From Candidatus Acidiferrales bacterium (GTDB taxonomy: Bacteria > Bacteroidota > Ignavibacteria > Kryptoniales > JAKASW01): a stretch of DNA of 64,000 nucleotides. Shown piece by piece: positions 1 through 64,000 of this stretch (its first letter is position 1; the number at the start of each line of letters is the position of its first letter). A program made the position numbers and the translations under genes. The stretch lies in contig DATJAY010000003.1 in NCBI GenBank assembly GCA_035515795.1, forward strand, positions 186,001 through 250,000, read 5' to 3'. The notes under the pieces were generated by a model. That model saw only the letters and a program-made list of their open reading frames with translations. It ran no database searches and was not told the origin of the DNA.

Positions 1-138
1 ATTCTGAACCGTCTCCCAGCCATTCTGGCACGGCGAATCGGCATTCCGATCATTGCATGGACGGTAAGGTCACGAGCAGATGAAGAAAAGGCAAAAAGCG
101 GCGCTGACAATTTCATTTTTGAGGATATGACGCCGTGA
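1..138 (+). CDS. Glycerophosphodiester phosphodiesterase-like protein, C-terminal fragment
   Basis: Open from the window edge in frame 1, about 45 codons to TGA at 136-138. The residues IPIIAWTVRSRADEEKA followed by GADNFIFED resemble the last beta-strand and helix of the GDPD TIM barrel, where a W-T-V segment is followed by a G-(A/V)-D-x-I/F-x-x-D tail. The family hydrolyses glycerophosphodiesters to glycerol-3-phosphate and an alcohol. The catalytic N-terminal part lies outside the window, so the call rests on the tail only. The stop overlaps the GTG start of the next gene (GTGA, 135-138), which suggests translational coupling. Confidence 0.5.
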   Translation: MLNRLPAILARRIGIPIIAWTVRSRADEEKAKSGADNFIFEDMTP

Positions 139-995
139 ATCCGGCTCGTTTCATTCCCCTACTCCAAGAATTTCTTAAATCTCTAGTTTTACAAATTGCC
201 CTCGTTTTTATTCTCTTCTTACTGCGGTTACTGGGAGTTGATGTATATACGAAACTTCAGTGGCTGGTCCGTCTTCTCGTACTTTTCTTCAGACGCCTGA
301 CCGGGAGAAAAACATTCCTGATCTACACCGATTGTAGCGATCACATGAGAACAACCAGAACCCTAGCTCGCCGACTTGACGGCGCACTCAGGAATCAACG
401 ATATAAGTCCATTGTGCTTCGCAACCCCGAAGCAATCTTAACTTATCCACTCTGGCCTTTTGCCGTTTCCGCCGTCATCCTTATTATCACTGATGTCTCC
501 CCGCTAAGCTCGAATGAAAGAAAAAGAAAAATTATCCAAAAAAGATTAGTCAGGTTTTCACAAAATGGTGGAAGTTTGATTCTCACTCATGACGCGATTT
601 ATAGGAGGTCGAAGAATGATATTCTTCAAGGTATCCTTGGATGCATTCTATCTCGCTTTGTCTTCCAGACAGAAACATACTATGTAAAGAATTCTGGTAG
701 TGTCAAGCACAGGGTGTCGAGAGACACAAACCTCCTGAAAGCATTACCAGACGAATTTCCGCTTTCGGATGGCGAGGTTCTCGTTGGAAACTGGGCGAAT
801 GGAGTAGAGTTCATTTACGTGAGTAAGGAGGATCCAAACATCCCCCTTCTCACAAGGAGAGAAAACGGAAAGGGTGTGGTATATTGGCTCAATAGCGGTG
901 ATTCAACCGAGATAGGCCCGCCCGAGTCTATCTCAATGCCCGACGACCACTTGGTCAAGATTTTAGGTACTCTTATCACCAGCGCGGTCAAATAA
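135..995 (+). CDS. Membrane-anchored ThuA/GATase-like protein, function unknown
   Basis: 286 aa from GTG, overlapping the preceding stop by 4 bp. Residues about 15-55 hold one or two hydrophobic segments rich in Leu/Phe, so the protein is probably membrane anchored at its N-terminus. Residues about 60-280 look like a class I glutamine-amidotransferase/ThuA-type fold: a T-L-A-R-x-L helix, a hydrophobic strand VILIITDVS, a RFSQNGGSLILTHDA segment typical of these 'open/closed box' domains, and a late GKGVVYWLNSGDS strand. I see no obvious nucleophilic Cys, so an enzymatic role is uncertain. The coupling to the GDPD-like gene suggests a shared operon. Confidence 0.55.
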   Translation: MNPARFIPLLQEFLKSLVLQIALVFILFLLRLLGVDVYTKLQWLVRLLVLFFRRLTGRKTFLIYTDCSDHMRTTRTLARRLDGALRNQRYKSIVLRNPEAILTYPLWPFAVSAVILIITDVSPLSSNERKRKIIQKRLVRFSQNGGSLILTHDAIYRRSKNDILQGILGCILSRFVFQTETYYVKNSGSVKHRVSRDTNLLKALPDEFPLSDGEVLVGNWANGVEFIYVSKEDPNIPLLTRRENGKGVVYWLNSGDSTEIGPPESISMPDDHLVKILGTLITSAVK

Positions 996-1103
996 TATGA
1001 CTGCGCGGCATGATACAGCCTTGCCATGCTCTCGACTTCCTGCACTGTTTACTATGAAGATGTTGAGTTTGAGAGATTTGGGTAGGCGCTAGCGGACGGT
1101 ATT

Positions 1104-1205
1104 CGAAACTTTTTCTGGGACAAGATTTCGGATAAGTGATTCCGTCTTCCCAGCTTGTGATCACTGTACAGAACAGGATTTCAAAAGGGAAGGTGGAATA
1201 AAATG
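1104..1205. repeat. Diverged repeat, copy A (left of HEPN gene)
   Basis: About 100 bp that aligns by eye with 2136-2238 on the other side of the 1252-2106 gene. The best-conserved parts are ACTTTTTYWGGGACAAG near the left and TGTGATYAYTRTASAGAAC near the middle. Overall identity is roughly two thirds and both copies contain stop codons in all frames I read. It may be a remnant of a duplicated mobile-element end. Confidence 0.35.
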
Positions 1206-1251
1206 CTTATGCAGGCAACTTTGCCTTGGTTCAAACTCTATCAGCTCAGGT

Positions 1252-2106
1252 TTATCTATGAAGCAGTAACTTCTTGTTAGGTATCTCTAAATCGGGGTCC
1301 AAGAGAAATAGAAAGCTTAGGTTTATTACTGATTCAGAGATTTTATGATCTATTGCAGGCACGAGTGGGTGGGCAGAAAGTATTCTATACGTGTTCACTA
1401 TATCGAGCAGTGATTTGTGGCGATCAGGAACAATCTTCTTTAAGCCGGAAAACTTTTTGTCCTTATATTCATTTTTATCAAAAAGCTTAATTAACGCACC
1501 AAGAGTCTGATTTCTGAAGCACTGGTTATAAAGCTTCCTGTTTTTTTTCTTGACCAATTCATGAAGCCTCGCTTCTATGGCAGAAGCTGCCATGACTGTG
1601 CTAGCAGTGAAGCACCCCTCGGAGTTGCATGTTATAGCCTCGCCCAATCTTTCACATTCAAGGCACGTCATCTTTCGAAGCTGGCGGTTAATCTCTTCTT
1701 CTCTAGAAGATACCTCACTAATTAATTCGTCAAGATTCTCTTTGAACTTCTCTTTTGTAGAGTTAAGCAAGGGGTTTCCGAGGTTAGTAACACATTCTTC
1801 TAGATAATTCATATTCACGTTGTCAGTAGTAAAATACTTAGCTATGGTCACAAACGCTTTTAAGTAATCTACCCATCCAGTTTGATACTGAGTTAATAAA
1901 TAACAGTCTTCACCAACTTTATCTCCGTGGCCCGTGAAAGCACACCATTTCTTATACTCTCTCCTCATCGAAAATAGGAACGATTCTGTAAAAGGACGTG
2001 AAGGATGGACATTTGTCCCTTTCAAGTAGTGAAGTAGCCCAGACTTATCAGCGATTATCTCCATTGCTTTTATATTAGCAATCTTTCGCCACTTACGCAT
2101 CACCAA
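1252..2106 (-). CDS. HEPN-like protein with Rx4H motif, unknown function
   Basis: 284 aa. The N-terminal half is Lys/Glu rich with a helical region and a CLEC pair (about 145-150). The C-terminal third reads as an all-helical HEPN/DUF4145-type domain: an AASAIEARLHELV helix, a TLGALIKLF helix, then LLDIVNTYRILSAHP. The last contains R-x4-H (RILSAH, about residue 240), the catalytic signature of HEPN ribonucleases. The gene is relatively AT rich, stands alone between two diverged repeats and faces away from the upstream genes. HEPN proteins are common in toxin-antitoxin and abortive-infection systems, but no nucleotidyltransferase or antitoxin partner is adjacent. The domain call is from motif reading only. 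Confidence 0.5.
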   Translation of the reverse strand: MVMRKWRKIANIKAMEIIADKSGLLHYLKGTNVHPSRPFTESFLFSMRREYKKWCAFTGHGDKVGEDCYLLTQYQTGWVDYLKAFVTIAKYFTTDNVNMNYLEECVTNLGNPLLNSTKEKFKENLDELISEVSSREEEINRQLRKMTCLECERLGEAITCNSEGCFTASTVMAASAIEARLHELVKKKNRKLYNQCFRNQTLGALIKLFDKNEYKDKKFSGLKKIVPDRHKSLLDIVNTYRILSAHPLVPAIDHKISESVINLSFLFLLDPDLEIPNKKLLLHR

Positions 2107-2135
2107 TGTCAGTGCACTGAGTCATAATGAATGAT

Positions 2136-2238
2136 GTTAGAACTTTTTTCAGGGACAAGTTGAAGAAGGGTGTATCCTCTACTCCAAGTATGTGATTATT
2201 ATAGAGAACCGGTTACGCAATGTAAGGTGGGTGAAATT
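2136..2238. repeat. Diverged repeat, copy B (right of HEPN gene)
   Basis: Counterpart of 1104-1205 in the same orientation, bracketing the 1252-2106 gene. Shares the GGGACAAG core and the TGTGAT-TA-AGAAC block. No open frame of note. Confidence 0.35.
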
Positions 2239-2294
2239 TACTCTTCCGTGAGCAGATAAGTCTAATATGGACGCCCCACGTCGGTCGTTTTGTG

Positions 2295-2846
2295 TTACCC
2301 TTTTAGGTCAGAGGCATAATACCTCCGTATCAAGTCAACCTGTTCTCCCGTCAGATGCAAATTGAATCCACGTTTCAGAGTGACAAGCTCTATCGCTTCC
2401 TGTGGAGAGTGACGGATACCCAGGCGACCCACCGCGCAAGCAGCAACAATACCTGATCGTTGTGTCCCTCCTGCACAATGGACAAGTGTACGCGATTCAG
2501 AGATCGCTCTGGAGACTATCTCGCAGAGTGAATCAATTGTGGGAACCGCCAACATGGGAGACCAGGAAAATTTGATCCCTTTCGTCTTGTAAAGATCGAC
2601 AAGAGAAAAGTCATAGTATTTGGTTATCTCGCCTTCCGTCAACAAACAAATGATGTTTTCAACTCCACGTTTCTTGAGCGCTTCTACATATTCATTGACG
2701 ACTTTCTTCCCAGTGACTACCTGTGGATGAGGGTCAGGTAAGTGACCCGGGCGCGAACCAATCGCCAATTTCCTTCCTACAATCCATATTAGATCAGGCT
2801 GCGGTGAGGGATGCACCGCCCTCCTATTGTCCAGCGATCCTTTCAC
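2295..2846 (-). CDS. Dual-specificity/tyrosine-type protein phosphatase
   Basis: 183 aa. Residues 123-132 read HCAGGTQRSG, the HC-x5-R-S/T-G P-loop of cysteine-based phosphatases (nucleophile Cys124, phosphate-binding Arg130). The protein has the small size of DSP-type enzymes: an N-terminal 'I-x-x-R-L-A-I-G-S-R-P' strand and a C-terminal helical part. The aspartate usually found about 20-30 residues ahead of the P-loop as general acid is not evident in the FSWSPMLAVPT segment, so it may be altered. The start ATG overlaps the stop of the kinase gene by 4 bp (2843-2846, ATGA), so the two are co-translated. Probable role: dephosphorylating whatever the kinase phosphorylates; substrate unknown. 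Confidence 0.8.
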   Translation of the reverse strand: MKGSLDNRRAVHPSPQPDLIWIVGRKLAIGSRPGHLPDPHPQVVTGKKVVNEYVEALKKRGVENIICLLTEGEITKYYDFSLVDLYKTKGIKFSWSPMLAVPTIDSLCEIVSRAISESRTLVHCAGGTQRSGIVAACAVGRLGIRHSPQEAIELVTLKRGFNLHLTGEQVDLIRRYYASDLKG

Positions 2847-3670
2847 ACTGCCTCCATATCTTTTATCAAAATATCCACCGACTGATATCGTTCACCGGGG
2901 GTCCATTTAAGCGCCCGGTCGAGCACTTTGCCAAGACGCTTGTTTTTCAAACTGAAAAGTACCGGACTCTGCCGACTCGCCCTCTCTCCGGAGGCAAAAT
3001 ACGACCTTAAGCCGTCGGCCGTTGTCGCTATCGGGTCCAGCGGATATTTCCCAAGCAAAACAAAGCAAAACAAGCTACCGAGTGAATAAACATTCGCCGC
3101 TGTGGTCAGCTTTGCACCGACATTAAACTCTTCGGGTGCCATGGTTCTCCAAAATCCATGATGATGTGGGTTTTCCAACGAACCGTCCGGACCAAGCGGT
3201 CCTATTATGTTACCGAAATCGATCCATTTAGTCTCCATTGAGGAACTGTAAAAAACATGGTGGTCATAGAAATCTCGGTAAAGATATCCCGCTTTGTTCA
3301 GCGCTGCTATAGTATTCGCCATTGAAGAGCAAATCCTCAAACTATCAGTGGCTGAAAGCTTCTTTTTCCCCCTTGCGTTCGCTGCCAGAGATGGCCAAGT
3401 CAACTTCTCTAATACAAGGCACATATGACCATCCCAATCCAACACATCAAGAAGTTCAACCGCTCCTTTTGATTGCAATTTCTCAAGCGCGAAGGCTTCT
3501 TTTGTCAAAACGGGATCGTTGCTCGGTGCAATCTTAAGGACAACTTCACGCCTTAGCTTCGAATCACTTGCATACAGTATGTTGGTCTTATCTGGTAACG
3601 GTTTGAGCTTGCTAAACCTATTAGGGTCAACCATCATGTTAAAGTACCATAGCTTTTTATTTCGTGACAA
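2843..3670 (-). CDS. Atypical Ser/Thr protein kinase
   Basis: 275 aa from TTG; an in-frame ATG 11 codons later is an alternative, and neither has a strong Shine-Dalgarno site. The Hanks-kinase landmarks are visible: VVLKIA with Lys46, a following Glu-containing helix, hinge VLEKL, catalytic loop YRDFYDHHV (Asp133), IDFG (Asp151) and MAPEE. The loop is unusual: the Mg-binding Asn five residues after the catalytic Asp is His138, and the Lys at +2 is Tyr. The kinase is therefore divergent and may have altered activity. It overlaps the phosphatase and starts about 50 bp after the Cys-rich precursor peptide, on the same strand, so it may belong to that cluster. Confidence 0.75.
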   Translation of the reverse strand: MSRNKKLWYFNMMVDPNRFSKLKPLPDKTNILYASDSKLRREVVLKIAPSNDPVLTKEAFALEKLQSKGAVELLDVLDWDGHMCLVLEKLTWPSLAANARGKKKLSATDSLRICSSMANTIAALNKAGYLYRDFYDHHVFYSSSMETKWIDFGNIIGPLGPDGSLENPHHHGFWRTMAPEEFNVGAKLTTAANVYSLGSLFCFVLLGKYPLDPIATTADGLRSYFASGERASRQSPVLFSLKNKRLGKVLDRALKWTPGERYQSVDILIKDMEAV

Positions 3671-3721
3671 ATAGGAGCTGGATCAAATGGCCATTGAGGC
3701 TCGTCCTGCAAACCACACTTG

Positions 3722-3943
3722 CTATCTGGTATTCAAGCAAGTACACGTACACATGCAAGGACAGGTGCATGTGCAAGTACAAGTGCAGTTGCATTGGCAA
3801 GCATGGACGTACTCCTCGTTTACAAGCCCTTGTTTCTCAGCGAGAACTATGCATGCAGGTGTGTCCTGTAAAATAAAAGGTCGTACGTCAAACATGCTTG
3901 ATAATGATTCGGTCGTTTTGGTCACCATCACTAAAGCAGACAT
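3722..3943 (-). CDS. Candidate RiPP precursor peptide with alternating Cys tail
   Basis: 73 aa. A Shine-Dalgarno AGGAG lies at 3953-3957 (minus strand), 9 nt before the ATG. Residues 1-46 form a leader-like region (…FDVRPFILQDTPACIVL…NEEYV) followed by a tail of 11 cysteines in strict alternation with one other residue, mostly Thr (HAC-QC-NC-TC…PC-MC-TC-TC) and the end LNTR. The Thr codons vary (ACT, ACA, ACC, ACG) and both TGC and TGT are used, so the pattern is kept at protein level and is not simple DNA slippage. It sits just downstream of a PqqD-like protein and a radical SAM/SPASM enzyme, the usual partners for peptide maturation. I do not recognise this precursor family. Confidence 0.7.
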   Translation of the reverse strand: MSALVMVTKTTESLSSMFDVRPFILQDTPACIVLAEKQGLVNEEYVHACQCNCTCTCTCTCPCMCTCTCLNTR

Positions 3944-4050
3944 TGTTAGTCACTCCTAAGTTCTAAAATTCTGCGGCGAGTTTGATCTCGTAACCGCGGT
4001 CTCTTGTATGTGCCGTTCCTCTCTCAACATTAGTGACGCTACTCCAATTT

Positions 4051-4066
4051 GATGTATGATACAATC
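4051..4066. promoter_or_regulatory. Short palindrome between maturase and precursor genes
   Basis: The 135-bp gap between the radical SAM stop and the precursor start contains the palindrome TGTATgATACA near 4053-4063. It could be an operator or half of a weak hairpin. No convincing -35/-10 pair was found beside it, so this is only a suggestion that the precursor might be controlled separately from the maturase. Confidence 0.2.
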
Positions 4067-4078
4067 GTTTTTCCTTTT

Positions 4079-5125
4079 CTACTTCAAAGGAATTGCACAG
4101 CCGTTTGTTTTCTCAAGTAACGCAAGTCTCGTGTCATCACCAATATCTTCAATTAGTGGGCAAACACCTGAACAAAGAGGTCGGTTTACGCAATCGAGGC
4201 ATACTCCACGAAATTTCCGTTTCTCAACAAGTTGTGGAGATGTCTCCCAAATTTCGCGAAACGACGACGTTCGAACGTTGCCAACTTCCTTCCGATAGAG
4301 AATGCAGTGGAACACCTCCCCTAGCGGAGATATGGCCAGACTAACTGTTCCTGCTCCGCATCCCATCATGTCGGCTGGACCAGTGTGAGCATCGCATCTT
4401 TCGCTCTTGTGTTTGTCCAGCGCTATTCCCTCTGGTGCATCAATATTAATTCTCGTGCCAAAGAGCTGCTTTACTTTATTGTATGCTACACGCAAGAACT
4501 CCGAATCCTCGCCTGACAAGCTAGATCCAGACTGAGAGGCGCGTCCAGTGACACAGACGGGATTCAATCGGATTTCAGTTGCGCCTTCTCGGAGACTCAT
4601 TGCTACAATATCCTCAACTTGATGCAAATTTCGACGCGAAATAGTCGGGCTCACTCCTACAACAGGAACTCCAGCCTCCCTAAAATAGTGAAGGGCCTGG
4701 ACTGCCCGATCAAACGACCCCGGGACACCTCTTATGTCATCATGCACGTCAGCTGTCGCACCGTCGATACTGACCCTCGCAATTGTGACACCAGCCTTTG
4801 CTGTCTCCTTGGCTATTTTCGGAGTGACGAACCAACCGTTAGTAGTCAACATAGTCTCTACGCCGACACGGTGACAGTACTCTAGTAATTCCAAGAAATC
4901 GGGACGCATGAAAGGTTCGCCACCGAGAAAAAAGATATAAAAGATCCCATTTGAGCCAAGGTCATTAATCACTCGGTGGCACTCTTGCGTTGTCAGTTCG
5001 TCTGGGTCCGCCTTGCCAGAAGAAGAGTAACAATACTCACATCTGAGATTGCATCTATATGTTATATCCCACCATACGAAGAGCGGAGCAGAAAGACGTC
5101 TAACCTGTCGCTCCATCATGCCCAT
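4079..5125 (-). CDS. Radical SAM/SPASM peptide maturase
   Basis: 348 aa. The radical SAM cluster motif is CNLRCEYC (Cys25, Cys29, Cys32), preceded by FVWWDITYR as in PqqE/MftC-type enzymes. FLGGEP follows as the SAM-binding GGE motif. The C-terminus carries a SPASM-type set of cysteines for auxiliary Fe-S clusters: GCGAG, FHC, then GVCLDCVNRPLCSGVC and a terminal NGC. Such enzymes use the 5'-deoxyadenosyl radical to make C-S or C-C bonds or to decarboxylate in ribosomal peptides. The start overlaps the end of the PqqD-like gene by 26 bp (or 17 bp if the inner ATG is used). The Cys-rich peptide gene lies 135 bp downstream and is the obvious substrate candidate. Confidence 0.85.
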   Translation of the reverse strand: MGMMERQVRRLSAPLFVWWDITYRCNLRCEYCYSSSGKADPDELTTQECHRVINDLGSNGIFYIFFLGGEPFMRPDFLELLEYCHRVGVETMLTTNGWFVTPKIAKETAKAGVTIARVSIDGATADVHDDIRGVPGSFDRAVQALHYFREAGVPVVGVSPTISRRNLHQVEDIVAMSLREGATEIRLNPVCVTGRASQSGSSLSGEDSEFLRVAYNKVKQLFGTRINIDAPEGIALDKHKSERCDAHTGPADMMGCGAGTVSLAISPLGEVFHCILYRKEVGNVRTSSFREIWETSPQLVEKRKFRGVCLDCVNRPLCSGVCPLIEDIGDDTRLALLEKTNGCAIPLK

Positions 5126-5393
5126 CTCCGCAAATTAGAATTCTTTCATCCCTCATTTTCGCAAGGAATGTCTTTAGGATTTCGAATGTAGCCTTACGCT
5201 CAACTTCGTGTTTCTTGCTCAGGACATTTAAGATGTCTTTCTCAGTGGCCGGTTCTCGGCAGAACTCCAGCACTTCAATCGCGAACGGCGCCAATTTCAA
5301 CACTGAAAAATTCTGCTTGCAAAACAGTAGCCCACCAAACGATTCTCTTCTTAACATAAAGAGTTGACTATTAAATACATATTCTTCACTCAT
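5100..5393 (-). CDS. PqqD/MftB-like RiPP recognition protein
   Basis: 97 aa. The sequence LRRESFGGLLF…LKLAPFAIEVLEF…TEKDILNVLSKKHEVER…FLAKMRDERILI follows the pattern of the PqqD/MftB winged-helix RiPP recognition element: a beta-hairpin with 'R-x-E-x-F-G-G-L-L', a helix with 'L…A…L', then a three-helix bundle ending in '…L-x-x-x-x-I-L-I'. Such proteins bind the leader of a precursor peptide and present it to the radical SAM enzyme. It is the first gene of the cluster and overlaps the radical SAM gene. Confidence 0.75.
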   Translation of the reverse strand: MSEEYVFNSQLFMLRRESFGGLLFCKQNFSVLKLAPFAIEVLEFCREPATEKDILNVLSKKHEVERKATFEILKTFLAKMRDERILICGDGHDGATG

Positions 5394-5472
5394 GAACTGG
5401 CCCTCAATCGCGATAAACTACAAATCAAGGCGGATAGATTCAAGTCTTCCGTACCCTACGTGCCGTGGAATC

Positions 5473-5502
5473 AAAAAGGAAGTAGATAGACTACTTCCTT
5501 TG
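5473..5502 (-). terminator. Rho-independent terminator of DUF932 operon
   Basis: Perfect 8-bp stem GGAAGTAG/CTACTTCC with a 5-nt loop, flanked on the minus strand by TTTTT. It lies 12 bp beyond the stop of the 5514-6524 gene and separates the plasmid-like block from the RiPP cluster. Confidence 0.75.
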
Positions 5503-5513
5503 ACGCTGTGCCA

Positions 5514-6524
5514 TCATCGGGAAATCCCGATTGGCACGGCATGTTTCTGTTCCAGCAAGTTGAGGGCAATCCTGAAAGCCTTCTTCTTTATCCTCTCACC
5601 TGAACCGAACCACATCGATTTCAATCGCTGAGTTTCGTCTCCTTTTGTATTCCGATAGTGATCGACATGTTCCGTCACTGCGTTGTAGAGTCCCCAGAGA
5701 GTGCCATTTGCCATCTCCGCTCCTTGTCCTGATTCTGCAAGCTCCACGATATCGTAACGAACCTTCGCAATCCAAGAGTTGTCCTGGGATTCAGGCCTAT
5801 TCGGGAAAATCGTTTCGATGTAATCTGTCAGGGTCTTCCCGTTCACCATGGTCTCACTCATGCGATTGAATATCGCATCAAGCTGTGCGTAAAGCTTGTT
5901 CGTGAGGCCAAGGATTTCGTGAGCTTCTTTGAGTTTTTCTTTCGCGTTCAAGGTGTGCCGAATATGGACTTCTTGTTCCACACCACCCAGCGCCAACGAT
6001 AGCGTGTTCTCACAAACGACTCTGATAGGCGTGAGCTTCACCCTTACCGTGCTGCTCCCGTCATGGGAATTCACGAGAAGGAGGTACTTCTCCACGATGT
6101 CATTTCCGTTGACTCGGATGTAGTCAGGCAGCTTCGCGAGAATCCAGATGCGTTCACCTTTGCCGAGGGCACCTGCCGTGTGGTAGATCGCTTCGCCTTC
6201 ACCAACCAGAGCATCGAATGTCGTGAAGGCATCCCTGTTCTGGATTGGTTCGTAGCGGGAACCGACCACTCCCAAGACTTCCTTTGTATCGGTTCTCACC
6301 GTAGCGAAGTGACTATCTACAGAAAGGAAATGACTCTCAAGTGAAAGGCCATTCGTTGATGCTAATAGTGGAAACTTGTTGACGGTGAAATCGAGTCCAG
6401 CCCTTTGGATCGCCTCTTCTGCTGTGGCAGGTCCATCAAGTCTGGTTCCCAAGCTATGCCAGGGCGGTTCTCCCACATACATCATGGAAGGCCCACCATT
6501 CGTGACGTTAATATTATGTGGCAT
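5514..6524 (-). CDS. DUF932 phage/plasmid-like protein
   Basis: 336 aa with AAAGGAG before the ATG. It opens with a PWHSLGTRLDGPATAEEAI segment and continues with YEPIQNRDAF and 'VKLTPIRVVCENTLSLAL', hallmarks of the DUF932 (TIGR03299) family found on phages, plasmids and integrative elements. The biochemical role of the family is not established. It is the last gene of a minus-strand run (8338 to 5514) of element genes and is followed by a good terminator. Confidence 0.85.
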   Translation of the reverse strand: MPHNINVTNGGPSMMYVGEPPWHSLGTRLDGPATAEEAIQRAGLDFTVNKFPLLASTNGLSLESHFLSVDSHFATVRTDTKEVLGVVGSRYEPIQNRDAFTTFDALVGEGEAIYHTAGALGKGERIWILAKLPDYIRVNGNDIVEKYLLLVNSHDGSSTVRVKLTPIRVVCENTLSLALGGVEQEVHIRHTLNAKEKLKEAHEILGLTNKLYAQLDAIFNRMSETMVNGKTLTDYIETIFPNRPESQDNSWIAKVRYDIVELAESGQGAEMANGTLWGLYNAVTEHVDHYRNTKGDETQRLKSMWFGSGERIKKKAFRIALNLLEQKHAVPIGISR

Positions 6525-6593
6525 GATTAATTCTCCTTTTTTATTGGTGATTAAAGAAATGTCCGTCCATGAAACCGTGGGCGGACATGTTGG

Positions 6594-6815
6594 TTATTGC
6601 TGCTCAGGAATAGTAGCAGATGCTTCCGCAACTGCATCCCTGAGCTTGCCGATTGCCTCTCCGAAGATTCTTATAGTCTTCCTTTGAGAGTTACCGGCTT
6701 GGCTTTCGGTAATCGCGAGGTACTTGTTCCCGTTCTTCGCTTCCTTCACGTCCACGAAGTACGTGTTCTTTCCCGCCTTGATCACTGTGGAATAGAGGCC
6801 ATTCTCATTTGCCAT
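6594..6815 (-). CDS. PUR-like ssDNA/RNA-binding protein (DUF3276-type)
   Basis: 73 aa, with AAAGGAG before the ATG. The core LYSTVIKAGKNTYFVDVKEA…YLAITES matches the bacterial PUR-alpha-like repeat (basic hairpin, T-Y-F-x-D-V, then Y-L-x-I-T-E-S), a single-strand nucleic-acid-binding fold common in Bacteroidota and Spirochaetes. It ends in an acidic/Gln tail. The position between DUF932 and the SymE-like gene suggests a role in handling single-stranded DNA of the element. Confidence 0.65.
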   Translation of the reverse strand: MANENGLYSTVIKAGKNTYFVDVKEAKNGNKYLAITESQAGNSQRKTIRIFGEAIGKLRDAVAEASATIPEQQ

Positions 6816-6869
6816 GGCTTTTCTCCTTTGGTTTTTGGTGAATGGATTGAATCTTGCAGGGGAAGCTTA

Positions 6870-7118
6870 TTATCGCTTCTCGCCACCTGATTCTCTTGGA
6901 TTCGTATCCGCATCAGCGTAATTGTCGTCCGGCTCGGACAACTTCTGAACCATTATCCTGCCGTCAGCGATTTCGACTTCGACAACATCCCCTATATTGA
7001 ACCCAAATCGCTCAAGATACTTACCGGCTATCCTTATGACAGGATGAGGCTTGGCGGCTTTGTCTTCGTAGTGTCCGTACTGGACCTTCCGAAGTTTTCT
7101 CAATCCCTTATTCTCCAT
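6870..7118 (-). CDS. SymE-like / AbrB-type small protein
   Basis: 82 aa from the ATG at 7118; a TTG three codons upstream is also open. The central PVIRIAGKYLERFGFNIGDVVEVE…GRIMVQK fits the SymE pattern 'P-x-I-R-L-x-G-x-W-L-x-x-x-G-F-x-x-G-x-x-V-x-V', an AbrB-like swapped-hairpin fold. E. coli SymE is an SOS-induced toxin or nucleoid-binding protein; whether this one is a toxin, antitoxin or DNA-binding regulator cannot be told. It overlaps the end of the upstream nuclease gene. Confidence 0.6.
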   Translation of the reverse strand: MENKGLRKLRKVQYGHYEDKAAKPHPVIRIAGKYLERFGFNIGDVVEVEIADGRIMVQKLSEPDDNYADADTNPRESGGEKR

Positions 7119-7917
7119 AGGCCTCAACCTCTTTCGCTTTTTCGGCCTTGACCCTGGTTCCTCGCGTTAACGGACAGACATCCCCGTATTCGCAGTCCTT
7201 GCACCAGTATCCCGGCCTCGGATGGAACGTGCCGACTTTGATCGCTTTCAGCACTTCCTTCACGAGGAAGAAGAAAGCTTCGTAGTTGGCGCTGCTCCGC
7301 TCAGTTTCGGTCGAAACGATCTTCGGCTTTTTGTTCTTTACGAAGTTTACGATCCTAAAACCCTTGGCAGGTTTATGGAAGAGCTGCTGGAAGGCATAGC
7401 CGTAGGCGGTAAGCTGGAGGTGTTTATCGACATCGCTCTGGCTGATGGTCGTAGCCGAAGTCTTGTACTCGACTATCGTGTCGTCAGCCTCGATGATGTC
7501 GAAGAACCCTTCTAGGGTGATCCCAAGGTTTTCCTTTGTCCTTGGATTCACGAGAGGCACGGTGAAAGGGACTTCGGTTCCCTTGACCTTCTTCCGGGGT
7601 TCTTCGAGGAAAAGCTGGAGCATCTGTTTTGCTAAGATGATGAGTCCTAGCTCCCGCTCATTGTCCTTGTACCGTATCTCCATGTCGGTCTTTTGGCTGT
7701 ACCAGTCAGCATCGAAGATCCTCAAGACCATGTCCGGTGATGCCTTTTTCCCTTCCATTTCCTGTTTGTGTATCCAAGAAATAGTGGAGTGGAGGGCACC
7801 TCCGAATGCCAATGCAGACGGCCTGAATGGCTTGAAGCGCTTCTCGACATATTGGTATCTATACTTGAGACCGCAGAGAAGAAATAGGTTGATTTGACTG
7901 CTAGAAAGGTGATCCAT
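7108..7917 (-). CDS. RecB/Cas4-like PD-(D/E)XK nuclease
   Basis: 269 aa from the ATG at 7917, chosen because AGGAGG lies just upstream; the open frame extends 14 codons further but without a site. It starts SSSQINLFLLCGLKYRYQYVE, the usual entry of RecB-family and Cas4 nucleases with the first Cys. The active-site strands are LEGFFDIIEADDTIVEYKTS (Asp…Glu-x-Lys), and the C-terminus has W-C-K-D-C-x5-C, completing four cysteines for a [4Fe-4S] cluster as in AddB/Cas4. Probably a 5'-3' or end-processing exonuclease of the element. No cas genes or CRISPR array lie nearby. Confidence 0.8.
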   Translation of the reverse strand: MDHLSSSQINLFLLCGLKYRYQYVEKRFKPFRPSALAFGGALHSTISWIHKQEMEGKKASPDMVLRIFDADWYSQKTDMEIRYKDNERELGLIILAKQMLQLFLEEPRKKVKGTEVPFTVPLVNPRTKENLGITLEGFFDIIEADDTIVEYKTSATTISQSDVDKHLQLTAYGYAFQQLFHKPAKGFRIVNFVKNKKPKIVSTETERSSANYEAFFFLVKEVLKAIKVGTFHPRPGYWCKDCEYGDVCPLTRGTRVKAEKAKEVEAYGE

Positions 7918-8338
7918 CGTCGCCTCCTTCTCCAGATACGTTCGCGGATTCTCCGGCATTTTCCTTCTTGAGAAGTTCCTCGATCATCCGGCTCGCATCG
8001 AGCTTCGTGACATCTTTCAGGGTTTTGACCTTGAAGAGTCTCTTCAGCTCATCATGAGCTTCATCTCCTATCTTTTCGCGCATGGCCATGATGCGGAAGA
8101 GATACTTCTTCTGCGGTTCCGTCATCATCTCTTCGGTCGTCATTTTCCCGTTACCGTTCTGAGGTTTCGTTCCGTTTCCACCTGAAGGGATCGGCGGCTT
8201 TGATGCGGGGAGACTGGCTGCGGGTTGTGACTTTGCGGGATCTTCTCCTTCCGACAGTACACTCTCCACAATCCTGAGTTGGAAGAGGGGTTCTCCTTTC
8301 GGGGTCTGTACCTCGATGAGCTTAGTCATCTTTTTCAT
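7901..8338 (-). CDS. Element protein with C-terminal helical domain and SSB-like acidic tip
   Basis: 145 aa from the ATG at 8338, preceded by AAAAGGAG. The N-terminus is a short beta-rich region (KLIEVQTPKGEPLFQLRIVES), then a low-complexity Pro/Gly/Asn linker, then a helical module MTEPQKKYLFRIMAMREKI…LKDVTKLDASRMIEELL. That module is often appended to phage and plasmid recombination or helicase proteins. The end GGDDGSPF resembles the acidic-Phe tip by which SSB recruits partners. It overlaps the nuclease gene by 17 bp, so the two are probably made together. No specific function assigned. Confidence 0.6.
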   Translation of the reverse strand: MKKMTKLIEVQTPKGEPLFQLRIVESVLSEGEDPAKSQPAASLPASKPPIPSGGNGTKPQNGNGKMTTEEMMTEPQKKYLFRIMAMREKIGDEAHDELKRLFKVKTLKDVTKLDASRMIEELLKKENAGESANVSGEGGDDGSPF

Positions 8339-8476
8339 ATCAGTTTCTCCTTTTGTTAATGATTCTGATATGCATCGTACCGTCATGGCTCAGTGTCCAT
8401 AAGGCGGGCAATTTTGTTCTTTCCGTCACTTGTGCCCTCCTTATGTGAGGGATATCTGACGCTTTATCATCCAGAT

Positions 8477-9799
8477 ATGGATGATAAAGACTCGACCAAA
8501 CAGCAGGTCACCCCCATAGCAGTGACAAACTGGCGGGACATACGGAAGATATTCGGGATAAAGCAGAAGAATCGGCGCGGCCACATGCACATCATCGGGA
8601 AGACCGGGACCGGCAAGTCGAGCCTGATCGCGAACATGGCACTGTCTGACATCAGGGCGGGCAACGGCATCGGCCTAATCGACCCGCATGGCGACCTCGC
8701 CGACGACGTGCTGAAACGCATTCCGAGGGGAAGAATCCATGACGTGGTCTTCTTCAACCCCGCTGACATGGAATACCCCGTGGGCTTCAACCCACTAGAG
8801 AAAGCACCTTACGACAAACACCACCTCGTGGTATCGGGAGTCATTTCCGTCTTCAGAAAAATCTGGTCGGAGTTCTGGGGGCCCAGGCTGGAACACATCC
8901 TCCGCCATTCCCTGTTCACGCTGATGGACTACCCTCAAAGCACGCTTCTCGATTTGCCGAAACTCCTGACCGACGCCGGATTCAGGAAGGAACTGCTGTC
9001 GCACGTCCAACACCGGGAAATACTCTCCTTCTGGCTCAACGAGTTCGACAAGTATTCGCCGTGGCTGAGATCGGAAGCAATATCCCCCATCCTCAACAAG
9101 GTGGGACAGTTCTTGGTCAGCCTACCTTTGCGGAACATCATCGGGCAGACGAGAAGCACATTCGACCTGAGGAAAATTACGAACGGGAAGAAAATCCTCA
9201 TAGCCAGTCTGCCGAAGGGGAAGATCGGCGAGGACAACACGTCCCTTTTGGGTTCGCTTCTTCTCACGGAAATCTGGTTGGCTATTCTCGGACGGGCCGA
9301 GGTGCCCGAAAGCGAAAGAATTCCTTTTTACTTGTACGTCGATGAGTTCCATTCTTTCATTACCACTTCTTTCGCCGATGTCCTCAGCGAATCAAGGAAA
9401 TACGGACTAAACCTCGTGCTCGGCCACCAGTACATGAGCCAGCTTGACAAGAAAGTCCGCGACGCGATATTCGGGAACGTCGGCTCGATTATATCGTTCA
9501 GGGTTGGTGCTGAGGACGCGCAATATCTCGCGAGGGAATTTCATCCTTTCAGCGAACCGGATTTCATAAGCCTTCCGAACTACAACATCTACCTGAGACT
9601 TATGATTGACGGCGCGACCTCGACACCATTCAGCGCCTCGACAATTCCCTTACCCGTGGAAGGCAATTCGTTCGCCCCAGAAATCATCAGGGAGTCGAAA
9701 ATCAGGTACGGCAGACGAAAGGACGATATCGAACGCACAATCACCGCAAGGGTATCACAACAAGGCGATACACATCCGGTCCAAAAAGCTTTCCTCTGA
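8477..9799 (+). CDS. VirD4/TraG-like (HerA superfamily) DNA-transfer ATPase
   Basis: About 440 aa from the ATG at 8477; the frame is open to 8393 but the first 28 residues look like untranslated leader. Walker A is IGKTGTGKSSLI, followed by GIGLIDPHGDLADD, and Walker B is YLYVDEFHSF. LVLGHQYMSQL and IISFRVGAEDAQYLAREF are typical of the type IV coupling/'DNA-binding in T4SS' ATPase group. There is no N-terminal transmembrane segment and no relaxase or other T4SS gene in the window. This may be a soluble HerA-like translocase or the remnant of a mobilisation module. It is divergent from the 8338-5514 run. Confidence 0.8.
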   Translation: MDDKDSTKQQVTPIAVTNWRDIRKIFGIKQKNRRGHMHIIGKTGTGKSSLIANMALSDIRAGNGIGLIDPHGDLADDVLKRIPRGRIHDVVFFNPADMEYPVGFNPLEKAPYDKHHLVVSGVISVFRKIWSEFWGPRLEHILRHSLFTLMDYPQSTLLDLPKLLTDAGFRKELLSHVQHREILSFWLNEFDKYSPWLRSEAISPILNKVGQFLVSLPLRNIIGQTRSTFDLRKITNGKKILIASLPKGKIGEDNTSLLGSLLLTEIWLAILGRAEVPESERIPFYLYVDEFHSFITTSFADVLSESRKYGLNLVLGHQYMSQLDKKVRDAIFGNVGSIISFRVGAEDAQYLAREFHPFSEPDFISLPNYNIYLRLMIDGATSTPFSASTIPLPVEGNSFAPEIIRESKIRYGRRKDDIERTITARVSQQGDTHPVQKAFL

Positions 9800-9910
9800 A
9801 ACTGGCTGCACGGCGTTCCGCCTTGCACTGCAAAGTGTCGAGTTGATATATTCCTAGCGGACCTTTGGCGGAGATTAACGCAATCTGCATACGGGCATCG
9901 CAAGAAGGAG

Positions 9911-9947
9911 ATTGTGTGATTTTGATCATTCACAATTTTTTATCTTG
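9911..9947 (+). terminator. Putative terminator after the VirD4-like gene
   Basis: ATTGTG…CACAAT stem with GA/TC extension followed by a run of six T. It is about 110 bp downstream of the 9799 stop and just ahead of the HEPN gene's Shine-Dalgarno site. Confidence 0.45.
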
Positions 9948-10001
9948 GCTGCGGGCAACCTTTTTTCACCCAAGATTCCGCAAAAGAGAAAGGAGTCCCA
10001 G

Positions 10002-10694
10002 TTGACCTATGAAATAAACCACAGATCCCTGAGTAGCTTTATTCTGAACATCCAGGATGTTGAGCGGCTTATTGAAATTCATCGGGTCTTGACGGGCGAC
10101 GCTCGAGGTCGACGCCGCAATGTGGAGGTACTTAATAAAAGCGCAGTTGTACTACTAACTGCGTGCTTAGAGGCATTTATAGAAGACCTCGCTGAAGAAT
10201 CTTTTGACTTCCTACTGTCAACCGCAACGACCCCTGATGCGATACCGGATAGCGTAAGAACGCTCGCATCAAAGCCTCTCGCCGAGAGTAAAGATGAGCG
10301 AAAAGTATGGGAACTTGCTGGAGATGGTTGGAAGGATGTGCTCGCCAACCATAGGTCGTTTGTCATTGCCAGGTATATTGAGGGATTCAATACGCCTAAA
10401 CCAGATAAGGTTGACAAGCTATTTAAGGAACTAATCGGTCTCAACTCGTTGTCATCATGCTGGCACTGGAGAAAGATGTCTCATCAAAGTGCCTCAGATT
10501 ATTTAACAAAACTAGTTGAAGATCGCGGTTCTATTGCTCATAGGACGAGGGCAAATCAACGTATAAACAAGGACTACGTGACAGGCTATCGTGATTTCGT
10601 CTACAGGGTCGCTGCTTGCTCATACAACAGTGTTAGAACTCATCTTTTGAATCTTACGGGAAAAGAGCCATGGACCGAATACACGGGATCATGA
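10002..10694 (+). CDS. MAE_28990/MAE_18760-type HEPN protein
   Basis: About 230 aa from TTG at 10002, chosen because AAAGGAG ends 7 nt upstream; the frame is open from 9912. The fold pattern is that of HEPN proteins of the MAE_28990/18760 group: helix VLNKSAVVLLTACLEAFIEDLAEESF, central HWRKMS, then LVEDRGSIAHRT with R-x4-H (RGSIAH), the ribonuclease signature, and a last helix DFVYRVAACSYNSVRTHLL. Members occur in toxin-antitoxin or antiviral contexts, often alone. It lies inside the element between the VirD4-like gene and the decayed recombinase. Activity is not proven. Confidence 0.7.
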   Translation: MTYEINHRSLSSFILNIQDVERLIEIHRVLTGDARGRRRNVEVLNKSAVVLLTACLEAFIEDLAEESFDFLLSTATTPDAIPDSVRTLASKPLAESKDERKVWELAGDGWKDVLANHRSFVIARYIEGFNTPKPDKVDKLFKELIGLNSLSSCWHWRKMSHQSASDYLTKLVEDRGSIAHRTRANQRINKDYVTGYRDFVYRVAACSYNSVRTHLLNLTGKEPWTEYTGS

Positions 10695-10764
10695 TTCCCA
10701 TCATCAATCTCCTTCCGTTTTTGATGTACCGGGACTCATTTTATCCAGACAGAACACATCGCTT

Positions 10765-10900
10765 AATGCGAGCAAAAACAATAGGCATCCGGATTCCGGT
10801 TTTGACGGAAGATCAGGTCGAGGACGGAAATCCTGAACGTCATGAAGGGCATCCCAGAGCGTCCGCGGAATTAAGCGAGTGGGAAGACTTACTTCTCAGG
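10765..10900 (+). pseudogene. Remnant of a serine recombinase N-terminus
   Basis: The encoded stretch KTIGIRIPVLTEDQVEDG…PERHEGHPRA aligns with KAVGIWIRVSTEDQAKGE…PEHHEKRARY at the start of the intact recombinase at 12456, about half identical over 40 residues. The catalytic Ser is lost (RVST to PVLT) and nothing recombinase-like follows. It lies in a short open frame (10670-10945) with no ribosome site. Probably the leftover of an earlier or duplicated integrase gene. Confidence 0.65.
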
Positions 10901-10919
10901 TTGAAGTGTAAAGGTATTT

Positions 10920-11546
10920 CTATGGATTTGTACTCTGGGCGATAAGATCACTTTTCAAAAAGAACCAAGCAACTTGTTCTGTTAGAACTAAAAGAGAAAT
11001 AAGCCAAGGTACCCACCAAATATTCTGCGGAGATTCCCTACCAAACGAAATTATACCTGAAAAGAAATAAATAATAACAAAAATGATTTCGAAAATGCCG
11101 TACATTTTATAATCATTCTTTTCGTAGAGCGCAAAATTCTTGATCTCGTCAAAATGCCCATGATACACAAAACAAAATATTGCCTCAATAAGCGGGCCAA
11201 GCGCCAAGGCCATAAAAGCGATTGTCAATGAAGAAGGAAAATTGTTATTGAAAAGAAATCCGAGACAAACAGCATAGGCAGTTAAAGAAAAAGTATACAA
11301 TATGGAAAGTACATATAACGAAAAAGGGAGTTTGGAAAAATCGTAAGCTCCATATTCTATTATAGAATCTAAGATCAGAAGAAAAAAGCCGAATAGGTAC
11401 CCAGCAACTAATATAGATGTGTTCAAGTCGGCGTTAATCAGCTTCGACGCAAGAATATTGATACCAAGAGCAAGAGGAAACAATTGGATTAAAGCCGAAA
11501 CAGAGATTGATGTAGCCGTGCTGGAAGAAAATCTATGCTTACTCAT
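10920..11546 (-). CDS. Polytopic membrane protein, unknown family
   Basis: 208 aa, with AGGAGG upstream of the ATG at 11546. About six hydrophobic segments: residues 15-35, 42-62, 75-100, 105-125, 148-168 and 175-195. Charged Lys/Asp residues lie in the loops. No family motif is recognised. Base composition is clearly more AT rich than the flanking recombinase, as for the next gene, suggesting a separately acquired pair of genes. Confidence 0.6.
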   Translation of the reverse strand: MSKHRFSSSTATSISVSALIQLFPLALGINILASKLINADLNTSILVAGYLFGFFLLILDSIIEYGAYDFSKLPFSLYVLSILYTFSLTAYAVCLGFLFNNNFPSSLTIAFMALALGPLIEAIFCFVYHGHFDEIKNFALYEKNDYKMYGIFEIIFVIIYFFSGIISFGRESPQNIWWVPWLISLLVLTEQVAWFFLKSDLIAQSTNP

Positions 11547-11609
11547 TTAGGACCTCCTCACCGAATTGTAAAGGTAATTGGTTCAACTTCAAGCCCCTCA
11601 CATTATTGA

Positions 11610-12179
11610 TTAATCGTTAAGATGGTGCTCTGATCCATCTCTTAGATATTGCTTTCTTATGAAACTCATAACGATCCCTGCCTTCAAATAATTCATTTTT
11701 GTCTCGTCAGGCAGTAACTTAAAATCAGTCACGATTTTTCTGCAATTAGGTTTTCCACATTCGCATTTCATTTGAAAATGGTCTTCATCCATCGAAGTTG
11801 AATAGTCAAATCTGATTTCAGTATGAACTTTTAAATCCTCAAGTGCAATTAGATCGAAATCATTTATTATACCCGCATTGGGTTCGCAAGAATGATTGAT
11901 GAATTTTCCTGGAATCTCAGTATCAATGTACCTGTCGTGATCATATTGTAAAGACATGCACTCGGTTTCTCCGCGTCGAATTGTTTCGTCAAAGGAGATG
12001 GTCGGCCCGTTGAATCTATAAATGATCTCCCCCTTTTTGATGGAGCGCTTTGTTCTTACACAATACCCTAATTCGCAAATACTGACGTAGATACTGCGGC
12101 TAGTGAATTGATCGTTAATGTGCTTTATCAAAGCCTTTTCTTGGGAGTAGATGTTTTTCTCCTTAATCTTTAGATTCAT
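11610..12179 (-). CDS. SET-domain protein (putative lysine methyltransferase)
   Basis: 189 aa from the ATG at 12179; a GTG three codons earlier is also open. The SET signatures are all present in order: RSIKKGEIIYRFNG (cofactor-side strand), FINHSCEPNAGI (the N-H-S-C pseudoknot motif), LKVHTEIRFDYS (E/D-x-F/Y-D-Y), and a post-SET cysteine set CECGKPNC. SET enzymes move a methyl group from SAM to protein lysines; bacterial examples are found scattered in environmental lineages. The gene sits beside an AT-rich membrane protein just upstream of the integrase. The target is unknown. Confidence 0.8.
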   Translation of the reverse strand: MNLKIKEKNIYSQEKALIKHINDQFTSRSIYVSICELGYCVRTKRSIKKGEIIYRFNGPTISFDETIRRGETECMSLQYDHDRYIDTEIPGKFINHSCEPNAGIINDFDLIALEDLKVHTEIRFDYSTSMDEDHFQMKCECGKPNCRKIVTDFKLLPDETKMNYLKAGIVMSFIRKQYLRDGSEHHLND

Positions 12180-12188
12180 TTCACCCAC

Positions 12189-12455
12189 TTATGATAACAT
12201 TTGACATGTGAAGGGTATAGATAGACTTGATTTTGAACAGCCGCTTTGCCTTTGAAATCGTCAAAGTAATTACATCGAGATTGTAATTTATCAAAAGTTT
12301 TCGAGCTTAAATTAATGCTAATGTAATTAGCTTTTTATTCTAATTCAACAAAACATTTTACAAATAGCTCCAAATTCCTAACCGATATTGATTATGTACC
12401 CTTTATTTTCTTCTCTCCCTTTTATACTTTACTAAAAGATGCAAGGAACGAGGGC
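12189..12455. other. AT-rich intergenic region upstream of the recombinase
   Basis: About 267 bp with no open frame of note, markedly AT rich, between the divergent SET gene and the recombinase. It presumably carries the promoters of both. AGGAA lies about 9 nt before the recombinase GTG. I could not define a confident promoter. Confidence 0.4.
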
Positions 12456-13958
12456 GTGGAGACAAACAAAGCGGTTGGTATCTGGATAAGGGTCTCGACT
12501 GAAGACCAAGCCAAGGGCGAAAGCCCTGAGCACCACGAGAAACGTGCCCGATATTATGCCGAGTCCAAAGGCTGGGACGTTAAAGAGGTGTACCATCTTG
12601 AGGCTGTATCGGGGAAATCTGTTAAGGATCATCCTGAGGCAAGGAGAATGGTTGATGACATCAAATCGGGCCATATCACAGGACTCATCTTCTCGAAGCT
12701 TGCCCGTCTGGCCCGGAACACCAAGGAACTTCTAGAGTTCGCAGACTTCTTCCAGGAGCACAGCGCCGACCTCATCTCACTCCAAGAATCAATTGACACT
12801 TCCACGGCAGCAGGGCGCTTTTTCTATACAATGATTGCTGCTATGGCGCAATGGGAAAGGGAAGAGATTGCCGATAGGGTGGCTGCTTCGGTTCCCATTC
12901 GTGCGAAGTTAGGGAAATCCTTGGGTGGGGAAGCTCCCTATGGCTACCGATATGTGGATAAAAAGCTGGCTCTCGATCCAAAGGAAGCACCGATCAGGAA
13001 ACTGATGTTCGAGTTTTTCAAAGAGCAAAAGCGAAAGCGGAGAGTCTGTCGCCTTCTGAATGAAGCAGGATACCGCACGCGGAGAGGGAACAAGTGGACT
13101 TTCAGCACCGTCTACCGGCTCCTCAGAGATCCCATTGCCAAAGGAATCCGAAGGTCAAACTACAGCACACGAGGCGGAAAGAATTCCGAGAAATATGTTT
13201 TCAAACCCGAATCCGAGTGGATATATACGGAAGCTCCGGCTATTGTTTCCGAAGAACTGTGGAACGAATGTAACGGCATCCTTGATGAACAGATCAAGAC
13301 GAACCGTCCGCCTACCAAGGTGGTCGCCCACCTCTTCACAAGCATCGTCACCTGCGAGTGCGGAGGGAAGATGTACGTTCCCTCAAACAACCCGAAGTAT
13401 GTTTGCCCCAAGTGCCGCAACAAGGTCGGTGAAACTGATCTTGAGGAAATCTTCCGCGAACAACTGAAATCGTTCGTCTTCTCGGAAAGCGAAGTCAAAA
13501 ACTATTTTGAGCAGGCGGATACCGCGCTTAAAGAAAAGGAAGCCATCCTTGCGACACTTATGGACGAGAAAGGAAAGGTGCGGGCGGATATGGAGAAGGT
13601 GATGGAGCTATACCTCAAGGGAGAAATCAAGCCGGAGGGATTCAACCGGCACTACCAACCTTATGATGAACGATACAAGCAGATAACGAAACAAATACCG
13701 GAGGTTCAGGCTGAAATTGATTTTCTCAAAATCCAGTACATCTCAGGCGACGAACTCGTGAACGAAGCCAAAGACCTCTATAGCCGTTGGCCAAACCTCG
13801 AACCTACCGAGAAACGCAAGATCATAGAAACCATTACCGAACGGATCACCGTTGGCAAGGACGATATAAATATCAAACTATCCTATTTACCCTCTTCCGA
13901 ATTGGTGACAGAAGGGCACCAGACCCATCTTGTTCGGGTGATTTCGGGGCGTACATGA
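12456..13958 (+). CDS. Large serine recombinase (integrase of the element)
   Basis: 500 aa from GTG. Resolvase domain: GIWIRVSTEDQ with catalytic Ser14, then FSKLARLARNTKELL and QWEREEIADRV. The recombinase domain follows (APYGYRY…WTFSTVYRLLRDPIAKG), then a zinc ribbon with CECGGKMYV…YVCPKC, then a coiled coil of about 100 residues and a C-terminal tail. Such enzymes integrate and excise elements between short unrelated att sites. The last codons (RVISGRT-stop, about 13932-13958) lie in DNA that also belongs to the disrupted LTD gene, so the C-terminal end seems supplied by the target site. Confidence 0.92.
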   Translation: METNKAVGIWIRVSTEDQAKGESPEHHEKRARYYAESKGWDVKEVYHLEAVSGKSVKDHPEARRMVDDIKSGHITGLIFSKLARLARNTKELLEFADFFQEHSADLISLQESIDTSTAAGRFFYTMIAAMAQWEREEIADRVAASVPIRAKLGKSLGGEAPYGYRYVDKKLALDPKEAPIRKLMFEFFKEQKRKRRVCRLLNEAGYRTRRGNKWTFSTVYRLLRDPIAKGIRRSNYSTRGGKNSEKYVFKPESEWIYTEAPAIVSEELWNECNGILDEQIKTNRPPTKVVAHLFTSIVTCECGGKMYVPSNNPKYVCPKCRNKVGETDLEEIFREQLKSFVFSESEVKNYFEQADTALKEKEAILATLMDEKGKVRADMEKVMELYLKGEIKPEGFNRHYQPYDERYKQITKQIPEVQAEIDFLKIQYISGDELVNEAKDLYSRWPNLEPTEKRKIIETITERITVGKDDINIKLSYLPSSELVTEGHQTHLVRVISGRT

Positions 13959-15672
13959 TCTCGTTTATTACAACCGATGCGGGCGGAAGACCGACATCTA
14001 CGGAGATTATCTTCGTGTTGTTCGTTGTCAGCTCGTCGCCAGGGTAACTTATGAATATCCCGAACCGATGTGATCCGAATAATAAGTCGTGCACAGTGAA
14101 GATTGCCACGGTCGAGTCACCTGGAGTCATCGCGGGTATCTCAATTGAATCAATCGGCTCCCCGGAATCGCAGCTGCCGTTCCCATTTTTGTCCGAGAAT
14201 AAAACGGCTTTTGCCGGCCCGCACAGTTTCATTCCGCGGTTTATAACGCAAGCAGAAATCGTTATGCTGCCGCCGGACTGAATCGGAAATGGCGAATAGG
14301 TGACGGTTCCGACTGCCAAGTCGAAGCTGCGTGGAGTTACACTATTGATTCTTGCGGGCGTACTCCCTGAGGAGTCCGCAGAGGTTTCAAAATCCTGCGG
14401 ATCGTTCGAATCTCCGGCCGGCAGGATCCTTTCAAGTGATTTGCCGCCCGTGTTTCCACCCCAGGATGGAGCGTAGCTCACGCTATCAATTAGATTTCCT
14501 CCAGCATCATGGACCGTCACTGCGTCGCCCGTGTTGTTTAACGGAGGAATCTTTGCGATCAAAGTCTTGGTGCGGACTCCTGGATGGAGGTTGAAGAAAC
14601 CGGTGTCATGTGCAACGACGACGTAATCACTTGGCGGGAACAAATAATCGGTCCCTGTAATCACCGCTTCTGTGCCCGAGTTGTCCGAGATCGTGAAGCA
14701 GTTGAGGTTGAGTGAGTCGTTTGAATTGTTGTACAATTCCACCCATTCCGGTTCCGGACTCTTGGGTGCGTACATTATCTCATTGACGACTAAGCTTTCT
14801 TTACTGTAAGAGAATTTTGGTTTTACCCACATGGAATTGTTCGTAGTATCCTGGTCGGATGCAAATTTTACGACGGCGAACGCGCCGGCCGCGCGAAAAT
14901 TCTGTGGTTTTGCTTTCGAGACGATGGACGTCGAATCACACGCCTTAAGTCCCGGTACGTTATCAGTTTCGGCAACAACTTCATCGGGCTCGGGAAGGTG
15001 GTCTCCGTTGTAGTCGAGATAAACATCTACGTCGAATGGAGAAGTCGAATGCACGCCGCAGTTTTTGACGACAATATCGAAAACAGCCGACGAATCTGTT
15101 GAAGAAAGAGAAGCGGAGAACGAAGAAACTTTTAAGTCGTAACTCCATGCTGCAATGCTGTTCTTTCTGCCGGGAGTGCCGCCTGACGAATCGAGAGACG
15201 TGCCCCAGTTCGTGCTCAAGAATGGCGAGAGTTCAGTCGAGATTCTTTCAAGTGATTTACCGTTGGAGCCGCCCCACGATGGTTCATACAAAACCGAATC
15301 TGCGAGCGTCCCCGTCGAATCGCGAATTGAGATTGTGTCGCCGGTGTTGACGAGAAAATCCGTTGGCACTGCCGGACAGATCAAGACGATAGAGGAATCC
15401 AAACTATGGAAAGAGAATATTGTGTCGGATTTGGTCATCACGACAAATGAATCGGATCGGACAAAAAAATCTGTGGATGTGATGGTGTACCACGTTGTTG
15501 TATGGTGTCGGATTTTCCAGCCTTTAATGTTTATTTTGTCCGCCGATGTGTTACACAACTCTATCCACTCCGGCTCTCCATTTTTAGGTGAGTACATGAT
15601 CTCGTTTATCTTGATGGCTTGAGAGAAGCCCGATGAAACAAAAATCAGAAGAAGAATAATTTCTTTTTTCAT
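13873..15672 (-). pseudogene. Lamin-tail-domain surface protein, truncated by the element
   Basis: The frame is 599 codons, with native sequence to about residue 580. Signal peptide MKKEIILLLIFVSSGFSQA. LTD domains begin at INEIMYSPKNGEPEWIEL (about residue 22) and VNEIMYAPKSPEPEWVEL (about 296), each followed by a CARDB-like segment (VVKNCGVHSTSPF…, CVINRGMKLCGPA…). A third LTD starts VINEIMYAPKSPE and is cut off, the remaining residues being read from recombinase DNA. Family members usually end in a T9SS sorting domain, which would be lost here. The C-terminal part should lie on the far side of the element. Confidence 0.85.
13926..13940. other. Right junction of the integrated element
   Basis: Read on the minus strand, the LTD gene continues as INEIMYAPKSPE and then diverges (QDG…) exactly where the two other copies of this motif in the same protein continue with P-E-W. 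The homology therefore stops at about 13930, inside the 3' end of the serine recombinase gene. This marks the attachment-site crossover to within a few bases. The left junction was not found in the window. Confidence 0.7.
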
Positions 15673-15692
15673 GCCCGCCCCCGTCTCGTGTC

Positions 15693-17669
15693 CTATGTTT
15701 CTTCCGGTATCCCATCCTTCGCAAGATTATAAATCGCCGTCAGGTTGTAGGGTTTCATTATCGTACTTACTTCCAGACCGGATAAAACACTGTCCGAAGC
15801 AGGAGTAAGATATCCTGTGGCAAGAACACACCTTACTCCGGGCCGGGCTTCTTTGATCCTTGCGATCAACTTGTCCCCGGGAACCTTAGGAAGGCCGAGA
15901 TCTGAAATTACAACCGAAATTTCCGGATGACTCTCGAATATCCTTAACCCTTCTTCTCCATCGCCTGCGCGGAGGACGTTAAATCCTTTGTCCGATAGAT
16001 ATTGGTACAACAGTTCGAGAAGATCGGCTTCATCCTCGACAACGAGAATCGTCCTGATATTTCCTGTGTCGCTGGTTCGTTCGGCTTCGTCCCGTGTAGC
16101 CGGATTCACGTGATTAGTTTTTTCCTTGCTCATCGGAAGATAAATAAAAAACGTAGTCCCCAATCCCGCATGGCTCCTGACTTCTATGAATCCGCCGTGG
16201 CCGGAAATGATTGTTTGAACAATGGACAATCCAAGTCCTGTTCCTTTTCCTATTTCTTTCGTCGTGAAAAAGGGATCGAAAATCTTGTCTAACTTGTCCT
16301 CTTCGATTCCTCTCCCCGAATCCTGAATCATCAGAAGAACGTACTGGTCAGTGGTCACACTCCCCAGTTTCTTCTCAACTTGCTTCTTGTCTGCGGTGGT
16401 AAGCGAAAACGTCAAGTTGCCGCCCTCCGGCATTGCATCGCGGGAATTGTTTGCGAGATTTATGAGAACCTGCTGGATGTCTCCCGGTGAGCCGTAAATG
16501 AAAGCATCGTGGATCACAAATTCTTCGTGAACGCTGATATTTTCTTCAAAAGTGTGTTTGATGATTGAAACCGTCTCTCCGATGATCTGTCTCGCTGAGA
16601 AAACCTTGAAACCTTCGGGTGAATAGCGGACAAATTGGAGGAGCCGTTTGGACACTTCCGAACCGCGGATCGCGCTCGATAAGGCTCGCTGGCTGTTTTC
16701 CTGCACCATGACTGGGTTATCAACTTTTCTCAAGATCATCTCCAGACTTGCGATAATGACTCCAAGGACATTGTTGAAGTCATGGGCAATTCCTCCGGCA
16801 AGTCTCCCCAGGAGTTCGGTGCGCTGAAGCCTCTTTATAGCTTCTTCGTTTTGCTCCCGCATCGTTATATCTCTGAATACTGCGAGCCGCCCGATATATT
16901 TCCCGGTGGAGTCGAAAAGCGGAAGCGCGCTTCTTTCAATGATCGAACCGTTCACCATCTCAAGTCTGTACATTTTGACGGCTGCGCGTTCTCTGACGTC
17001 GCGAGCTACATGCTCCATGAAATCTTCAGGAAACTTTGTCCTGTGCGCGGATTGTGTCTCAATGTCTCTTGAAGGCCTGCCGACAATCTGCGCGGAATTG
17101 TGAAAGCCAAATATCCTGCAAAATTCCGAGTTGGCAAATTCGATTTTTCCATCGGGATTCTGAAACAGTATCCCCTCTTCAAGGCTTTGCAAAAGAGTAT
17201 CAAGCCTGATTTTTTCTTCAGCCTGATGAGCGGCCTCCAGTGCAAGGTTCTTCTCTAACTTCTTTCTGTCCTCCAACGATACAAAAGCAACCTGGACGGC
17301 ATCTTCTCCTTCGTAGGCAACCGGTTGCGATAAAACGAGAACATGGATAAAACCTCCACCCCTCTTGAGAAATCTTTCCTCCATAGGATCAGTGGAAACC
17401 CGATCAAGCATGGCCTGCTTTATTCTTTCATTGACGACGGATAGATCGCCCGGGTGGATAATCTCGTATACAGGCATGCCGATCAGCTTATCGGGTGAGT
17501 CATAGCCCAGCATCATGGCCCCCGTGTCGTTCACTCTCACGATCTTGGCATTTTTATATATACCGAGACCGATAGGGGCATTCTTAAATAACTCCTCGTA
17601 GAGCCGCTTTTGCTCGCCAAGCTCGCGAAGAACATTGTCCGATGCTTTTTTTCTTTTGATAGGTTTCAC
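15693..17669 (-). CDS. Hybrid sensor histidine kinase/response regulator
   Basis: 658 aa from GTG. Two PAS domains (about 15-135 and 150-275; the first has FKNAPIGLGIYKNAKIVRVN). The HisKA box is LAGGIAHDFNNVLGVI, the N-box NLANNSRDAMPEGG, and the ATP lid DSGRGIEEDKLDKIFDPFFTTKEIGKGTGLGLS. A C-terminal receiver domain (about 535-655) has VVEDEAD, phospho-acceptor VISDLGLPK and a late IMKPYN. With no membrane segment it is cytosolic, sensing through its PAS domains. The DFNN type of H-box with a C-terminal receiver is common in orphan kinases. The output is unknown; it neighbours the truncated LTD gene. Confidence 0.92.
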   Translation of the reverse strand: MKPIKRKKASDNVLRELGEQKRLYEELFKNAPIGLGIYKNAKIVRVNDTGAMMLGYDSPDKLIGMPVYEIIHPGDLSVVNERIKQAMLDRVSTDPMEERFLKRGGGFIHVLVLSQPVAYEGEDAVQVAFVSLEDRKKLEKNLALEAAHQAEEKIRLDTLLQSLEEGILFQNPDGKIEFANSEFCRIFGFHNSAQIVGRPSRDIETQSAHRTKFPEDFMEHVARDVRERAAVKMYRLEMVNGSIIERSALPLFDSTGKYIGRLAVFRDITMREQNEEAIKRLQRTELLGRLAGGIAHDFNNVLGVIIASLEMILRKVDNPVMVQENSQRALSSAIRGSEVSKRLLQFVRYSPEGFKVFSARQIIGETVSIIKHTFEENISVHEEFVIHDAFIYGSPGDIQQVLINLANNSRDAMPEGGNLTFSLTTADKKQVEKKLGSVTTDQYVLLMIQDSGRGIEEDKLDKIFDPFFTTKEIGKGTGLGLSIVQTIISGHGGFIEVRSHAGLGTTFFIYLPMSKEKTNHVNPATRDEAERTSDTGNIRTILVVEDEADLLELLYQYLSDKGFNVLRAGDGEEGLRIFESHPEISVVISDLGLPKVPGDKLIARIKEARPGVRCVLATGYLTPASDSVLSGLEVSTIMKPYNLTAIYNLAKDGIPEET

Positions 17670-17887
17670 AAACTGCTTGCCGAGTTTGCCTTATACGCCT
17701 GAATGTAATCGAGGACTCATTACAGGGTAATAACAACTGCCTATTTAAGATGCTACGCAGGAAGTTTAATTCCAAATGAAATCATGGAGATTCAAGAATC
17801 TGATGAACGAACCTTGGCAGGGCTTTTTCGATTTCTGAAAATGACAGGCAGCGTCATTGCCGGAAATAAGGGAGAAGACCCGCTGAT

Positions 17888-19153
17888 TCAAAAACTGCTT
17901 ATATCCCGGCCGAAAATTAATGTTTTGATCCAATCGAATAAGACGAGAATTTTGTTTTTTACACTAACAAGCCTTGTCAAGTAGGCGGACCTCCAAAAAA
18001 GAAATGCTCCGAATCCTTTTCCCTTTACGTTCGGCAGATCGGCAAGAGCGCGGTTTCTGCCGATGTAGGCGAGCATTCCGAGATTGTGGTAGTGAAAGCG
18101 TGAGACCGGATTCCCACGCGCCATCCTGTTGAAATTCTTTGCGAGAAATTTTCCTTCCTGCTGTGCGGCCTGTGCAGTCGCGGCGATTATTTCGTCGACA
18201 GGTGTGGCACAATCGCCTGCGGCGTAAATGTTATCGGTGCCCTTTATGTGAAGGAAGTCGTCGGTTAGGAGCCGTGAAGAAGAATTCTTTTCGAAAGGAA
18301 GGGTCTGAAGAAGTTCTGCGGGTCCGATTCCGGTTGACCAAACCAACAAGCCGTAGGGAATTGCTGTGCCATCTTGCAAGAAAATGAAGTCTTCTTTTAC
18401 TTCTTTAACCGGTGAATTCGTCTTTATATTGATGCTCTCTCGCTGGAAGAGGCGCATTGTATATCTGCCGAGTTCGGAGTCGAAGGAGTTGAGAATCTGC
18501 TTTGTCGCCTCAAGGAGGGTGATTTGTACGTCGCGGATGAACGCCGGGTACCATTTAACAAGATCTTCCCGGATGAAATCGTTCAGCTCGGCCGCAAATT
18601 CGACTCCCGTCGGTCCTCCGCCAACCACCACAAAGTGAAGGAGTCGTCTCCGCTCGCTTTCCTGGATACCCGGAGTGCTCGCGCGCTCAAAATTATCTAT
18701 GATAGCAGTTCGTATTTTTCTCGCGTCCGCAAGTTCCTTCAGGAACATCGCATGTTCGTGAACGCCCGGAATTCCGAATGTGTTGTTCACTGCGCCGACT
18801 GCGATCACAAGGTAGTCGTAATTAAGATCGAACCTCTTATGGCCCTGGATTGTTTCACATACGACGACATTATCGGCCCCGGAGATGCTGACGCAGTTTG
18901 CCTGATAATATTCTATGTCGTCTCTCGAAGTCCGTATCGGCTCAATTATGCTTCTGAATTCGATCGTTCCGACAGTCGTGCTCGGCAAAAGCGGGGTGAA
19001 AAGGAAATGGTTTCGAGGGCTGACGATGCTGATTTCATAGAAATCAAGGTCGACGCTTTTGACAATACTGAGCGCGGCAAATCCGCTTCCCAGAATCACT
19101 AATTTGCTTTTTCCGTCTCTCATGGCATGTTGGGCTGTCGACATTGCTGCCAT
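17888..19153 (-). CDS. Type II NADH dehydrogenase-like flavoprotein
   Basis: 421 aa. An FAD-binding GxGxxA (LVILGSGFAALSIVK, about 17-31), then PRNHFLFTPLLPSTTVGT as in NDH-2 enzymes, and a second Rossmann motif VVVGGGPTGVEFAAEL for NAD(P)H. A GDCA-containing NIYAAGDCATP binds the flavin. The C-terminal hydrophobic/aromatic stretch (FLFWRSAYLTRLVS…ILVLFDWIKTLIFG) fits the membrane-surface anchor of NDH-2. The reaction is NADH to quinone electron transfer without proton pumping. It is followed by about 200 bp of unassigned sequence before the hybrid kinase gene. Confidence 0.88.
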   Translation of the reverse strand: MAAMSTAQHAMRDGKSKLVILGSGFAALSIVKSVDLDFYEISIVSPRNHFLFTPLLPSTTVGTIEFRSIIEPIRTSRDDIEYYQANCVSISGADNVVVCETIQGHKRFDLNYDYLVIAVGAVNNTFGIPGVHEHAMFLKELADARKIRTAIIDNFERASTPGIQESERRRLLHFVVVGGGPTGVEFAAELNDFIREDLVKWYPAFIRDVQITLLEATKQILNSFDSELGRYTMRLFQRESINIKTNSPVKEVKEDFIFLQDGTAIPYGLLVWSTGIGPAELLQTLPFEKNSSSRLLTDDFLHIKGTDNIYAAGDCATPVDEIIAATAQAAQQEGKFLAKNFNRMARGNPVSRFHYHNLGMLAYIGRNRALADLPNVKGKGFGAFLFWRSAYLTRLVSVKNKILVLFDWIKTLIFGRDISSF

Positions 19154-19183
19154 GATAATAACAACAAGACAGGGCGAGAAGTT

Positions 19184-19854
19184 TTATCTTATCCTGAGAT
19201 ATTCGTTCGAGCCCCTTTGAAATTCATAACCGACCTTTATCGTGGCTACTTCATATCCGTCGCTGGAAAATTTCTTGATCACTGAATCAAGATGAGGAGA
19301 CTTTTGGACTTCCAGGTTTTGCAGGGGAAAAATCCGGACTTCCTTCGCAACTCTCAGCATTTCGGAGATGGCACCGATATGGAAATCCAGATTCAGTATA
19401 TGACTATACAAAAATAGGAAATGCGAGCTCAGCGCTATGTCGAAATCCTTATCCACGAATGATAATTCCGGTAACTCTTCTCCCACATATTTCTTCGCGA
19501 TTTTTCCCCGTTCATAATCCTCGAGGAAAATCTCGGTGGCGGATTTCCTCATCTTCCTCAAATCCCGGGGTCCTTTATTGTTTCCCAGACGAAATTTTCT
19601 CTGCTCTTTTCCGTCTGGCACATTATGTCTTCGAACGTCGCGTCGAACCTTTGCTTTATATCTTCCTTCGAACACCTGTACGATGGATCCGCTGAAATGA
19701 CTGTGTTGCCGAGCGCATTCATTTCGGCGTTGAAACTCGAAGGACCACCGCCGCAATCGAGGATCCTTTGTTTCTTCTCTGTCAGGCCGAACATACCAAT
19801 GTATTCGCTGGCTCTCCTTCCCAGAGGAATTATTTCATTGAGATTTATCGGCAT
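19184..19854 (-). pseudogene. SAM-dependent methyltransferase, frameshifted
   Basis: Two overlapping minus-strand frames make one protein. The first (from 19854) begins with INLNEIIPLGRRASEY and has the SAM-binding ILDCGGGPSSF…VISADPSY, ending at …WETIKDPGI-stop. The second continues DLRKMRKSATEIFLEDYERG…FDIALSSHFLFLYS to 19184. The frame changes at the CCCC/GGG run near 19560, where one extra base would give …IKDPRDLRKM. Either a real loss of function or an assembly error. The intact product would be about 220 aa, of a family frequent in Bacteroidota. Confidence 0.75.
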
Positions 19855-19871
19855 TCAGCCTGAGCGGGTTA

Positions 19872-20210
19872 TTATTTGATCGCGAGCACGACAAAAGCCA
19901 TCACCGCAAGCGCAACGGCAATATACGCTGTTGGGGAAAGAATTTCTTTCAGGAACAGCAGTCCAAGGATACTCGATAAGATTATCGAGACAGCACCGAA
20001 TAGTGCCATGGTCTTTCCGAGCTGGACCGAAGTGAAAACATAAAGCTGCCCGAACATTGCCAGAGTTCTGATTGTGAAATAAGCTGCGAACCATAAGCTC
20101 AGAAACGCCGCGAGGGTGAAACCATACTTGCCCATATAAGTTCGGGCAAGGAGATCGCCCGTGCTGAAAAGTAACTGCGAGCCGACTAGGATAAGCACCT
20201 GTGAACTCAT
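19872..20210 (-). CDS. Small EamA/DMT-type membrane transporter
   Basis: 112 aa from the ATG at 20210; an upstream TTG in frame (20285) would add 25 hydrophilic residues. Four transmembrane segments. The third and fourth, FGAVSIILSSILGLLFLKEILSPT followed by AYIAVALAVMAFVVLA, match the end of EamA half-transporters with the conserved 'L-x-x-x-E-x-L/I-x-P'. Single EamA repeats of this size work as dimers like SMR/DMT proteins. The substrate is unknown. It lies next to the frameshifted methyltransferase. Confidence 0.65.
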   Translation of the reverse strand: MSSQVLILVGSQLLFSTGDLLARTYMGKYGFTLAAFLSLWFAAYFTIRTLAMFGQLYVFTSVQLGKTMALFGAVSIILSSILGLLFLKEILSPTAYIAVALAVMAFVVLAIK

Positions 20211-20325
20211 GTTCTTAAATGAAGATAATAAATAAGGTGGGTTTGTTACAAAAAACTTTTCAAACTGCGACTCGCTTTTCGGCAAAACGAAATGAATTTC
20301 AGCGAGTCGCAGTTCAGCACTTGCA

Positions 20326-22809
20326 TTATCTAAGAAGTACCATTTTCTTTGTCACCGTCAATTTTCCGGCAATCAATCTATAGAAATACACACCGCTGGG
20401 TATATTCGATCCGTCAAATCGTACGGAATGCCCGCCGGCTACCTGTTTCTCATTTACCAGAGTCGACACCTCTCTTCCGAGTACGTCGTACACTTTCAAC
20501 GTGACCTGGCTGACCCCGGACAACTGATAGGTGATGACCGTGCTCGGGTTGAATGGATTCGGATAATTTTGATTCAGCGCAAACATGTCAGGCGTTCCCG
20601 ACGGATAGGCGATACCGGTGGTCAAGTCAACTTGCCATGCGCCTCTGCCATGTGTTCCGACTCTCAAAGTATGTGTCGAATATTGTATAGCAATATCGTC
20701 GTCGACTGCGTTAGGCAGGCCGCTGCCGAACTTTGACCATGATGCACCGTTGTCAGTCGATCTATATACGCTCCAGTAAGTGCCGGCGTAAATATAACCG
20801 CTTGTGGAATCGACTGCGATCACTTTCGTTGGAACATCGTCGAAGCCGTTGCTGGTAGAAGCAATCCCGGTCCATGTGGCCCCGTAGTTAGTTGTTCTCA
20901 TCACGTGATAAGAGCTGCCGACCAGAACTGCAATATAAGCGACCCCTTTCTGTGTCGGATCTGCTGTGACACGGGCGAAATTCGTCCCGCTGGGAAGGTT
21001 GCCCGAGATATTGTTCCACGAGCTTCCTCCGTTTATTGTGACAAAGAGAAACGCGGTGTCCGCTGCTCCCCGGTATCCGCTTATTCCGGCATAGATTACG
21101 CTTCCTTCAACCGGTGAAATCGACATAGTCGTGAAGAGATCGCTTGAGGATTTTAGATTTGAACTGATGGCAGTCCAATTGCTCCCTCCGTTCGTCGATT
21201 TATATATTTTGCTCGTGCCGCAGTAGAGTAGATTATCGTTTACCGGGTCCATCACATACGGTGTAAGCCAGTAACCCGCCTCACTGATTCCGGCAGTAAT
21301 TACGCTAAAATTATTGCCGCCGTCTGTCGATTTGAAGAGTTGACCGTTCACGTATTCTGTATAAACGATGTTCGAATTCTTAGGATCGATCAACACATAA
21401 CCTCCGTCGCCGCCGTATATTTCGTTCCATGTGGTTGATGGCTGGTTGTCCGATTCGGTACCGTTGTCCTGTGTCCCGCCGACAGTTTTGGTCGAGTTAC
21501 CTTGATCGGCATCGATGTCGTAAAATTGAATCGTCTGCAAATTTGTGTTGCAGTCGGTGAATGTCGAAGCTCCGTTGGAAGTTTTCCAGACTCCGCCGTC
21601 GTTGCCGATATAAAATACGGAGCCGTTCCCGCTTGCGAAGGCAATCGCGTGCTGGTCAACATGGATGTTTGAGCCGTTGTATGTACCGTAGCCGTTCGTA
21701 AGATTTGTCCATGTTTGTCCCCCGTTAGTGGATTTCCAGAAATCGATCCCTCCGATATAAACTGTATCGGGATGTGTCGGGTCAACTCCGATCACATTGT
21801 TATACCATCCCTGGTTTCCGCCGAAACCGTTGTTGGAAGTTGCGGAGGAAAGGACCGTCCATGATGCACCGCCGTTGGTCGATGTGTAAACGCGGTTTGT
21901 ATCCTGTGATGTGCTGCTCGGCTTGTTCCCATTTATGAAGGCATAGAGAACTTGATTGTTGCTCGGTGCCATGGCCAGAGAGATTCTCGATATCTGATTT
22001 GATGGCGGAAGACCGGAAGTGAGCCATGTCCACGATGTGCCGCCGTTTGTGGATTTATATATTCCGTAATGGACGCTGTCTCCCGACCATGTTGACCCAT
22101 AAGATGCGTATATCAAGTTTGGATTTGCCGGGTCAACTGCTATGTCATCCACCGCCCCATCTGTCAGATGCAGTTCGGTCCAAATTTGTCCGCCGTTGGT
22201 TGATTTGTAAACGTCGTAATAGCCTGCGGCGTACACGGTGCCGTTTGATGCAACGATAATTTTGCCCGTGTAGTAAAGTGCACCGCTGCTTGAAAATGTC
22301 ATCACTTGACTCCATGTGCCGCCGCCGTCAGTTGATTTCCAGACTCCCGCTCCGGGATAACCATCGATATTGAAGTTCAGTTCTCCTGTGCCATAGTATA
22401 TGTTTGACGAGTTGGTTGGATCGACGGCTACTGAGCCGGATGACAATCTGAGAAGATTATCGGTCAGCGGAGACCATGTCGAACCGCCGTCCGTAGATTT
22501 CCAGAGTCCTCCACCTGCAGCAGCAGCATAGACGATGTCTGAATTGTTCGGATCGACCGCAAGCGATGTAATTCTTCCGGATACGTCTCCGTAGAAGGCG
22601 AAGTTCATCGGGGTCGGCCCGATCCCGACCCATGTTTGCGATTCGGCTTTGAAGAGCCTTCCTGCGGGTATCACCGGCGCATTTCGAAGCTCCCAGTCAT
22701 AAGGTTTCTCCAGTTTGACGGCATCGCCTTTTTCCGATGACTCATCTGACTGTGCACGGACTGTCAAGCTGATCCCAACCATGATGCCGATTAATAAAAC
22801 TTTCTTCAT
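20326..22809 (-). CDS. T9SS-secreted BNR/sortilin-like repeat protein
   Basis: 827 aa with AGGAGG upstream of the ATG. Signal peptide (KKVLLIGIMVGISLTVRAQS), then about ten Asp-box/VPS10-type blades with the repeated 'S-T-D/N-G-G-x-(S/T/N)-W' motif (WKSTDGGSTWSP, YKSTNGGQIWTE, …), making a beta-propeller. The last 90 residues are a type A T9SS sorting domain: LNQNYPNPFNPSTVI…VYDVLGREVSTLVN…SGVYFYRLIAGK…KKMVLL. The protein is therefore exported to the cell surface or medium through the type IX system. The propeller type occurs in sialidase-like and adhesive proteins; the substrate cannot be predicted. Its start overlaps the stop of the next gene by 4 bp (ATGA). Confidence 0.93.
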   Translation of the reverse strand: MKKVLLIGIMVGISLTVRAQSDESSEKGDAVKLEKPYDWELRNAPVIPAGRLFKAESQTWVGIGPTPMNFAFYGDVSGRITSLAVDPNNSDIVYAAAAGGGLWKSTDGGSTWSPLTDNLLRLSSGSVAVDPTNSSNIYYGTGELNFNIDGYPGAGVWKSTDGGGTWSQVMTFSSSGALYYTGKIIVASNGTVYAAGYYDVYKSTNGGQIWTELHLTDGAVDDIAVDPANPNLIYASYGSTWSGDSVHYGIYKSTNGGTSWTWLTSGLPPSNQISRISLAMAPSNNQVLYAFINGNKPSSTSQDTNRVYTSTNGGASWTVLSSATSNNGFGGNQGWYNNVIGVDPTHPDTVYIGGIDFWKSTNGGQTWTNLTNGYGTYNGSNIHVDQHAIAFASGNGSVFYIGNDGGVWKTSNGASTFTDCNTNLQTIQFYDIDADQGNSTKTVGGTQDNGTESDNQPSTTWNEIYGGDGGYVLIDPKNSNIVYTEYVNGQLFKSTDGGNNFSVITAGISEAGYWLTPYVMDPVNDNLLYCGTSKIYKSTNGGSNWTAISSNLKSSSDLFTTMSISPVEGSVIYAGISGYRGAADTAFLFVTINGGSSWNNISGNLPSGTNFARVTADPTQKGVAYIAVLVGSSYHVMRTTNYGATWTGIASTSNGFDDVPTKVIAVDSTSGYIYAGTYWSVYRSTDNGASWSKFGSGLPNAVDDDIAIQYSTHTLRVGTHGRGAWQVDLTTGIAYPSGTPDMFALNQNYPNPFNPSTVITYQLSGVSQVTLKVYDVLGREVSTLVNEKQVAGGHSVRFDGSNIPSGVYFYRLIAGKLTVTKKMVLLR

Positions 22810-23267
22810 CTGCTTCCTCCTGCTGGTTTTTCTAGTTTCCTTGTTCCTTCAACATTTACAATAAAATTTCTTTTAAATATGATTCCTGAAAATGCCGTTA
22901 GAAAAATAACATGCTGCTTAGATCCTGGACTTAATTGGGTTTCCCAGCTAATCTTGTACCATCTTCCACGTAATTTCATCTCCTTCATTGCGGCTTGGTC
23001 GACCAGGCACATTCCGACTCCGGATGAATCTATTGATGCATACTTTAGTTCGTAAGACGATTTGACGAAGAGCTGAAAAATTTCATTTCCGATATTGGGG
23101 ACAAATATAGGGTTAAGCTTTGTCAGATTTGTTCCGTCATAGTAGAAAACTTGAGGTCCCTTTGGCGCTCCGATAATAACAAGAATCGCAAGAATAAAAT
23201 TCACGTTCCTTAATTTAGGTAAATTTAACCTCGGGAAATAACATCCGCTGTAATTCTTCTCACACAT
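22806..23267 (-). CDS. Hypothetical protein coupled to the T9SS cargo
   Basis: 153 aa, no family recognised. A hydrophobic segment (about residues 23-38, VNFILAILVIIGA) may be a signal anchor. The rest looks beta rich: VFYYDGTNLTKLN, LFVKSSYELKYASID, GRWYKISWETQLSPGSKQHVIF. The stop overlaps the start of the 827-aa secreted protein by 4 bp, so it is translated with it and may share its location. The true start is uncertain because the first 20 residues are charged and lack a ribosome site. Confidence 0.5.
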   Translation of the reverse strand: MCEKNYSGCYFPRLNLPKLRNVNFILAILVIIGAPKGPQVFYYDGTNLTKLNPIFVPNIGNEIFQLFVKSSYELKYASIDSSGVGMCLVDQAAMKEMKLRGRWYKISWETQLSPGSKQHVIFLTAFSGIIFKRNFIVNVEGTRKLEKPAGGSR

Positions 23268-23431
23268 GCAATCACGTTTTTCGATGCAAAATAGAAGGGA
23301 ATCTGGTGCAAGAAATTGGCTTGCATTTTCAAGTGAGTTAGTGTTATTTAACTCTCCCGCGGCATGAGGTCCTCAGCGGATGTGCCTGCAAAAAATCAAA
23401 AATTAGCGAAAAATAGAGCAAATGAAAGGTT

Positions 23432-24427
23432 TTGATGACCAGAATCGAAATTGAAAGAGCGTTGGAAAAGCTCAAGTATTTGGATGTACCGATCTGTGAT
23501 TTGCCGACGAAAATCAATGGAAGTTTTCAAAAGCTTATAAAGCAAGTCGAGGCCGAAGCCGCAAGGAAAAAAATAAAATTCAGGCCGGAATATTATTTTG
23601 GCATCGGCTGGGGGTGCGTGAATAAGAGCGTCTCAATTGAAATCCCGTTCTGGTTTCAGAGTGAAACGCTGACCGAAATCGAAGACGAGATGGCTTATGA
23701 CGGAGTCGAAAACGAAAGCGAAATAAAGATGGGACTCCGTCACGAATTCGGACATGCTTTAAATTATGCGTACAAAATTTATCTCGACCCCGAGTGGAGA
23801 AATATGTTCGGAAATTTTTACAAAAAATATTCGGACTATTACCGTTTCAATCCATGGAGCAAACGCCACGTGAAGCATCTTCCCGATTATTACGCTCAGA
23901 AACATCCCGATGAAGATTGGGCGGAAACGTTTGCCGTATGGCTGACTCCCGGGAGCAACTGGCGGCGGATTTATTCGAAGACCCCCGCACTTCGGAAGCT
24001 TCTCTATGTCGACAGGAAAATTGCCGAGATCAGCGGCAGGGAACCGCTTAACAACAAGATAAAAAGAGATGCTCCGGTCGAGAAAGTAAAGATGACGATC
24101 AGGGAATTTTACGGAGCAGACTATGAGGACATCAGCCCGTCCGAACAGTTGCTTGAAGATGTCGATGCTATGCGGCGGATTTTCCCGAATGGCTTTCGCA
24201 CGAAGAGGAATTTGAAAGATGCATGGAAGCTCATTCATAAATTTTCCCCTCTGATCTCTCATAAACTTTCCGAGGAATTAAATATTCCGCAGCACTCCAC
24301 AAACAGAGTCTTGCGCGTGCTCGAGAGTATCTGCCGGACATATGATCTCATGACGCGTCAGGGAGATGAAGACGAGAAAGTGATCGCAATTTCGATTTAT
24401 CTCTCCAAGAGGTTCAGTCAGGATTAG
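23432..24427 (+). CDS. Putative zinc metallopeptidase (Peptidase_Mx-like zincin)
   Basis: 331 aa. Zinc motif LRHEFGHALNYAY (HExxH, about residues 105-115), with a downstream DYYAQKHPDEDWAETFAVWLTPG that supplies the third ligand (E-D-W-A-E-T). This arrangement is typical of the 'putative zinc-binding metallo-peptidase' family. The N-terminal 100 residues look like a helical/β mix with RPEYYFGIGWGCVN. The C-terminal third (about 220-331) is helical and unassigned. No signal peptide, so probably cytosolic. The upstream intergenic region is AT rich. Confidence 0.75.
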   Translation: MMTRIEIERALEKLKYLDVPICDLPTKINGSFQKLIKQVEAEAARKKIKFRPEYYFGIGWGCVNKSVSIEIPFWFQSETLTEIEDEMAYDGVENESEIKMGLRHEFGHALNYAYKIYLDPEWRNMFGNFYKKYSDYYRFNPWSKRHVKHLPDYYAQKHPDEDWAETFAVWLTPGSNWRRIYSKTPALRKLLYVDRKIAEISGREPLNNKIKRDAPVEKVKMTIREFYGADYEDISPSEQLLEDVDAMRRIFPNGFRTKRNLKDAWKLIHKFSPLISHKLSEELNIPQHSTNRVLRVLESICRTYDLMTRQGDEDEKVIAISIYLSKRFSQD

Positions 24428-24477
24428 GTAGAACTGATCCCGAACTATCATCTTAGTGAAGATTATCGCTGCGTGAA

Positions 24478-24492
24478 AAGGAGGAAGCAATT
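24478..24492 (+). promoter_or_regulatory. Ribosome-binding site that places the yggS start at ATT
   Basis: AAGGAGG at 24478-24484, followed after 5 nt by ATT (24490-24492) in the yggS frame. No in-frame ATG, GTG or TTG lies at a proper distance: the overlapping TTG at 24491 is out of frame and hits TAG after three codons. Confidence 0.55.
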
Positions 24493-25206
24493 GATTCGAT
24501 AGCGGAAAATGCGGCGGAAGTAAAGCGGAGAGTCTTGCGGGCGCTGACAAGGTCGGAAGACGTGTCCCGAGCGGTTAAGCTGGTTGCGGTATCTAAAACC
24601 TTCCCGGTGGAAAAAATCGTGGGCGCCATGGAGGCGGGGATTTTTGGGTTCGGGGAAAACCGCGTGCAGGAAATTGTTTCTAAGTTCGAGCATATTGGAA
24701 GCCAGAGAATTGAATGGCACTTCATAGGTCATCTTCAAACAAACAAAGTAAAGAAACTTCTCGATGTTCCGACGAAATACATCCATTCAGTTGATCGATT
24801 GGAATTAGCCATTGAGTTAGATCGACAGCTGCAGAAACGCGGTGAGTCGAGAGAAGTCCTCGTCGAAGTGAATACATCCGGCGAGACCAGCAAAAGCGGG
24901 GTTTATCCGGAAAAAGCAATCGAACTGATGCGAGGCATTGCGAAATTTGAATCGATAAGAGTTAAAGGTTTGATGACGGTCGGTGCTCCTGTTTCGCAGA
25001 TCGAGTTGAACGAAGATAACAATGTAGTGCGACGGTGTTTCGTGAAACTCCGTGAAATATTTTTGCGCGCTCGAGAAGAAGCGATTAACAGGGTCGATAT
25101 GCTGGAGCTTTCCATGGGAATGTCCGGTGATTTTGAAACTGCGATTGAAGAGGGAGCGACGATCATAAGGATAGGAAGCGCAATATTCGGTGAAAGACAT
25201 CCTTGA
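24490..25206 (+). CDS. yggS: YggS/PLPBP family pyridoxal-phosphate homeostasis protein
   Basis: About 239 aa if read from ATT at 24490; the first canonical in-frame start (TTG 24535) would remove the conserved N-terminal helix. IDSIAENAAEVKRRV aligns with the usual 'M-x-S-I-A-x-N-L-x-x-V-R-x-R-I' start. The PLP-binding LVAVSKTFP (Lys in SKT) is followed by FGENRVQE, WHFIGHLQTNK, HSVDR, EVNTSGETSKSG, GLMTVG, LSMGMSGDFETAIEEGAT and IRIGSAIFG, all family hallmarks. It is a cytosolic PLP carrier and regulator of amino/keto-acid pools with no enzyme activity known. The unusual start may limit expression. Confidence 0.9.
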   Translation: MDSIAENAAEVKRRVLRALTRSEDVSRAVKLVAVSKTFPVEKIVGAMEAGIFGFGENRVQEIVSKFEHIGSQRIEWHFIGHLQTNKVKKLLDVPTKYIHSVDRLELAIELDRQLQKRGESREVLVEVNTSGETSKSGVYPEKAIELMRGIAKFESIRVKGLMTVGAPVSQIELNEDNNVVRRCFVKLREIFLRAREEAINRVDMLELSMGMSGDFETAIEEGATIIRIGSAIFGERHP

Positions 25207-25361
25207 CGCATGGCTCGACGTCTTAGCAGGTACTGACCGTTTGCGGCGAGCCAAACTTATCCTTGTTTCTTTTTAAGTGCATCAATAAATTTCTCGTGCC
25301 CGGAGGTCAAAATATTTTGACACGCGATCGGGCACAAATACTTACCAAATCTGGAGAGAGG

Positions 25362-26150
25362 ATGGAGTTTCAAGAGAGACGCGGCAAACATATCCTTCTT
25401 TCAAAAGAGATTCCAATCGCTGTAATTTATCTTAATCGTCCTGATGTTCTTAACGCTTTGAATCATGAACTGATGATAGAGCTCACCGGTTGTTTGGAAC
25501 AACTCGACTCCGATGAATCCGTTAAGTGCATCGTCATTACGGGGAATGAAAAGGCATTTGCTGCAGGTGCCGATATAAAAGAAATGGCAGATGCGGACAC
25601 GGTTGAAATGCTGTCGAGAGACGATTTCAGTATATGGGATAAGATCAGAAAAATCAAAAAGCCTTTGATTGCTGCCGTCAGCGGCTTTGCGCTCGGCGGC
25701 GGGTGCGAGCTTGCGATGATGTGCGACATGATTATCGCATCGGAAACGGCGAAGTTTGGCCAGCCTGAAATAAATATCGGCGTCATGCCGGGGGCGGGAG
25801 GAACACAGCGACTTACAAAAAGTGTTGGAAAGTACAAGGCGATGGAATTGGTCTTGACCGGGGAAATGATGGACGCAGAGGACGCAATGCGGCTTGGGTT
25901 GGTAAATAGGGTCGTCCCGGTAGAATTATATCTGGAAGAGGCGAAAAAGTTGGCGAGAGTCATCGCGTCCAAGCCGCCGCTTGCTGTCAGACTTGTGAAG
26001 GAATCAGTCTTGAAGAGTTTCGAGATGCCATTGAGAGAAGGGCTGGAAATGGAAAGGAAGAATTTTTACGCGCTATTCTCGAGCCAAGACCAGAAAGAGG
26101 GTATGAAAGCATTTATCGAAAAAAGAAAACCCCAATGGAAGGGGAAATAA
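25362..26150 (+). CDS. Enoyl-CoA hydratase/isomerase (crotonase family)
   Basis: 262 aa from the ATG at 25362, chosen because GGAGAGAGG lies just upstream and crotonases start here. Oxyanion-hole motifs: AFAAGADIKEM and FALGGGCELAMMCD. Catalytic Glu residues are in GQPEINIGVMPGAGGTQRL, as in true hydratases. The C-terminal F-x-E-K-R-x-P is the family end. The reaction is hydration of trans-2-enoyl-CoA to 3-hydroxyacyl-CoA. It is the first of a run of CoA-metabolism genes, with the pseudouridine synthase between it and a second crotonase. Confidence 0.9.
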   Translation: MEFQERRGKHILLSKEIPIAVIYLNRPDVLNALNHELMIELTGCLEQLDSDESVKCIVITGNEKAFAAGADIKEMADADTVEMLSRDDFSIWDKIRKIKKPLIAAVSGFALGGGCELAMMCDMIIASETAKFGQPEINIGVMPGAGGTQRLTKSVGKYKAMELVLTGEMMDAEDAMRLGLVNRVVPVELYLEEAKKLARVIASKPPLAVRLVKESVLKSFEMPLREGLEMERKNFYALFSSQDQKEGMKAFIEKRKPQWKGK

Positions 26151-26177
26151 TTCATAGCCGGCAAATGATTAAATGAC

Positions 26178-26951
26178 ATGAAACGTAAAATTGATTTTAT
26201 TTTGAAGTCGCACAACGGCTCAATAATCTTTGAGGACGAAAATATTATTGCAATAGACAAGCCCTCTCAGCTCCTCGTTCTTCCCGACAGGTACAATCAA
26301 TCGCTTCACAATTTGTTTCGCTTGCTGAAGGAGGAGTTTGGTCAGATATTCGTCGTGCACAGGATAGACAAAGAGACGAGCGGAGTGATAGTGTTTGCAA
26401 AGAATGCGGAGATGCATGCTGCTCTGAATTCACAGTTTGAGAACAGGGAAGTAGAAAAGACTTACCGCGCGATCACCGTTGGACGGCTGAAGGAAGACCA
26501 TGGAATTATCAGAACCCCTATTTCGGAGAGCCAGAGACATCCGGGCGTCATGAAAATAGATTACAAGCACGGCAAATCGTCCGAAACCGAATATAGCGTG
26601 GTCGAAGGGTTTGACGGATATGCGCTTGTCGAAGTGAGGCCTGCGACCGGCCGGATGCATCAGATCAGGGTACACCTTGCATCGATCGGACTTCCAATCG
26701 TTTGCGACCGCATCTACGGTGACGGGGAGCCATTTTTCCTGTCGCGGGTCAAACCGAAATATTTTTCAGAGGGCGATGAGAAACCGCTTCTTTCAAGAAC
26801 CGCTCTGCACGCTGTATCGATTTCTTTTGTCAATCCTGTGAATAGAGAGCGAGTTTCTTTCACGGCGGAGATGCCGAAAGATATGCGATCCGTCTTAAAC
26901 TACCTGCGTAAATTCAGACCGTTAAGAACAGATGCCATGGTTGCTGCTTGA
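26178..26951 (+). CDS. RluA-family 23S rRNA/tRNA pseudouridine synthase
   Basis: 257 aa. Motif I NIIAIDKPSQLLVLP, motif II VVHRIDKETSGVIVFAKN with catalytic Asp (HRxDxxTSG), then YRAITVGR, the PATGRMHQIRVHLASIGLPIVCDRIYG motif III and HAVSISFVNP. No N-terminal S4 domain, so it is of the short RluA/RluC-like type. It isomerises uridine to pseudouridine in structural RNA. It lies between two crotonase genes; the link looks positional only. Confidence 0.92.
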   Translation: MKRKIDFILKSHNGSIIFEDENIIAIDKPSQLLVLPDRYNQSLHNLFRLLKEEFGQIFVVHRIDKETSGVIVFAKNAEMHAALNSQFENREVEKTYRAITVGRLKEDHGIIRTPISESQRHPGVMKIDYKHGKSSETEYSVVEGFDGYALVEVRPATGRMHQIRVHLASIGLPIVCDRIYGDGEPFFLSRVKPKYFSEGDEKPLLSRTALHAVSISFVNPVNRERVSFTAEMPKDMRSVLNYLRKFRPLRTDAMVAA

Positions 26952-26988
26952 GAGATGCTTAAACCGTTAAAGTGAATTACGAACATTA

Positions 26989-27777
26989 ATGGAAAAGGCT
27001 GCTGATTTCGAAACAATAAGAACAGAAATTAAAGATCACATCGGCAAGTTGACGTTCAACCGGCCCGACTCTCTCAATGCGTTCAACGGAAAAATGACCT
27101 CGGAGATTGGATCTGCACTCAAGAGCTTCTCGGGTGATGAAAATGTTCGATGCGTGGCTATCACCGGAAGCGGCCGCGCATTTTCAGCCGGTCAAGATTT
27201 GAAAGAGGTTTCTCAGGCGACGTCTTTCTCAGATTTACTGAAGCAACGCTATAATCAGATAATCATGCAGATTACGGGAATGCATAAGCCCGTTGTTGCA
27301 TTGATTAACGGGGTCGCAGCCGGCGCGGGGATGAGCGTAGCGCTTGCCTGCGATTTCAAAATAATGAGCCACGATGCAAAGTTTATCCAGTCGTTTGTCA
27401 AAATTGGATTGGTTCCCGATTCCGGTTCATCTTTTTTCCTAATGCGGAGCGTCGGCTATTCGAAGGCGTTCGAGCTTGCAGCACTCGGAGAAGAGGTTTC
27501 CTCAGACGAAGCGTTGGCGCTCGGGATTGTGAATAGAGTTTTTCACGGAGAGAATTTTTTCGATGAATCGCAAAAAATTCTTGAGCGTTTTGCCAACGGC
27601 CCGACAAAGGCTTATTCGCTCATAAAGAAATCACTGAATTTTTCGTCGGGTGCACATCTCGAAAAATGTCTTGAATACGAATCTTATTTGCAGGAAATTG
27701 CTGGGCAGTCAGAAGATGCGAAGGAAGGTATAAAAGCGTTTGTAGACAAGCGGCCGTCGATTTTTAGAGGCAAATAG
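26989..27777 (+). CDS. Enoyl-CoA hydratase/isomerase, PaaG-like
   Basis: 262 aa. Crotonase fold with AFSAGQDLKEVS and GVAAGAGMSVALACDFKIM for the oxyanion hole. FVKIGLVPDSGSSFFL has Asp in place of the second catalytic Glu of hydratases, the pattern of PaaG-type isomerases (1,2-epoxyphenylacetyl-CoA isomerase) and related Δ3,Δ2 isomerases. Ends AFVDKRPSIFRG. The adjacent PaaA-like gene fits a phenylacetyl-CoA-type pathway, but the assignment is by similarity of pattern only. Confidence 0.82.
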   Translation: MEKAADFETIRTEIKDHIGKLTFNRPDSLNAFNGKMTSEIGSALKSFSGDENVRCVAITGSGRAFSAGQDLKEVSQATSFSDLLKQRYNQIIMQITGMHKPVVALINGVAAGAGMSVALACDFKIMSHDAKFIQSFVKIGLVPDSGSSFFLMRSVGYSKAFELAALGEEVSSDEALALGIVNRVFHGENFFDESQKILERFANGPTKAYSLIKKSLNFSSGAHLEKCLEYESYLQEIAGQSEDAKEGIKAFVDKRPSIFRGK

Positions 27778-27841
27778 AGACAGCAAACTATTGCGATCTT
27801 TATGATTTAATTTTTCTTCTGTACTAGGAAGGGAGGATAAG

Positions 27842-28684
27842 ATGGTACAAACATCGAAACTTTCCAATGAGGAACGTGAAAGACGAATGTGGGGAAAAAT
27901 TCGCTCCGGGGAATCGATAGAGAGCGTCGATGAAATGAGCGACGATTATTTTGGTAACTTGACAAACCTCATGCTCCAGCAGGCGGACTCAGAGCTTGCG
28001 GGTGCATTCGGTTATGTACCATGGATCATGCAGGCGCCTACTACAGAAGAGAAGCTCGCCGTTGCAAATATAGTCAAGGATGAAGTGCGTCATGCCAGAG
28101 CGATGTACAGGCTTCTTGAGGACCTCGGCGTCGATGTGGATTCTCACGTCGCCAAGCATGATTACACCTTCAGAGTGGAACTGCAGTCGGACGAATTGAA
28201 AGATAAGCGCGCCGCGGACGACAGGCGGGTAAATATTTTTTACTATCCGATAGACACATGGGCGGATTTCATTATGTTTCAGTTTTGTATGGATCGCGGG
28301 GCAGGTCACCAGCTTGAAGACGTCAGGAAATCTACCTACGGGCCGTGGAGAAGAGAGATCGAGCGCATTTTTAAAGAGGAAATGATGCATGTGAACCATG
28401 GTGATTACTGGGTGAAAAAGCTGGCGCTCGATAAGTCAACTAAAAACGAAGTGCAGACCGCGCTCGATAAATGGTATCCGCGTACCATGAACATTTTTGG
28501 AAAACCGAGGACTCCCAGAAATGAGATTTACAGAAAATACGGACTCAAACGAAGGGATAATGACGATGTCCGCCGGGCATTCCACGACGAAGTGAGATTG
28601 AAATGCAGCGAATGGGGATTGAACCTCCCTGACTGGAAGCCTCAATGGGAGAGAATTGAAGAAGATGGAGTGATCTCAGGCTGA
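27842..28684 (+). CDS. paaA: PaaA-like diiron monooxygenase subunit
   Basis: 280 aa, with GGGAGG upstream of the ATG. It follows the PaaA/PF05138 layout. A first helix has QQADSELAGAFGYVPWI, then VKDEVRHARAMYRLLEDLGV (E-x-x-H iron ligands), NIFYYPIDTWADF, and IFKEEMMHVNHGDYW (E…H ligands). The C-terminus is WYPRTMNIFGKP…WGLNLPDW. PaaA is the catalytic subunit of phenylacetyl-CoA 1,2-epoxidase and normally needs PaaC, PaaB, PaaE. None of these is adjacent, so it may use partners coded elsewhere or be a stand-alone PF05138 relative acting on another acyl-CoA. It overlaps the next start by one base (TGATG). Confidence 0.75.
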   Translation: MVQTSKLSNEERERRMWGKIRSGESIESVDEMSDDYFGNLTNLMLQQADSELAGAFGYVPWIMQAPTTEEKLAVANIVKDEVRHARAMYRLLEDLGVDVDSHVAKHDYTFRVELQSDELKDKRAADDRRVNIFYYPIDTWADFIMFQFCMDRGAGHQLEDVRKSTYGPWRREIERIFKEEMMHVNHGDYWVKKLALDKSTKNEVQTALDKWYPRTMNIFGKPRTPRNEIYRKYGLKRRDNDDVRRAFHDEVRLKCSEWGLNLPDWKPQWERIEEDGVISG

Positions 28685-29889
28685 TGAGAGCGGTAGGTAT
28701 TGCAGGCACCGGCACAATGGGTGTGGGCATTGCCATCTCATTTGCGCGCAGCGGATGGGACGTGCTTCTGTTTGACGTGGAAAAAGAGAACGTCGCTCAC
28801 GCACTTGAAGTAATTAGCAAAGAGTTCCAGCGCGAGGTTGACAAAGGAAGAATAAAAGCCGAAGACGCGCAGGCATCGATTGCCAGAATTCATCCGCGCT
28901 TGGTGCTCGCCGATTTCGCGGAAGCGCATCTCGTTGTCGAAGCGGTAAGTGAGGACATTGCGGTCAAACGGGAACTCTTTGCGAAACTCGATGAGATCTC
29001 AGATCCTTCGGTCCCCCTCACGTCGAACACATCGAGCCTTTCAATTGGAGCGATCGCTCAAAACTGCAAGGGAAGAAACAGGATAGCCGGCCTTCATTTT
29101 TTCAATCCCGCACATAAGATGAAACTTGTCGAAGTTGTTAAAACTGATTTCCTGTCGGAAGAAATCGGCGTTGAGCTTGCACAGATTGTTCGGCAGATCG
29201 GTAAGACCCCCGTATTGGCACGCGACACGCCCGGTTTTGTTGTCAACAGATGCGCGCGACATTTTTATCTTGAGCCTCTTCGTTTTATTTCCGAAAGAGC
29301 CGGCAGTATTGAGGAGATAGATTTTGCGTTTGAGTCTTCAAACTTTCCGATGGGACCGTTCAGGCTCCTCGATCTGGTCGGACTTGACGTGAACCTGCTC
29401 GTTTCCAAATCCATCTACGAACAATTTTTCTTTGAGCCCCGGTTCAGACCGGTGGTTTTGCAGCAGAAGATGATTGAGGCGGGCTTACTCGGCAGGAAAA
29501 CAGGTGAGGGCTTTTATTTTTACAACGGAAAAGGTTCGCGTGCTTCGCTGAAAATAGACCGGCGCGACGTAATTGTCGGTGAAAGCATGCATGAAATGGC
29601 ACGCAAGATATCGGGGAAACTCGAGTTGAAGAATCCATTAAACGACATGCAGCATTTCATTCTTGCACGTACCATCTCCATGATAGTCAATGAGGCATTC
29701 TTCATGCTGGAAGAGGGAGTCGCGGCAGCTGAGGATATTGACCTGGCGATGAAGCTGGGCACAAACTTCCCAAAAGGTCCGCTTGAGCTTGCAGATTCTA
29801 TTGGAAAGTATTTAATTGCAGAGTTCCTTCAAGCCATGCGGCGTGCTTACGGCGACATTTACAGGCCGAGTCTTTTGATGTCAAATTGA
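28684..29889 (+). CDS. 3-hydroxyacyl-CoA dehydrogenase
   Basis: 401 aa starting on the stop of the PaaA-like gene (TGATG). NAD site VGIAGTGTMGVGIAISFARSG, then LVVEAVSEDIAVKRELFAKLD, SNTSSLSIGAIA and the catalytic GLHFFNPAHKMKLVEVV (His…). Two C-terminal dimerisation domains are present (ARDTPGFVVNRCARHFYLEPLRF… and TISMIVNEAFFMLEEGVA…DLAMKLGTNFPKGPLELAD). The two-domain C-terminus matches PaaH/FadB-like proteins. It oxidises 3-hydroxyacyl-CoA to 3-ketoacyl-CoA with NAD. Placed with the crotonases it gives two consecutive β-oxidation steps. Confidence 0.92.
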   Translation: MRAVGIAGTGTMGVGIAISFARSGWDVLLFDVEKENVAHALEVISKEFQREVDKGRIKAEDAQASIARIHPRLVLADFAEAHLVVEAVSEDIAVKRELFAKLDEISDPSVPLTSNTSSLSIGAIAQNCKGRNRIAGLHFFNPAHKMKLVEVVKTDFLSEEIGVELAQIVRQIGKTPVLARDTPGFVVNRCARHFYLEPLRFISERAGSIEEIDFAFESSNFPMGPFRLLDLVGLDVNLLVSKSIYEQFFFEPRFRPVVLQQKMIEAGLLGRKTGEGFYFYNGKGSRASLKIDRRDVIVGESMHEMARKISGKLELKNPLNDMQHFILARTISMIVNEAFFMLEEGVAAAEDIDLAMKLGTNFPKGPLELADSIGKYLIAEFLQAMRRAYGDIYRPSLLMSN

Positions 29890-29908
29890 TAACGAGGAGA
29901 ATTTGTTT

Positions 29909-30445
29909 GTGAACAGGCTATTGATTTTTATTTTTTCTCTTTATTCTCTGTCCGCGGCGGCACAGCCGCAAATTGTGAACTTCAGAGAATTGCAGCAGTT
30001 CCTTCCACAGGCCAATTTTCAAGATTACATCCGCGGGAAAACAGACGGGGAAACATCAACCATGATGGGGTTCACAACTTCGTGGGCATCCGTTATTTAT
30101 TCATCGCACCCGGATTCAAATAAGGCTATGATCTCAATCAAGATCACCGATATGCTTAACATACCGTCATATATGTCTATTCCTCCTTCGAGTTCAACAA
30201 GCCCCAATCAGGCAACCGGGACGGGATACAGGAAAACCGTAAGCTACGGCGGCTTGAGCGTGATTGAAACCTACGACAGCACATTGCATCAGGCAAAGCT
30301 GCAACTTACCGTCGCGACGAGATTCCTTGTTGAGATCAACGGAGACAGCGTCGCCGATTCATCGGTATTGTATTCGTTCCTAGGGAAAACCGATATTGAT
30401 GGCTTGAGGAAAATCGCTGCCGGCGGAGCAGGCGGCCAGAAATGA
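29909..30445 (+). CDS. Exported protein of unknown function
   Basis: 178 aa from GTG at 29909, chosen because GAGGAG lies 9 nt upstream; a TTG six bases earlier is too close to it. Signal peptide with hydrophobic core LLIFIFSLYSLSAAAQ. The mature part has no family I recognise; it has beta-type segments (TTSWASVIYSS, AMISIKITDML, LSVIETYD) and ends in a Gly-rich GGAGGQK. Probably periplasmic. It lies between acyl-CoA genes and a membrane protein. Confidence 0.65.
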   Translation: MNRLLIFIFSLYSLSAAAQPQIVNFRELQQFLPQANFQDYIRGKTDGETSTMMGFTTSWASVIYSSHPDSNKAMISIKITDMLNIPSYMSIPPSSSTSPNQATGTGYRKTVSYGGLSVIETYDSTLHQAKLQLTVATRFLVEINGDSVADSSVLYSFLGKTDIDGLRKIAAGGAGGQK

Positions 30446-30538
30446 TAACGGTATGTTTTCAAAGAACAAACACCCAATCGCAAAAAGACTAATTCCATAA
30501 AAAACACTATTCAAGAATCAATATCAGGGAAGAACTAA

Positions 30539-31024
30539 ATGAACTGGCTTACAATATCATTGTTGTTCCACTTGGTCGGAGTCGGCATGATCTTCACGCT
30601 CCTTTTTGCCGGACCTGTACTCGAATCGAATTTCAGGTGGGAAAATGATCTCAGGATGAAGCTGCACTCCGCGAAACTTCTCCGGAACATCGGTCTGCTC
30701 TCGCCGTTCGGTGCGCTTGTCCTTGTGATCAGCGGGATCGCGAATATGATCGCTCTTGAAATAACTTTCGCAAATCTGTTCGGAAGCCAGGCTTGGCTCG
30801 GCATAAAATTGTTAATCTTCATCGTGCTGCTTGCCATGGGGATGGTGTTGAGTCCGAAGAATGCACGTCAGCGGTTGGCTCTCCTCGAGCATTTGAGCCA
30901 GCCGAATCCGCCTGAAGATATCGATGACAGGATGGATTCCATTAACAAGAGACAGACTATTTTCTTCGTGATCAATTGGGTGCTCGTCCTTATTATTTTG
31001 ATGCTGACGCTGTCGAGGATGTAG
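30539..31024 (+). CDS. Integral membrane protein, unknown function
   Basis: 161 aa, starting at ATG. Four hydrophobic segments: about 5-25 (ISLLFHLVGVGMIFTLLFAGP), 50-72, 80-100 and 140-158. The first contains a His (FHLVGVG), a position sometimes used for haem or copper in CopD/DUF2269-like four-helix proteins, but the similarity is too loose to assign. The stop lies about 30 bp from the start of the DinB gene, so the two are probably co-transcribed. Confidence 0.6.
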   Translation: MNWLTISLLFHLVGVGMIFTLLFAGPVLESNFRWENDLRMKLHSAKLLRNIGLLSPFGALVLVISGIANMIALEITFANLFGSQAWLGIKLLIFIVLLAMGMVLSPKNARQRLALLEHLSQPNPPEDIDDRMDSINKRQTIFFVINWVLVLIILMLTLSRM

Positions 31025-31053
31025 AAAGTCTTATTCGAGAAAGGGATATTTTT

Positions 31054-31530
31054 ATGAAGTCCGTGATTGCCGAATTGATTGGCAAGTATGCCGATCAACC
31101 CGGCAACTTGATTGCCGCGGTCGAGGGCTTGAAGGATTCTGAATTGGATAAACGACTTGGTGAAGGCAAATGGAGCATCAGGCAGCAGGTAAATCACCTG
31201 GCGGATTCCGAAATGAACATGGTGCAGCGGATGAAAAAAATTATCGCGGAAGACACGCCGCTTCTTCCTGCATACGATCAGGATAGATGGGCGGACAGCT
31301 TGTTTTACAGCAAATCATCGGTGGATGATTCGGTCGCACTTTTTTTCATGCTTCGAACTTCCATGACACGCGTATTGAAGAAGATGGGAGACAAGGATTT
31401 TGACAGATGCGGGATCCACACGGAAACCGGGAAAGTGACACTTTTGAGTCTTCTTGAAGACACAGTCGAACACGCCGACCATCATGTGAAAATGATTGGA
31501 AAGATAAAAAGCAAGTTCAAGATCAAGTAA
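31054..31530 (+). CDS. DinB-family protein (putative metal-dependent hydrolase/transferase)
   Basis: 158 aa from the ATG at 31054 (AAAGGG upstream). Four-helix DinB pattern: WSIRQQVNHLADSEMNMVQRMKK with His, and LLEDTVEHADHHVKMIGKI with the H-x-x-H pair, the three His that normally hold a divalent metal. The central DRWADSLFYSK follows the YfiT/DinB plan. Known relatives act as thiol S-transferases or hydrolases; the substrate is unknown. Next gene 8 bp downstream. Confidence 0.82.
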   Translation: MKSVIAELIGKYADQPGNLIAAVEGLKDSELDKRLGEGKWSIRQQVNHLADSEMNMVQRMKKIIAEDTPLLPAYDQDRWADSLFYSKSSVDDSVALFFMLRTSMTRVLKKMGDKDFDRCGIHTETGKVTLLSLLEDTVEHADHHVKMIGKIKSKFKIK

Positions 31531-31538
31531 AACATATC

Positions 31539-33038
31539 ATGCGCGTATATAATCTTTACATCGACGGAAAATTCGTGGAGCCTAAGAACGGCGGGTATGA
31601 TGTAACGTTAAATCCGTTCGATGGGTCGACCATAGCAAAGTTTGCGGTGGCCATGGGCGAAGATGTCAACGAGGCAGTCAGGTCGGCGAGGCGGGCGTAT
31701 GAATCCGGCGTGTGGAGCGAACTCTCTCCGGAGGTGAGAGCGGACTACCTAAAAAAGATAAGCGAAAAAATAAATGACGCCGCAAACGATCTTGTCGAGT
31801 TGGAAGTCCTTGATTCCGGCTCGACGATAAAGAAAGCGAAGGAGGACATAGCATTAAGCGCGCGCGCGTTTAACGTGTTCGGAAAATTGGGCGTGATGAG
31901 CTACGGGTCCGAACTTGCGGAAATATCGAAGCCGGGGCTTGCAAGAAATTTCTTAAGGTATGAACCTGTGGGAGTTGTGGGAGCAATCATACCGTGGAAC
32001 TTTCCGCTCAAGATGGCTGCGTGGAAAATCGGACCGGCCCTCGCCGCCGGGTGTACCGTTATCCTGAAGCCTTCGGAGCTTACTCCTGTTACGGCGATGG
32101 AGCTTGCAAAAATAATTGACGAGGTAGGCTTGCCGCCGGGTGTCGTGAACATAATTCCGGGGTACGGAGCGGAAGCGGGTGAGGCGCTTGTCAGCCACCC
32201 TGACGTGAATAAAATCGCTTTTACCGGCTCCACCGCGGTCGGGAAAAAGATCATGCAGCTTGCCGCCGAGAATTTCAAGCGACTTACGCTGGAGTGCGGC
32301 GGGAAATCAGCTAACATCGTTTTGGACGACGCCGACCTTGAAGTTGCAATCGATGGAAGCATCTACGGAATGTTTTATCACAGCGGCCAGTGCTGTGAGG
32401 CGGCGACTCGCCTTTATGTGCACGAAAAAGTTTACGACGATTTTGTCCCCGCACTTGTTGAGCGATCTAAGAAGATGGTAATCGGAAATCCGATCGAACC
32501 TGCAACCGACATCGGTCCCCTCATTTCGAAAAGGCAGAGAGATCGAGTTCTGGATTACATCGAGGGCGGGAAGAAAAACGGCTTCAAGGTCTTGCTTGGA
32601 GGCGGAATGCCGTCGGCGCCGAAGTTGGCGGGGGGAAATTTCGTCGAGCCGACGATCTTTGCAGATGTCGACAATAAATCTAAAATTGCGCAGGAGGAAA
32701 TTTTCGGGCCGGTTTTAGTCGTGAACAAATTCCGGACCGACGACGAAGCGGTCGAACTGGCAAACGATTCTTCTTACGGATTGGCCGCCGGGGTATGGAG
32801 TAAAGATATTGAGCGAGCCAAAGCGATTGCAGAACGGCTCCAGGCTGGCACAATCTGGATAAACGAGTGGCATCTGCTCAACGAGCGCGTGCCGTTCGGC
32901 GGTTACAAGCAAAGCGGGATCGGAAGGGAGTTTGGCAGAATCGGGCTGGAAGAATATTTGGAGGTTAAACACATCTATGTCGATGATGGTGTGCCACGGG
33001 AAAAGAGAGCGTGGTACGATGTTGTGGTGCCGAAATAA
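31539..33038 (+). CDS. Aldehyde dehydrogenase (NAD-dependent family)
   Basis: 499 aa. N-terminal YIDGKFVEPKNGG, then GAIIPWNFPLKMAAWKIGPALAAG and TVILKPSELTP (Rossmann region), FTGSTAVGKK, catalytic Glu in LECGGKSANIV, catalytic Cys in YHSGQCCEAATRLYV, EEIFGPVLVV and PFGGYKQSGIGREFG. The length and motifs fit the betaine-aldehyde/phenylacetaldehyde dehydrogenase group. It would supply or remove an acid/aldehyde next to the acyl-CoA genes; the actual aldehyde is not predictable from sequence alone. Confidence 0.93.
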   Translation: MRVYNLYIDGKFVEPKNGGYDVTLNPFDGSTIAKFAVAMGEDVNEAVRSARRAYESGVWSELSPEVRADYLKKISEKINDAANDLVELEVLDSGSTIKKAKEDIALSARAFNVFGKLGVMSYGSELAEISKPGLARNFLRYEPVGVVGAIIPWNFPLKMAAWKIGPALAAGCTVILKPSELTPVTAMELAKIIDEVGLPPGVVNIIPGYGAEAGEALVSHPDVNKIAFTGSTAVGKKIMQLAAENFKRLTLECGGKSANIVLDDADLEVAIDGSIYGMFYHSGQCCEAATRLYVHEKVYDDFVPALVERSKKMVIGNPIEPATDIGPLISKRQRDRVLDYIEGGKKNGFKVLLGGGMPSAPKLAGGNFVEPTIFADVDNKSKIAQEEIFGPVLVVNKFRTDDEAVELANDSSYGLAAGVWSKDIERAKAIAERLQAGTIWINEWHLLNERVPFGGYKQSGIGREFGRIGLEEYLEVKHIYVDDGVPREKRAWYDVVVPK

Positions 33039-33216
33039 AAGATAGGGGCGAGTCCAAAGATGGATCCCTATCTCAATTGTTCTTCCCTCTTCAGCTTCTG
33101 TGGTATCCTGAATGGAACAATTTTTATTTTATTATTCCGGGATTTCATCAAACTTCATCCATCTTATTCCACGTGCAACATAATGCGGCGCAATAACTTT
33201 GCGCGTCGGTGTCTTT

Positions 33217-34236
33217 TCATCCCACTTTCACTACGACTTTCCCGGTTGTTCCTCCCGCCTGGAATGTCCTTACCGCATCCTTAAGTTTTTCGAATGGAAA
33301 TACTTTTCCAACGTAAGGCCTGTTTAGGTTAAGCGCCTGAAGCTCGCCCAGCAACTTCATCCACAAATCGTAGCGCTCGTAAAGCCAAATTAAGTTGAAT
33401 CCCAGGACAGATTTGTTGGATTCGATGAGAGTCAACGTCTGATACCGGGGCATCGTGATGAACTTGACCGCGAGCTTGAAGTAATTGGGACGCGGGCCGG
33501 GTGATGCGAATTGTGAGAGCCCGTAAGCAACCAATCTTCCCGTCGTCGCCAGGAAATCGAAGCTGATCTTCTGAACTTTTCCCCCGATTGAGTCGAGTAC
33601 GAGGTCGAGCTGTCTTCCCTTGAGACGGTTTGCGATTTCGCTTTTGAAATTTCTATCTCTGACTATGATGCCGTCGTATCCTTCCGACTTCAACAATTCG
33701 ATCTTCGACGGGCTTCCGATTGTGCCGATGGTATATGCCGAAAATTTCTTCGCGATCCGGTTCGCGTAGATTCCGACTCCGCCGGCCGCACTGTGTATGA
33801 GCACCGTCTGATTCTCTTTTATGTTCCCCAGCGGGACGAGCGCATAATATGCTGTCAATGCCTGAACGATGAACGATGCGCCTTCCTCGAACGACCAGTC
33901 GTCCGGAAGTTTCAAGACGTACCTGTGGTCGATGTTTAAGTGCGTCGTGTAAGATCCGAATCGGATCGATCCCATTATCCTGTCACCGACTTTTACACTT
34001 GACGCGTCTTTGCCTTTCTCGATGACGATCCCGCTGAACTCGAGTCCGGGAATGAAATCTCTTTTCGGAGCCGCTCTGTACAATCCGAGGATTGAAAACA
34101 CATCGGCGAAATTCAGCCCGATCGCCTTCACTTCGACACAAACCTCGTTGTCGGCGGGGCGCGGGATTTCTTCTTCGACTAACTTTAGATTATTCAGTGA
34201 TCCGACTTTGGAGATTCTGTATGATTTTCGTTTCAT
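33217..34236 (-). CDS. Quinone-oxidoreductase-like MDR protein (VAT1-type)
   Basis: 339 aa. Zinc-free medium-chain dehydrogenase/reductase: GLNFADVFSILGLY, FIPGLEFSGIVIEKG, GDRIMGSIRFGSYTTH, FIVQALTAYYALVPLG, NADPH motif VLIHSAAGGVGIYANRIAKK, DLVLDSIGG, and C-terminal GGTTGKVVVKVG. There are no structural zinc cysteines. The overall run with a long YFKLAVKFITMP insert is like VAT1 and crotonyl-CoA/quinone reductases. It reduces an enone or quinone with NADPH. It is convergent with the aldehyde dehydrogenase gene. Confidence 0.88.
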   Translation of the reverse strand: MKRKSYRISKVGSLNNLKLVEEEIPRPADNEVCVEVKAIGLNFADVFSILGLYRAAPKRDFIPGLEFSGIVIEKGKDASSVKVGDRIMGSIRFGSYTTHLNIDHRYVLKLPDDWSFEEGASFIVQALTAYYALVPLGNIKENQTVLIHSAAGGVGIYANRIAKKFSAYTIGTIGSPSKIELLKSEGYDGIIVRDRNFKSEIANRLKGRQLDLVLDSIGGKVQKISFDFLATTGRLVAYGLSQFASPGPRPNYFKLAVKFITMPRYQTLTLIESNKSVLGFNLIWLYERYDLWMKLLGELQALNLNRPYVGKVFPFEKLKDAVRTFQAGGTTGKVVVKVG

Positions 34237-34392
34237 GAGACTCCCGGACTGGTTTTTGGAAAACAGCTTCTTATGAAACTATAAGCCGCATAGTTTAAAA
34301 TCAATTTCTTTCATGAATTCAGTATCGTATTCCGAATAAAATAGCATCGGGGGTTGCTTAACTCGGCTGCAAGGATTTAACTTAGTCGGGAA

Positions 34393-35409
34393 ATGGACAC
34401 AATTCTAATTACCGGTGCGAACGGCGAAATAGGACACGGACTCATTTCTTATTTTGCCGAGCGCGAAGGAGTCAGGGTAGTCGCGCTCGATCTGAATTCT
34501 CTCGACGATTCGACACGATCGAAATGTTACAGGGCATATACGGGCGACATTCTCGACGGGCGCTTCCTGGATTCCATGGCCACCGGCCACGACTTCGACA
34601 CCATTTACCATCTCGCAGCCCTTCTCTCCACTCGGGCGGAGCGTCAGCCGACAATCGCGCATAAAGTGAATGTCGACGGTACATTGAACCTTCTCGAGAT
34701 GGCCGTGACGCAATCGCGGCTGCAGGGGAAAGAGATCAAGTTCATCTATCCCAGCTCGATCGCCGTCTATGGTCTGCCCGACATCGCGACGAAGCACGTC
34801 GTCGGGAAAATCAAGGAGGACGAGTGGACGGAGCCGCGGACGATGTACGGCATCAACAAGCTGTATTGCGAGAGGCTCGGCAGGTATTATACAAAGTTTT
34901 ACCGGCAGCTCGATATACATCAGGTGGGAAGCAAAGTCGATTTCAGATGCGTCAGGTTCCCGGGGCTCATCAGCGCAGTCACGCTCCCGACCGGCGGGAC
35001 AAGCGACTTTGCGCCGGAGATGCTCCACTATGCCGCGAGGGGTGAGCCGTACGCGTGCTTCGTGCGGGAGGACACGAGAATTCCTTTCATGGCCATGCCC
35101 GACGCGGTCTCTGCGCTGCTGAAGCTGGATGCGGCCCCGCGCGAGAAACTCGGGAGGCAGGTTTACAATGTCGGTTCATTCAGCCCTTCGGCGAGCGAGT
35201 TGAACTTCCGCGTTATGAAGGCATTCCCTTCTTCCATAGTGAACTTCAAGCCGGACTCTAAACGACAGGCGATCCTTGACACGTGGCCCGAGGACGTCGA
35301 CGATTCAGAAGCGAGAAAGGACTGGGGATGGATGCCGGCATATGATTTCGAAAAGGCGTTTGACGGGTATCTTGTTTCTGCGGTGACAAGGCTCTATAAG
35401 TCTAAATAA
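34393..35409 (+). CDS. SDR-type L-threonine 3-dehydrogenase/epimerase-like protein
   Basis: 338 aa. NAD motif ILITGANGEIGHGL, then IYHLAALLSTRAE, catalytic YPSSIAVYG and YGINK (Tyr-x3-Lys). The long segment RFPGLISAVTLPTGGTSDFAPEML with IPFMAMPDAVSALLKLD, VYNVGSFSPSA and DTWPEDVDDSEARKDWGW is characteristic of SDR-type threonine dehydrogenases. The reaction is oxidation of L-threonine to 2-amino-3-ketobutyrate. Starts in a clear intergenic gap after the divergent MDR gene. Confidence 0.87.
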   Translation: MDTILITGANGEIGHGLISYFAEREGVRVVALDLNSLDDSTRSKCYRAYTGDILDGRFLDSMATGHDFDTIYHLAALLSTRAERQPTIAHKVNVDGTLNLLEMAVTQSRLQGKEIKFIYPSSIAVYGLPDIATKHVVGKIKEDEWTEPRTMYGINKLYCERLGRYYTKFYRQLDIHQVGSKVDFRCVRFPGLISAVTLPTGGTSDFAPEMLHYAARGEPYACFVREDTRIPFMAMPDAVSALLKLDAAPREKLGRQVYNVGSFSPSASELNFRVMKAFPSSIVNFKPDSKRQAILDTWPEDVDDSEARKDWGWMPAYDFEKAFDGYLVSAVTRLYKSK

Positions 35410-35552
35410 GGCAGCGCATCACATCAACATTTCTTGAGTATTATACCCGGAATGACAGGATCAACAGGCTTCGCCGCGACGACACGGCCAAATATTCTTC
35501 TTCGCTCTTCCTATCCGGGACATTTTATAGAATAGACCCTTTGCAGTGTAGT

Positions 35553-35825
35553 CGGAAGATACCGCCAAACGCTGCGACAGTGCTTCCGAGTGCTGCGACA
35601 ACACTTCCGAGCGTTCAGACAGTCGTTCCAAACGCTGCGACAACACTTCCGAGCGTTCAGACAAGTCTTCCGAGCGCTGCGGCAACTGTTCCGAACACTC
35701 AGACAAGTATTCCGAGTGCTGCGGCAACTGTTCCGAATGCCCGGACAAGTCTTCCGGATGCTCAGACAGCCTTTCCGGACATTACGACATTCGCTCCAAA
35801 CGCCCAGACATGGAATCCAAAGGGC
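35553..35825. repeat. 21-bp tandem repeat, about 13 units
   Basis: Units alternate between two types, GCGACAACACTTCCGAGCGTT-like (first 20 bases shared) and CAGACAAGTCTTCCGAGCGC-like, giving a 42-bp higher-order period with drift toward the right end. The unit is a multiple of three and lacks stops in several frames, so heptapeptide repeats can be read on both strands (P-S-A-A-T-T-L on +, S-E-x-L-S-x-R on -). None of these frames has a start signal I believe, so I treat it as non-coding or of unknown coding status. Confidence 0.8.
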
Positions 35826-36029
35826 AAGGAGGAATGCTCAAGCGGGTTCTTCCGTCGAAAAAGGATGTCTTACATGGTTCCGGGGATTGGGTATTGTGCA
35901 TCAGTCTCAGATTAGTTCGGGATTGTTTAGCGGACTCCATCTCAAATCATTCAAACAGAGCATACCTGTGATTCCCGCCTGCTCCCGGGGAGAATCTATC
36001 CCTGAGGCAGCGGCTCGGTTTGAAAACAC

Positions 36030-36067
36030 AGAGACCGCACCAGCGGGGTGCTGATGCGGTCATTTTT
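36030..36067 (+). terminator. Strong hairpin terminator
   Basis: GACCGCACCAGC / GCTGATGCGGTC stem (one mismatch) with a short loop followed by ATTTTT. No convincing gene lies just upstream, so it may end a transcript through the tandem repeat. Confidence 0.65.
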
Positions 36068-36214
36068 CAGGGCGCACAAAGCTGCACGAATTAAAGAGTA
36101 CTTTGCGCATTTAGAATATACGAGTCTTATAAGAGAAAACAAACTGAGCCACTACCATCTATTTGACATTGAACCCCAAATGGATTATACTTCATTGTCC
36201 CCTGACATATCTGT

Positions 36215-36252
36215 AGGAGGGAACATCTCCCCGATGTTTCCTCCTTTTTTTT
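36215..36252 (+). terminator. Hairpin terminator with T tract
   Basis: AGGAGG-GAACATC / GATGTTT-CCTCCT stem, TCCC loop, then eight T. A well-formed factor-independent terminator; the gene it serves is not evident. Confidence 0.65.
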
Positions 36253-36481
36253 GTTTCAAACCGAGCCTTTCCCTTAAGTTAGGCAGTGTCTCAGTTTGAA
36301 CATCTAAATAAGCGAGACCTTGTCATGCCAGCGAAAGCTGGCATCCAGGTCAATGGCTGGATTCCGGCGTTCGCCGGAATGACAACTAGGATGAAACTGA
36401 GCCACTACCAGCCTTTCCCTTAAGTTGCAACTGTTTTGCTCGATACATAGATTAACAATGTTCCTATTCTCTCCTGAACGC

Positions 36482-36526
36482 TGGCAGGTACACTTCAGGT
36501 AGGTTCTTGAGTGCCTGCCATTTTTA
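36482..36526 (+). terminator. Weak terminator-like hairpin
   Basis: TGGCAGG…CCTGCCA stem with a loop of about 25 nt, followed by TTTTTATT. It may be an IS-end structure and not a real terminator. Confidence 0.35.
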
Positions 36527-36965
36527 TTGTCTAAACTTCCATTCAAACCGGGCCACCTACCCCCAAACTGAACCACTACCCGCGGCGTAATTCATTTGAC
36601 TTTGTGTTTGGCGTTTATCAAATTAAGTCAACGATAAGATAAACATTGCAGCCCGCAGCAGGATGTCAGATGCGTTAGGGAGCATGGTTATTCATTACAC
36701 GACGGCGGGCTATTTCAGATTCTCGATCCTTATACAAATGAATCCTCTCGTGACGAGAGAGGACTTTGAGGCATGAGTCTTTTTGCTCCTCCTTCCTGAG
36801 ACGATAGTCGGGAGGCATCATGACGAGCAAGATGCGAAGCGGTTCAGGGTGTTGGCTATAATGCCGGCCTTTTCGATAAAGGACGGTACATAGATAGGAT
36901 AACATCGTATAACCAAACTGCTGCGGCAAGCGTGGGCTCTTGCCGGGGAGAAAAGGAGGACTACA

Positions 36966-37655
36966 ATCCCCGTAAAAGTCGATGAAAAACTTGTGGAGTC
37001 CGAGGGGCTCGGAAAGGCTCTCGACAACCACAAGGACATCATCATTACAAGAGGGAACGGCCAGAAGAGGATCGACGACCTCATTTCATCTCACGATAAC
37101 GTCGTCAAATCCAATTCGAGTCAGATCGCCTCTGAAACTCAATTGCAGGACAGGACCGCTGAAAAGAACGATGCGGTCAAGTCCGTAAAAGACGCGGTCG
37201 CACTGGTCGACGAAGCGGCGAAGTCGGCATTCGAGGACGACCCGGCGAAGCAGAAGGAATTCAGGATCGGCGCGGTCAAGCCGAAGAGCGACGAGGGCTG
37301 GGTCACGTACATGGACTACATGACCGGACCCGTCCACATGAACAGCGACGCGCTCATCGCAAACGGAATGACGGCCGACGACGTCGCAAACTTCCCGATG
37401 CTTTACGCGAACCTGGTGGCGGCGATCGCGGCACAGAAGAACGCGGCGAAGGTGCGGAACGCTGCGACCAAGACGAGGGATGCCGCCGTTCGCGCCCTGG
37501 GCAAGAAGATAACGACGACGCGCAATTTTGCGAAGGCCGCATTCAAGGGAAACGCGGCGGCGCTCGAAGAGATCAAGCCGATAAAGATCCCGAGAGGAAG
37601 ATCGGCAAAGCCAGCTCCACCTGTGCCGGAGCCGCCGACGAGCCCGGAGAAATAA
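36966..37655 (+). CDS. Ala/Lys-rich helical protein, unknown function, possible ATC start
   Basis: About 229 aa if started at ATC (36966), which lies 6 nt after AAAGGAGG; the first conventional in-frame start is GTG at 36993, 33 nt from that site. The protein is GC rich and almost all helical: a N-terminal KLVESEGLGKALDNHKDIII, a coiled-coil-like middle, a TYMDYMTGPVHMN segment, a very Ala-rich helix (VAAIAAQKNAAKVRNAATKTRDAAVRAL), and a Pro-rich tail PAPPVPEPPTSPEK. No family recognised. No signal peptide. Two nested inverted repeats follow the stop. Confidence 0.65.
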   Translation: MPVKVDEKLVESEGLGKALDNHKDIIITRGNGQKRIDDLISSHDNVVKSNSSQIASETQLQDRTAEKNDAVKSVKDAVALVDEAAKSAFEDDPAKQKEFRIGAVKPKSDEGWVTYMDYMTGPVHMNSDALIANGMTADDVANFPMLYANLVAAIAAQKNAAKVRNAATKTRDAAVRALGKKITTTRNFAKAAFKGNAAALEEIKPIKIPRGRSAKPAPPVPEPPTSPEK

Positions 37656-37660
37656 GACAA

Positions 37661-37740
37661 GGGCAATTTCCCGCATGAGGCGGGATCTTCGACATGAATT
37701 GCCCGTATGAAGCTTGCGGAGGCCGCAAGGCTTCCGCAAG
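37661..37740 (+). other. Nested inverted repeats after the Ala-rich gene
   Basis: GGGCAATT (37661) pairs with AATTGCCC (37697-37704) around an inner CCCGC/GCGGG stem, and is followed by CTTGCGGA…TCCGCAAG (about 37713-37740). They could terminate the transcript although no T run follows. Confidence 0.4.
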
Positions 37741-37847
37741 TGAAATTTGGAGAGTATGATTAATAGAAAAATAAAAGCAATGCAATTATGTATTGGTTAA
37801 GCGAAATTGTTTTGAAGCTTGACCTCTTTACAATGGATGGGAATGTG

Positions 37848-38345
37848 ATGAAAAGGATTTTCATTTTAATAATTTCGGCTTTGTGGTCCGTTTCTGGCTT
37901 GGCGCAGAAAAGTGACCCCCATGTGACGGGCAAGCCAGATTTGGTGATAGAGGAGGTATCGGTGAATAGATCATCAGAGATTTCGCACGATCCATATGGA
38001 AGGTCTATAGCAATGGGTCCGACATTCAAGTTTACTTTAAGGATTAAGAACCTTGGCAATGCGCCGCTTGCACAGCCTTTCTATATTTCGTTTTCCACTA
38101 CACAGGAAGATTTTGAAAAAAGATATTGCGACCACACCTCAATAGTCAATCAACAAGCAGAGACAATTACTCCTGACTCATCTCTTGATGTGGAAGTTGT
38201 CGCTTTCATCGAACCACCGACCTCGTCAGTGTTCTTCGTGATCAATACCAATAATCTTTGCGGCCGTGGAGCTGAATTGCCTGTTATCGAGGAATCCAAT
38301 TATAACAATAACTGGTTCGATATGCGAATAGATAAAGCTAACTAG
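37848..38345 (+). CDS. Exported CARDB-like protein (first gene before an attC site)
   Basis: 165 aa from the ATG at 37848, chosen because the signal peptide KRIFILIISALWSVSGLAQ starts there; the frame is open to 37788. The mature part, PDLVIEEVSVN…FKFTLRIKNLGNAPLAQPFYISF, is the start of a CARDB-type (cell-adhesion-related) immunoglobulin-like domain, ending ESNYNNNWFDMRI as in that family ('E-x-N-x-x-N-N'). Periplasmic or surface. The stop is about 20 bp before the first attC-like site, so this is either the last pre-array gene or cassette 1. Confidence 0.7.
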   Translation: MKRIFILIISALWSVSGLAQKSDPHVTGKPDLVIEEVSVNRSSEISHDPYGRSIAMGPTFKFTLRIKNLGNAPLAQPFYISFSTTQEDFEKRYCDHTSIVNQQAETITPDSSLDVEVVAFIEPPTSSVFFVINTNNLCGRGAELPVIEESNYNNNWFDMRIDKAN

Positions 38346-38366
38346 ATCAATGAAAGCAAAGCGACT

Positions 38367-38490
38367 CCGCCTAACAACGGCAATCACGACGCTCGGTTAT
38401 TATATACGGTGGAACTCGCTTCATGCCGCGCTCATTGGAATAACATGGATGCGCGGCGGGACTTATTTCTGGAGGATGTTAGCCGCGAGC
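38367..38490 (+). repeat. attC-like site 1
   Basis: GCCTAAC at 38369-38375 on the left and GTTAGCC at 38478-38484 on the right, with CAACGGC…GCCGCG-type imperfect complementarity between. About 120 bp. Confidence 0.7.
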
Positions 38491-38528
38491 GGAAGCGCGT
38501 TACGTGAGATTGCAGAGAAGGAAACGAA

Positions 38529-39215
38529 ATGAAAATATTATTGGGATTACTCGTTCTTGCCACGGTCCTCATGGTAAATTCCTGTTCTAGTAAGAAACCG
38601 ACCATTGCTGTGGGGATGACTTATGATGAAGTGGAAAAAGCCCTTGGCAAGCCAAGCCAGATTGCTCGGGGTGTAAATCAGCTCCATCCCGATGAGCAGT
38701 GGGCAGACGCTCATCACGCCATGATGGCTAAGTTGGCATACTTTATCTGGACTACTGGGGAATTGAACGTCCCAACAAGTGATGAGGAAATGGTCAAGGA
38801 GATCGTCAAAGCTGAAGAACGTGGAATGGTGAAAGAGGACAAACTTCTGTACTCCATATTCCCCAGTTATGGTCACTTTACACGTGATAGCCTTGCACAG
38901 CATCTCGACGGCCTGTACTTCAGCAGGGCTGCCGATCTCTGTGGTAAAGATACGTTAGCTTGGGCATGTCCTCAGAGCGTTGAAACCACAGGTCAGCTTA
39001 TTTACGTGACGTGGAAATATCCCGAAACGAAGACGGACACATCCTACGCTTATCAATTCAGGCTTACCATTACGCCGACTGGAATTGGCAACACCCCTCC
39101 AGTCAAAATCTGTTATGTTATAAACGAACAACATTGCGTGATGTTTGACGTATCAAGTGGGCGCGTGGTGGCAGCAGGATATCAACCAATATCTGTCGTG
39201 GCTTGCGAGAAATGA
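38529..39215 (+). CDS. Cassette lipoprotein, BamE/SmpA-like N-terminus
   Basis: 228 aa. Signal peptide LLGLLVLATVLMVNSC with a lipobox Cys at about residue 19. IAVGMTYDEVEKALGKPSQIARG just after it matches the 'G-M-t-x-x-E-V-x-x-x-L-G-x-P' motif of BamE/SmpA-type lipoprotein domains. The rest is unassigned; the last part is beta rich. Probably anchored in the outer membrane. Bounded by attC-like sites 1 and 2. Confidence 0.7.
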   Translation: MKILLGLLVLATVLMVNSCSSKKPTIAVGMTYDEVEKALGKPSQIARGVNQLHPDEQWADAHHAMMAKLAYFIWTTGELNVPTSDEEMVKEIVKAEERGMVKEDKLLYSIFPSYGHFTRDSLAQHLDGLYFSRAADLCGKDTLAWACPQSVETTGQLIYVTWKYPETKTDTSYAYQFRLTITPTGIGNTPPVKICYVINEQHCVMFDVSSGRVVAAGYQPISVVACEK

Positions 39216-39242
39216 CACACGTAGATGCGATTCTTCAGCTTG

Positions 39243-39364
39243 CAGCTAACAGCCAGAAAAAAGACGCTCATCATGGTATATAACATAGAGTTAGCTTCAC
39301 GCCGCACTCATGGAAAGAGCGTGGAGGCGCGGCACAACTTCTTCTTGGCGGACGTTAGGCAGCC
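39243..39364 (+). repeat. attC-like site 2
   Basis: GCTAAC at 39245-39250 and GTTAGGC at 39355-39361, flanking an imperfect palindrome with GCTTCACGCC and GGCGCGGC. Confidence 0.75.
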
Positions 39365-39403
39365 ACGACTGTCCGTCAATGCAAATAGCTCCGGTTGAAT
39401 GAT

Positions 39404-39862
39404 ATGGAAGAATGGGTTAGAGTTTTGTCAGCTTTATTGACACCCGCAATTGCAATCGTCACCACATTTATTGCTATCCAGCAATATCGGCTTGCGAAAT
39501 TCAAAATGCGTCACGAATTGTTTCAGCGAAGATTAGAAGTCTACAAGGCGCTGGTGGAATACCTCACTGCCGTGGTTCGCCCGACGCCTCCCGCCGACCA
39601 GTCTGCCGTCAAGATGATTCGAGAGACTGCAGATGGACGATTTCTCTTCAAGGAAGAAATTGCTGAATACCTAATGGACTTGTACAAGAAAGGCATAGAG
39701 CTGTGGGCTCTGAATGAAGAACTGTCTGATCCCGACATAAACTCAGAGGATCGGAGACACAAAGTTACTGAACGGGGCAGACTTAAGATATGGTTTGCTG
39801 ACCAATACGGTGTCGCCGAAGGAAAGTTCAAGAAGTACCTTGCGCTGACTTTGGAGGATTGA
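39404..39862 (+). CDS. Cassette protein with N-terminal membrane anchor, unknown
   Basis: 152 aa from the ATG at 39404 (a TTG three codons earlier is open). One hydrophobic segment at about 5-28 (VLSALLTPAIAIVTTFIAIQQY), then a charged helical domain (ELFQRRLEVYKALVEYLTAVV, EEIAEYLMDLYKKGIELW, KIWFADQYGVAEGKFKKYL). No family recognised. Looks like an inner-membrane protein with a cytosolic helical part. Confidence 0.6.
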   Translation: MEEWVRVLSALLTPAIAIVTTFIAIQQYRLAKFKMRHELFQRRLEVYKALVEYLTAVVRPTPPADQSAVKMIRETADGRFLFKEEIAEYLMDLYKKGIELWALNEELSDPDINSEDRRHKVTERGRLKIWFADQYGVAEGKFKKYLALTLED

Positions 39863-39879
39863 TGAACGGGCAGCAACGA

Positions 39880-40003
39880 GCGCATAACAACGAGAAAAGA
39901 GACGCTCGGTTATTGTGTATCATGGTGCTCGCTTCACGGCGCACACATTACTGGCTACGAGGAGTGCGCCGCGACCCTTTTCTCGCGCACGTAAGTTGCC
40001 AGC
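39880..40003 (+). repeat. attC-like site 3
   Basis: GCATAAC at 39882-39888, with ACGAGAAAAG pairing with CTTTTCTCGCG near 39978. The right box is degenerate (GTAAGTTGC). Confidence 0.65.
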
Positions 40004-40041
40004 ATGAATGATGTCTATCCATTTAAATTGAAAGGTAAAAG

Positions 40042-41688
40042 ATGTGGGAAGTCGAGTTAAAACATGACGGCTTGAATAAATACCGACTGATCAAAGGAAC
40101 GGATAAATACGTCGTTGAACAAAAGGCAGCTGCGCAGAAAGCAGTCTGGGACGAAATGTGGCGCAAGAAGGTGGAAAGGGAAGGGCGAGTGCTTAACAAG
40201 CGATCTATGATTGAAGAAGCTCAATCGAGGGCCAAAGAAGCATTTGACGCAATCGATGAACTTGAGAAAATACTGCAACATACACTCGCTGTTGATGATA
40301 CCATTAAGTGGGAAGCGCTAAAGGATACATCACCTTTCTCGAAACCGAAACCTCAGGCCCCGAAACCGGAAGAAATTTTGCAGGGACCGATAGAGACAAC
40401 ACCACTCTACCAACCTGCGCTCAGCTTTCTTGATAAAATATTCTCTTCACGGAGAGAAAAGAAGATTAAAGCCGCCAAAGAACTCTACAAGATTGATTTA
40501 CAACGTTGGGAAAAACAAAAAGAGGAAATACTGAGAAAGAATGAAGAATCTAATAAGGAGTATGAAAAGCAATTAAAGCAATGGCAAGCTGACGAAGAAG
40601 CATTTCTCGTCAAACAAAAAGAGTCTAATGAGGCAATTGAAAAAAGAAAAGACCAATATTTGGCTAGAAACCGAGATGCTATTCTGGACTATTGCGAACT
40701 TGTTCTCTCTAACTCTCATTATCCAGACTACTTCCCAAAGGAGTTTGATCTTGACTATAATCTTGAAACAAAGATCCTTATAGTCGAGTATTCTCTGCCC
40801 TCAAGAGATGTCATGCCAACAATTAAGGAAGTCAAGTACGTCCAATCTAGAAATGAACTTGTCGAGAGTTACCTCACGGAATCAACCGTTGACAAACTCT
40901 ATGACAACTTGATCTATCAAATTACCCTTCGGACAATTCACGAGCTTTATGAAGCAGATGTTATCAACGCTTTAGATTCTATCGTGTTCAACGGTTGGGT
41001 TGAGTCCATTGATAAGGCGACGGGGAAGCACGTAAATGCTTGCATATTATCGGTTCAAGCTAATCGATCCGAGTTTCTTTCCATTAATTTAGCGAGCGTC
41101 GATCCAAAACTCTGTTTCAAAAACCTCAAGGGTATTGGCAGTTCAAAGCTACACAGTATGACTCCCATTGCCCCAGTTCTCAGCATTAGCCACGAGGACA
41201 AACGATTCATCTCGTCTTATGAGGTTGCCGATGAACTTGATGAGTCTAGCAACCTGGCGGCAATGGATTGGGAAGATTTTGAACATCTTATAAGAGAGTT
41301 ATTCGAAAAAGAGTTTGCACAATCGGGTGGAGAGGTTAAGGTAACTCAAGCCAGTCGGGATGGTGGAGTCGACGCAGTCGCATTTGATCCCGATCCAATT
41401 CGTGGTGGCAAGATTGTTATCCAAGCCAAGCGTTATACCAACACTGTCGGAGTCTCAGCGGTCCGTGATCTATATGGGACAGTGATGAACGAAGGAGCAA
41501 CGAAAGGAATTCTTGTTACTACTGCCGACTATGGACCCGACGCTTACGATTTTGCAAAGGGCAAGCCGCTGACACTTCTCAACGGAAGCAACCTCTTGCA
41601 TTTGCTTGAGAAACACGGACATAAGGCAACGATTAATCTCAAAGCTGCCAAACTGATTTTGTCCGAGAAGGAGAAAGACAAGTCGTGA
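40042..41688 (+). CDS. Mrr-like restriction endonuclease with long coiled-coil N-terminus
   Basis: 548 aa. Residues about 20-210 form a charged coiled coil (Lys/Glu-rich repeats with KEYEKQLKQWQADEEAFLV). A middle domain (about 215-400) is unassigned. The C-terminal domain (about 405-535) starts MDWEDFEHLIRELFEKEF and has the Mrr PD-(D/E)XK core VTQASRDGGVDAVAFDP…KIVIQAKRY (Asp…Gln-x-Lys), then AVRDLYGTVMNEGATKGILVTT. Mrr-type enzymes cut modified DNA and are a known anti-phage type. No methyltransferase partner is next to it. It is the largest cassette gene. Confidence 0.85.
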   Translation: MWEVELKHDGLNKYRLIKGTDKYVVEQKAAAQKAVWDEMWRKKVEREGRVLNKRSMIEEAQSRAKEAFDAIDELEKILQHTLAVDDTIKWEALKDTSPFSKPKPQAPKPEEILQGPIETTPLYQPALSFLDKIFSSRREKKIKAAKELYKIDLQRWEKQKEEILRKNEESNKEYEKQLKQWQADEEAFLVKQKESNEAIEKRKDQYLARNRDAILDYCELVLSNSHYPDYFPKEFDLDYNLETKILIVEYSLPSRDVMPTIKEVKYVQSRNELVESYLTESTVDKLYDNLIYQITLRTIHELYEADVINALDSIVFNGWVESIDKATGKHVNACILSVQANRSEFLSINLASVDPKLCFKNLKGIGSSKLHSMTPIAPVLSISHEDKRFISSYEVADELDESSNLAAMDWEDFEHLIRELFEKEFAQSGGEVKVTQASRDGGVDAVAFDPDPIRGGKIVIQAKRYTNTVGVSAVRDLYGTVMNEGATKGILVTTADYGPDAYDFAKGKPLTLLNGSNLLHLLEKHGHKATINLKAAKLILSEKEKDKS

Positions 41689-41742
41689 AGTGTGAATATC
41701 TAGAGCGGTGCCGCCGCTCAACAATTAGTAAGGAGAAAACAT

Positions 41743-42033
41743 ATGCTTGAATATGAAGAAAGTCGAACTGAAGATGTAGTGCGTCGTCTCATAACGATCA
41801 GCAAGATCATCCGATTTATTATCATCATCGTGTTCACTTTTATTTTCTTAGGCCTTTTTGCAATGGTTTGGAAGGACTCTGGAAACGTCACAATAATAAT
41901 GGCACTGGTTGGTGGCGTGGGAGGCTATGTCATTGGAAAGTACACTGCGGCATTGATAACAGTAATGGTCGAGTGGTATGCTCAAATGTTAGTTGGTGTT
42001 GAGAATGCGCTCAATCTTCTCAAGAAGAAATAG
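41743..42033 (+). CDS. Small two-helix membrane protein
   Basis: 96 aa, with AAGGAG before the ATG. Two hydrophobic segments: about 22-45 (IIRFIIIIVFTFIFLGLFAMVW) and 52-80 (IIMALVGGVGGYVIGKYTAALIT). No attC-like site separates it from the Mrr-like gene 54 bp upstream, so the two may form one two-gene cassette. No family recognised. Confidence 0.6.
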   Translation: MLEYEESRTEDVVRRLITISKIIRFIIIIVFTFIFLGLFAMVWKDSGNVTIIMALVGGVGGYVIGKYTAALITVMVEWYAQMLVGVENALNLLKKK

Positions 42034-42035
42034 AG

Positions 42036-42096
42036 TCATTTGAATGTCTATGGAATGTTCGGACAGGCATGATTCGCGCAGACGCTAAGCGCAAGC
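42036..42096 (+). repeat. attC-like site, degraded right half
   Basis: GATTCGCGCAGACGCTAAGCGCAA at 42071-42094 (first 20 bases quoted in part) resembles the usual right end GATTCGCGCGGAGGTTAGGCGC with the core box changed from GTTAGGC to GCTAAGC. The left box is not recognisable. Confidence 0.45.
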
Positions 42097-42126
42097 GGCA
42101 AACAGAATTAATAAATTGAGGGCATC

Positions 42127-42735
42127 ATGAAACTTAGAATAATTTTCACCGCATTGAGTCTTGCTTCCTTGGTGGGCTGTATGACGCTCAACCTCGGTAC
42201 CAGATACGAATATAGCTATAAGTTGACAAAGCCAGATTCTGCAAACGGGATGAAATGGGAAGACGACAAAATTGCAATTTCTTTCTTCGTCTCTGACAAA
42301 GAAGTGGACTTCACTCTCAGGAATAAGACCAACGAAGTAATAAAAGTAAATTGGGACGAAGCCACCATAGTTCAATATGGGAAGGCTGGTAAGGTAATGC
42401 ACGCTGGAGTCAAGTACACCGACCGTAATGAATCACATCCTTCAACCGCAGTACCTCCGGGTGCTTCAATAGACGACCTATTATTGCCCTCGGACAATGT
42501 TTATTGGCGGGAGGGCTACTACGGAGAATATTATTCCAATCCAGGTGGTTGGGAAGAAAACGATCTATTCCCGACCGCGGATTTCAATAAGGCTGAATAC
42601 AAGGATGCAATACTGAAATCGAAGGGTAAGAGCTTTAGCATTTATCTGCCGATTCAGTACCAGAACAAAACTCTGGATTACACTTTCGAGTTCGTGATCA
42701 CCGATGTCCAGCCCATCTCGCAAGGAGGGCATTGA
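42127..42735 (+). CDS. Cassette lipoprotein, unknown family
   Basis: 202 aa. Signal peptide LRIIFTALSLASLVGC with lipobox LVGC at residue 18. The mature protein is beta rich (YEYSYKLTKPDS, IAISFFVSDKEVDFTLRNKTNEVIKVNWDEATIV, FVITDVQPI), a pattern like immunoglobulin-type or NEAT-like sandwiches. No family recognised. Confidence 0.6.
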   Translation: MKLRIIFTALSLASLVGCMTLNLGTRYEYSYKLTKPDSANGMKWEDDKIAISFFVSDKEVDFTLRNKTNEVIKVNWDEATIVQYGKAGKVMHAGVKYTDRNESHPSTAVPPGASIDDLLLPSDNVYWREGYYGEYYSNPGGWEENDLFPTADFNKAEYKDAILKSKGKSFSIYLPIQYQNKTLDYTFEFVITDVQPISQGGH

Positions 42736-42739
42736 ATGT

Positions 42740-42786
42740 TTGCCGTTGCGCGAGACAGACGAAGCGTTGGGTGCAACGCCAACTGA
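42740..42786 (+). repeat. attC-like site, short and degraded
   Basis: GTTGGGT at 42766-42772 fits the right core box GTTRRRY. A short palindrome GTTGCGC…GCGTTG surrounds it. The left box is missing. Confidence 0.35.
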
Positions 42787-42800
42787 AGGAGAAAAGATAA

Positions 42801-43172
42801 ATGTTCTGTCCTCACTGTGGTAAAGACAATCAAGGCGAGTTGAAATACTGTCTACATTGTGGATCGCCTCTCGGGACGTTACCCCATCCCTCAGAGCAGC
42901 CCGCTCAGGCCACTGTTGTTGAGCGACCGACTCCGACTGCTCTCATTGCGTCGGGATGGGTTGTGTCGGTACTTATGCTTTTTGACCGTGCTTTCGGTTC
43001 ATCTCTCGGGGTTATTTTTGAGGCCGCGGCCCTGATATGCGCCGTTGTTCTCATATCCTCGAAGAATCACACGGGCAAGACAAATGGGTGGTTCATCCTT
43101 GCCTTGTGGCTCATCTGGTTTCTTATCGGCTTCATATCGGGATATGCTAATCGTGTCAATGGTTCATTTTGA
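42801..43172 (+). CDS. Zinc-ribbon membrane protein
   Basis: 123 aa. The N-terminal zinc ribbon is FCPHCGKDNQGELKYCLHCG (CxxC…CxxC, residues 3-22), followed by a Pro-rich linker and three hydrophobic segments (about 47-65, 70-88, 98-118). Zinc-ribbon plus small membrane domain proteins are common and of unknown role. AAGGAG lies upstream of the ATG. Confidence 0.65.
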   Translation: MFCPHCGKDNQGELKYCLHCGSPLGTLPHPSEQPAQATVVERPTPTALIASGWVVSVLMLFDRAFGSSLGVIFEAAALICAVVLISSKNHTGKTNGWFILALWLIWFLIGFISGYANRVNGSF

Positions 43173-43207
43173 AAAAGAGATATATCATGGATCGCTGGTC
43201 ATGTGAC

Positions 43208-43325
43208 TTCGCCACAAACGAGGCTACGGATTCCACACCACGCGCACATCATATCAAGAAGGAGCGCGAGACAGGCCACGCGAAGCGCGTGGCAAGCTGT
43301 GATTCGCGCGGATGTTACAATTACT
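43208..43325 (+). repeat. attC-like site with extra hairpin block
   Basis: CACAAAC at about 43213-43219 and GTTACAA at 43314-43320. Inside is CCACGCGAAGCGCGTGG followed by GTGATTCGCGCGG, a block shared with the site at 50889-50991. Confidence 0.55.
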
Positions 43326-43346
43326 CTAAAAAAGGAGGATATTAGA

Positions 43347-43985
43347 ATGAAGACTATTAGCTTAGCGGCTGTCATGGCTGCTGCTTTCTGTGTCTCCAGT
43401 ACTGCGTTTGGTCAATCAAAACTGGCTATCGAGGTACTCGGAGGAGAGTCTTTCAATGCCGTTAACAGCGGCGGTACCCTGAGCAACTGGGGTAATGGAT
43501 GGACTGTCGGTGGAGGCTTAGCGTACCACGTTATGCCAAACGTGGATATTGATTTCGATCTATGTTATGACCGTTACCCGTATGAAGGCGGTCACGTGGA
43601 GCTTGTTCTTCCAGCCGTTGCAGGTCTTAGATACGCCGTTACCGGGAAACCTTCGATTGCAGAGGAAGCATCGTTGGGCGTGCGATTTACTGCAGCTACG
43701 CCAGTCGTTAGCCCATTCCTTTCAGTGAAGGGAGGCCTGCGCAACCTATCTACGGGAAAAATCGACGTGGCGGAGTGGTTTGATCCGACTCCGCAAGATG
43801 TTTCACATTGGACTTATAATGGCACGGGCAGTTCCAATATTAACTTTTTTGCTGCCGTTGGCTTTGGTCTCCTGGTGCCCATTAATTCGATGGTCTGTGT
43901 TTCGATTGAAGGAAGGTTCACTCAGGTCTTTGTCCCTAATGAAATTTTCGTACCTCTCGCTGCGCGGGTACAATTCAATCTATGA
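43347..43985 (+). CDS. Outer-membrane beta-barrel protein (porin-like)
   Basis: 212 aa from the ATG at 43347 (AAGGAGG upstream). Signal peptide KTISLAAVMAAAFCVSSTAFGQ. The mature part alternates short beta strands (WTVGGGLAYHVMPNVDIDFDL, LPAVAGLRYAV, VVSPFLSVKGGLRN, INFFAAVGFGLLVPI) and ends in an aromatic-type strand LAARVQFNL, as in small 8-strand barrels of the OmpA/Ail-like type. The ligand is unknown. Confidence 0.65.
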   Translation: MKTISLAAVMAAAFCVSSTAFGQSKLAIEVLGGESFNAVNSGGTLSNWGNGWTVGGGLAYHVMPNVDIDFDLCYDRYPYEGGHVELVLPAVAGLRYAVTGKPSIAEEASLGVRFTAATPVVSPFLSVKGGLRNLSTGKIDVAEWFDPTPQDVSHWTYNGTGSSNINFFAAVGFGLLVPINSMVCVSIEGRFTQVFVPNEIFVPLAARVQFNL

Positions 43986-44001
43986 TGACGCATGAGCAAA
44001 C

Positions 44002-44142
44002 GTCGTCTGACAAGCCGCATCACGACGCTTCCCGACCTAAATCGTGTCGGGACAGGCTCAAAAGGATCTCGCTCCATGCCGCCGACATTTTATATTTCAT
44101 GGAACGGCGGCACGGCGAGATGCGGCAGGACGTTATGCGAAC
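44002..44142 (+). repeat. attC-like site
   Basis: Left GTCTGACAAGCC at about 44004, right GTTATGC at 44132-44138, with CGCATCACGACGC / GATGCGG complementarity between. Confidence 0.65.
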
Positions 44143-44227
44143 ATGCGCCGCGCACACGTTCAATGGCAGCGATGTTACGTGATGTCTATAACCGTGTCAC
44201 TCATATAGAGCTAAGCTCGTGGGACTG

Positions 44228-44500
44228 ATGAACAAGAATGCACTCCGCCCGTACCTGGTCTACACGTCCTGGTACGTCTTCATTGTGATAATCTTTTTTA
44301 TCCTCTGGCCCCTGAACGGGATGAGAACGGGGTACTTCCTTATCTTAGCAGGCCTCGCTGGTCTAGCGATGCGCCCATTCGTTCCAGACGGCTTGAAAAA
44401 ACCGGGTTGGACTACAGAAAGGCAAAGGCGGGACATGCTCTGGGGAAGTCTGGCGGGCATCGTCATTGGACTCGCTTACCTGTACATAAAGTGGCTATGA
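44228..44500 (+). CDS. Small cassette membrane protein
   Basis: 90 aa from the ATG at 44228. Three hydrophobic segments: about 10-32 (YTSWYVFIVIIFFILWPL), 38-55, and 70-88 (WGSLAGIVIGLAYLYIKWL). No motif recognised. Confidence 0.55.
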   Translation: MNKNALRPYLVYTSWYVFIVIIFFILWPLNGMRTGYFLILAGLAGLAMRPFVPDGLKKPGWTTERQRRDMLWGSLAGIVIGLAYLYIKWL

Positions 44501-44609
44501 CGGCGCATCATGTTTCTGAGCAACAAGACCGTAGCGAATATCACGATTGGCCGCTTCGCTCAGTCCGGCTTCCAGTCTTTTCTGAGATTTGTTTTTCTGC
44601 GCGGCGCAC

Positions 44610-44732
44610 GTCGTATAACAACGGCACAAAGGCGCTCAGTTATCGTATATGTCGAGTTCGCTTCATGGCACGCACATAGCAGGCTTCAAGGAGCGCGGCA
44701 CGACTTTGTCCGGCGAGACGTTATGCGACACG
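44610..44732 (+). repeat. attC-like site
   Basis: CGTATAAC at 44612-44619 and GTTATGCGAC at 44720-44729, which are complementary to each other (GTATAACAACG / CGTTATGC). About 120 bp. Confidence 0.7.
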
Positions 44733-44769
44733 CCGCATTTCAAATAACATGTGTAAAGGTAGGTGAAGA

Positions 44770-45417
44770 ATGACCCGCACTCTGACACTATGTTTGGTTC
44801 TGCTCCTCTATGGTTGCGGAAACCGTAAGCAACAGCCAGTGGTAGACCGAAGTGCCTCCACACATCTGAGTGTCCCGGTTCATCCTAAAAGGTTTCCAAT
44901 TGACACAACAATAATTTGCTCGGTACCCCTTTATTCCTCTTTGCCTTCTCAGTATCTAAAATATCATCTTTGGGGTGATGGTTGGGATAGCACGCTTTCT
45001 TGGACCGAGGAATTCATGGCTGGAAATGACACACTGCTCCACAAAATTGACTCAGGCTGGGTGGACGATGATGAACTGGTAGACGCGCCCTCCGCGTCTC
45101 AACACGACAGTATTCTCTCCAAGAAAAAAAATATCTTCCTTGATGGTATGACCAAACTAATCATAGATACCGTTCACCCGGGCGATGGGCGCCGTGACTT
45201 CTTCAAAAAGGTGAGCTCATACATGTTTCGGAACTATTTCAATAAGATGGGATACTCCGATGGACAGATTCTTCGTCTGCATTCCGCATTCTGGCAATAT
45301 TATGATGACAAGGACATTTTTATGATCGCGTTGCAAGACCCCAATCCTCCAGGGGCTGAGAGTGCATCGGCTTACGACCCAACCACAAGGAAGGTTATCC
45401 CATTTTACAGCCCGTAG
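44770..45417 (+). CDS. Cassette lipoprotein, unknown family
   Basis: 215 aa. Signal peptide TLTLCLVLLLYGC with lipobox YGC at residue 16. The mature part is mixed α/β with no family recognised (HLWGDGWDSTLSWTEEFM, FFKKVSSYMFRNYFNKMGYSD). Bounded by attC-like sites. Confidence 0.6.
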   Translation: MTRTLTLCLVLLLYGCGNRKQQPVVDRSASTHLSVPVHPKRFPIDTTIICSVPLYSSLPSQYLKYHLWGDGWDSTLSWTEEFMAGNDTLLHKIDSGWVDDDELVDAPSASQHDSILSKKKNIFLDGMTKLIIDTVHPGDGRRDFFKKVSSYMFRNYFNKMGYSDGQILRLHSAFWQYYDDKDIFMIALQDPNPPGAESASAYDPTTRKVIPFYSP

Positions 45418-45465
45418 ATATGAGCAGCTACTCTCCAGAGATATACATAGACAAGGCAAGCGGGG

Positions 45466-45541
45466 CGTCGTCTAACACGCGTCGCATCACGATGCTTCCC
45501 GACCAGGAGCGCGGCGTGATTCGCGCGGAGGTTGGGCGACA
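45466..45541 (+). repeat. attC-like site
   Basis: TCTAAC at 45471-45476 and GTTGGGC at 45531-45537, with GTCGCATCACGATGC and GTGATTCGCGCGG between. A compact site of about 75 bp. Confidence 0.8.
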
Positions 45542-45576
45542 TTTGCACTAGATTTAATTTGAAAGGAGAGATTAAC

Positions 45577-46083
45577 ATGACGAGAAGAATCATTTTGATG
45601 ATATTGCTTTCACTGGTTGCCGGGGGTTGCGGATTGCTCAACACTCATGGTGGTGCAAAGAACGGCTTGACGACCACGTTCACAATCAGCGATACAACAG
45701 GGAGGGCCACCTCAACGTTCCGTTCTGGAGAACCATTCCTGCTGTCATTCGCTCTGACAAACAACAGTGGGGATACGTTCACAGCGCACTTTCCTCCAAT
45801 GCCACCCGTCAGATTTGAAATCCTACAAGGGGATAGCGTTGTGGTCTATTCAAACCCGAAACCGACAGGTCCCATTATCGCTCATCCAAACGTCGTAATC
45901 GAAGCGATGTTCCTCGAACCTTACGACACACTTCATACCCAATGGAAGGCACCTGACACTCCATATGAAAATTCTAGTATCGTTCTCGCTGATGGCAACT
46001 ACACGGCTCAAGTATCTTTCCCTTCTTTTGACAAAACCACTCTAGATACCGTGGAACAGATCAAGTTTTCTGTCGTGCAATGA
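45577..46083 (+). CDS. Cassette lipoprotein, BsuPI-like fold
   Basis: 168 aa from the ATG at 45577 (AAAGGAG upstream). Lipobox AGGC at about residue 18. The mature part has FRSGEPFLLSFALTNNSGDTFTAHF, then VRFEILQGDSVVVYSN and LADGNYTAQVSF, the order of strands typical of BsuPI (intracellular proteinase inhibitor)-like Ig domains of bacterial lipoproteins. The role is likely structural or binding. Similar in plan to the cassette at 50370. Confidence 0.6.
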   Translation: MTRRIILMILLSLVAGGCGLLNTHGGAKNGLTTTFTISDTTGRATSTFRSGEPFLLSFALTNNSGDTFTAHFPPMPPVRFEILQGDSVVVYSNPKPTGPIIAHPNVVIEAMFLEPYDTLHTQWKAPDTPYENSSIVLADGNYTAQVSFPSFDKTTLDTVEQIKFSVVQ

Positions 46084-46125
46084 TTGAGACTACGAGAAGG
46101 GAAAGCGGGTTCGTCAGGGTGCAAA

Positions 46126-46231
46126 CGGCAGATAACACACGGGACAAAGACGCTTCCCGATCAGGAGCGTGTCCCGCGCACATTATATCAAGAAGGAGCG
46201 CGGCGTGATTCGCGCGGAGGGTAGGCGCCAA
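46126..46231 (+). repeat. attC-like site
   Basis: GATAAC at 46131-46136 and GGTAGGC at about 46220-46226 (one change from GTTAGGC), with GTGATTCGCGCGGAGG before the right box. Confidence 0.65.
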
Positions 46232-46266
46232 TGGCGTTACACTAATACTTGAAAGGGAAAAGTCCC

Positions 46267-47661
46267 ATGCTTGCAATTCGTTCTATTTTATTTATGACCT
46301 TGTTCTCTTTGCTTGTCAGCTTCTTGATGGGTTGCACATCAGCAATTGAGGATGAGGATTGGCGAGTCCGCAAAGCCGCTGTCGAGAAGCTAACTGAACA
46401 AGAGGTTCTGGCCAAAGTTGCGATTGAGGACACAGTCTCTGATGTCCGTGAAGCTGCTGTCAAGAAGCTTACCGATCAGGCAATTCTTACCAAGGTTGCG
46501 ATTGAAGACACAGTCTCTGATGTCCGTGAAGCTGCTGTCGAGAAGCTTACCGATCAGGCAATTCTTACCAAGGTTGCGATTGAAGACACGGTCTCTGATG
46601 TCCGCAAGGCCGCTGTTACCAAGCTAACCGATCAGGCAGCGCTGGCAAGGGTGGCGACTCAGGACAGGAACGAATATGTCCGTCAATCGGCTATCTATGA
46701 ACTCATCGACCAGTCACTGCTGGCTAAGGTAGCTATCGAGGATAGGCAAGAGGACGATTGGGGAGTTCGTCAGTCCGCTGTCAATAGGCTCACCGATCAG
46801 TCACTGCTGGCTAAGATTGCCATTGAGGCCGATGATTGGCGAGTTCGCGAAGCCGCTGTCGAGAAGCTCACCGGACAGGATGTTCTGATCAAGGTTGCGG
46901 TTGAAGACAAGGATCTGTATGTCCGCCAAACTGCTGTCGAAAAGCTCACTGACCAGTCGGTACTAGCCAAGTTTGTAGCTAAGGGCAATAATTGGGTTAT
47001 CCGCAAAGCTGCTGTCAAGAACCTCATGGACCAAGTGCTATTGGCAAAGCTTGCAATCGAGGACGATGATTGGCAAGTCCGCGAAGCCGCCGTCGAGAAA
47101 CTCACGGATGAGGCACTGCTGACTAAAATTGCTGTCGGGGATAGGCGGGAGGACGTTCGTGTCATTGCTATCAACAAGCTCGCAGAATCGGCAATCCAAG
47201 GTGAAAATTCGGAGGTCTGTCAATCCGCTGTCAATGAGCTCACCGATCAGGCACTGCTGGCCAAGATTGCTATTGAGAACGGTGATTGGCAGGTCCGCGA
47301 AGCCGCTGTTAGGAAGCTTACTGATGAGGAAATGCTGGCCAAAGTTGCGATTGAGGGTTTGGATTTGAATGCCGGGCAAGCCGCTCTCGAGAAGATTTCC
47401 AATGAAGAAGTGGTGGCCAAAGTGGCGATTGAGGATGACCATATTGATTATTATGTCCGCGAAGCCGCCGCCAAGAAACTTACCGATGAGAACGCGGTAG
47501 CCAAAGTGGCTATCAACGGCAAACATTGGGATGTCCGTGCAATAGCCGTCACTAAGCTTACAGATCAGACGCTGCTAACTAAGATTGCTATCGAGGACAT
47601 GGATGAGTTTGTCAGGCAAGCCGCTAATAATCGAATCAGAGAACTTGTAGGTGAGCGATAA
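46267..47661 (+). CDS. HEAT-like repeat lipoprotein with about 16 repeats of 26 residues
   Basis: 464 aa from the ATG at 46267. Lipobox FLMGC at about residue 22. The rest is a chain of roughly sixteen 26-residue helical units of the type 'A-I-E-D-x-x-x-x-V-R-x-A-A-V-x-K-L-T-D-Q-x-L-L-x-K-V', a HEAT or leucine-rich-variant type solenoid. Repeats 2 to 4 are nearly identical at DNA level (78-bp period, about 46426-46630), a sign of recent expansion. Probably a lipid-anchored protein-binding scaffold. Confidence 0.8.
   Translation: MLAIRSILFMTLFSLLVSFLMGCTSAIEDEDWRVRKAAVEKLTEQEVLAKVAIEDTVSDVREAAVKKLTDQAILTKVAIEDTVSDVREAAVEKLTDQAILTKVAIEDTVSDVRKAAVTKLTDQAALARVATQDRNEYVRQSAIYELIDQSLLAKVAIEDRQEDDWGVRQSAVNRLTDQSLLAKIAIEADDWRVREAAVEKLTGQDVLIKVAVEDKDLYVRQTAVEKLTDQSVLAKFVAKGNNWVIRKAAVKNLMDQVLLAKLAIEDDDWQVREAAVEKLTDEALLTKIAVGDRREDVRVIAINKLAESAIQGENSEVCQSAVNELTDQALLAKIAIENGDWQVREAAVRKLTDEEMLAKVAIEGLDLNAGQAALEKISNEEVVAKVAIEDDHIDYYVREAAAKKLTDENAVAKVAINGKHWDVRAIAVTKLTDQTLLTKIAIEDMDEFVRQAANNRIRELVGER
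46426..46630 (+). repeat. 78-bp coding tandem repeat
   Basis: Three consecutive, nearly identical copies encoding IEDTVSDVREAAVKKLTDQ-type units. The later units in the gene are much more diverged. Confidence 0.8.
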
Positions 47662-47771
47662 CCAACAGGACGGGATGTAATCTTATGACTTACCTTCTAC
47701 TATGCACACTGAGATTAAATGACGAAAATAGCAAAACTAACAGAATAGATTCATAGAAATGAGCGGGCAAC

Positions 47772-47876
47772 TGCAACTAACACGCGCAAAGAAGACGCTT
47801 CCCGATCAGGAGCGTGTCCCGTGCCCATTATATGAAGAAGGAGCGCGGCGTGATTCGCGCGGAGGTTAGGCGCCAA
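47772..47876 (+). repeat. attC-like site
   Basis: AACTAAC at 47775-47781 and GTTAGGC at 47865-47871. The inner part holds AGACGCTTCCCGATCAGG and GTGATTCGCGCGG as in most sites of the array. Confidence 0.8.
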
Positions 47877-47915
47877 TGCGTTGCATCCATCTCCTTTAAA
47901 GGAAATAGGCAGTTT

Positions 47916-48551
47916 ATGAAAAGGCTATTTGCGATTTGGTCCACCGTCATTGCCGTGGTCACGATTCCTGCATTTGCCCAAGACCGACCATTGATGGCGT
48001 CGGTTTCAGTGGACGTAATCCCTGTCACTGGTCTCTTCCTGTACGGAACCAATGCTCTTGAGCCATCGCGCGCAGGATTCTACGTTCAAGGCTATTTAAA
48101 CTATCAGATGTTTTCGCACGAATCTCTAACGGCATCTCTTTCTGCCGAGGGAGGATATGCTGCCATACAGACAGTCCAGATAGGATTACTGGTGAGTGAT
48201 CCGCCAAAGATCGAAACTTACCAGTCTTTCATTTTGGCTGGCATTGAACTATCCACAAGTTCTGTGATTAGTCCATTCCTCAGAGCTAGAGTAGGAATAT
48301 CGAAGGTAACGATTTCACCAGACTCCGCCTCTTTCTTTTCGCTAAGTGGGCAGTCGTGGGCATTTGCGCTGGCATTAGGAGGTGGCGTTCGATACAAGAT
48401 GACTCAGTCGATAGCCGTTTCAATCACCGCCGACTACCTTGGGAGTTTGAAAGAGAATATCCATGTCTATGCTGGTGACGGAAGACCAGACGGTTTGGCC
48501 GGGCCTGTCGGAACATTCCCGATTGGATTGTCGATCGGATACTTCTTTTAA
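47916..48551 (+). CDS. Outer-membrane beta-barrel-like exported protein
   Basis: 211 aa from the ATG at 47916 (AAAGGA upstream). Signal peptide KRLFAIWSTVIAVVTIPAFAQ. The mature part has alternating strands (AGFYVQGYLNYQMF, LTASLSAEGGYAA, VISPFLRARVGISKVTI, WAFALALGGGVRYKM, IAVSITADYLG) and ends FPIGLSIGYFF, a beta-barrel assembly signal with terminal Phe. Similar in plan to the cassette at 43347. Confidence 0.65.
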   Translation: MKRLFAIWSTVIAVVTIPAFAQDRPLMASVSVDVIPVTGLFLYGTNALEPSRAGFYVQGYLNYQMFSHESLTASLSAEGGYAAIQTVQIGLLVSDPPKIETYQSFILAGIELSTSSVISPFLRARVGISKVTISPDSASFFSLSGQSWAFALALGGGVRYKMTQSIAVSITADYLGSLKENIHVYAGDGRPDGLAGPVGTFPIGLSIGYFF

Positions 48552-48602
48552 CAAGGTTTGCATCATGTCTCATTTAAGTGCCTACAAACTTGCAACGCAG
48601 CG

Positions 48603-48702
48603 GACGGCTAACAACGCGAATCAACGACGGTTCCCGATCAGGAGCGTGTCCCGCACATTGTATCAAGGAGCGCGGCGTGATTCGCGCGGAGGTTGGGAGC
48701 AG
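48603..48702 (+). repeat. attC-like site
   Basis: GCTAAC at 48607-48612 and GTTGGGA at 48692-48698. AACGCGAATCA on the left is the exact complement of TGATTCGCG on the right, a clear stem. Confidence 0.85.
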
Positions 48703-48711
48703 CACAAGATA

Positions 48712-49341
48712 ATGAGTATTATACTTCGCAGATTCGTCATCCGATTGTTCGTCTGGGGTCTGCTTGTAGAAGCTACCGTTGCTTATGGACAAGTGGTCCC
48801 GCGAACCTCTTCAAGCCATTATGGTACAATCACTGGTACGGTTCGAGATTCCGCCACTGGTGAGCCAATACACAATGCCTCGATTGCTCTAGATTCCTCG
48901 GTACAGCTTATGGTTGGGAGCGACACAGGAGGCAACTATTTGATTTCTAAAGTCCCTCTAGGGAAGCATTCATTAAGGGCATCATACATCGGGTATGACG
49001 CGGTTATGCGATATGGGGTTGAGGTCGCGGCAAATGAGACTACCCGCGTTGACATCTATTTCAAGGACCAGGATGCCAAGTGGGCAGACCAGGCAAGGTC
49101 TGACTTAGCTAATGGTTTTGTTCGAATTTGGTTCGCGGGACTGGGCGTATCTCCGACCCCCGACTCGGCATTTACTGAGAAGTACGGTTTTGCCCCCGTG
49201 GTTTTGGGATGTAATTCATTTGGTTCCGATGCTTACAATGCTGTCGTCATCAAGTATCTAGAAAAACGAAATGGACAAGGGTGGTATCAACGCTTTTGGG
49301 ATGACTGGGATGCTTATTTGAAAGAGCATGGACACAAGTAA
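48712..49341 (+). CDS. Exported carboxypeptidase-regulatory-like protein
   Basis: 209 aa from the ATG at 48712. Signal peptide VIRLFVWGLLVEATVAYGQ. Residues about 38-120 are a carboxypeptidase-regulatory-like (CarboxypepD_reg) domain: GTITGTVRDSATGEPIHNASIALDS…SDTGGNYLISKVPLGKHSLRASYIGYD. The C-terminal 90 residues (RSDLANGFVRIWFAGLG…RFWDDWDAYLKEHG) are unassigned. The ATG lies only about 10 bp after the preceding attC-like site. Confidence 0.7.
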   Translation: MSIILRRFVIRLFVWGLLVEATVAYGQVVPRTSSSHYGTITGTVRDSATGEPIHNASIALDSSVQLMVGSDTGGNYLISKVPLGKHSLRASYIGYDAVMRYGVEVAANETTRVDIYFKDQDAKWADQARSDLANGFVRIWFAGLGVSPTPDSAFTEKYGFAPVVLGCNSFGSDAYNAVVIKYLEKRNGQGWYQRFWDDWDAYLKEHGHK

Positions 49342-49361
49342 ATTTGGAAATAATTTGTGCC

Positions 49362-49436
49362 GTCGCCTAACAGGCGGGACAAAGACGCTTCCCGACCAGG
49401 AGCACGGCAGTGATTCGCGCGGAGGTTAGGCGCAAT
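49362..49436 (+). repeat. attC-like site
   Basis: GCCTAAC at 49365-49371 and GTTAGGC at 49425-49431, complementary boxes, about 70 bp. One of the cleanest sites of the array. Confidence 0.85.
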
Positions 49437-49477
49437 TGCCGATGGTTCGGCCAAGTAATGAGAAAGGAAATTGTTCT

Positions 49478-50215
49478 ATGAAGGGGACTGGGAAGTCGAA
49501 TTTGCTTATCGTTCTAATGATAGCTTGTTTGGTGGCGGGCTGCAAGCGCCCCGATAATGCTGTCGGACCAACGACTGGCACAACTGGAAGTCTTGTCGGT
49601 AACATTGACCTGATGCAGCAAGACCGCACGTTTGCGGGCAACGGAGAGGGTGTACAGGTTTCTATTCAAGGAACTTCTCTTTCAACGACAACGGATACTT
49701 CTGGTTATTTCAAATTCTCTGACTTGAAAGCTGGGACCTACAGAATCATTTTTCACAAGTCAGGGTTCGGCACTGCCGAACTGGAGTCATATCAGTTTGT
49801 CCCAAATGATACTTTCTCTCCTGTTGTGTTTCAGATTTTGTTCCAGATTCCCAGCTATTATGCTTCGGCACTTAGAGTCGTTGTATTAGATAGCACTGTA
49901 ACGATCCATGGCTGTTTATCAGATTCTGGGAGTTATCAGAAGCTTGCTCTGATATTTGTCGGAATGGATTCTACTATTGCCGATTACAACCATTCAGCTT
50001 TTTATATATTTGCGCAAATCCCTTCTGACTCTTCGCAATTCTATGGTTCAATCGCCACACAGACATTTCATAACTTTGGTCTTCAAAGCGGCTCCGTCGC
50101 CTACTTAGCGGCGCGCACTTATGTTGGCTTAGCGACCTACACCGATTCAACAGGGAAGGAGATTTACACGTCGTTTAATCCAAATGTGACCAGAGCGAGT
50201 ATTGTTGTGCCATGA
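49478..50215 (+). CDS. Cassette lipoprotein with carboxypeptidase-regulatory-like domain
   Basis: 245 aa from the ATG at 49478 (GAAAGGAA upstream). Signal LLIVLMIACLVAGC with lipobox at about residue 22. VQVSIQGTSLSTTTDTSGYFKFSDLKAGTYRIIFHKSGFGT is a CarboxypepD_reg-type Ig fold. The C-terminal part (about 120-245) is unassigned and beta rich. The domain plan resembles the preceding cassette, but the sequences differ. Confidence 0.7.
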   Translation: MKGTGKSNLLIVLMIACLVAGCKRPDNAVGPTTGTTGSLVGNIDLMQQDRTFAGNGEGVQVSIQGTSLSTTTDTSGYFKFSDLKAGTYRIIFHKSGFGTAELESYQFVPNDTFSPVVFQILFQIPSYYASALRVVVLDSTVTIHGCLSDSGSYQKLALIFVGMDSTIADYNHSAFYIFAQIPSDSSQFYGSIATQTFHNFGLQSGSVAYLAARTYVGLATYTDSTGKEIYTSFNPNVTRASIVVP

Positions 50216-50251
50216 AAGTCATAATGCTTTCGCTCTCATCCGATCGGCAAC

Positions 50252-50320
50252 TGCAACCAACAGCGGCAATCACGACGCTTCCCGACCAGGAGCGCGGTGT
50301 GCGCAGAGGTTAGACGACAC
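50252..50320 (+). repeat. attC-like site
   Basis: AACCAAC at 50255-50261 and GTTAGAC at 50309-50315. Inner GCAATCACGACGCTTCCCG shared with other sites. Confidence 0.75.
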
Positions 50321-50369
50321 GCAACAGAACATGACTTTGTTGATTGAAGGACATAATATGGAGGTATTT

Positions 50370-50840
50370 ATGCGACGTAGCATCGTTATCCTAAGTCTCT
50401 CTCTACTATGGGCTGGCTGTATCAAGGATAATCCCGTATCACAAGTTACCAAAACTATTGAATCCGATAACTTGCAGGTCACATTCAGCATTCCCCGACC
50501 ATCGTACGGAATTCATGACACCTTGAGGGCAACGACGACGGTATATAACCCCGGGGACACCACGATTCGCTTTGCTATTCCCGTCTGCTGGCCGATAGCC
50601 TGGTACTCAGTTCAGGACAGTAGGGGAACCACGAGATTGAGTTATAGCGCGCCACGCGATTATGGTTGCGCTTCTGCGATTGAATATTCGATTCTACCAC
50701 ATCAATCACAACAGATTTCTCTGTTGCAGATCATGATCGCAATAGTTGACCTTGAAGGAACGCAGAATGCTCAAGGTTCATACGTATTGGCAACGGACAA
50801 CGGCTTTGGGACATTTTCACTGAAGTTTACAGTCAATTGA
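50370..50840 (+). CDS. Cassette lipoprotein, BsuPI-like fold
   Basis: 156 aa from the ATG at 50370, which follows GGAGG by 5 nt; an earlier ATG (50358) is possible. Signal RRSIVILSLSLLWAGC with lipobox at residue 17. The mature part LQVTFSIPRPSYGIHDTLRATTTVYNPGDTTIRFAIP fits a BsuPI-like Ig domain (N-P-G-D and the surrounding strands). Function unknown. Confidence 0.6.
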   Translation: MRRSIVILSLSLLWAGCIKDNPVSQVTKTIESDNLQVTFSIPRPSYGIHDTLRATTTVYNPGDTTIRFAIPVCWPIAWYSVQDSRGTTRLSYSAPRDYGCASAIEYSILPHQSQQISLLQIMIAIVDLEGTQNAQGSYVLATDNGFGTFSLKFTVN

Positions 50841-50888
50841 GCTGTAATATGATGTATAGGTTGGAAAGTCTTTCAATGACCAGTTGCG

Positions 50889-50991
50889 CGCCGGCTAACA
50901 ACGCGAATCAACGACGGTTCCCGACCAGGAGCGTGGGACAGGCCACGCGAAGCGCGCGCCAAGCTGTGATTCGCGCGGAGGTTGTGTGGCA
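50889..50991 (+). repeat. attC-like site with extra hairpin block
   Basis: GCTAAC at 50894-50899, right box GTTGTGT at 50981-50987, left CGCGAATCA pairing with TGATTCGCG. Contains CCACGCGAAGCGCG as in the site at 43208-43325. Confidence 0.8.
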
Positions 50992-51015
50992 CCCAGCCTT
51001 AAGGAGGATTAGAGT

Positions 51016-51580
51016 ATGATGTTTGTCAAATTGTTCGCAGAAGGATTTCGGGTTCTTCTGATGTTAACCTTGGCCTTCGTTGCCTGCTGCACACAGTCCT
51101 GCAACACAAACGGGGGAAGCCTCGTTGGGTATACTACACCCGTTTTTCAGGACCGGTCTTTTGATCTAAATGCCGATGGCAATCCGGACTTTGCCTTCCA
51201 TTGTACGGGTGGAACCACGATGTCCATCCCGCCATCCACTTGGGACGATTTATATGTGCAGTGTCTTGATAGCAACGAGGTGCAAACGTCGGTCTCAGGT
51301 TTCACTTCGGCATTATCTAACGGCGCACTGATTTCAGATTCGACCGGATGGGGATCGTATTCGGGGCCATTGGCTGTTTCTTCCCAGTCAGCAGGTCGAT
51401 GGTCTGGGCAGTTTGTAAGCACGACCCCATGCTACTTAGGGCTGCGTCTTTTCCGCAATGGTCATTATAACTATGGATGAGTGGAGTTGACTGTCAATAG
51501 CACAGGTTCACTTACTACTCTTGATTCGGCTTATAACTCAATTGTGGATGCGCCCATTCATGCGGGAGATCATCCTTGAA
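51016..51580 (+). pseudogene. Cassette lipoprotein gene with in-frame TGA
   Basis: The frame opens at 51016 (AAGGAGG upstream) with a signal LLMLTLAFVACC and continues FDLNADGNPDFAFHC…, a beta-rich domain. It stops at TGA (51478-51480) after HYNYG, but the same frame continues VELTVNSTGSLTTLDSAYNSIVDAPIHAGDHP to TGA at 51580. Relatives of this Bacteroidota domain usually read 'Y-G-W-V/I-x-L-x-V', so the first TGA sits where Trp (TGG) is expected. Either a nonsense mutation or the loss of a short C-terminal strand. Confidence 0.65.
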
Positions 51581-51643
51581 CGGGGTCCGATTCACAATGC
51601 GCCCAAGATTGAGCGATTTGCCGCGGGACCGTCGCGGTTCTGC

Positions 51644-51772
51644 GACAAATGACATGCGGGACAAAGATGCTTCCCGAGCAGGAGCGTGGCGCGTGCAAAA
51701 TATTTTATCGGTCACCGCACACATTATATCAAGAAGGAGCGCGGCACGATTCGCGCGGAGGCTAGGCACGAC
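51644..51772 (+). repeat. attC-like site
   Basis: Degenerate left box (ATGACATG at about 51649), right box GCTAGGC at 51761-51767, with GATTCGCGCGGAGG before it and CGGGACAAAGATGCTTCCCG inside. Confidence 0.6.
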
Positions 51773-51792
51773 AGGCGGAAGGGAATGATACC

Positions 51793-52347
51793 ATGAAACA
51801 TGCAATCTTACTACTGCTTTTCTGCGGCTTGGTAAGCTCCAGTTGCAGCAATTCAGTTACCGGGCCGAATGGGAACCAGAACTTACTCACAAATTCCACT
51901 TTTCAAATGAACGGAACGCCGAGCTTGCAGGGTTGGGTTGTCCTCGACACTTCAGCGGTTCATTTTTCTACAGATGTGCCACAAGGTGGTTCAGGAAGTT
52001 CCATTGTCATGCACGCAGCATGGTTCGCTCCATGGCCAAGCAACTCGATCTTTGCGACGGTGGTTCCTCAGGTGGGAAGTCACCAATATGCATTGTCCGT
52101 TTTTGGGAAGGATACAGGAATCAGTGGCGGTGTGTACGTTTACCTCAATCGCCCTGGTGCATCCAATTCATCTCTCGTCGCGACTCTTCGCATCGATTCT
52201 GGCATGACTTGGACGTACTATTCCCAAACGGACACCGTCGCCGCGGCAACTTCGGACACCTTGTTCGTAGTCGTCAATGGCGGCGGAACTGAAATAGTAA
52301 GCGGCACCACCTTTTTCAATACTTGTAAGTTTGAGTTGTTGAAATGA
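51793..52347 (+). CDS. Cassette lipoprotein with carbohydrate-binding-like fold
   Basis: 184 aa. Signal ILLLLFCGLVSSSC with lipobox SSSC at residue 18. The mature protein NLLTNSTFQMNGTPSLQGW… SSIVMHAAW…SHQYALSVFGK…YVYLNRPG…TLFVVVNGGG has the 'N-x-T/G-F-E/Q…G-W' opening of CBM4/9-type or similar jelly-roll domains. That similarity is only approximate. Confidence 0.6.
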   Translation: MKHAILLLLFCGLVSSSCSNSVTGPNGNQNLLTNSTFQMNGTPSLQGWVVLDTSAVHFSTDVPQGGSGSSIVMHAAWFAPWPSNSIFATVVPQVGSHQYALSVFGKDTGISGGVYVYLNRPGASNSSLVATLRIDSGMTWTYYSQTDTVAAATSDTLFVVVNGGGTEIVSGTTFFNTCKFELLK

Positions 52348-52356
52348 GTCGCGCAC

Positions 52357-52658
52357 TGCGCCTAACAAGCGGGACAAAGACGCTTCCCGACCGGGAGCGA
52401 GGCGGGAGAGGCTCCCCGATCAGGAGCATGTCCCGTGCAAAGTATTTGTCCTCCTCATTATTGTATATTTGGTATGCGGTCACCGCGAAGTCCTGACCAG
52501 TTTATTTGTATGCCGGGATGGCGCAAGCGCGCTCGGGGTCCCGCATCATTTAAATGGCTATGATGTCGGAGCGGGAGATGCCGCAAGGCGGCATATGTCG
52601 GTCACCGCACGCATATCAAGAAGGAGCGCGGCGTGATACACGTGAAGGGGAGGCGAAA
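52357..52658 (+). repeat. attC-like site with a large insertion
   Basis: Left CCTAAC at 52361-52366, usual CGGGACAAAGACGCTTCCCG, then a second partial copy (GGCTCCCCGATCAGGAGC) and about 170 bp of extra sequence. The right end GAAGGAGCGCGGCGTGATAC leads to a mutated box (GGGAGGC). About 300 bp, more than twice the usual length. Confidence 0.6.
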
Positions 52659-52673
52659 GTCGCAGGAGGCAAA

Positions 52674-53072
52674 ATGAAAACTCATTCCATTTTAGCAGGC
52701 TTTGTGATCTTGGTGGCACTCGGCTTAAGTCAAGGATGCAGTCATTCAACGAAGGTATCCGACGAAACGAGGCCACTATTTGCAATTGATTTGCAGGACG
52801 GATTTCAACATGACGTGGTCACCGTGAGCCTGGATAACAGGACGATTTATAATGACTCCGCATTCACCAATTCCGTCCTGAGCTTAGCGGTGCACTTATC
52901 GCCATCTGTGTCAGCTGGGTCTCATAGGATCCAAGCATCGATTCCTGAATTGTCAGCTGCTGCCGACACGGTTATTGATATCCGCGACACTATGACCGTT
53001 GGCATTAATTACAACCGAAGCGCGAACCATCTGTCTTTCACGGTGTACCACAATATAGTGTTATACATGTGA
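52674..53072 (+). CDS. Cassette lipoprotein, unknown family
   Basis: 132 aa from the ATG at 52674 (AGGAGG upstream). Signal ILAGFVILVALGLSQGC with lipobox at about residue 22. The mature domain of about 105 residues is beta rich (DVVTVSLDNRTIYND, SVLSLAVHLSPSVSAGSHRIQASI, LSFTVYHNIVLYM). The 'G-S-H-R-I-x-A' resembles an Ig-type fold. No family recognised. Confidence 0.6.
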   Translation: MKTHSILAGFVILVALGLSQGCSHSTKVSDETRPLFAIDLQDGFQHDVVTVSLDNRTIYNDSAFTNSVLSLAVHLSPSVSAGSHRIQASIPELSAAADTVIDIRDTMTVGINYNRSANHLSFTVYHNIVLYM

Positions 53073-53119
53073 AGATGGAGCGCGGGACGAATTCTTTCTG
53101 GCAAACGTTAGGCGCAACA
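53073..53119 (+). repeat. attC-like site, right half only
   Basis: GTTAGGC at 53107-53113 followed by GCAAC, with GGAGCGCGGGACG upstream. No left box is present between the stop codon and this half-site. Confidence 0.55.
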
Positions 53120-53143
53120 CAACTCACAACTTGAGATAATTCT

Positions 53144-53971
53144 GTGTCCATCCACAAATACAATCGTCCAATTCTCTTCTACAGTCTGGCGATAGCCATT
53201 CCCTGGGCATTCTGGTCCGTTGCCGGCTACGTCAGCCACATCACTCCTTACACAAATCGGAACATGGCCATTGCAAGCGTCCTGGGATTTATCGGCCTTC
53301 TAGCCCCAATGGGTGTTGCGTACTGGCTGATCTCAAAAGACCCCGATTTACGGGCCGACGTATCGAAGAGGATCTTGAATCTTCAATCCATAAGGCCGGT
53401 CTACCTTATCCTCACTCTCTTTCTGATGCTGGCGAGCATACTTGTTTCTCAAGCGATCTCATTGTTGTTCGGATATAGTCCGACCCAATTCGTCATCACC
53501 GGCCACTTCACATTCTCCTCGGGTATCTTCCCGGTCTGGTTTATGCTCATCATAGCTCCCATAGTAGAGGAGTTAGGCTGGCACTCGTATGGTACCGATT
53601 GCCTACGCAGCAGAATGAACCTTTTCAAGACTTCATTGTTGTTTGGTGTCTTCTGGGGCGTCTGGCACATACCACTTTCAACCATCAGAGATTACTACCA
53701 GAGTAATCTTATCGAAACGGGATGGATCCACGGCGTCAATTTCCTGGTCAGCATTGTCCCCTATGTACTGTTAATGAACTGGCTGTACTACAAGACGGGC
53801 CGGAATATTCTTGTCGCTATTGTTTTCCACATTACAGCCGGCTACTTCAACGAGATATTTGCCACACACCCCGACAGCAAGATTATCCAAACAATATTAC
53901 TGAGTGTATTGGCCGTTGGAATCGTATTAAAGGAAAAGGATTTCTTCTTCCAGAAAGAGTGGACTGGTTGA
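53144..53971 (+). CDS. CPBP-family intramembrane glutamic protease
   Basis: 275 aa from GTG. About eight hydrophobic segments. Active-site motifs of the CPBP/Rce1 (Abi) family: IIAPIVEELGWHSYGTDCL (motif 1, E-E-x3-R/H type), LLFGVFWGVWHIPLS (motif 2, F-x3-W-x-x-W-H) and VAIVFHITAGYFNE (motif 3, H-x6-N). Bacterial members process peptides or act in bacteriocin immunity; the substrate is unknown. The only polytopic enzyme in the array. Confidence 0.85.
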   Translation: MSIHKYNRPILFYSLAIAIPWAFWSVAGYVSHITPYTNRNMAIASVLGFIGLLAPMGVAYWLISKDPDLRADVSKRILNLQSIRPVYLILTLFLMLASILVSQAISLLFGYSPTQFVITGHFTFSSGIFPVWFMLIIAPIVEELGWHSYGTDCLRSRMNLFKTSLLFGVFWGVWHIPLSTIRDYYQSNLIETGWIHGVNFLVSIVPYVLLMNWLYYKTGRNILVAIVFHITAGYFNEIFATHPDSKIIQTILLSVLAVGIVLKEKDFFFQKEWTG

Positions 53972-53988
53972 CGATCAGAACGATGAGT

Positions 53989-54140
53989 TGCGCTGCGAAT
54001 AGCACGCCGTATCACGACGCTTCCCTCCAAGGTCGGGACAGGCTATCATGAATGCGTGGAAGGAGCCGCGCGAAACGCGCGGGCCGAGCCGCCACTTTAG
54101 CGAGGACAGGTTTTTTTCCCCGGCGGACATTAGGCGGCAT
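53989..54140 (+). repeat. attC-like site, long form
   Basis: Left GAATAGCACGCCG at about 53998, right ATTAGGCGGC at 54129-54138. The inner CGCGCGAAACGCGCG hairpin is present. The left box is weak. Confidence 0.5.
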
Positions 54141-54172
54141 TTAAACACAGAATCAATGAACGGAGGTACTAT

Positions 54173-55138
54173 ATGACAAGATTTATATTCTCTATAGTCC
54201 TAGTTTTCTTATTCACCGATTTCTATAACCAAAAAACCGAAGTCAGGTTAGAATACGAGAAGAAGACGTTTGTATACAAAATAATCGGACAGGATTCAAT
54301 AAGATCCGATTTTTATAGGATATCAGATGATACAATAGCGCGCCCTATTATCGTTTGGATACATGGAGGTGCTTTCGTTTGGGGCAGCAGGAATAGCTTA
54401 CCCAAAGAACAATTGGAATTTTATCTGGACGCAGGATATTCCGTGTTATCCATCGACTATAGACTGGCTCCCGAAACAAAATTATGTGAGATAATCGCAG
54501 ATATTAAGGATGCGATCATCTGGGTTCAAAATAATGGCGCACGATTACAAATTGATCCGAAAAGAATCTTTGTAATCGGGCACTCCGCGGGAGGATATTT
54601 AGCTTTAATGACCGGCTATATTCTCGACAATCCCCCGCGTGCGATCGTCTCGTTTTATGGTTATGGCGATATACAAAGTGAATGGTGCAATCGACCCGAT
54701 TCTTTTTATGTCAGTCTTGGGATGGTAACTAAAGAAAAAGCTTTTGAATCAATTCGCAGCTCCGTCATAACAAGTGCCTCCTCCAATGAGCGTTCTGACT
54801 TATATGTATATTGTCGTCAACAGGGGATATGGACAAGTATTATAAGTGGTCGTGATCCGGTAAAAGAACCGAAATACTTTGACCGGCTCTGTCCAGTCAA
54901 GAATATTACCAGCATTTTTCCTCCTGTGTTGCTCATTCATGGCGATAAGGATACCGATGTGCCTTTCCAGCAATCTATCTTAATGGATGAAGCGTTGAGT
55001 CAAAAGAATATTGATCATCAATTTATTAGGATGGCCGGCTTGGGTCACGCCTTTGATAAACTGGGAGGAGGTTTAAGCAACAATCAAATAAGCAACACTT
55101 TTCATGAGGTGATTAGATTTATGGATAAATATAAATGA
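54173..55138 (+). CDS. Alpha/beta-hydrolase (HSL/BD-FAE-like esterase), exported
   Basis: 321 aa, with GGAGG upstream of the ATG. N-terminal hydrophobic segment FIFSIVLVFLFTDFY is a signal or anchor. Oxyanion HGGAF in IVWIHGGAFVWGS, nucleophile Ser in VIGHSAGGYLAL (GxSxG), Asp in LLIHGDKDTDVPF, His in AGLGHAFD. The HGG/GHSAGG pattern is that of hormone-sensitive-lipase and BD-FAE esterases. It would cleave a short-chain ester outside the cytosol. AT richer than its neighbours. Confidence 0.88.
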   Translation: MTRFIFSIVLVFLFTDFYNQKTEVRLEYEKKTFVYKIIGQDSIRSDFYRISDDTIARPIIVWIHGGAFVWGSRNSLPKEQLEFYLDAGYSVLSIDYRLAPETKLCEIIADIKDAIIWVQNNGARLQIDPKRIFVIGHSAGGYLALMTGYILDNPPRAIVSFYGYGDIQSEWCNRPDSFYVSLGMVTKEKAFESIRSSVITSASSNERSDLYVYCRQQGIWTSIISGRDPVKEPKYFDRLCPVKNITSIFPPVLLIHGDKDTDVPFQQSILMDEALSQKNIDHQFIRMAGLGHAFDKLGGGLSNNQISNTFHEVIRFMDKYK

Positions 55139-55143
55139 CAAGC

Positions 55144-55222
55144 GGTGCATAACACGCGCGAAAGAGATGCCTCCCTCAAAGATCGGCACGATTTTTTTTG
55201 CGCGACACATTATGCGCAACGC
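55144..55222 (+). repeat. attC-like site
   Basis: GCATAAC at 55147-55153 and ATTATGCGCAAC near 55209-55220, which are complementary (GTGCATAAC / TTATGCGC), about 75 bp. Confidence 0.75.
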
Positions 55223-55296
55223 AGCCCGATGGAAAGTTGCGCGGTGTATTATCGATAGCCGCGCGGTAGTTTTCTGAAGCCTTTGAAAAGGAGGGC

Positions 55297-55929
55297 ATGT
55301 CGATGAAGCAAGACCCGTACAGGTTTCACGCAAAAATTTACGATCGGTTCTATGAGCCTGCCGCAAAGAGATTGAGAGAAGTGGGATTGAAGGCATTCCC
55401 CCCAAGAGAAAATCTCTCAATCCTTGATGTGGGGTGCGGGACCGGGACACAATTGGCCTTGTATCAAAGGGGAGGCTGTAAACTGTTCGGCATCGATCTA
55501 TCACCAGCTATGCTGGCGATTGCGCGGCAACGACTGGGCGAAACCGCCGACCTCCGTTTAGAAGACGCCTCACAGATGACATTTGACAGCCGGACATTCG
55601 ATCTCGTCACGATGGTATTGACACTTCATGAAATGCCGGCCCGGCTTCGTTCCGCCGTGCTGCAAGAGTGCAAGCGGGTTGTGAAAACAGACGGTCGTAT
55701 CATGCTCATGGATTACCATTTCGGGCCGCATCCATTTCCGATGGGCTGGGTATGGAAAATCCTCGTTACACTAATGGAGATCAGCGCGGGCCGCGAGCAT
55801 TATGCGAACTACCGTGACTTCATTACCCGACAAGGTCTGAAGACGCTCGTTCTTGAACAGCATTATACTCTGGAGAAAAGATTCATATTCGATAGCGGGG
55901 TCGCCGCTATCTATTTACTTGAACCATGA
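55297..55929 (+). CDS. Class I SAM-dependent methyltransferase
   Basis: 210 aa. AAGGAGG upstream. SAM site SILDVGCGTGTQLALYQ (motif I), GIDLSPAMLAIARQRL, RLEDASQMTFDSRTFDLVTMVLTLHEM and VLQECKRVVKTDGRIMLMDYHFG (motifs II-III) place it with UbiE/COQ5-type methyltransferases. The C-terminal helical part is short (RDFITRQGLKTLVLEQHYTL), so the acceptor is probably a small molecule. The last gene of the cassette array. Confidence 0.88.
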   Translation: MSMKQDPYRFHAKIYDRFYEPAAKRLREVGLKAFPPRENLSILDVGCGTGTQLALYQRGGCKLFGIDLSPAMLAIARQRLGETADLRLEDASQMTFDSRTFDLVTMVLTLHEMPARLRSAVLQECKRVVKTDGRIMLMDYHFGPHPFPMGWVWKILVTLMEISAGREHYANYRDFITRQGLKTLVLEQHYTLEKRFIFDSGVAAIYLLEP

Positions 55930-55954
55930 ACGGAAATCTTCCGCGTTTGCGCAG

Positions 55955-56124
55955 GTCTCCATTTGCGCATCGCATGGTACGCTCAAGAGAGACGCTTGAT
56001 TGTCGTATATGATCGAACTCGCTCCATGCCGCAAACATAATGTACCCCCAAATAGGAATGTGGCACGGCCCTGCAATGAAAGAGTGCTGGGCAGGCGTGG
56101 TTCAGGCGGACGTTATCCAAACAG
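55955..56124 (+). repeat. attC-like site, terminal and degenerate
   Basis: Right box GTTATCC at about 56112-56118 and an inner AGAGACGCTTGATTGTCGTATATG block typical of the longer attC sites here. The left box is not clear. It ends about 130 bp before the recG stop, marking the right edge of the array. Confidence 0.5.
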
Positions 56125-56252
56125 TGCGACCAAAGAAACCACATATGGCAGGCTGAAAACAAATCGAAGATAGAGAGTTTTGAGAGCCTCCGACTTTCGA
56201 ACCTTTGTCAAGAGATAACCGGGATAAATTTCTCCAATTCTTAGTATAGCTT

Positions 56253-58430
56253 TCAACTTGCCTTCAAGAATTCGAAACTCTCTCGGTAATTTTTCAAAAG
56301 AGTCTCCCGCAGCTTCGCATGCTGGCCTTCTCTGAGGTGCGGGTCACGTTCGGCGATCCTGAACGCCGATCTTCTCGCCTGAATTATCAAGTCGCGGTCT
56401 TTGATTAGATCTGCTAACTTCAGCGGCGGAACGCCGCTCTGCTTCGTGCCGAAGAATTCCCCCGGACCGCGAATCTCAAGATCATATTCCGCGATCTTGA
56501 ATCCGTCCGATGTTGATGTGAAGAGCCTGAGCCGCTGATAGGCGACAGCATCTTCTCGGGTTCGGATTTTCTTTTCATCGAGGTACTTCTCATCCGTCAT
56601 GAGTATGCAATAAGATTGATGCACACCGCGGCCGATTCTCCCGCGAAGCTGGTGGAGCTGACTCAGACCGAAGCGCTCGGCATGTTCCACCACCATCACA
56701 GTGGCGTTCGGCACGTCGATGCCGACTTCTATCACGGTTGTCGCCGCCAAAATATTTATCGCGTTCTTCTTGAATGCGAGCATGATGTCGTTCTTCTCGG
56801 TTTCGGTCATCTGCCCGTGTATCAACCCGACTTTAAACCCGCGAAAAACCTCGTCTCTCAAGCGCACAAAACTCTGGGTCGCCGCTTTCAGGTCTAGCTT
56901 TTCCGTTTCGTTTACCAGCGGGTATACGAAAAAAATCTGCTGGCCGGCCAGCACCTGTTCACGGATGAACTTGTAAACGCTTTCTCGCTGTGATTCGCTG
57001 CGCAGTGCCGTCTTGATTTTTTTCCTTCCGCCGGGCATCTCGTCGATGACCGAGACATCCAGGTCGCCGTAAATCGTGAGTGAGAGCGTCCTCGGTATCG
57101 GGGTCGCCGTCATGACCAGCAAATGTGGGTTCTCACCTTTCCCCTGAAGTGCCATTCGCTGCACGACTCCGAAACGATGCTGCTCATCGACAACTATTAA
57201 TCCGAGCTTGTTGAATTTGACCTTCTCCTGGATGAGCGCATGTGTGCCGACCACTATGGATGCGCTGCCGTCCTCGATATCGGAATAAATCTGCGTTCGA
57301 TCTCCCTTCTTTTGTCCTCCGATCAACATTGCAGACTTGATCCCGAGCAGATCGACGTATTGTTTCACGGTCGCGAAATGCTGAGCCGCGAGAATTTCCG
57401 TCGGCGCCATGAAGGCTGTCTGGTAGCCGTTTTCAACCGCTATGAGGATCGCAATGAGTGCGACGATTGTCTTTCCGCTTCCGACGTCTCCCTGAAGAAG
57501 TCTTTGCATCGGGTGACTTGACTTCAGATCGATAAAGATTTCCTGCAGGACCTTCTTCTGCGAATCGGTCAACTTGAATGGAAGAATCTCGTTTGTCAGC
57601 TTTCCGACCAGATGGTTTTTCTTCGCGGACATCTGAATCCCCGGTGCGAGTTTTGTCAAGTTTCGCCTGATGCCGAGGAGCAGCTCTAGGTAGAAAAGTT
57701 CTTCGAACTTGAACCTGCGCTGTGAGTAACCGAGATGCCGCTCATCTTTGGGAAAATGTATCGAAGCTGCCGCATCCTTGAAATTCATGAGAGAATTTGT
57801 GGAAAGGACTTCAGCAGGAAGAATATCATCCGGGAATTCGTAATCTTGCCGTGACTCCAAGAAATTCCGGATGATTCTTCTCAATCCGCGAGAATCCATG
57901 CCGACCCTCCTCAAGCCCTCCGTGGCAGGGTACACCGGAATTATTCCGCCGGTGTGAAGGAATTCCTCGTCCGATTCATCTTCCAGATAATCGTAGTCCG
58001 GATGGATGAGACACGGCTCGTCCTGGTACGTCGTGACTTTTCCCGAGAATGCAATGAGCTCGCCTTCTTTGAAGGCGCGTATGAAATATTGTACTCCGTT
58101 AAACCAGACGCATCGCATCGTCCCTGTTTCGTCTGCCAATTTCGCGAAAAGAAATTGTCGTCCACCTCTTTTCACATAAAGCGATTTTATTCTCCCGACG
58201 AACGTCACTTCGTCCGGCGTCAGAAGTGCCGATTGGGCATCTTTTATCTTGAGAATCCTGCTCCTGTCTAAATATCTGCGGGGAAAATAGTAGAGGAGGT
58301 CGAGCTGAGTTTTAACACCTACGGTGGCGAGTGCCTCGGCCCGCTTAGGACCGACGCCTTTTAAATACTTAACATCGTCCTCCGCAATCGAACCTTTGCC
58401 GCTGAAGGAAGAGGAATTCATATCAGGCAT
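56253..58430 (-). CDS. recG: ATP-dependent DNA helicase RecG
   Basis: 725 aa. N-terminal wedge domain with a helix-hairpin-helix-like start (VKYLKGVGPKRAEALATVG) and an OB fold. Helicase motifs: DSQKKVLQEI (Q-like), GDVGSGKT (Walker A), MAPTEILAAQHF, VVDEQHRFGV (DExH), MTATPIPRTL, ERFGLSQLHQLRGRIGRG (motif VI). RecG remodels stalled forks and branched DNA. The gene begins the housekeeping block right of the array. Confidence 0.96.
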   Translation of the reverse strand: MPDMNSSSFSGKGSIAEDDVKYLKGVGPKRAEALATVGVKTQLDLLYYFPRRYLDRSRILKIKDAQSALLTPDEVTFVGRIKSLYVKRGGRQFLFAKLADETGTMRCVWFNGVQYFIRAFKEGELIAFSGKVTTYQDEPCLIHPDYDYLEDESDEEFLHTGGIIPVYPATEGLRRVGMDSRGLRRIIRNFLESRQDYEFPDDILPAEVLSTNSLMNFKDAAASIHFPKDERHLGYSQRRFKFEELFYLELLLGIRRNLTKLAPGIQMSAKKNHLVGKLTNEILPFKLTDSQKKVLQEIFIDLKSSHPMQRLLQGDVGSGKTIVALIAILIAVENGYQTAFMAPTEILAAQHFATVKQYVDLLGIKSAMLIGGQKKGDRTQIYSDIEDGSASIVVGTHALIQEKVKFNKLGLIVVDEQHRFGVVQRMALQGKGENPHLLVMTATPIPRTLSLTIYGDLDVSVIDEMPGGRKKIKTALRSESQRESVYKFIREQVLAGQQIFFVYPLVNETEKLDLKAATQSFVRLRDEVFRGFKVGLIHGQMTETEKNDIMLAFKKNAINILAATTVIEVGIDVPNATVMVVEHAERFGLSQLHQLRGRIGRGVHQSYCILMTDEKYLDEKKIRTREDAVAYQRLRLFTSTSDGFKIAEYDLEIRGPGEFFGTKQSGVPPLKLADLIKDRDLIIQARRSAFRIAERDPHLREGQHAKLRETLLKNYRESFEFLKAS

Positions 58431-58437
58431 TCAGCGG

Positions 58438-59148
58438 TCAGGTGTCGGCATTTAGCTGGGATGCCGGTGTATTGCGGAATGCCGATCCATGATTCCCGAT
58501 GGCCGCTTCTACTTTTCTTATGATATCATCCAGGTGGCCGGTGTTGTTGACAAAATCGATCTCGTCCGATTCGATGATCAGAAGATTCCGGATGCCTTCG
58601 CTTGAATGCTCCGATCGGGTGTTATATTTTGTGATCCACTCTTCGTAGCTGCTGTTCAGTCGTTCAAGGTATTCTTTTTTTATGCTCTGTTCGTATTCTC
58701 TGCCGCGGAGCTTTATCTGCTTCATTAACGTATTGACGTTCGCGCGAAGATAGATAAGGAGGTCGGGCGGTTTCAGGTAATCCACCATGATGTTAAAAAG
58801 CTCGCGATAATTTTCGTAGTCGCGCCTGTCCATGTTGCCCATCTCGTGGAGGTTGCGGGCGAAAATTTCGACGTCTTCGTAAATCGATCTGTCCTGTACT
58901 ACCGACTCCGGCATCTCGATAATTTTTTTGTGGTTCTTGAAGCGGTTGGATAAAAAATAAACCTGCAGGTGGAACGACCACCGCTTCATATCGCGGTAGA
59001 AATCGCTCAGGTATGGATTGTCTTCAACCGACTCGTAAAATGGAATCCAGCCGAAATGTCTGCTGAGCAGCTTGGTGAGGGATGACTTACCGCTGCCGAT
59101 GTTTCCGGCAATTGAGATGAATACTTTTTTGGGTGACTGGCTCGCCAT
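58438..59148 (-). CDS. Deoxynucleoside kinase (dGK/dCK-like)
   Basis: 236 aa. P-loop ISIAGNIGSGKSSLTKLLS, then VEDNPYLSDFYRDMKRWSFHLQVYFLSNRF and the catalytic VVQDRSIYEDVEIF (D-R-S), LIYLRANVNTLMKQIKLRGREYE with lid Arg residues. Matches the dNK family that phosphorylates deoxyguanosine, deoxyadenosine or deoxycytidine in the salvage pathway. The stop is 8 bp before recG's start, so probably one operon. Confidence 0.92.
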   Translation of the reverse strand: MASQSPKKVFISIAGNIGSGKSSLTKLLSRHFGWIPFYESVEDNPYLSDFYRDMKRWSFHLQVYFLSNRFKNHKKIIEMPESVVQDRSIYEDVEIFARNLHEMGNMDRRDYENYRELFNIMVDYLKPPDLLIYLRANVNTLMKQIKLRGREYEQSIKKEYLERLNSSYEEWITKYNTRSEHSSEGIRNLLIIESDEIDFVNNTGHLDDIIRKVEAAIGNHGSAFRNTPASQLNADT

Positions 59149-59229
59149 CGATGCCTCGGATTTTTATCAATTTAGTTTTGGATTGCAGAAATTGCAACGC
59201 AGTGGTTGGAGATGAGTACGGATGTGACA

Positions 59230-59826
59230 TCACCGGTTTCTTATCAAGTCCGTCAAAGTCCTTTTCGCTTCTTCTAACGCACGTGCCCGGTGACTCATTT
59301 TGTTTTTCAATCCCGGATCCATCCCGGCATAACTCATTTTGTATCCGTCCGGTTGAAACAATGGGTCATATCCGAAGCCATTGGCACCACTGACTTCGTT
59401 CAGAATTTTTCCCGGCACTTCGCCGACTGCGATCTCATCTATTCCTTTTCCAAATATTGAAATCACGCATCGAAACTTCGCACCCCGTTTTTCAAATGGG
59501 ACGCCTTTCAACTCCAGAAGGAGCTTCCTGTTGTTTGCCTCGTAAGTCGCGTTCTCGCCCGAGTATCTCGCGGAATAAACTCCGGGTCTTCCGCCGAGGG
59601 CATCCACTTCGAGTCCGGTGTCGTCGGCGATCGAAAGAATACCTGTCTTTTCAAAAACAGTCCTCGCTTTCTTCCTTGCATTATCTTCGAGCGTCTCTCC
59701 ATCTTCATCTATCTCGCCGATCTCCGGAAAATTATCCAATGACGACAGTTCCAGAGGCAGGTCCGATAGAATGTTTCTGATTTCTTCAACCTTATGTCGG
59801 TTGTGGGTTGCAAGAACGATCTTCAT
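59230..59826 (-). CDS. rdgB: XTP/dITP pyrophosphatase (RdgB/HAM1)
   Basis: 198 aa. IVLATHNRHKVEEIRNIL at the start, EDGETLEDNARKKA (metal ligands), SIADDTGLEVDALGGRPGVYSARYSGENAT and GFGYDPLFQPDGY, SHRARALEEAK are the diagnostic motifs. Hydrolyses XTP, ITP and dITP to monophosphates, cleaning the nucleotide pool. Sits with the deoxynucleoside kinase, a sensible nucleotide context. Confidence 0.95.
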   Translation of the reverse strand: MKIVLATHNRHKVEEIRNILSDLPLELSSLDNFPEIGEIDEDGETLEDNARKKARTVFEKTGILSIADDTGLEVDALGGRPGVYSARYSGENATYEANNRKLLLELKGVPFEKRGAKFRCVISIFGKGIDEIAVGEVPGKILNEVSGANGFGYDPLFQPDGYKMSYAGMDPGLKNKMSHRARALEEAKRTLTDLIRNR

Positions 59827-59848
59827 CTACGAAGCACAACACATCATT

Positions 59849-60106
59849 TCAGGAAGTTTTATCTTCCGCATTCTTGGGAAAAACTTTGAAGTAGAGATTC
59901 ACGGCGCTTCCGATCGCGGTGAGCAAATTTAGAATGACAAAGATCGGGTCGCCAATCGCGTAGACGGTCAGTGCGATGCTCCCGGGAAAATAAAGCAAAA
60001 GAAAAGAGAGCTTCATGCCGGAACGCTTGGACCTAACGACTTCAAGTGTCTGAGGAATCCAGCACGCGACGATGGCAATCAAACCGATGAGTCCGACAAT
60101 TTTCAT
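59849..60106 (-). CDS. SemiSWEET/PQ-loop membrane protein
   Basis: 85 aa, three transmembrane segments. CWIPQTLEVVRSKRSGMKLSF is the PQ-loop with the 'P-Q' in TM1 and the following charged loop, then FPGSIALTVYAIG and ILNLLTAIGSAVNLYFKVF. Size and motif fit SemiSWEET half-transporters that dimerise to move sugars, or the related lipid-A-synthase N-terminal-like PQ proteins. Only 2 bp separate it from the radA stop. Confidence 0.75.
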   Translation of the reverse strand: MKIVGLIGLIAIVACWIPQTLEVVRSKRSGMKLSFLLLYFPGSIALTVYAIGDPIFVILNLLTAIGSAVNLYFKVFPKNAEDKTS

Positions 60107-60108
60107 TT

Positions 60109-61458
60109 TTATATTAGAAGCTTTACCGCTTCCGAAATTTTCCGCACCTCTGAGATTTCGATATCTAATTTCGACATCGCGCCCTTGAAGTTTGCGTGAG
60201 GCACAATCGCTTTTTTGAAACCTAACTTGGCCGCCTCCTGCACGCGCCGCTCGATCTGGCTGACACTTCGCACTTCACCGGCGAGCCCGACCTCTCCGAT
60301 AACGATTGTGCTCGAATCAACCGGGACATCCTTATAACTTGAGATGACGGAAACAGCCGCCGCGAGGTCGATTGCAGGCTCGTCGACTTTCACTCCACCG
60401 GCAACGTTTAGAAAAACATCGAAGCCGCCCAATTTCAATCCCAATCTTTTTTCGACTACCGCAAGAATAATTCCCAGGCGGCGATAATCGAATCCGGTAG
60501 AAGTTCGCTGCGGCACCGAGTAGCCGGTCGGCGTGACGAGTGCCTGAATCTCAAGGAGTATCGGACGCGTTCCTTCGATGGCAGCGGTGACGGTCGAACC
60601 GCTCGCGCCGTAGCTTCTTTCAGAAAGAAAAATCTCCGACGGGTTCTCGACTTCAACGAGTCCAGTCTCGCGCATCTCGAATATTCCGATCTCGTTGGTC
60701 GATCCAAATCTGTTTTTGTTCGCGCGGAGAATTCTAAAGGCGTAATGCCGCTCGCCTTCAAGCTGCAGGACTGCGTCGACGATGTGCTCCAGAACCTTTG
60801 GCCCCGCAGCGATTCCATCTTTCGTCACATGACCGACCACGAAGACCGCAGTGCCCGTGAGCTTTGCAAGCTGTGCTAGCTTCGCCGAGCACTCGCGTAC
60901 CTGGCTGACACTTCCGGGTGCCGAGACGACTTCGGGGTGGTAAATTGTTTGTATAGAATCGACGATCAAGATGGGCGGGCTGAACTCAGAAACCGCTTTT
61001 ACTATGGACTCCAGATCGGTTTCAGAAAGGACGAATAAATTGTCCAGGGTGGTTATTCCCAGCCTTTGAGCACGCACCCTGACTTGTGCACGCGATTCCT
61101 CTCCGGTGACGTAGAGTATTTTGCCTAATTTTGGATTTCGCGCAAGCTGCATCATTAAGGTGGATTTGCCGACTCCCGGATCGCCCGCAATGAGGATGAT
61201 TGATCCCGGCATGAGTCCGCCGCCGAGCACACGGTCGAATTCTTCGATCCCCGTTGAGAGACGTTTTCCCTCACTGACCTCAACTTCGCTCAGCGGGACG
61301 ATTTCAATTTTGCTTCTGGATTCTTTTTTCCTTGGGGTTTCGTTGATCAGCTCTTCAACAAAGGAGTTCCACTCTCCGCATTCAGGACAACGCCCGATCC
61401 AGCGCGGTGAGACGTATCCGCAGTTCTGACATGCGAAACGGATTGTTTGCCTGGACAT
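60109..61458 (-). CDS. radA: DNA repair protein RadA
   Basis: 449 aa. N-terminal zinc finger CQNCGYVSPRWIGRCPECGEW (CxxC…CxxC), Walker A AGDPGVGKSTL, KNRFG motif (RANKNRFGSTNEIGIFEM) and a C-terminal Lon-like (LonC) domain with VFLNVAGGVKVDEPAIDLAAA. RadA is a hexameric helicase-like protein that promotes branch migration. The motif set is complete. Confidence 0.96.
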   Translation of the reverse strand: MSRQTIRFACQNCGYVSPRWIGRCPECGEWNSFVEELINETPRKKESRSKIEIVPLSEVEVSEGKRLSTGIEEFDRVLGGGLMPGSIILIAGDPGVGKSTLMMQLARNPKLGKILYVTGEESRAQVRVRAQRLGITTLDNLFVLSETDLESIVKAVSEFSPPILIVDSIQTIYHPEVVSAPGSVSQVRECSAKLAQLAKLTGTAVFVVGHVTKDGIAAGPKVLEHIVDAVLQLEGERHYAFRILRANKNRFGSTNEIGIFEMRETGLVEVENPSEIFLSERSYGASGSTVTAAIEGTRPILLEIQALVTPTGYSVPQRTSTGFDYRRLGIILAVVEKRLGLKLGGFDVFLNVAGGVKVDEPAIDLAAAVSVISSYKDVPVDSSTIVIGEVGLAGEVRSVSQIERRVQEAAKLGFKKAIVPHANFKGAMSKLDIEISEVRKISEAVKLLI

Positions 61459-61539
61459 GGTAACTCAATTTAACAGCGAAAAACCAATAGTTAAAAGTGA
61501 ATAGCAGAAGATTTTTCGACGTTCACTATTCGTTTTTCC

Positions 61540-62718
61540 CTAACAGATCAGCACCAACTCGTCTTGCTCCCTTCCGGTTACCACGGCTTTGTTTGAACTG
61601 TCGATGAAGACATTGAGTTCGGACCTAACTCCCATTTTGCCCTCCAGATAAATCCCCGGCTCGAGAGAGAAAAGACATCCTGGTACAAGCTGCCGCGTAT
61701 CCTGAGTTTCGAAGTTGTCGATGTTTGCTCCATTGCCGTGCACTTCTTCGCCGATAGAGTGTCCGGTGCGATGCGTGAAATATTCTCCATAGCCCGCACC
61801 TTTGACGACGTCTCTGCATATATCATCAACTTCCCAGCCGGCGACCTGCTTCCCTTCATTTAGTCTCGAACTCAAGAATTCGAAGCCCGCTCGCCTCGCG
61901 TCTCGGACAACATGGAACGCCTTCACATATTCTTCCGGCGGATCATCTCCGACGAATGCGCTCCATGTTATATCGTAGTAAATCGATCCGGGCTTGTCAA
62001 ATTTTGCCCAGAGGTCGATAAGAAGTTTGTCGCCCGGTTTTATTTTGCGGGAGTTCTTTGGAGTCGGAGCAAAATGCGGATTTACAGGATGGTCGTTGGT
62101 GCCGACTATCAGCGGGTCGTCTGTTATAAGACCGTTTGTCTTGAAACGCTTCTCGATGAACTGTTCTATCTCATATTCGGTCTTGTATTTCTTGTTCCGC
62201 AGGGACTTGCGAACCTCGTTGAAGGCTTCGTCTAAAATTCTGTCGATGAGTTTTCCGGCCTTGAAGTGCGACTTGATCGCTTTCTCATCAAGGAGCGCCT
62301 CGAATTGCTGGACTAAATCCGCGGACGAAGCGATTTGATGTCCGAAGCTTTTCACGAGCTCAATGGTTCCGCCATCCACGATCGAAACGTACGGAATTGC
62401 GTTCATAGGTGAACACTGCATTGCAATTTTCGAAGGACTGCCAAGCATCTTTTTCAAATTTGAGTGAAGCTCCCGCCAGCTTGAATACATAAGCTTGTTT
62501 CCGGGAAGGTGGTCTAATTTTGCCGGCTCCACGCGGTGAGCAAGTTTCACAGGCTCGCCGCTCGCCGGAATGAAATAATACCATCGACGTGTCGACATGG
62601 CATGCGGGTCCATCCCGAGAATTTTCAAGCCCATGTGGTCGCGGTTATGGAAGTCGAAGAACAACCAGCCATCGATGCCCAGGGATTTGATCGCGGTTTG
62701 GATTTTTTGAAGTTCCAT
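61540..62718 (-). CDS. M24 family metallopeptidase (Xaa-Pro aminopeptidase-like)
   Basis: 392 aa. The N-terminal creatinase-like domain (GIDGWLFFDFHNRDH…) is followed by the pita-bread domain. Metal ligands: Asp in KLLIDLWAKF and YYDITWSAFVG, His in HRTGHSIGEEVHGNGANID, Glu in LFSLEPGIYLEG and MGVRSELNVFI. Cleaves an N-terminal residue, probably before proline. No signal peptide, so cytosolic. The upstream leader contains a promoter and a strong hairpin terminator (see 62788-62888). Confidence 0.9.
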   Translation of the reverse strand: MELQKIQTAIKSLGIDGWLFFDFHNRDHMGLKILGMDPHAMSTRRWYYFIPASGEPVKLAHRVEPAKLDHLPGNKLMYSSWRELHSNLKKMLGSPSKIAMQCSPMNAIPYVSIVDGGTIELVKSFGHQIASSADLVQQFEALLDEKAIKSHFKAGKLIDRILDEAFNEVRKSLRNKKYKTEYEIEQFIEKRFKTNGLITDDPLIVGTNDHPVNPHFAPTPKNSRKIKPGDKLLIDLWAKFDKPGSIYYDITWSAFVGDDPPEEYVKAFHVVRDARRAGFEFLSSRLNEGKQVAGWEVDDICRDVVKGAGYGEYFTHRTGHSIGEEVHGNGANIDNFETQDTRQLVPGCLFSLEPGIYLEGKMGVRSELNVFIDSSNKAVVTGREQDELVLIC

Positions 62719-62787
62719 GGATGCTCCGGGTTTTTCACAAGTTATGAAAAGACGGCGGTTGATTCAAAGCTAGGCGGGCAACCCCAT

Positions 62788-62826
62788 AAAAAAACCGACC
62801 CGCTGTGGGGTAGCCAGCAGGTCGGT
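62788..62826 (-). terminator. Strong hairpin terminator upstream of the M24 gene
   Basis: On the minus strand, ACCGACCTGCTG pairs with CAGCGGGTCGGT (one mismatch) around a 9-nt loop and is followed by seven T. It lies 70 bp before the M24 start, so it can end a short RNA or act as an attenuator. Confidence 0.75.
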
Positions 62827-62888
62827 ACGGATAGTCCGAGGATTCTTGGGGTAGGGTGGGATCCTCGTCGAAACTCGTTAATAAACCC
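62788..62888 (-). ncRNA. Putative small RNA or attenuated leader
   Basis: From the predicted start (about 62888) to the terminator is about 100 nt. It forms one hairpin CGAGGAT…ATCCTCG (near 62830-62872) and then the terminator hairpin. No obvious leader peptide or known riboswitch core was seen. It could regulate the downstream aminopeptidase by read-through, or be an independent small RNA. Confidence 0.4.
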
Positions 62889-62894
62889 GGCTTT

Positions 62895-62923
62895 AATATA
62901 GTTGCGCGTTTTTGTTAATGCAA
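62895..62923 (-). promoter_or_regulatory. Sigma-70-type promoter upstream of the M24 leader
   Basis: TTGCAT (62918-62923) and TATATT (62895-62900) with a 17-nt spacer, read on the minus strand. The distance is ideal for a housekeeping sigma factor. Confidence 0.55.
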
Positions 62924-63086
62924 GTGAAAAATTTGAAATTTTTAAGTAAACGTTACACTTGGGTTAACTTTAGATCATCAAACCTTGTCAAGTCGCAAGG
63001 TGTCGGTAGGCTTCAATCAACCCTCCAGGAATAATGCAACATACGGCGCAATTCCTTATATTAAATTTTGAAGTGAGCAGAATTTA

Positions 63087-64000
63087 TTGAGCATTTTCGG
63101 AAGAAATCATAAAAGAATCCTCGTCGCAAGGCCGGACAGAATAGGTGATGTTGTCCTCTCGACGCCGGTCTTTCACACACTGAAAGATTCATTCCCGGGT
63201 TCGTTTATTGCTGCCCTCGTTTCACCTTACACGGGTCCGCTCTTGAAGGGAAATCCTTACATAGATGCGGTCATCACGGACGGTCCTGCCAGAAAAAATC
63301 TCCGAATGAAGGTAAGGGAACTTCGTAAATACAAATTTGACACGGCCCTTCTTCTCATGCCGACGAAACGTCTCGCTTACATGACGTTTCTTGCAGGGAT
63401 TCCTTACCGTGTTGGAGTTGGGCGTATTCTGTATGAAGTTATTACGCTCATGCATGGAGTCTCAAGAAGAAAATACAATCCGCTGAGGCACGAGTCCGAG
63501 TACATGCTTGATCTGGCAAGGAGGATCGGCGCGCAGAAAATATGGACGCAGCCGGAAATCTTTTTGACCACGGAAGAAAAAGATTTTGCACATGAATTCT
63601 TAATGCGAAAAGGGTTTGATTTGGGCCGTGCCATCATCGCCATCCATCCTGGCAGCGGGCATTCTTCTCCCAGCTGGAAACCCGAAACGTATTCCGCGTT
63701 GGCGAGTATGCTGGTACGGAACGGTACACAGGTGTTCGTGACGGGCGCGGACCACGAGAAATACATCGAGGAGTTTTTCTCAAAGATCACAGGTAAAGAC
63801 ATAAGAACATCTTTTGGTGAGCTCTCATTACGCGAGATGACTTCGGTTATCTCTCAAATGAGTTTGCTAATCTCTTCCAGCACGGGGCCGATGCACATAG
63901 CGGCGGCAGTCGGCACTCCTACAGTTTCGACATTTTGCCCGTTGACTGCCTGCTCGCCGAAATTATGGGGGCCAATCGGCGCGTCTTCAGCACATAAAGT
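63087..64000 (+). CDS. Glycosyltransferase family 9 (heptosyltransferase-like), partial
   Basis: At least 304 aa from TTG at 63087, open to the window edge. RPDRIGDVVLSTPVFHTLKDSFP is the GT9 N-terminal motif. AIHPGSGHSSPSWKPETYSALA and VFVTGADHEKY follow, then the donor-binding LLISSSTGPMHIAAAVGTPTV and LWGPIG. These enzymes add heptose or a related sugar to the LPS core at the inner membrane. The start is chosen as the first codon giving the family's N-terminus; no strong ribosome site is seen. It is divergent from the M24 gene. Confidence 0.88.
   Translation, partial: MSIFGRNHKRILVARPDRIGDVVLSTPVFHTLKDSFPGSFIAALVSPYTGPLLKGNPYIDAVITDGPARKNLRMKVRELRKYKFDTALLLMPTKRLAYMTFLAGIPYRVGVGRILYEVITLMHGVSRRKYNPLRHESEYMLDLARRIGAQKIWTQPEIFLTTEEKDFAHEFLMRKGFDLGRAIIAIHPGSGHSSPSWKPETYSALASMLVRNGTQVFVTGADHEKYIEEFFSKITGKDIRTSFGELSLREMTSVISQMSLLISSSTGPMHIAAAVGTPTVSTFCPLTACSPKLWGPIGASSAHK

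Follow-up and report, generated by a model that had tools for sequence, protein, structure and literature searches.

On the minus strand of a 64,000-nt stretch of contig DATJAY010000003.1 of Candidatus Acidiferrales bacterium (GCA_035515795.1, positions 186,001-250,000; hereafter the window) we found five genes in the order P0003, P0002, P0001, P0004 and P0005. P0003 (5100..5393, 97 aa) encodes a likely PqqD-like stand-alone RRE and overlaps by 26 nt with P0002 (4079..5125, 348 aa), which encodes a radical SAM/SPASM enzyme and likely peptide cross-linker. After a gap of about 135 nt follows P0001 (3722..3943 including the stop codon), a precursor-like ORF of 73 aa with an AGGAG ribosome-binding site at 3953..3957, 9 nt ahead of its ATG. 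A further 51 nt separate P0001 from a gene for a Ser/Thr-type protein kinase (P0004, 2843..3670), which is overlapped by a gene for a dual-specificity-type phosphatase (P0005, 2295..2846). The initial annotation had described overlapping RRE and radical SAM/SPASM genes followed on the same strand by a 73-aa ORF with a good Shine-Dalgarno site, and the coordinates confirmed this arrangement. We recognised neither a protease nor an exporter within the operon or in its vicinity, Rfam gave no matches, and none of the promoter or terminator candidates was convincing.

The P0001 product has the sequence MSALVMVTKTTESLSSMFDVRPFILQDTPACIVLAEKQGLVNEEYVHA-CQCNCTCTCTCTCPCMCTCTC-LNTR and can be divided into a leader-like part (residues 1-48, 3943-3800) and a tail (residues 49-73, 3799-3725). 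Eleven of its 12 Cys alternate strictly with other residues in a ladder, CQCNCTCTCTCTCPCMCTCTC, at residues 49-69 (3737..3799), while the twelfth lies in the leader. The residues between the Cys are Q,N,T,T,T,T,P,M,T,T, hence mainly Thr as had been noted before, and four residues follow the ladder. With a 48-aa leader-like part and a 25-aa Cys tail near a maturase gene, P0001 has the makeup expected of a RiPP precursor, and it matched no NCBIfam or Pfam family at E values up to 1. On the DNA level the ladder is a degenerate 6-nt repeat, and most (CX)n matches in other genomes were microsatellites or antisense, so that P0001 might be no gene at all and merely a low-complexity repeat that is open by chance. 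We regard this as highly improbable given the ribosome-binding site, the leader-like N-terminus and the operon position of P0001. Moreover, the Cys codons of the ladder differ at position 3 alone (4/11 vs. 0/22, Fisher p = 0.008), and both Cys codons and all four Thr codons (ACT, ACA, ACC, ACG) occur. This synonymous variation indicates selection on the protein and argues against a DNA repeat; an origin of the ladder as a microsatellite was rejected on account of the codon pattern.

A pattern of eight alternating Cys had a single site in the 4.08-Mb genome, and among 395 genomes of the phylum the remaining matches were mostly simple repeats. None of the codon-diverse ladders checked in the phylum had a radical SAM neighbour, and the candidates in genomes G440, G441, G304 and G371 were rejected for the lack of a ladder ORF adjoining a radical SAM gene. 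Only one of the codon-diverse phylum ladders read was gene-like, a 48-aa Cys-rich precursor-like ORF, MKLNFKIVSDEACDVSHPSITIARPKCKCNCDCSCCCCCSCCCSCNSA, near MoaD/MoaE-like genes (L047:6528-6674, genome G310), and no radical SAM neighbour was seen there.

P0002 matched the Pfam domains Radical_SAM (8.9e-30) and SPASM (9.8e-8) above cut-off, and it carries the RS motif C25xxxC29xxC32 as well as the complete set of seven SPASM Cys (256/274/309/312/318/322/343), in agreement with its first assignment as a radical SAM/SPASM enzyme. The nearest PDB entry was SkfB (3e-24), and further near matches were PqqE, cytosylglucuronate decarboxylase, SuiB and CteB. Domains, Cys set and nearest structures are together those of a peptide-modifying SPASM enzyme. 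Nevertheless, P0002 remained under every NCBIfam cut-off shown, including those for sactipeptide and ranthipeptide maturases (score/cut-off: SkfB 100/300, AlbA 79.9/850, StsB 135.7/625, PapB 92.1/340). Its best NCBIfam match was MftC with 194.7 bits (cut-off 265), and the mycofactocin system (MftA/MftB/MftC) also resembles P0003/P0002 in having a PqqD-like protein gene that overlaps the SPASM gene. Mycofactocin identity was still rejected, as MftC and MftB (13.8 vs. 33) both stayed below cut-off and there was no MftA-like precursor. A genuine mftC (L012) has adjoining mycofactocin partner genes, whereas the P0002 locus has none.

The match of P0003 to Pfam PqqD was weak (E 4e-4, 21.1 bits, below the cut-off of 23.4). 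Modelling with AF2 gave a low-confidence structure (mean pLDDT 58) with strands followed by three helices, as in an RRE, and RRE domains headed the list of PDB matches with Z values from 6.6 to about 4 (CteB 6.6, TbiB1 6.3, lasso B1 5.8, SuiB 5.3, PqqD 4.8); ThcOx, TigE, LynD and MccB were also found. Z values under 8 can be common and are alone no proof of an RRE, and our reading rests on the uniform identity of the PDB matches, not on the values themselves. On the weak PqqD match and this RRE-dominated list we accepted P0003 as an RRE; going by the model, it is likely a stand-alone PqqD-like RRE that would bind the leader. This is in line with the PqqD/MftB-like recognition protein proposed in the initial annotation.

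The gene set resembles those of sactipeptides and ranthipeptides (SkfA/SkfB, subtilosin/AlbA, freyrasin/PapB, SCIFF), which likewise combine a small Cys precursor with a SPASM enzyme and an RRE, but in these precursors the Cys are further apart than in P0001, and P0002 lies under the curated cut-offs shown. SCIFF has six Cys in 45 residues, and in freyrasin Cys is linked to Asp; we know of no sacti- or ranthipeptide precursor with Cys at every second residue. A repeat-tailed substrate with a SPASM maturase is also described by the NCBIfam families for CXXX-repeat, CefB (Cys-every-fifth), ACGX and His-Xaa-Ser systems, but their repeat units are other than Cys-X and P0001 matches no family; specifically, it had no match to the SCIFF, CXXX-repeat, CefB and ACGX precursor families. 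The statement that known families place their Cys at other spacings held, going by their names, for the curated families that scored below cut-off (SCIFF, CXXX, Cys-every-fifth, ACGX). The nearest published repeat we found is an Asp-Cys motif occurring up to six times in peptides of SSN clusters 59 and 115, which are predicted radical SAM RiPPs and, in cluster 59, occur with a recombinase (PMC9062424). Both peptides repeat a two-residue Cys motif, Asp-Cys there and Cys-Thr in P0001, and no mention is made there of an RRE, kinase or phosphatase, unlike what is present in the P0001 operon.

IMG/VR and about 85,000 genomes were searched with a degenerate C-x-(CT)3-C-x-C pattern that also fits P0001, yielding 22 and 56 stretches, respectively. 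Among the viral stretches, 17 of 22 formed the C-terminus of an ORF, and a radical SAM gene adjoined wherever the downstream sequence sufficed. Six genome stretches combined a C-terminal ladder with a radical SAM gene, five from Omnitrophota, among them the Ca. Velamenicoccus archaeovorus chromosome, and one from a Bacillota bacterium. One such ladder, CECECTCTCTCTCTCTCTCTC, lies close to the end of a 191-aa protein; two others, CGCTCTCTCTCNC and CNCTCTCTCTCTCTCTCTCTC, terminate an 814-aa tail-collar fibre protein (PF12571, E 3e-45) and a 979-aa protein, respectively, the latter followed by three radical SAM genes. The ladder proteins (phage or prophage) belong to five unrelated families, and BLAST clustering separated the radical SAM proteins into at least ten groups. 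The phage ladder proteins are of virion type and thus differ from free peptides, and we noticed no separate RRE next to them. Overall, a radical SAM gene was present at 22 of 41 loci with a C-terminal ladder ORF and at 2 of 247 without (odds ratio 142, Fisher p = 1e-19), the latter being loci fetched by the same ladder patterns. Many ladder loci are relatives and not independent, so this p value overstates the evidence.

Because (CX)n tails recur beside SPASM enzymes elsewhere, the ladder is a likely substrate of P0002, and we consider it quite probable that P0001 is modified by this enzyme. CXC repeats are also typical metal-binding motifs, no product of P0001 is known, and the 48-aa Cys-rich ORF mentioned above stands without a radical SAM neighbour; P0001 could accordingly be a metal-binding (metallothionein-like) or redox peptide that stays unmodified, with P0002 and P0003 acting elsewhere. 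This seems unlikely to us, since the ladder of P0001 comes after RRE and SPASM genes of the peptide-modifying type, similar ladders are found together with SPASM enzymes far more often than in the background, and no metallothionein family of Pfam or NCBIfam matched.

Not all ladders had such a neighbour: the Paenibacillus ladder and several Actinacidiphila ladders were rejected, as no radical SAM gene lay beside them. Two looser ladder patterns gave mostly simple repeats among the matches listed, and strict ladders were absent from those regions that were read in deposited phage records with relatives of the ladder enzymes. Beside some ladder proteins and SPASM enzymes we observed radical SAM proteins of the B12-binding type (L064:2898-4247, by Pfam match, and L219:2025-3410, by eye), which hints at a further modification, for example methylation. 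A SCIFF-like peptide, MKHIKTLNTRKLQNTVKKGGCGECQTSCQSACKTSCTVGNQTCEHCK, was found beside a radical SAM match at L349:7522-7665, on a scaffold that was deposited as phage and may be bacterial.

For a test independent of the ladder, IMG/VR was searched with the sequence of a ladder-associated SPASM enzyme. A Cys-repeat tail, here an ORF with Cys crowded into its last 70 residues, was present at 49 of 79 phage SPASM loci, in all 49 cases on the strand of the enzyme, compared with 36 of 215 control loci free of radical SAM genes, which are themselves enriched for Cys-like repeats. About ten of the 49 tails were strict ladders already found by pattern, and the others showed other periods (CTCNCNY, CPCNCNF, CETGCEVT, CNTCQNC, GCSGTCGG). 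For this reason the strict ladder looks like one form of a wider class of Cys-repeat tails, as far as can be judged from sequence. Several phage SPASM loci carried two to four radical SAM genes. Across loci L378-L446 we observed phage structural-type proteins with C-terminal Cys-repeat tails adjoining one to four radical SAM/SPASM genes, for example at L431:9042-9719, L437:2822-3433, L440:1591-3438, L394:1321-3780 and L386:6088-7638.

For the ladder enzymes of the main cluster PapB was the top-scoring model (E 1e-61 and 6e-72, below cut-off), followed by the CXXX-repeat, QhpD and SCIFF maturases, and phage-type ladder enzymes also scored, below cut-off, against the CXXX-repeat, CefB, ACGX and His-Xaa-Ser models. 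Their identity to P0002 is only about 20-24% over long alignments, which counts against a shared chemistry. PapB and the SCIFF maturase form thioethers; MftC is not a thioether enzyme. The best NCBIfam match of P0002 being MftC, the ladder might be modified by other chemistry, such as C-C links, epimerisation, oxidation of Thr or the backbone, or mycofactocin-like cofactor formation, and radical SAM RiPP enzymes are described that also form C-C bonds and cyclopropanes (PMC9062424, PMC8326336). We find such chemistry fairly unlikely, as eleven alternating Cys point to sulfur chemistry and the phage counterparts resemble the thioether enzymes PapB and SCIFF maturase.

Thioether cross-links of Cys to the intervening residues are thus inferred to be the most likely chemistry, although no product was measured. 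By analogy with SkfB, CteB and PapB, P0003 would bind the 48-residue leader-like N-terminus of P0001 and present the C-terminal ladder to P0002, which would abstract hydrogen from the residues between the Cys, mostly Thr. A Cys sulfur would then add to that carbon (Calpha or Cbeta), giving several thioether bonds, and repetition along the ladder might load the peptide with many small thioether rings. Thioether formation at Thr, Asn and Asp is already known (review PMC8326336). C-C bonds or oxidation remain possible instead. The reading of the locus as a radical SAM RiPP pathway with leader binding, modification and substrate, as initially proposed, gained support from the RRE model, the SPASM Cys set and the recurrent ladders, while its chemistry remained without demonstration. 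Of the proposed undescribed RiPP class, the new substrate pattern stands, whereas the kind of pathway is an ordinary radical SAM RiPP. The full reading, a radical SAM RiPP pathway with a new substrate pattern and thioether chemistry, appears reasonably probable to us in the absence of any measured product. If cross-linked, the strictly alternating Cys tail would be the densest radical SAM cross-link array known to us, and the system comprises only three genes and can be expressed.

The association of Cys tails and radical SAM genes at phage tail proteins suggests largely undescribed protein cross-linking. More tentatively, and without claiming it as the likelier case, we propose that Cys-repeat tails are a general SPASM substrate module, which phages fuse to tail-fibre or virion proteins and accompany with one to four radical SAM enzymes, and that the window operon, on its bacterial island, uses this chemistry in a free-peptide form guided by an RRE. 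If true, there would be phage virions with enzymatically cross-linked tips or stalks, and the wider pattern leads to the testable claim that some phage tail proteins are matured by radical SAM enzymes. No papers on Cys-repeat phage protein tails with radical SAM enzymes were found in a search confined to an open-access collection without preprints, hence to only part of the literature. This extension, a wider and stranger pattern, may be more novel than the operon in the window.

No ortholog of the full gene set was found among the genomes, plasmids and phage records searched. The best match of P0002 in 100 relatives, 395 genomes of the phylum, plasmids, phages and viral contigs was a real mftC with 37.5% identity, and P0002 was missing from 12 genomes of the same genus. 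Its relatives within the phylum (about 28-32%) often adjoin a ferredoxin-like ORF, not a ladder. P0001 and P0003 had no match in plasmids. In 295 other genomes of the phylum the kinase P0004 lacked homologs (E below 1e-15), the phosphatase P0005 had no match in plasmids and 196 genomes of relatives, and the searches with both revealed no conserved partner. With P0002, kinase and phosphatase lacking close relatives in the genomes sampled, the gene set is a singleton so far, which is the main weakness of our case. Of the expected recurrence of the ladder beside orthologous SPASM genes, what was observed is a recurrence of (CX)n tails beside other SPASM enzymes, no ortholog of this set having been found.

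Kinase and phosphatase are probably part of the P0001 transcription unit. P0004 matched Pkinase (4e-12), has YRDFYDHHV in place of the usual HRDxxxxN and resembles WaaP/Kdo-type kinases. P0005 matched CDKN3 (8e-14) and PTP-SAK (2.3e-7) and carries the motif HCxxGxxRS. Speculatively, the two might exert control over the peptide or its target. The genes flanking the operon encode DUF932, a PD-(D/E)XK nuclease, a SymE-like protein, a TraD-like ATPase, a HEPN protein and a SET-domain protein, and large serine recombinases are encoded at 12456-13958 within the window and about 2.3-4.1 kb to its left. From this gene content we read the operon as lying on a putative serine-recombinase mobile island. 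As this island carries defence-type genes, the peptide could plausibly have an antagonistic or regulatory function. A prophage origin of the locus was rejected, as the genes from about 40 kb to the left as far as the integrase include serine recombinases and defence-type genes; in this region, mostly read by eye, no tail module was recognisable.

Near the recombinases, about 13.5-9.9 kb left of the window (L350:6525-10130), QueC-like and nitroreductase-like genes were recognised by eye, and this same-strand cluster is possibly another island pathway. Within the window, a 78-nt (26-aa) unit is repeated about a dozen times (46342-47596) in an ORF at 46249-47661, and a separate 63-nt repeat occurs in seven dispersed copies over 43.2-52.7 kb. 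A further ORF at 35590-36054 consists of LRQxFRAxRQ-type repeats and is likely low-complexity sequence.
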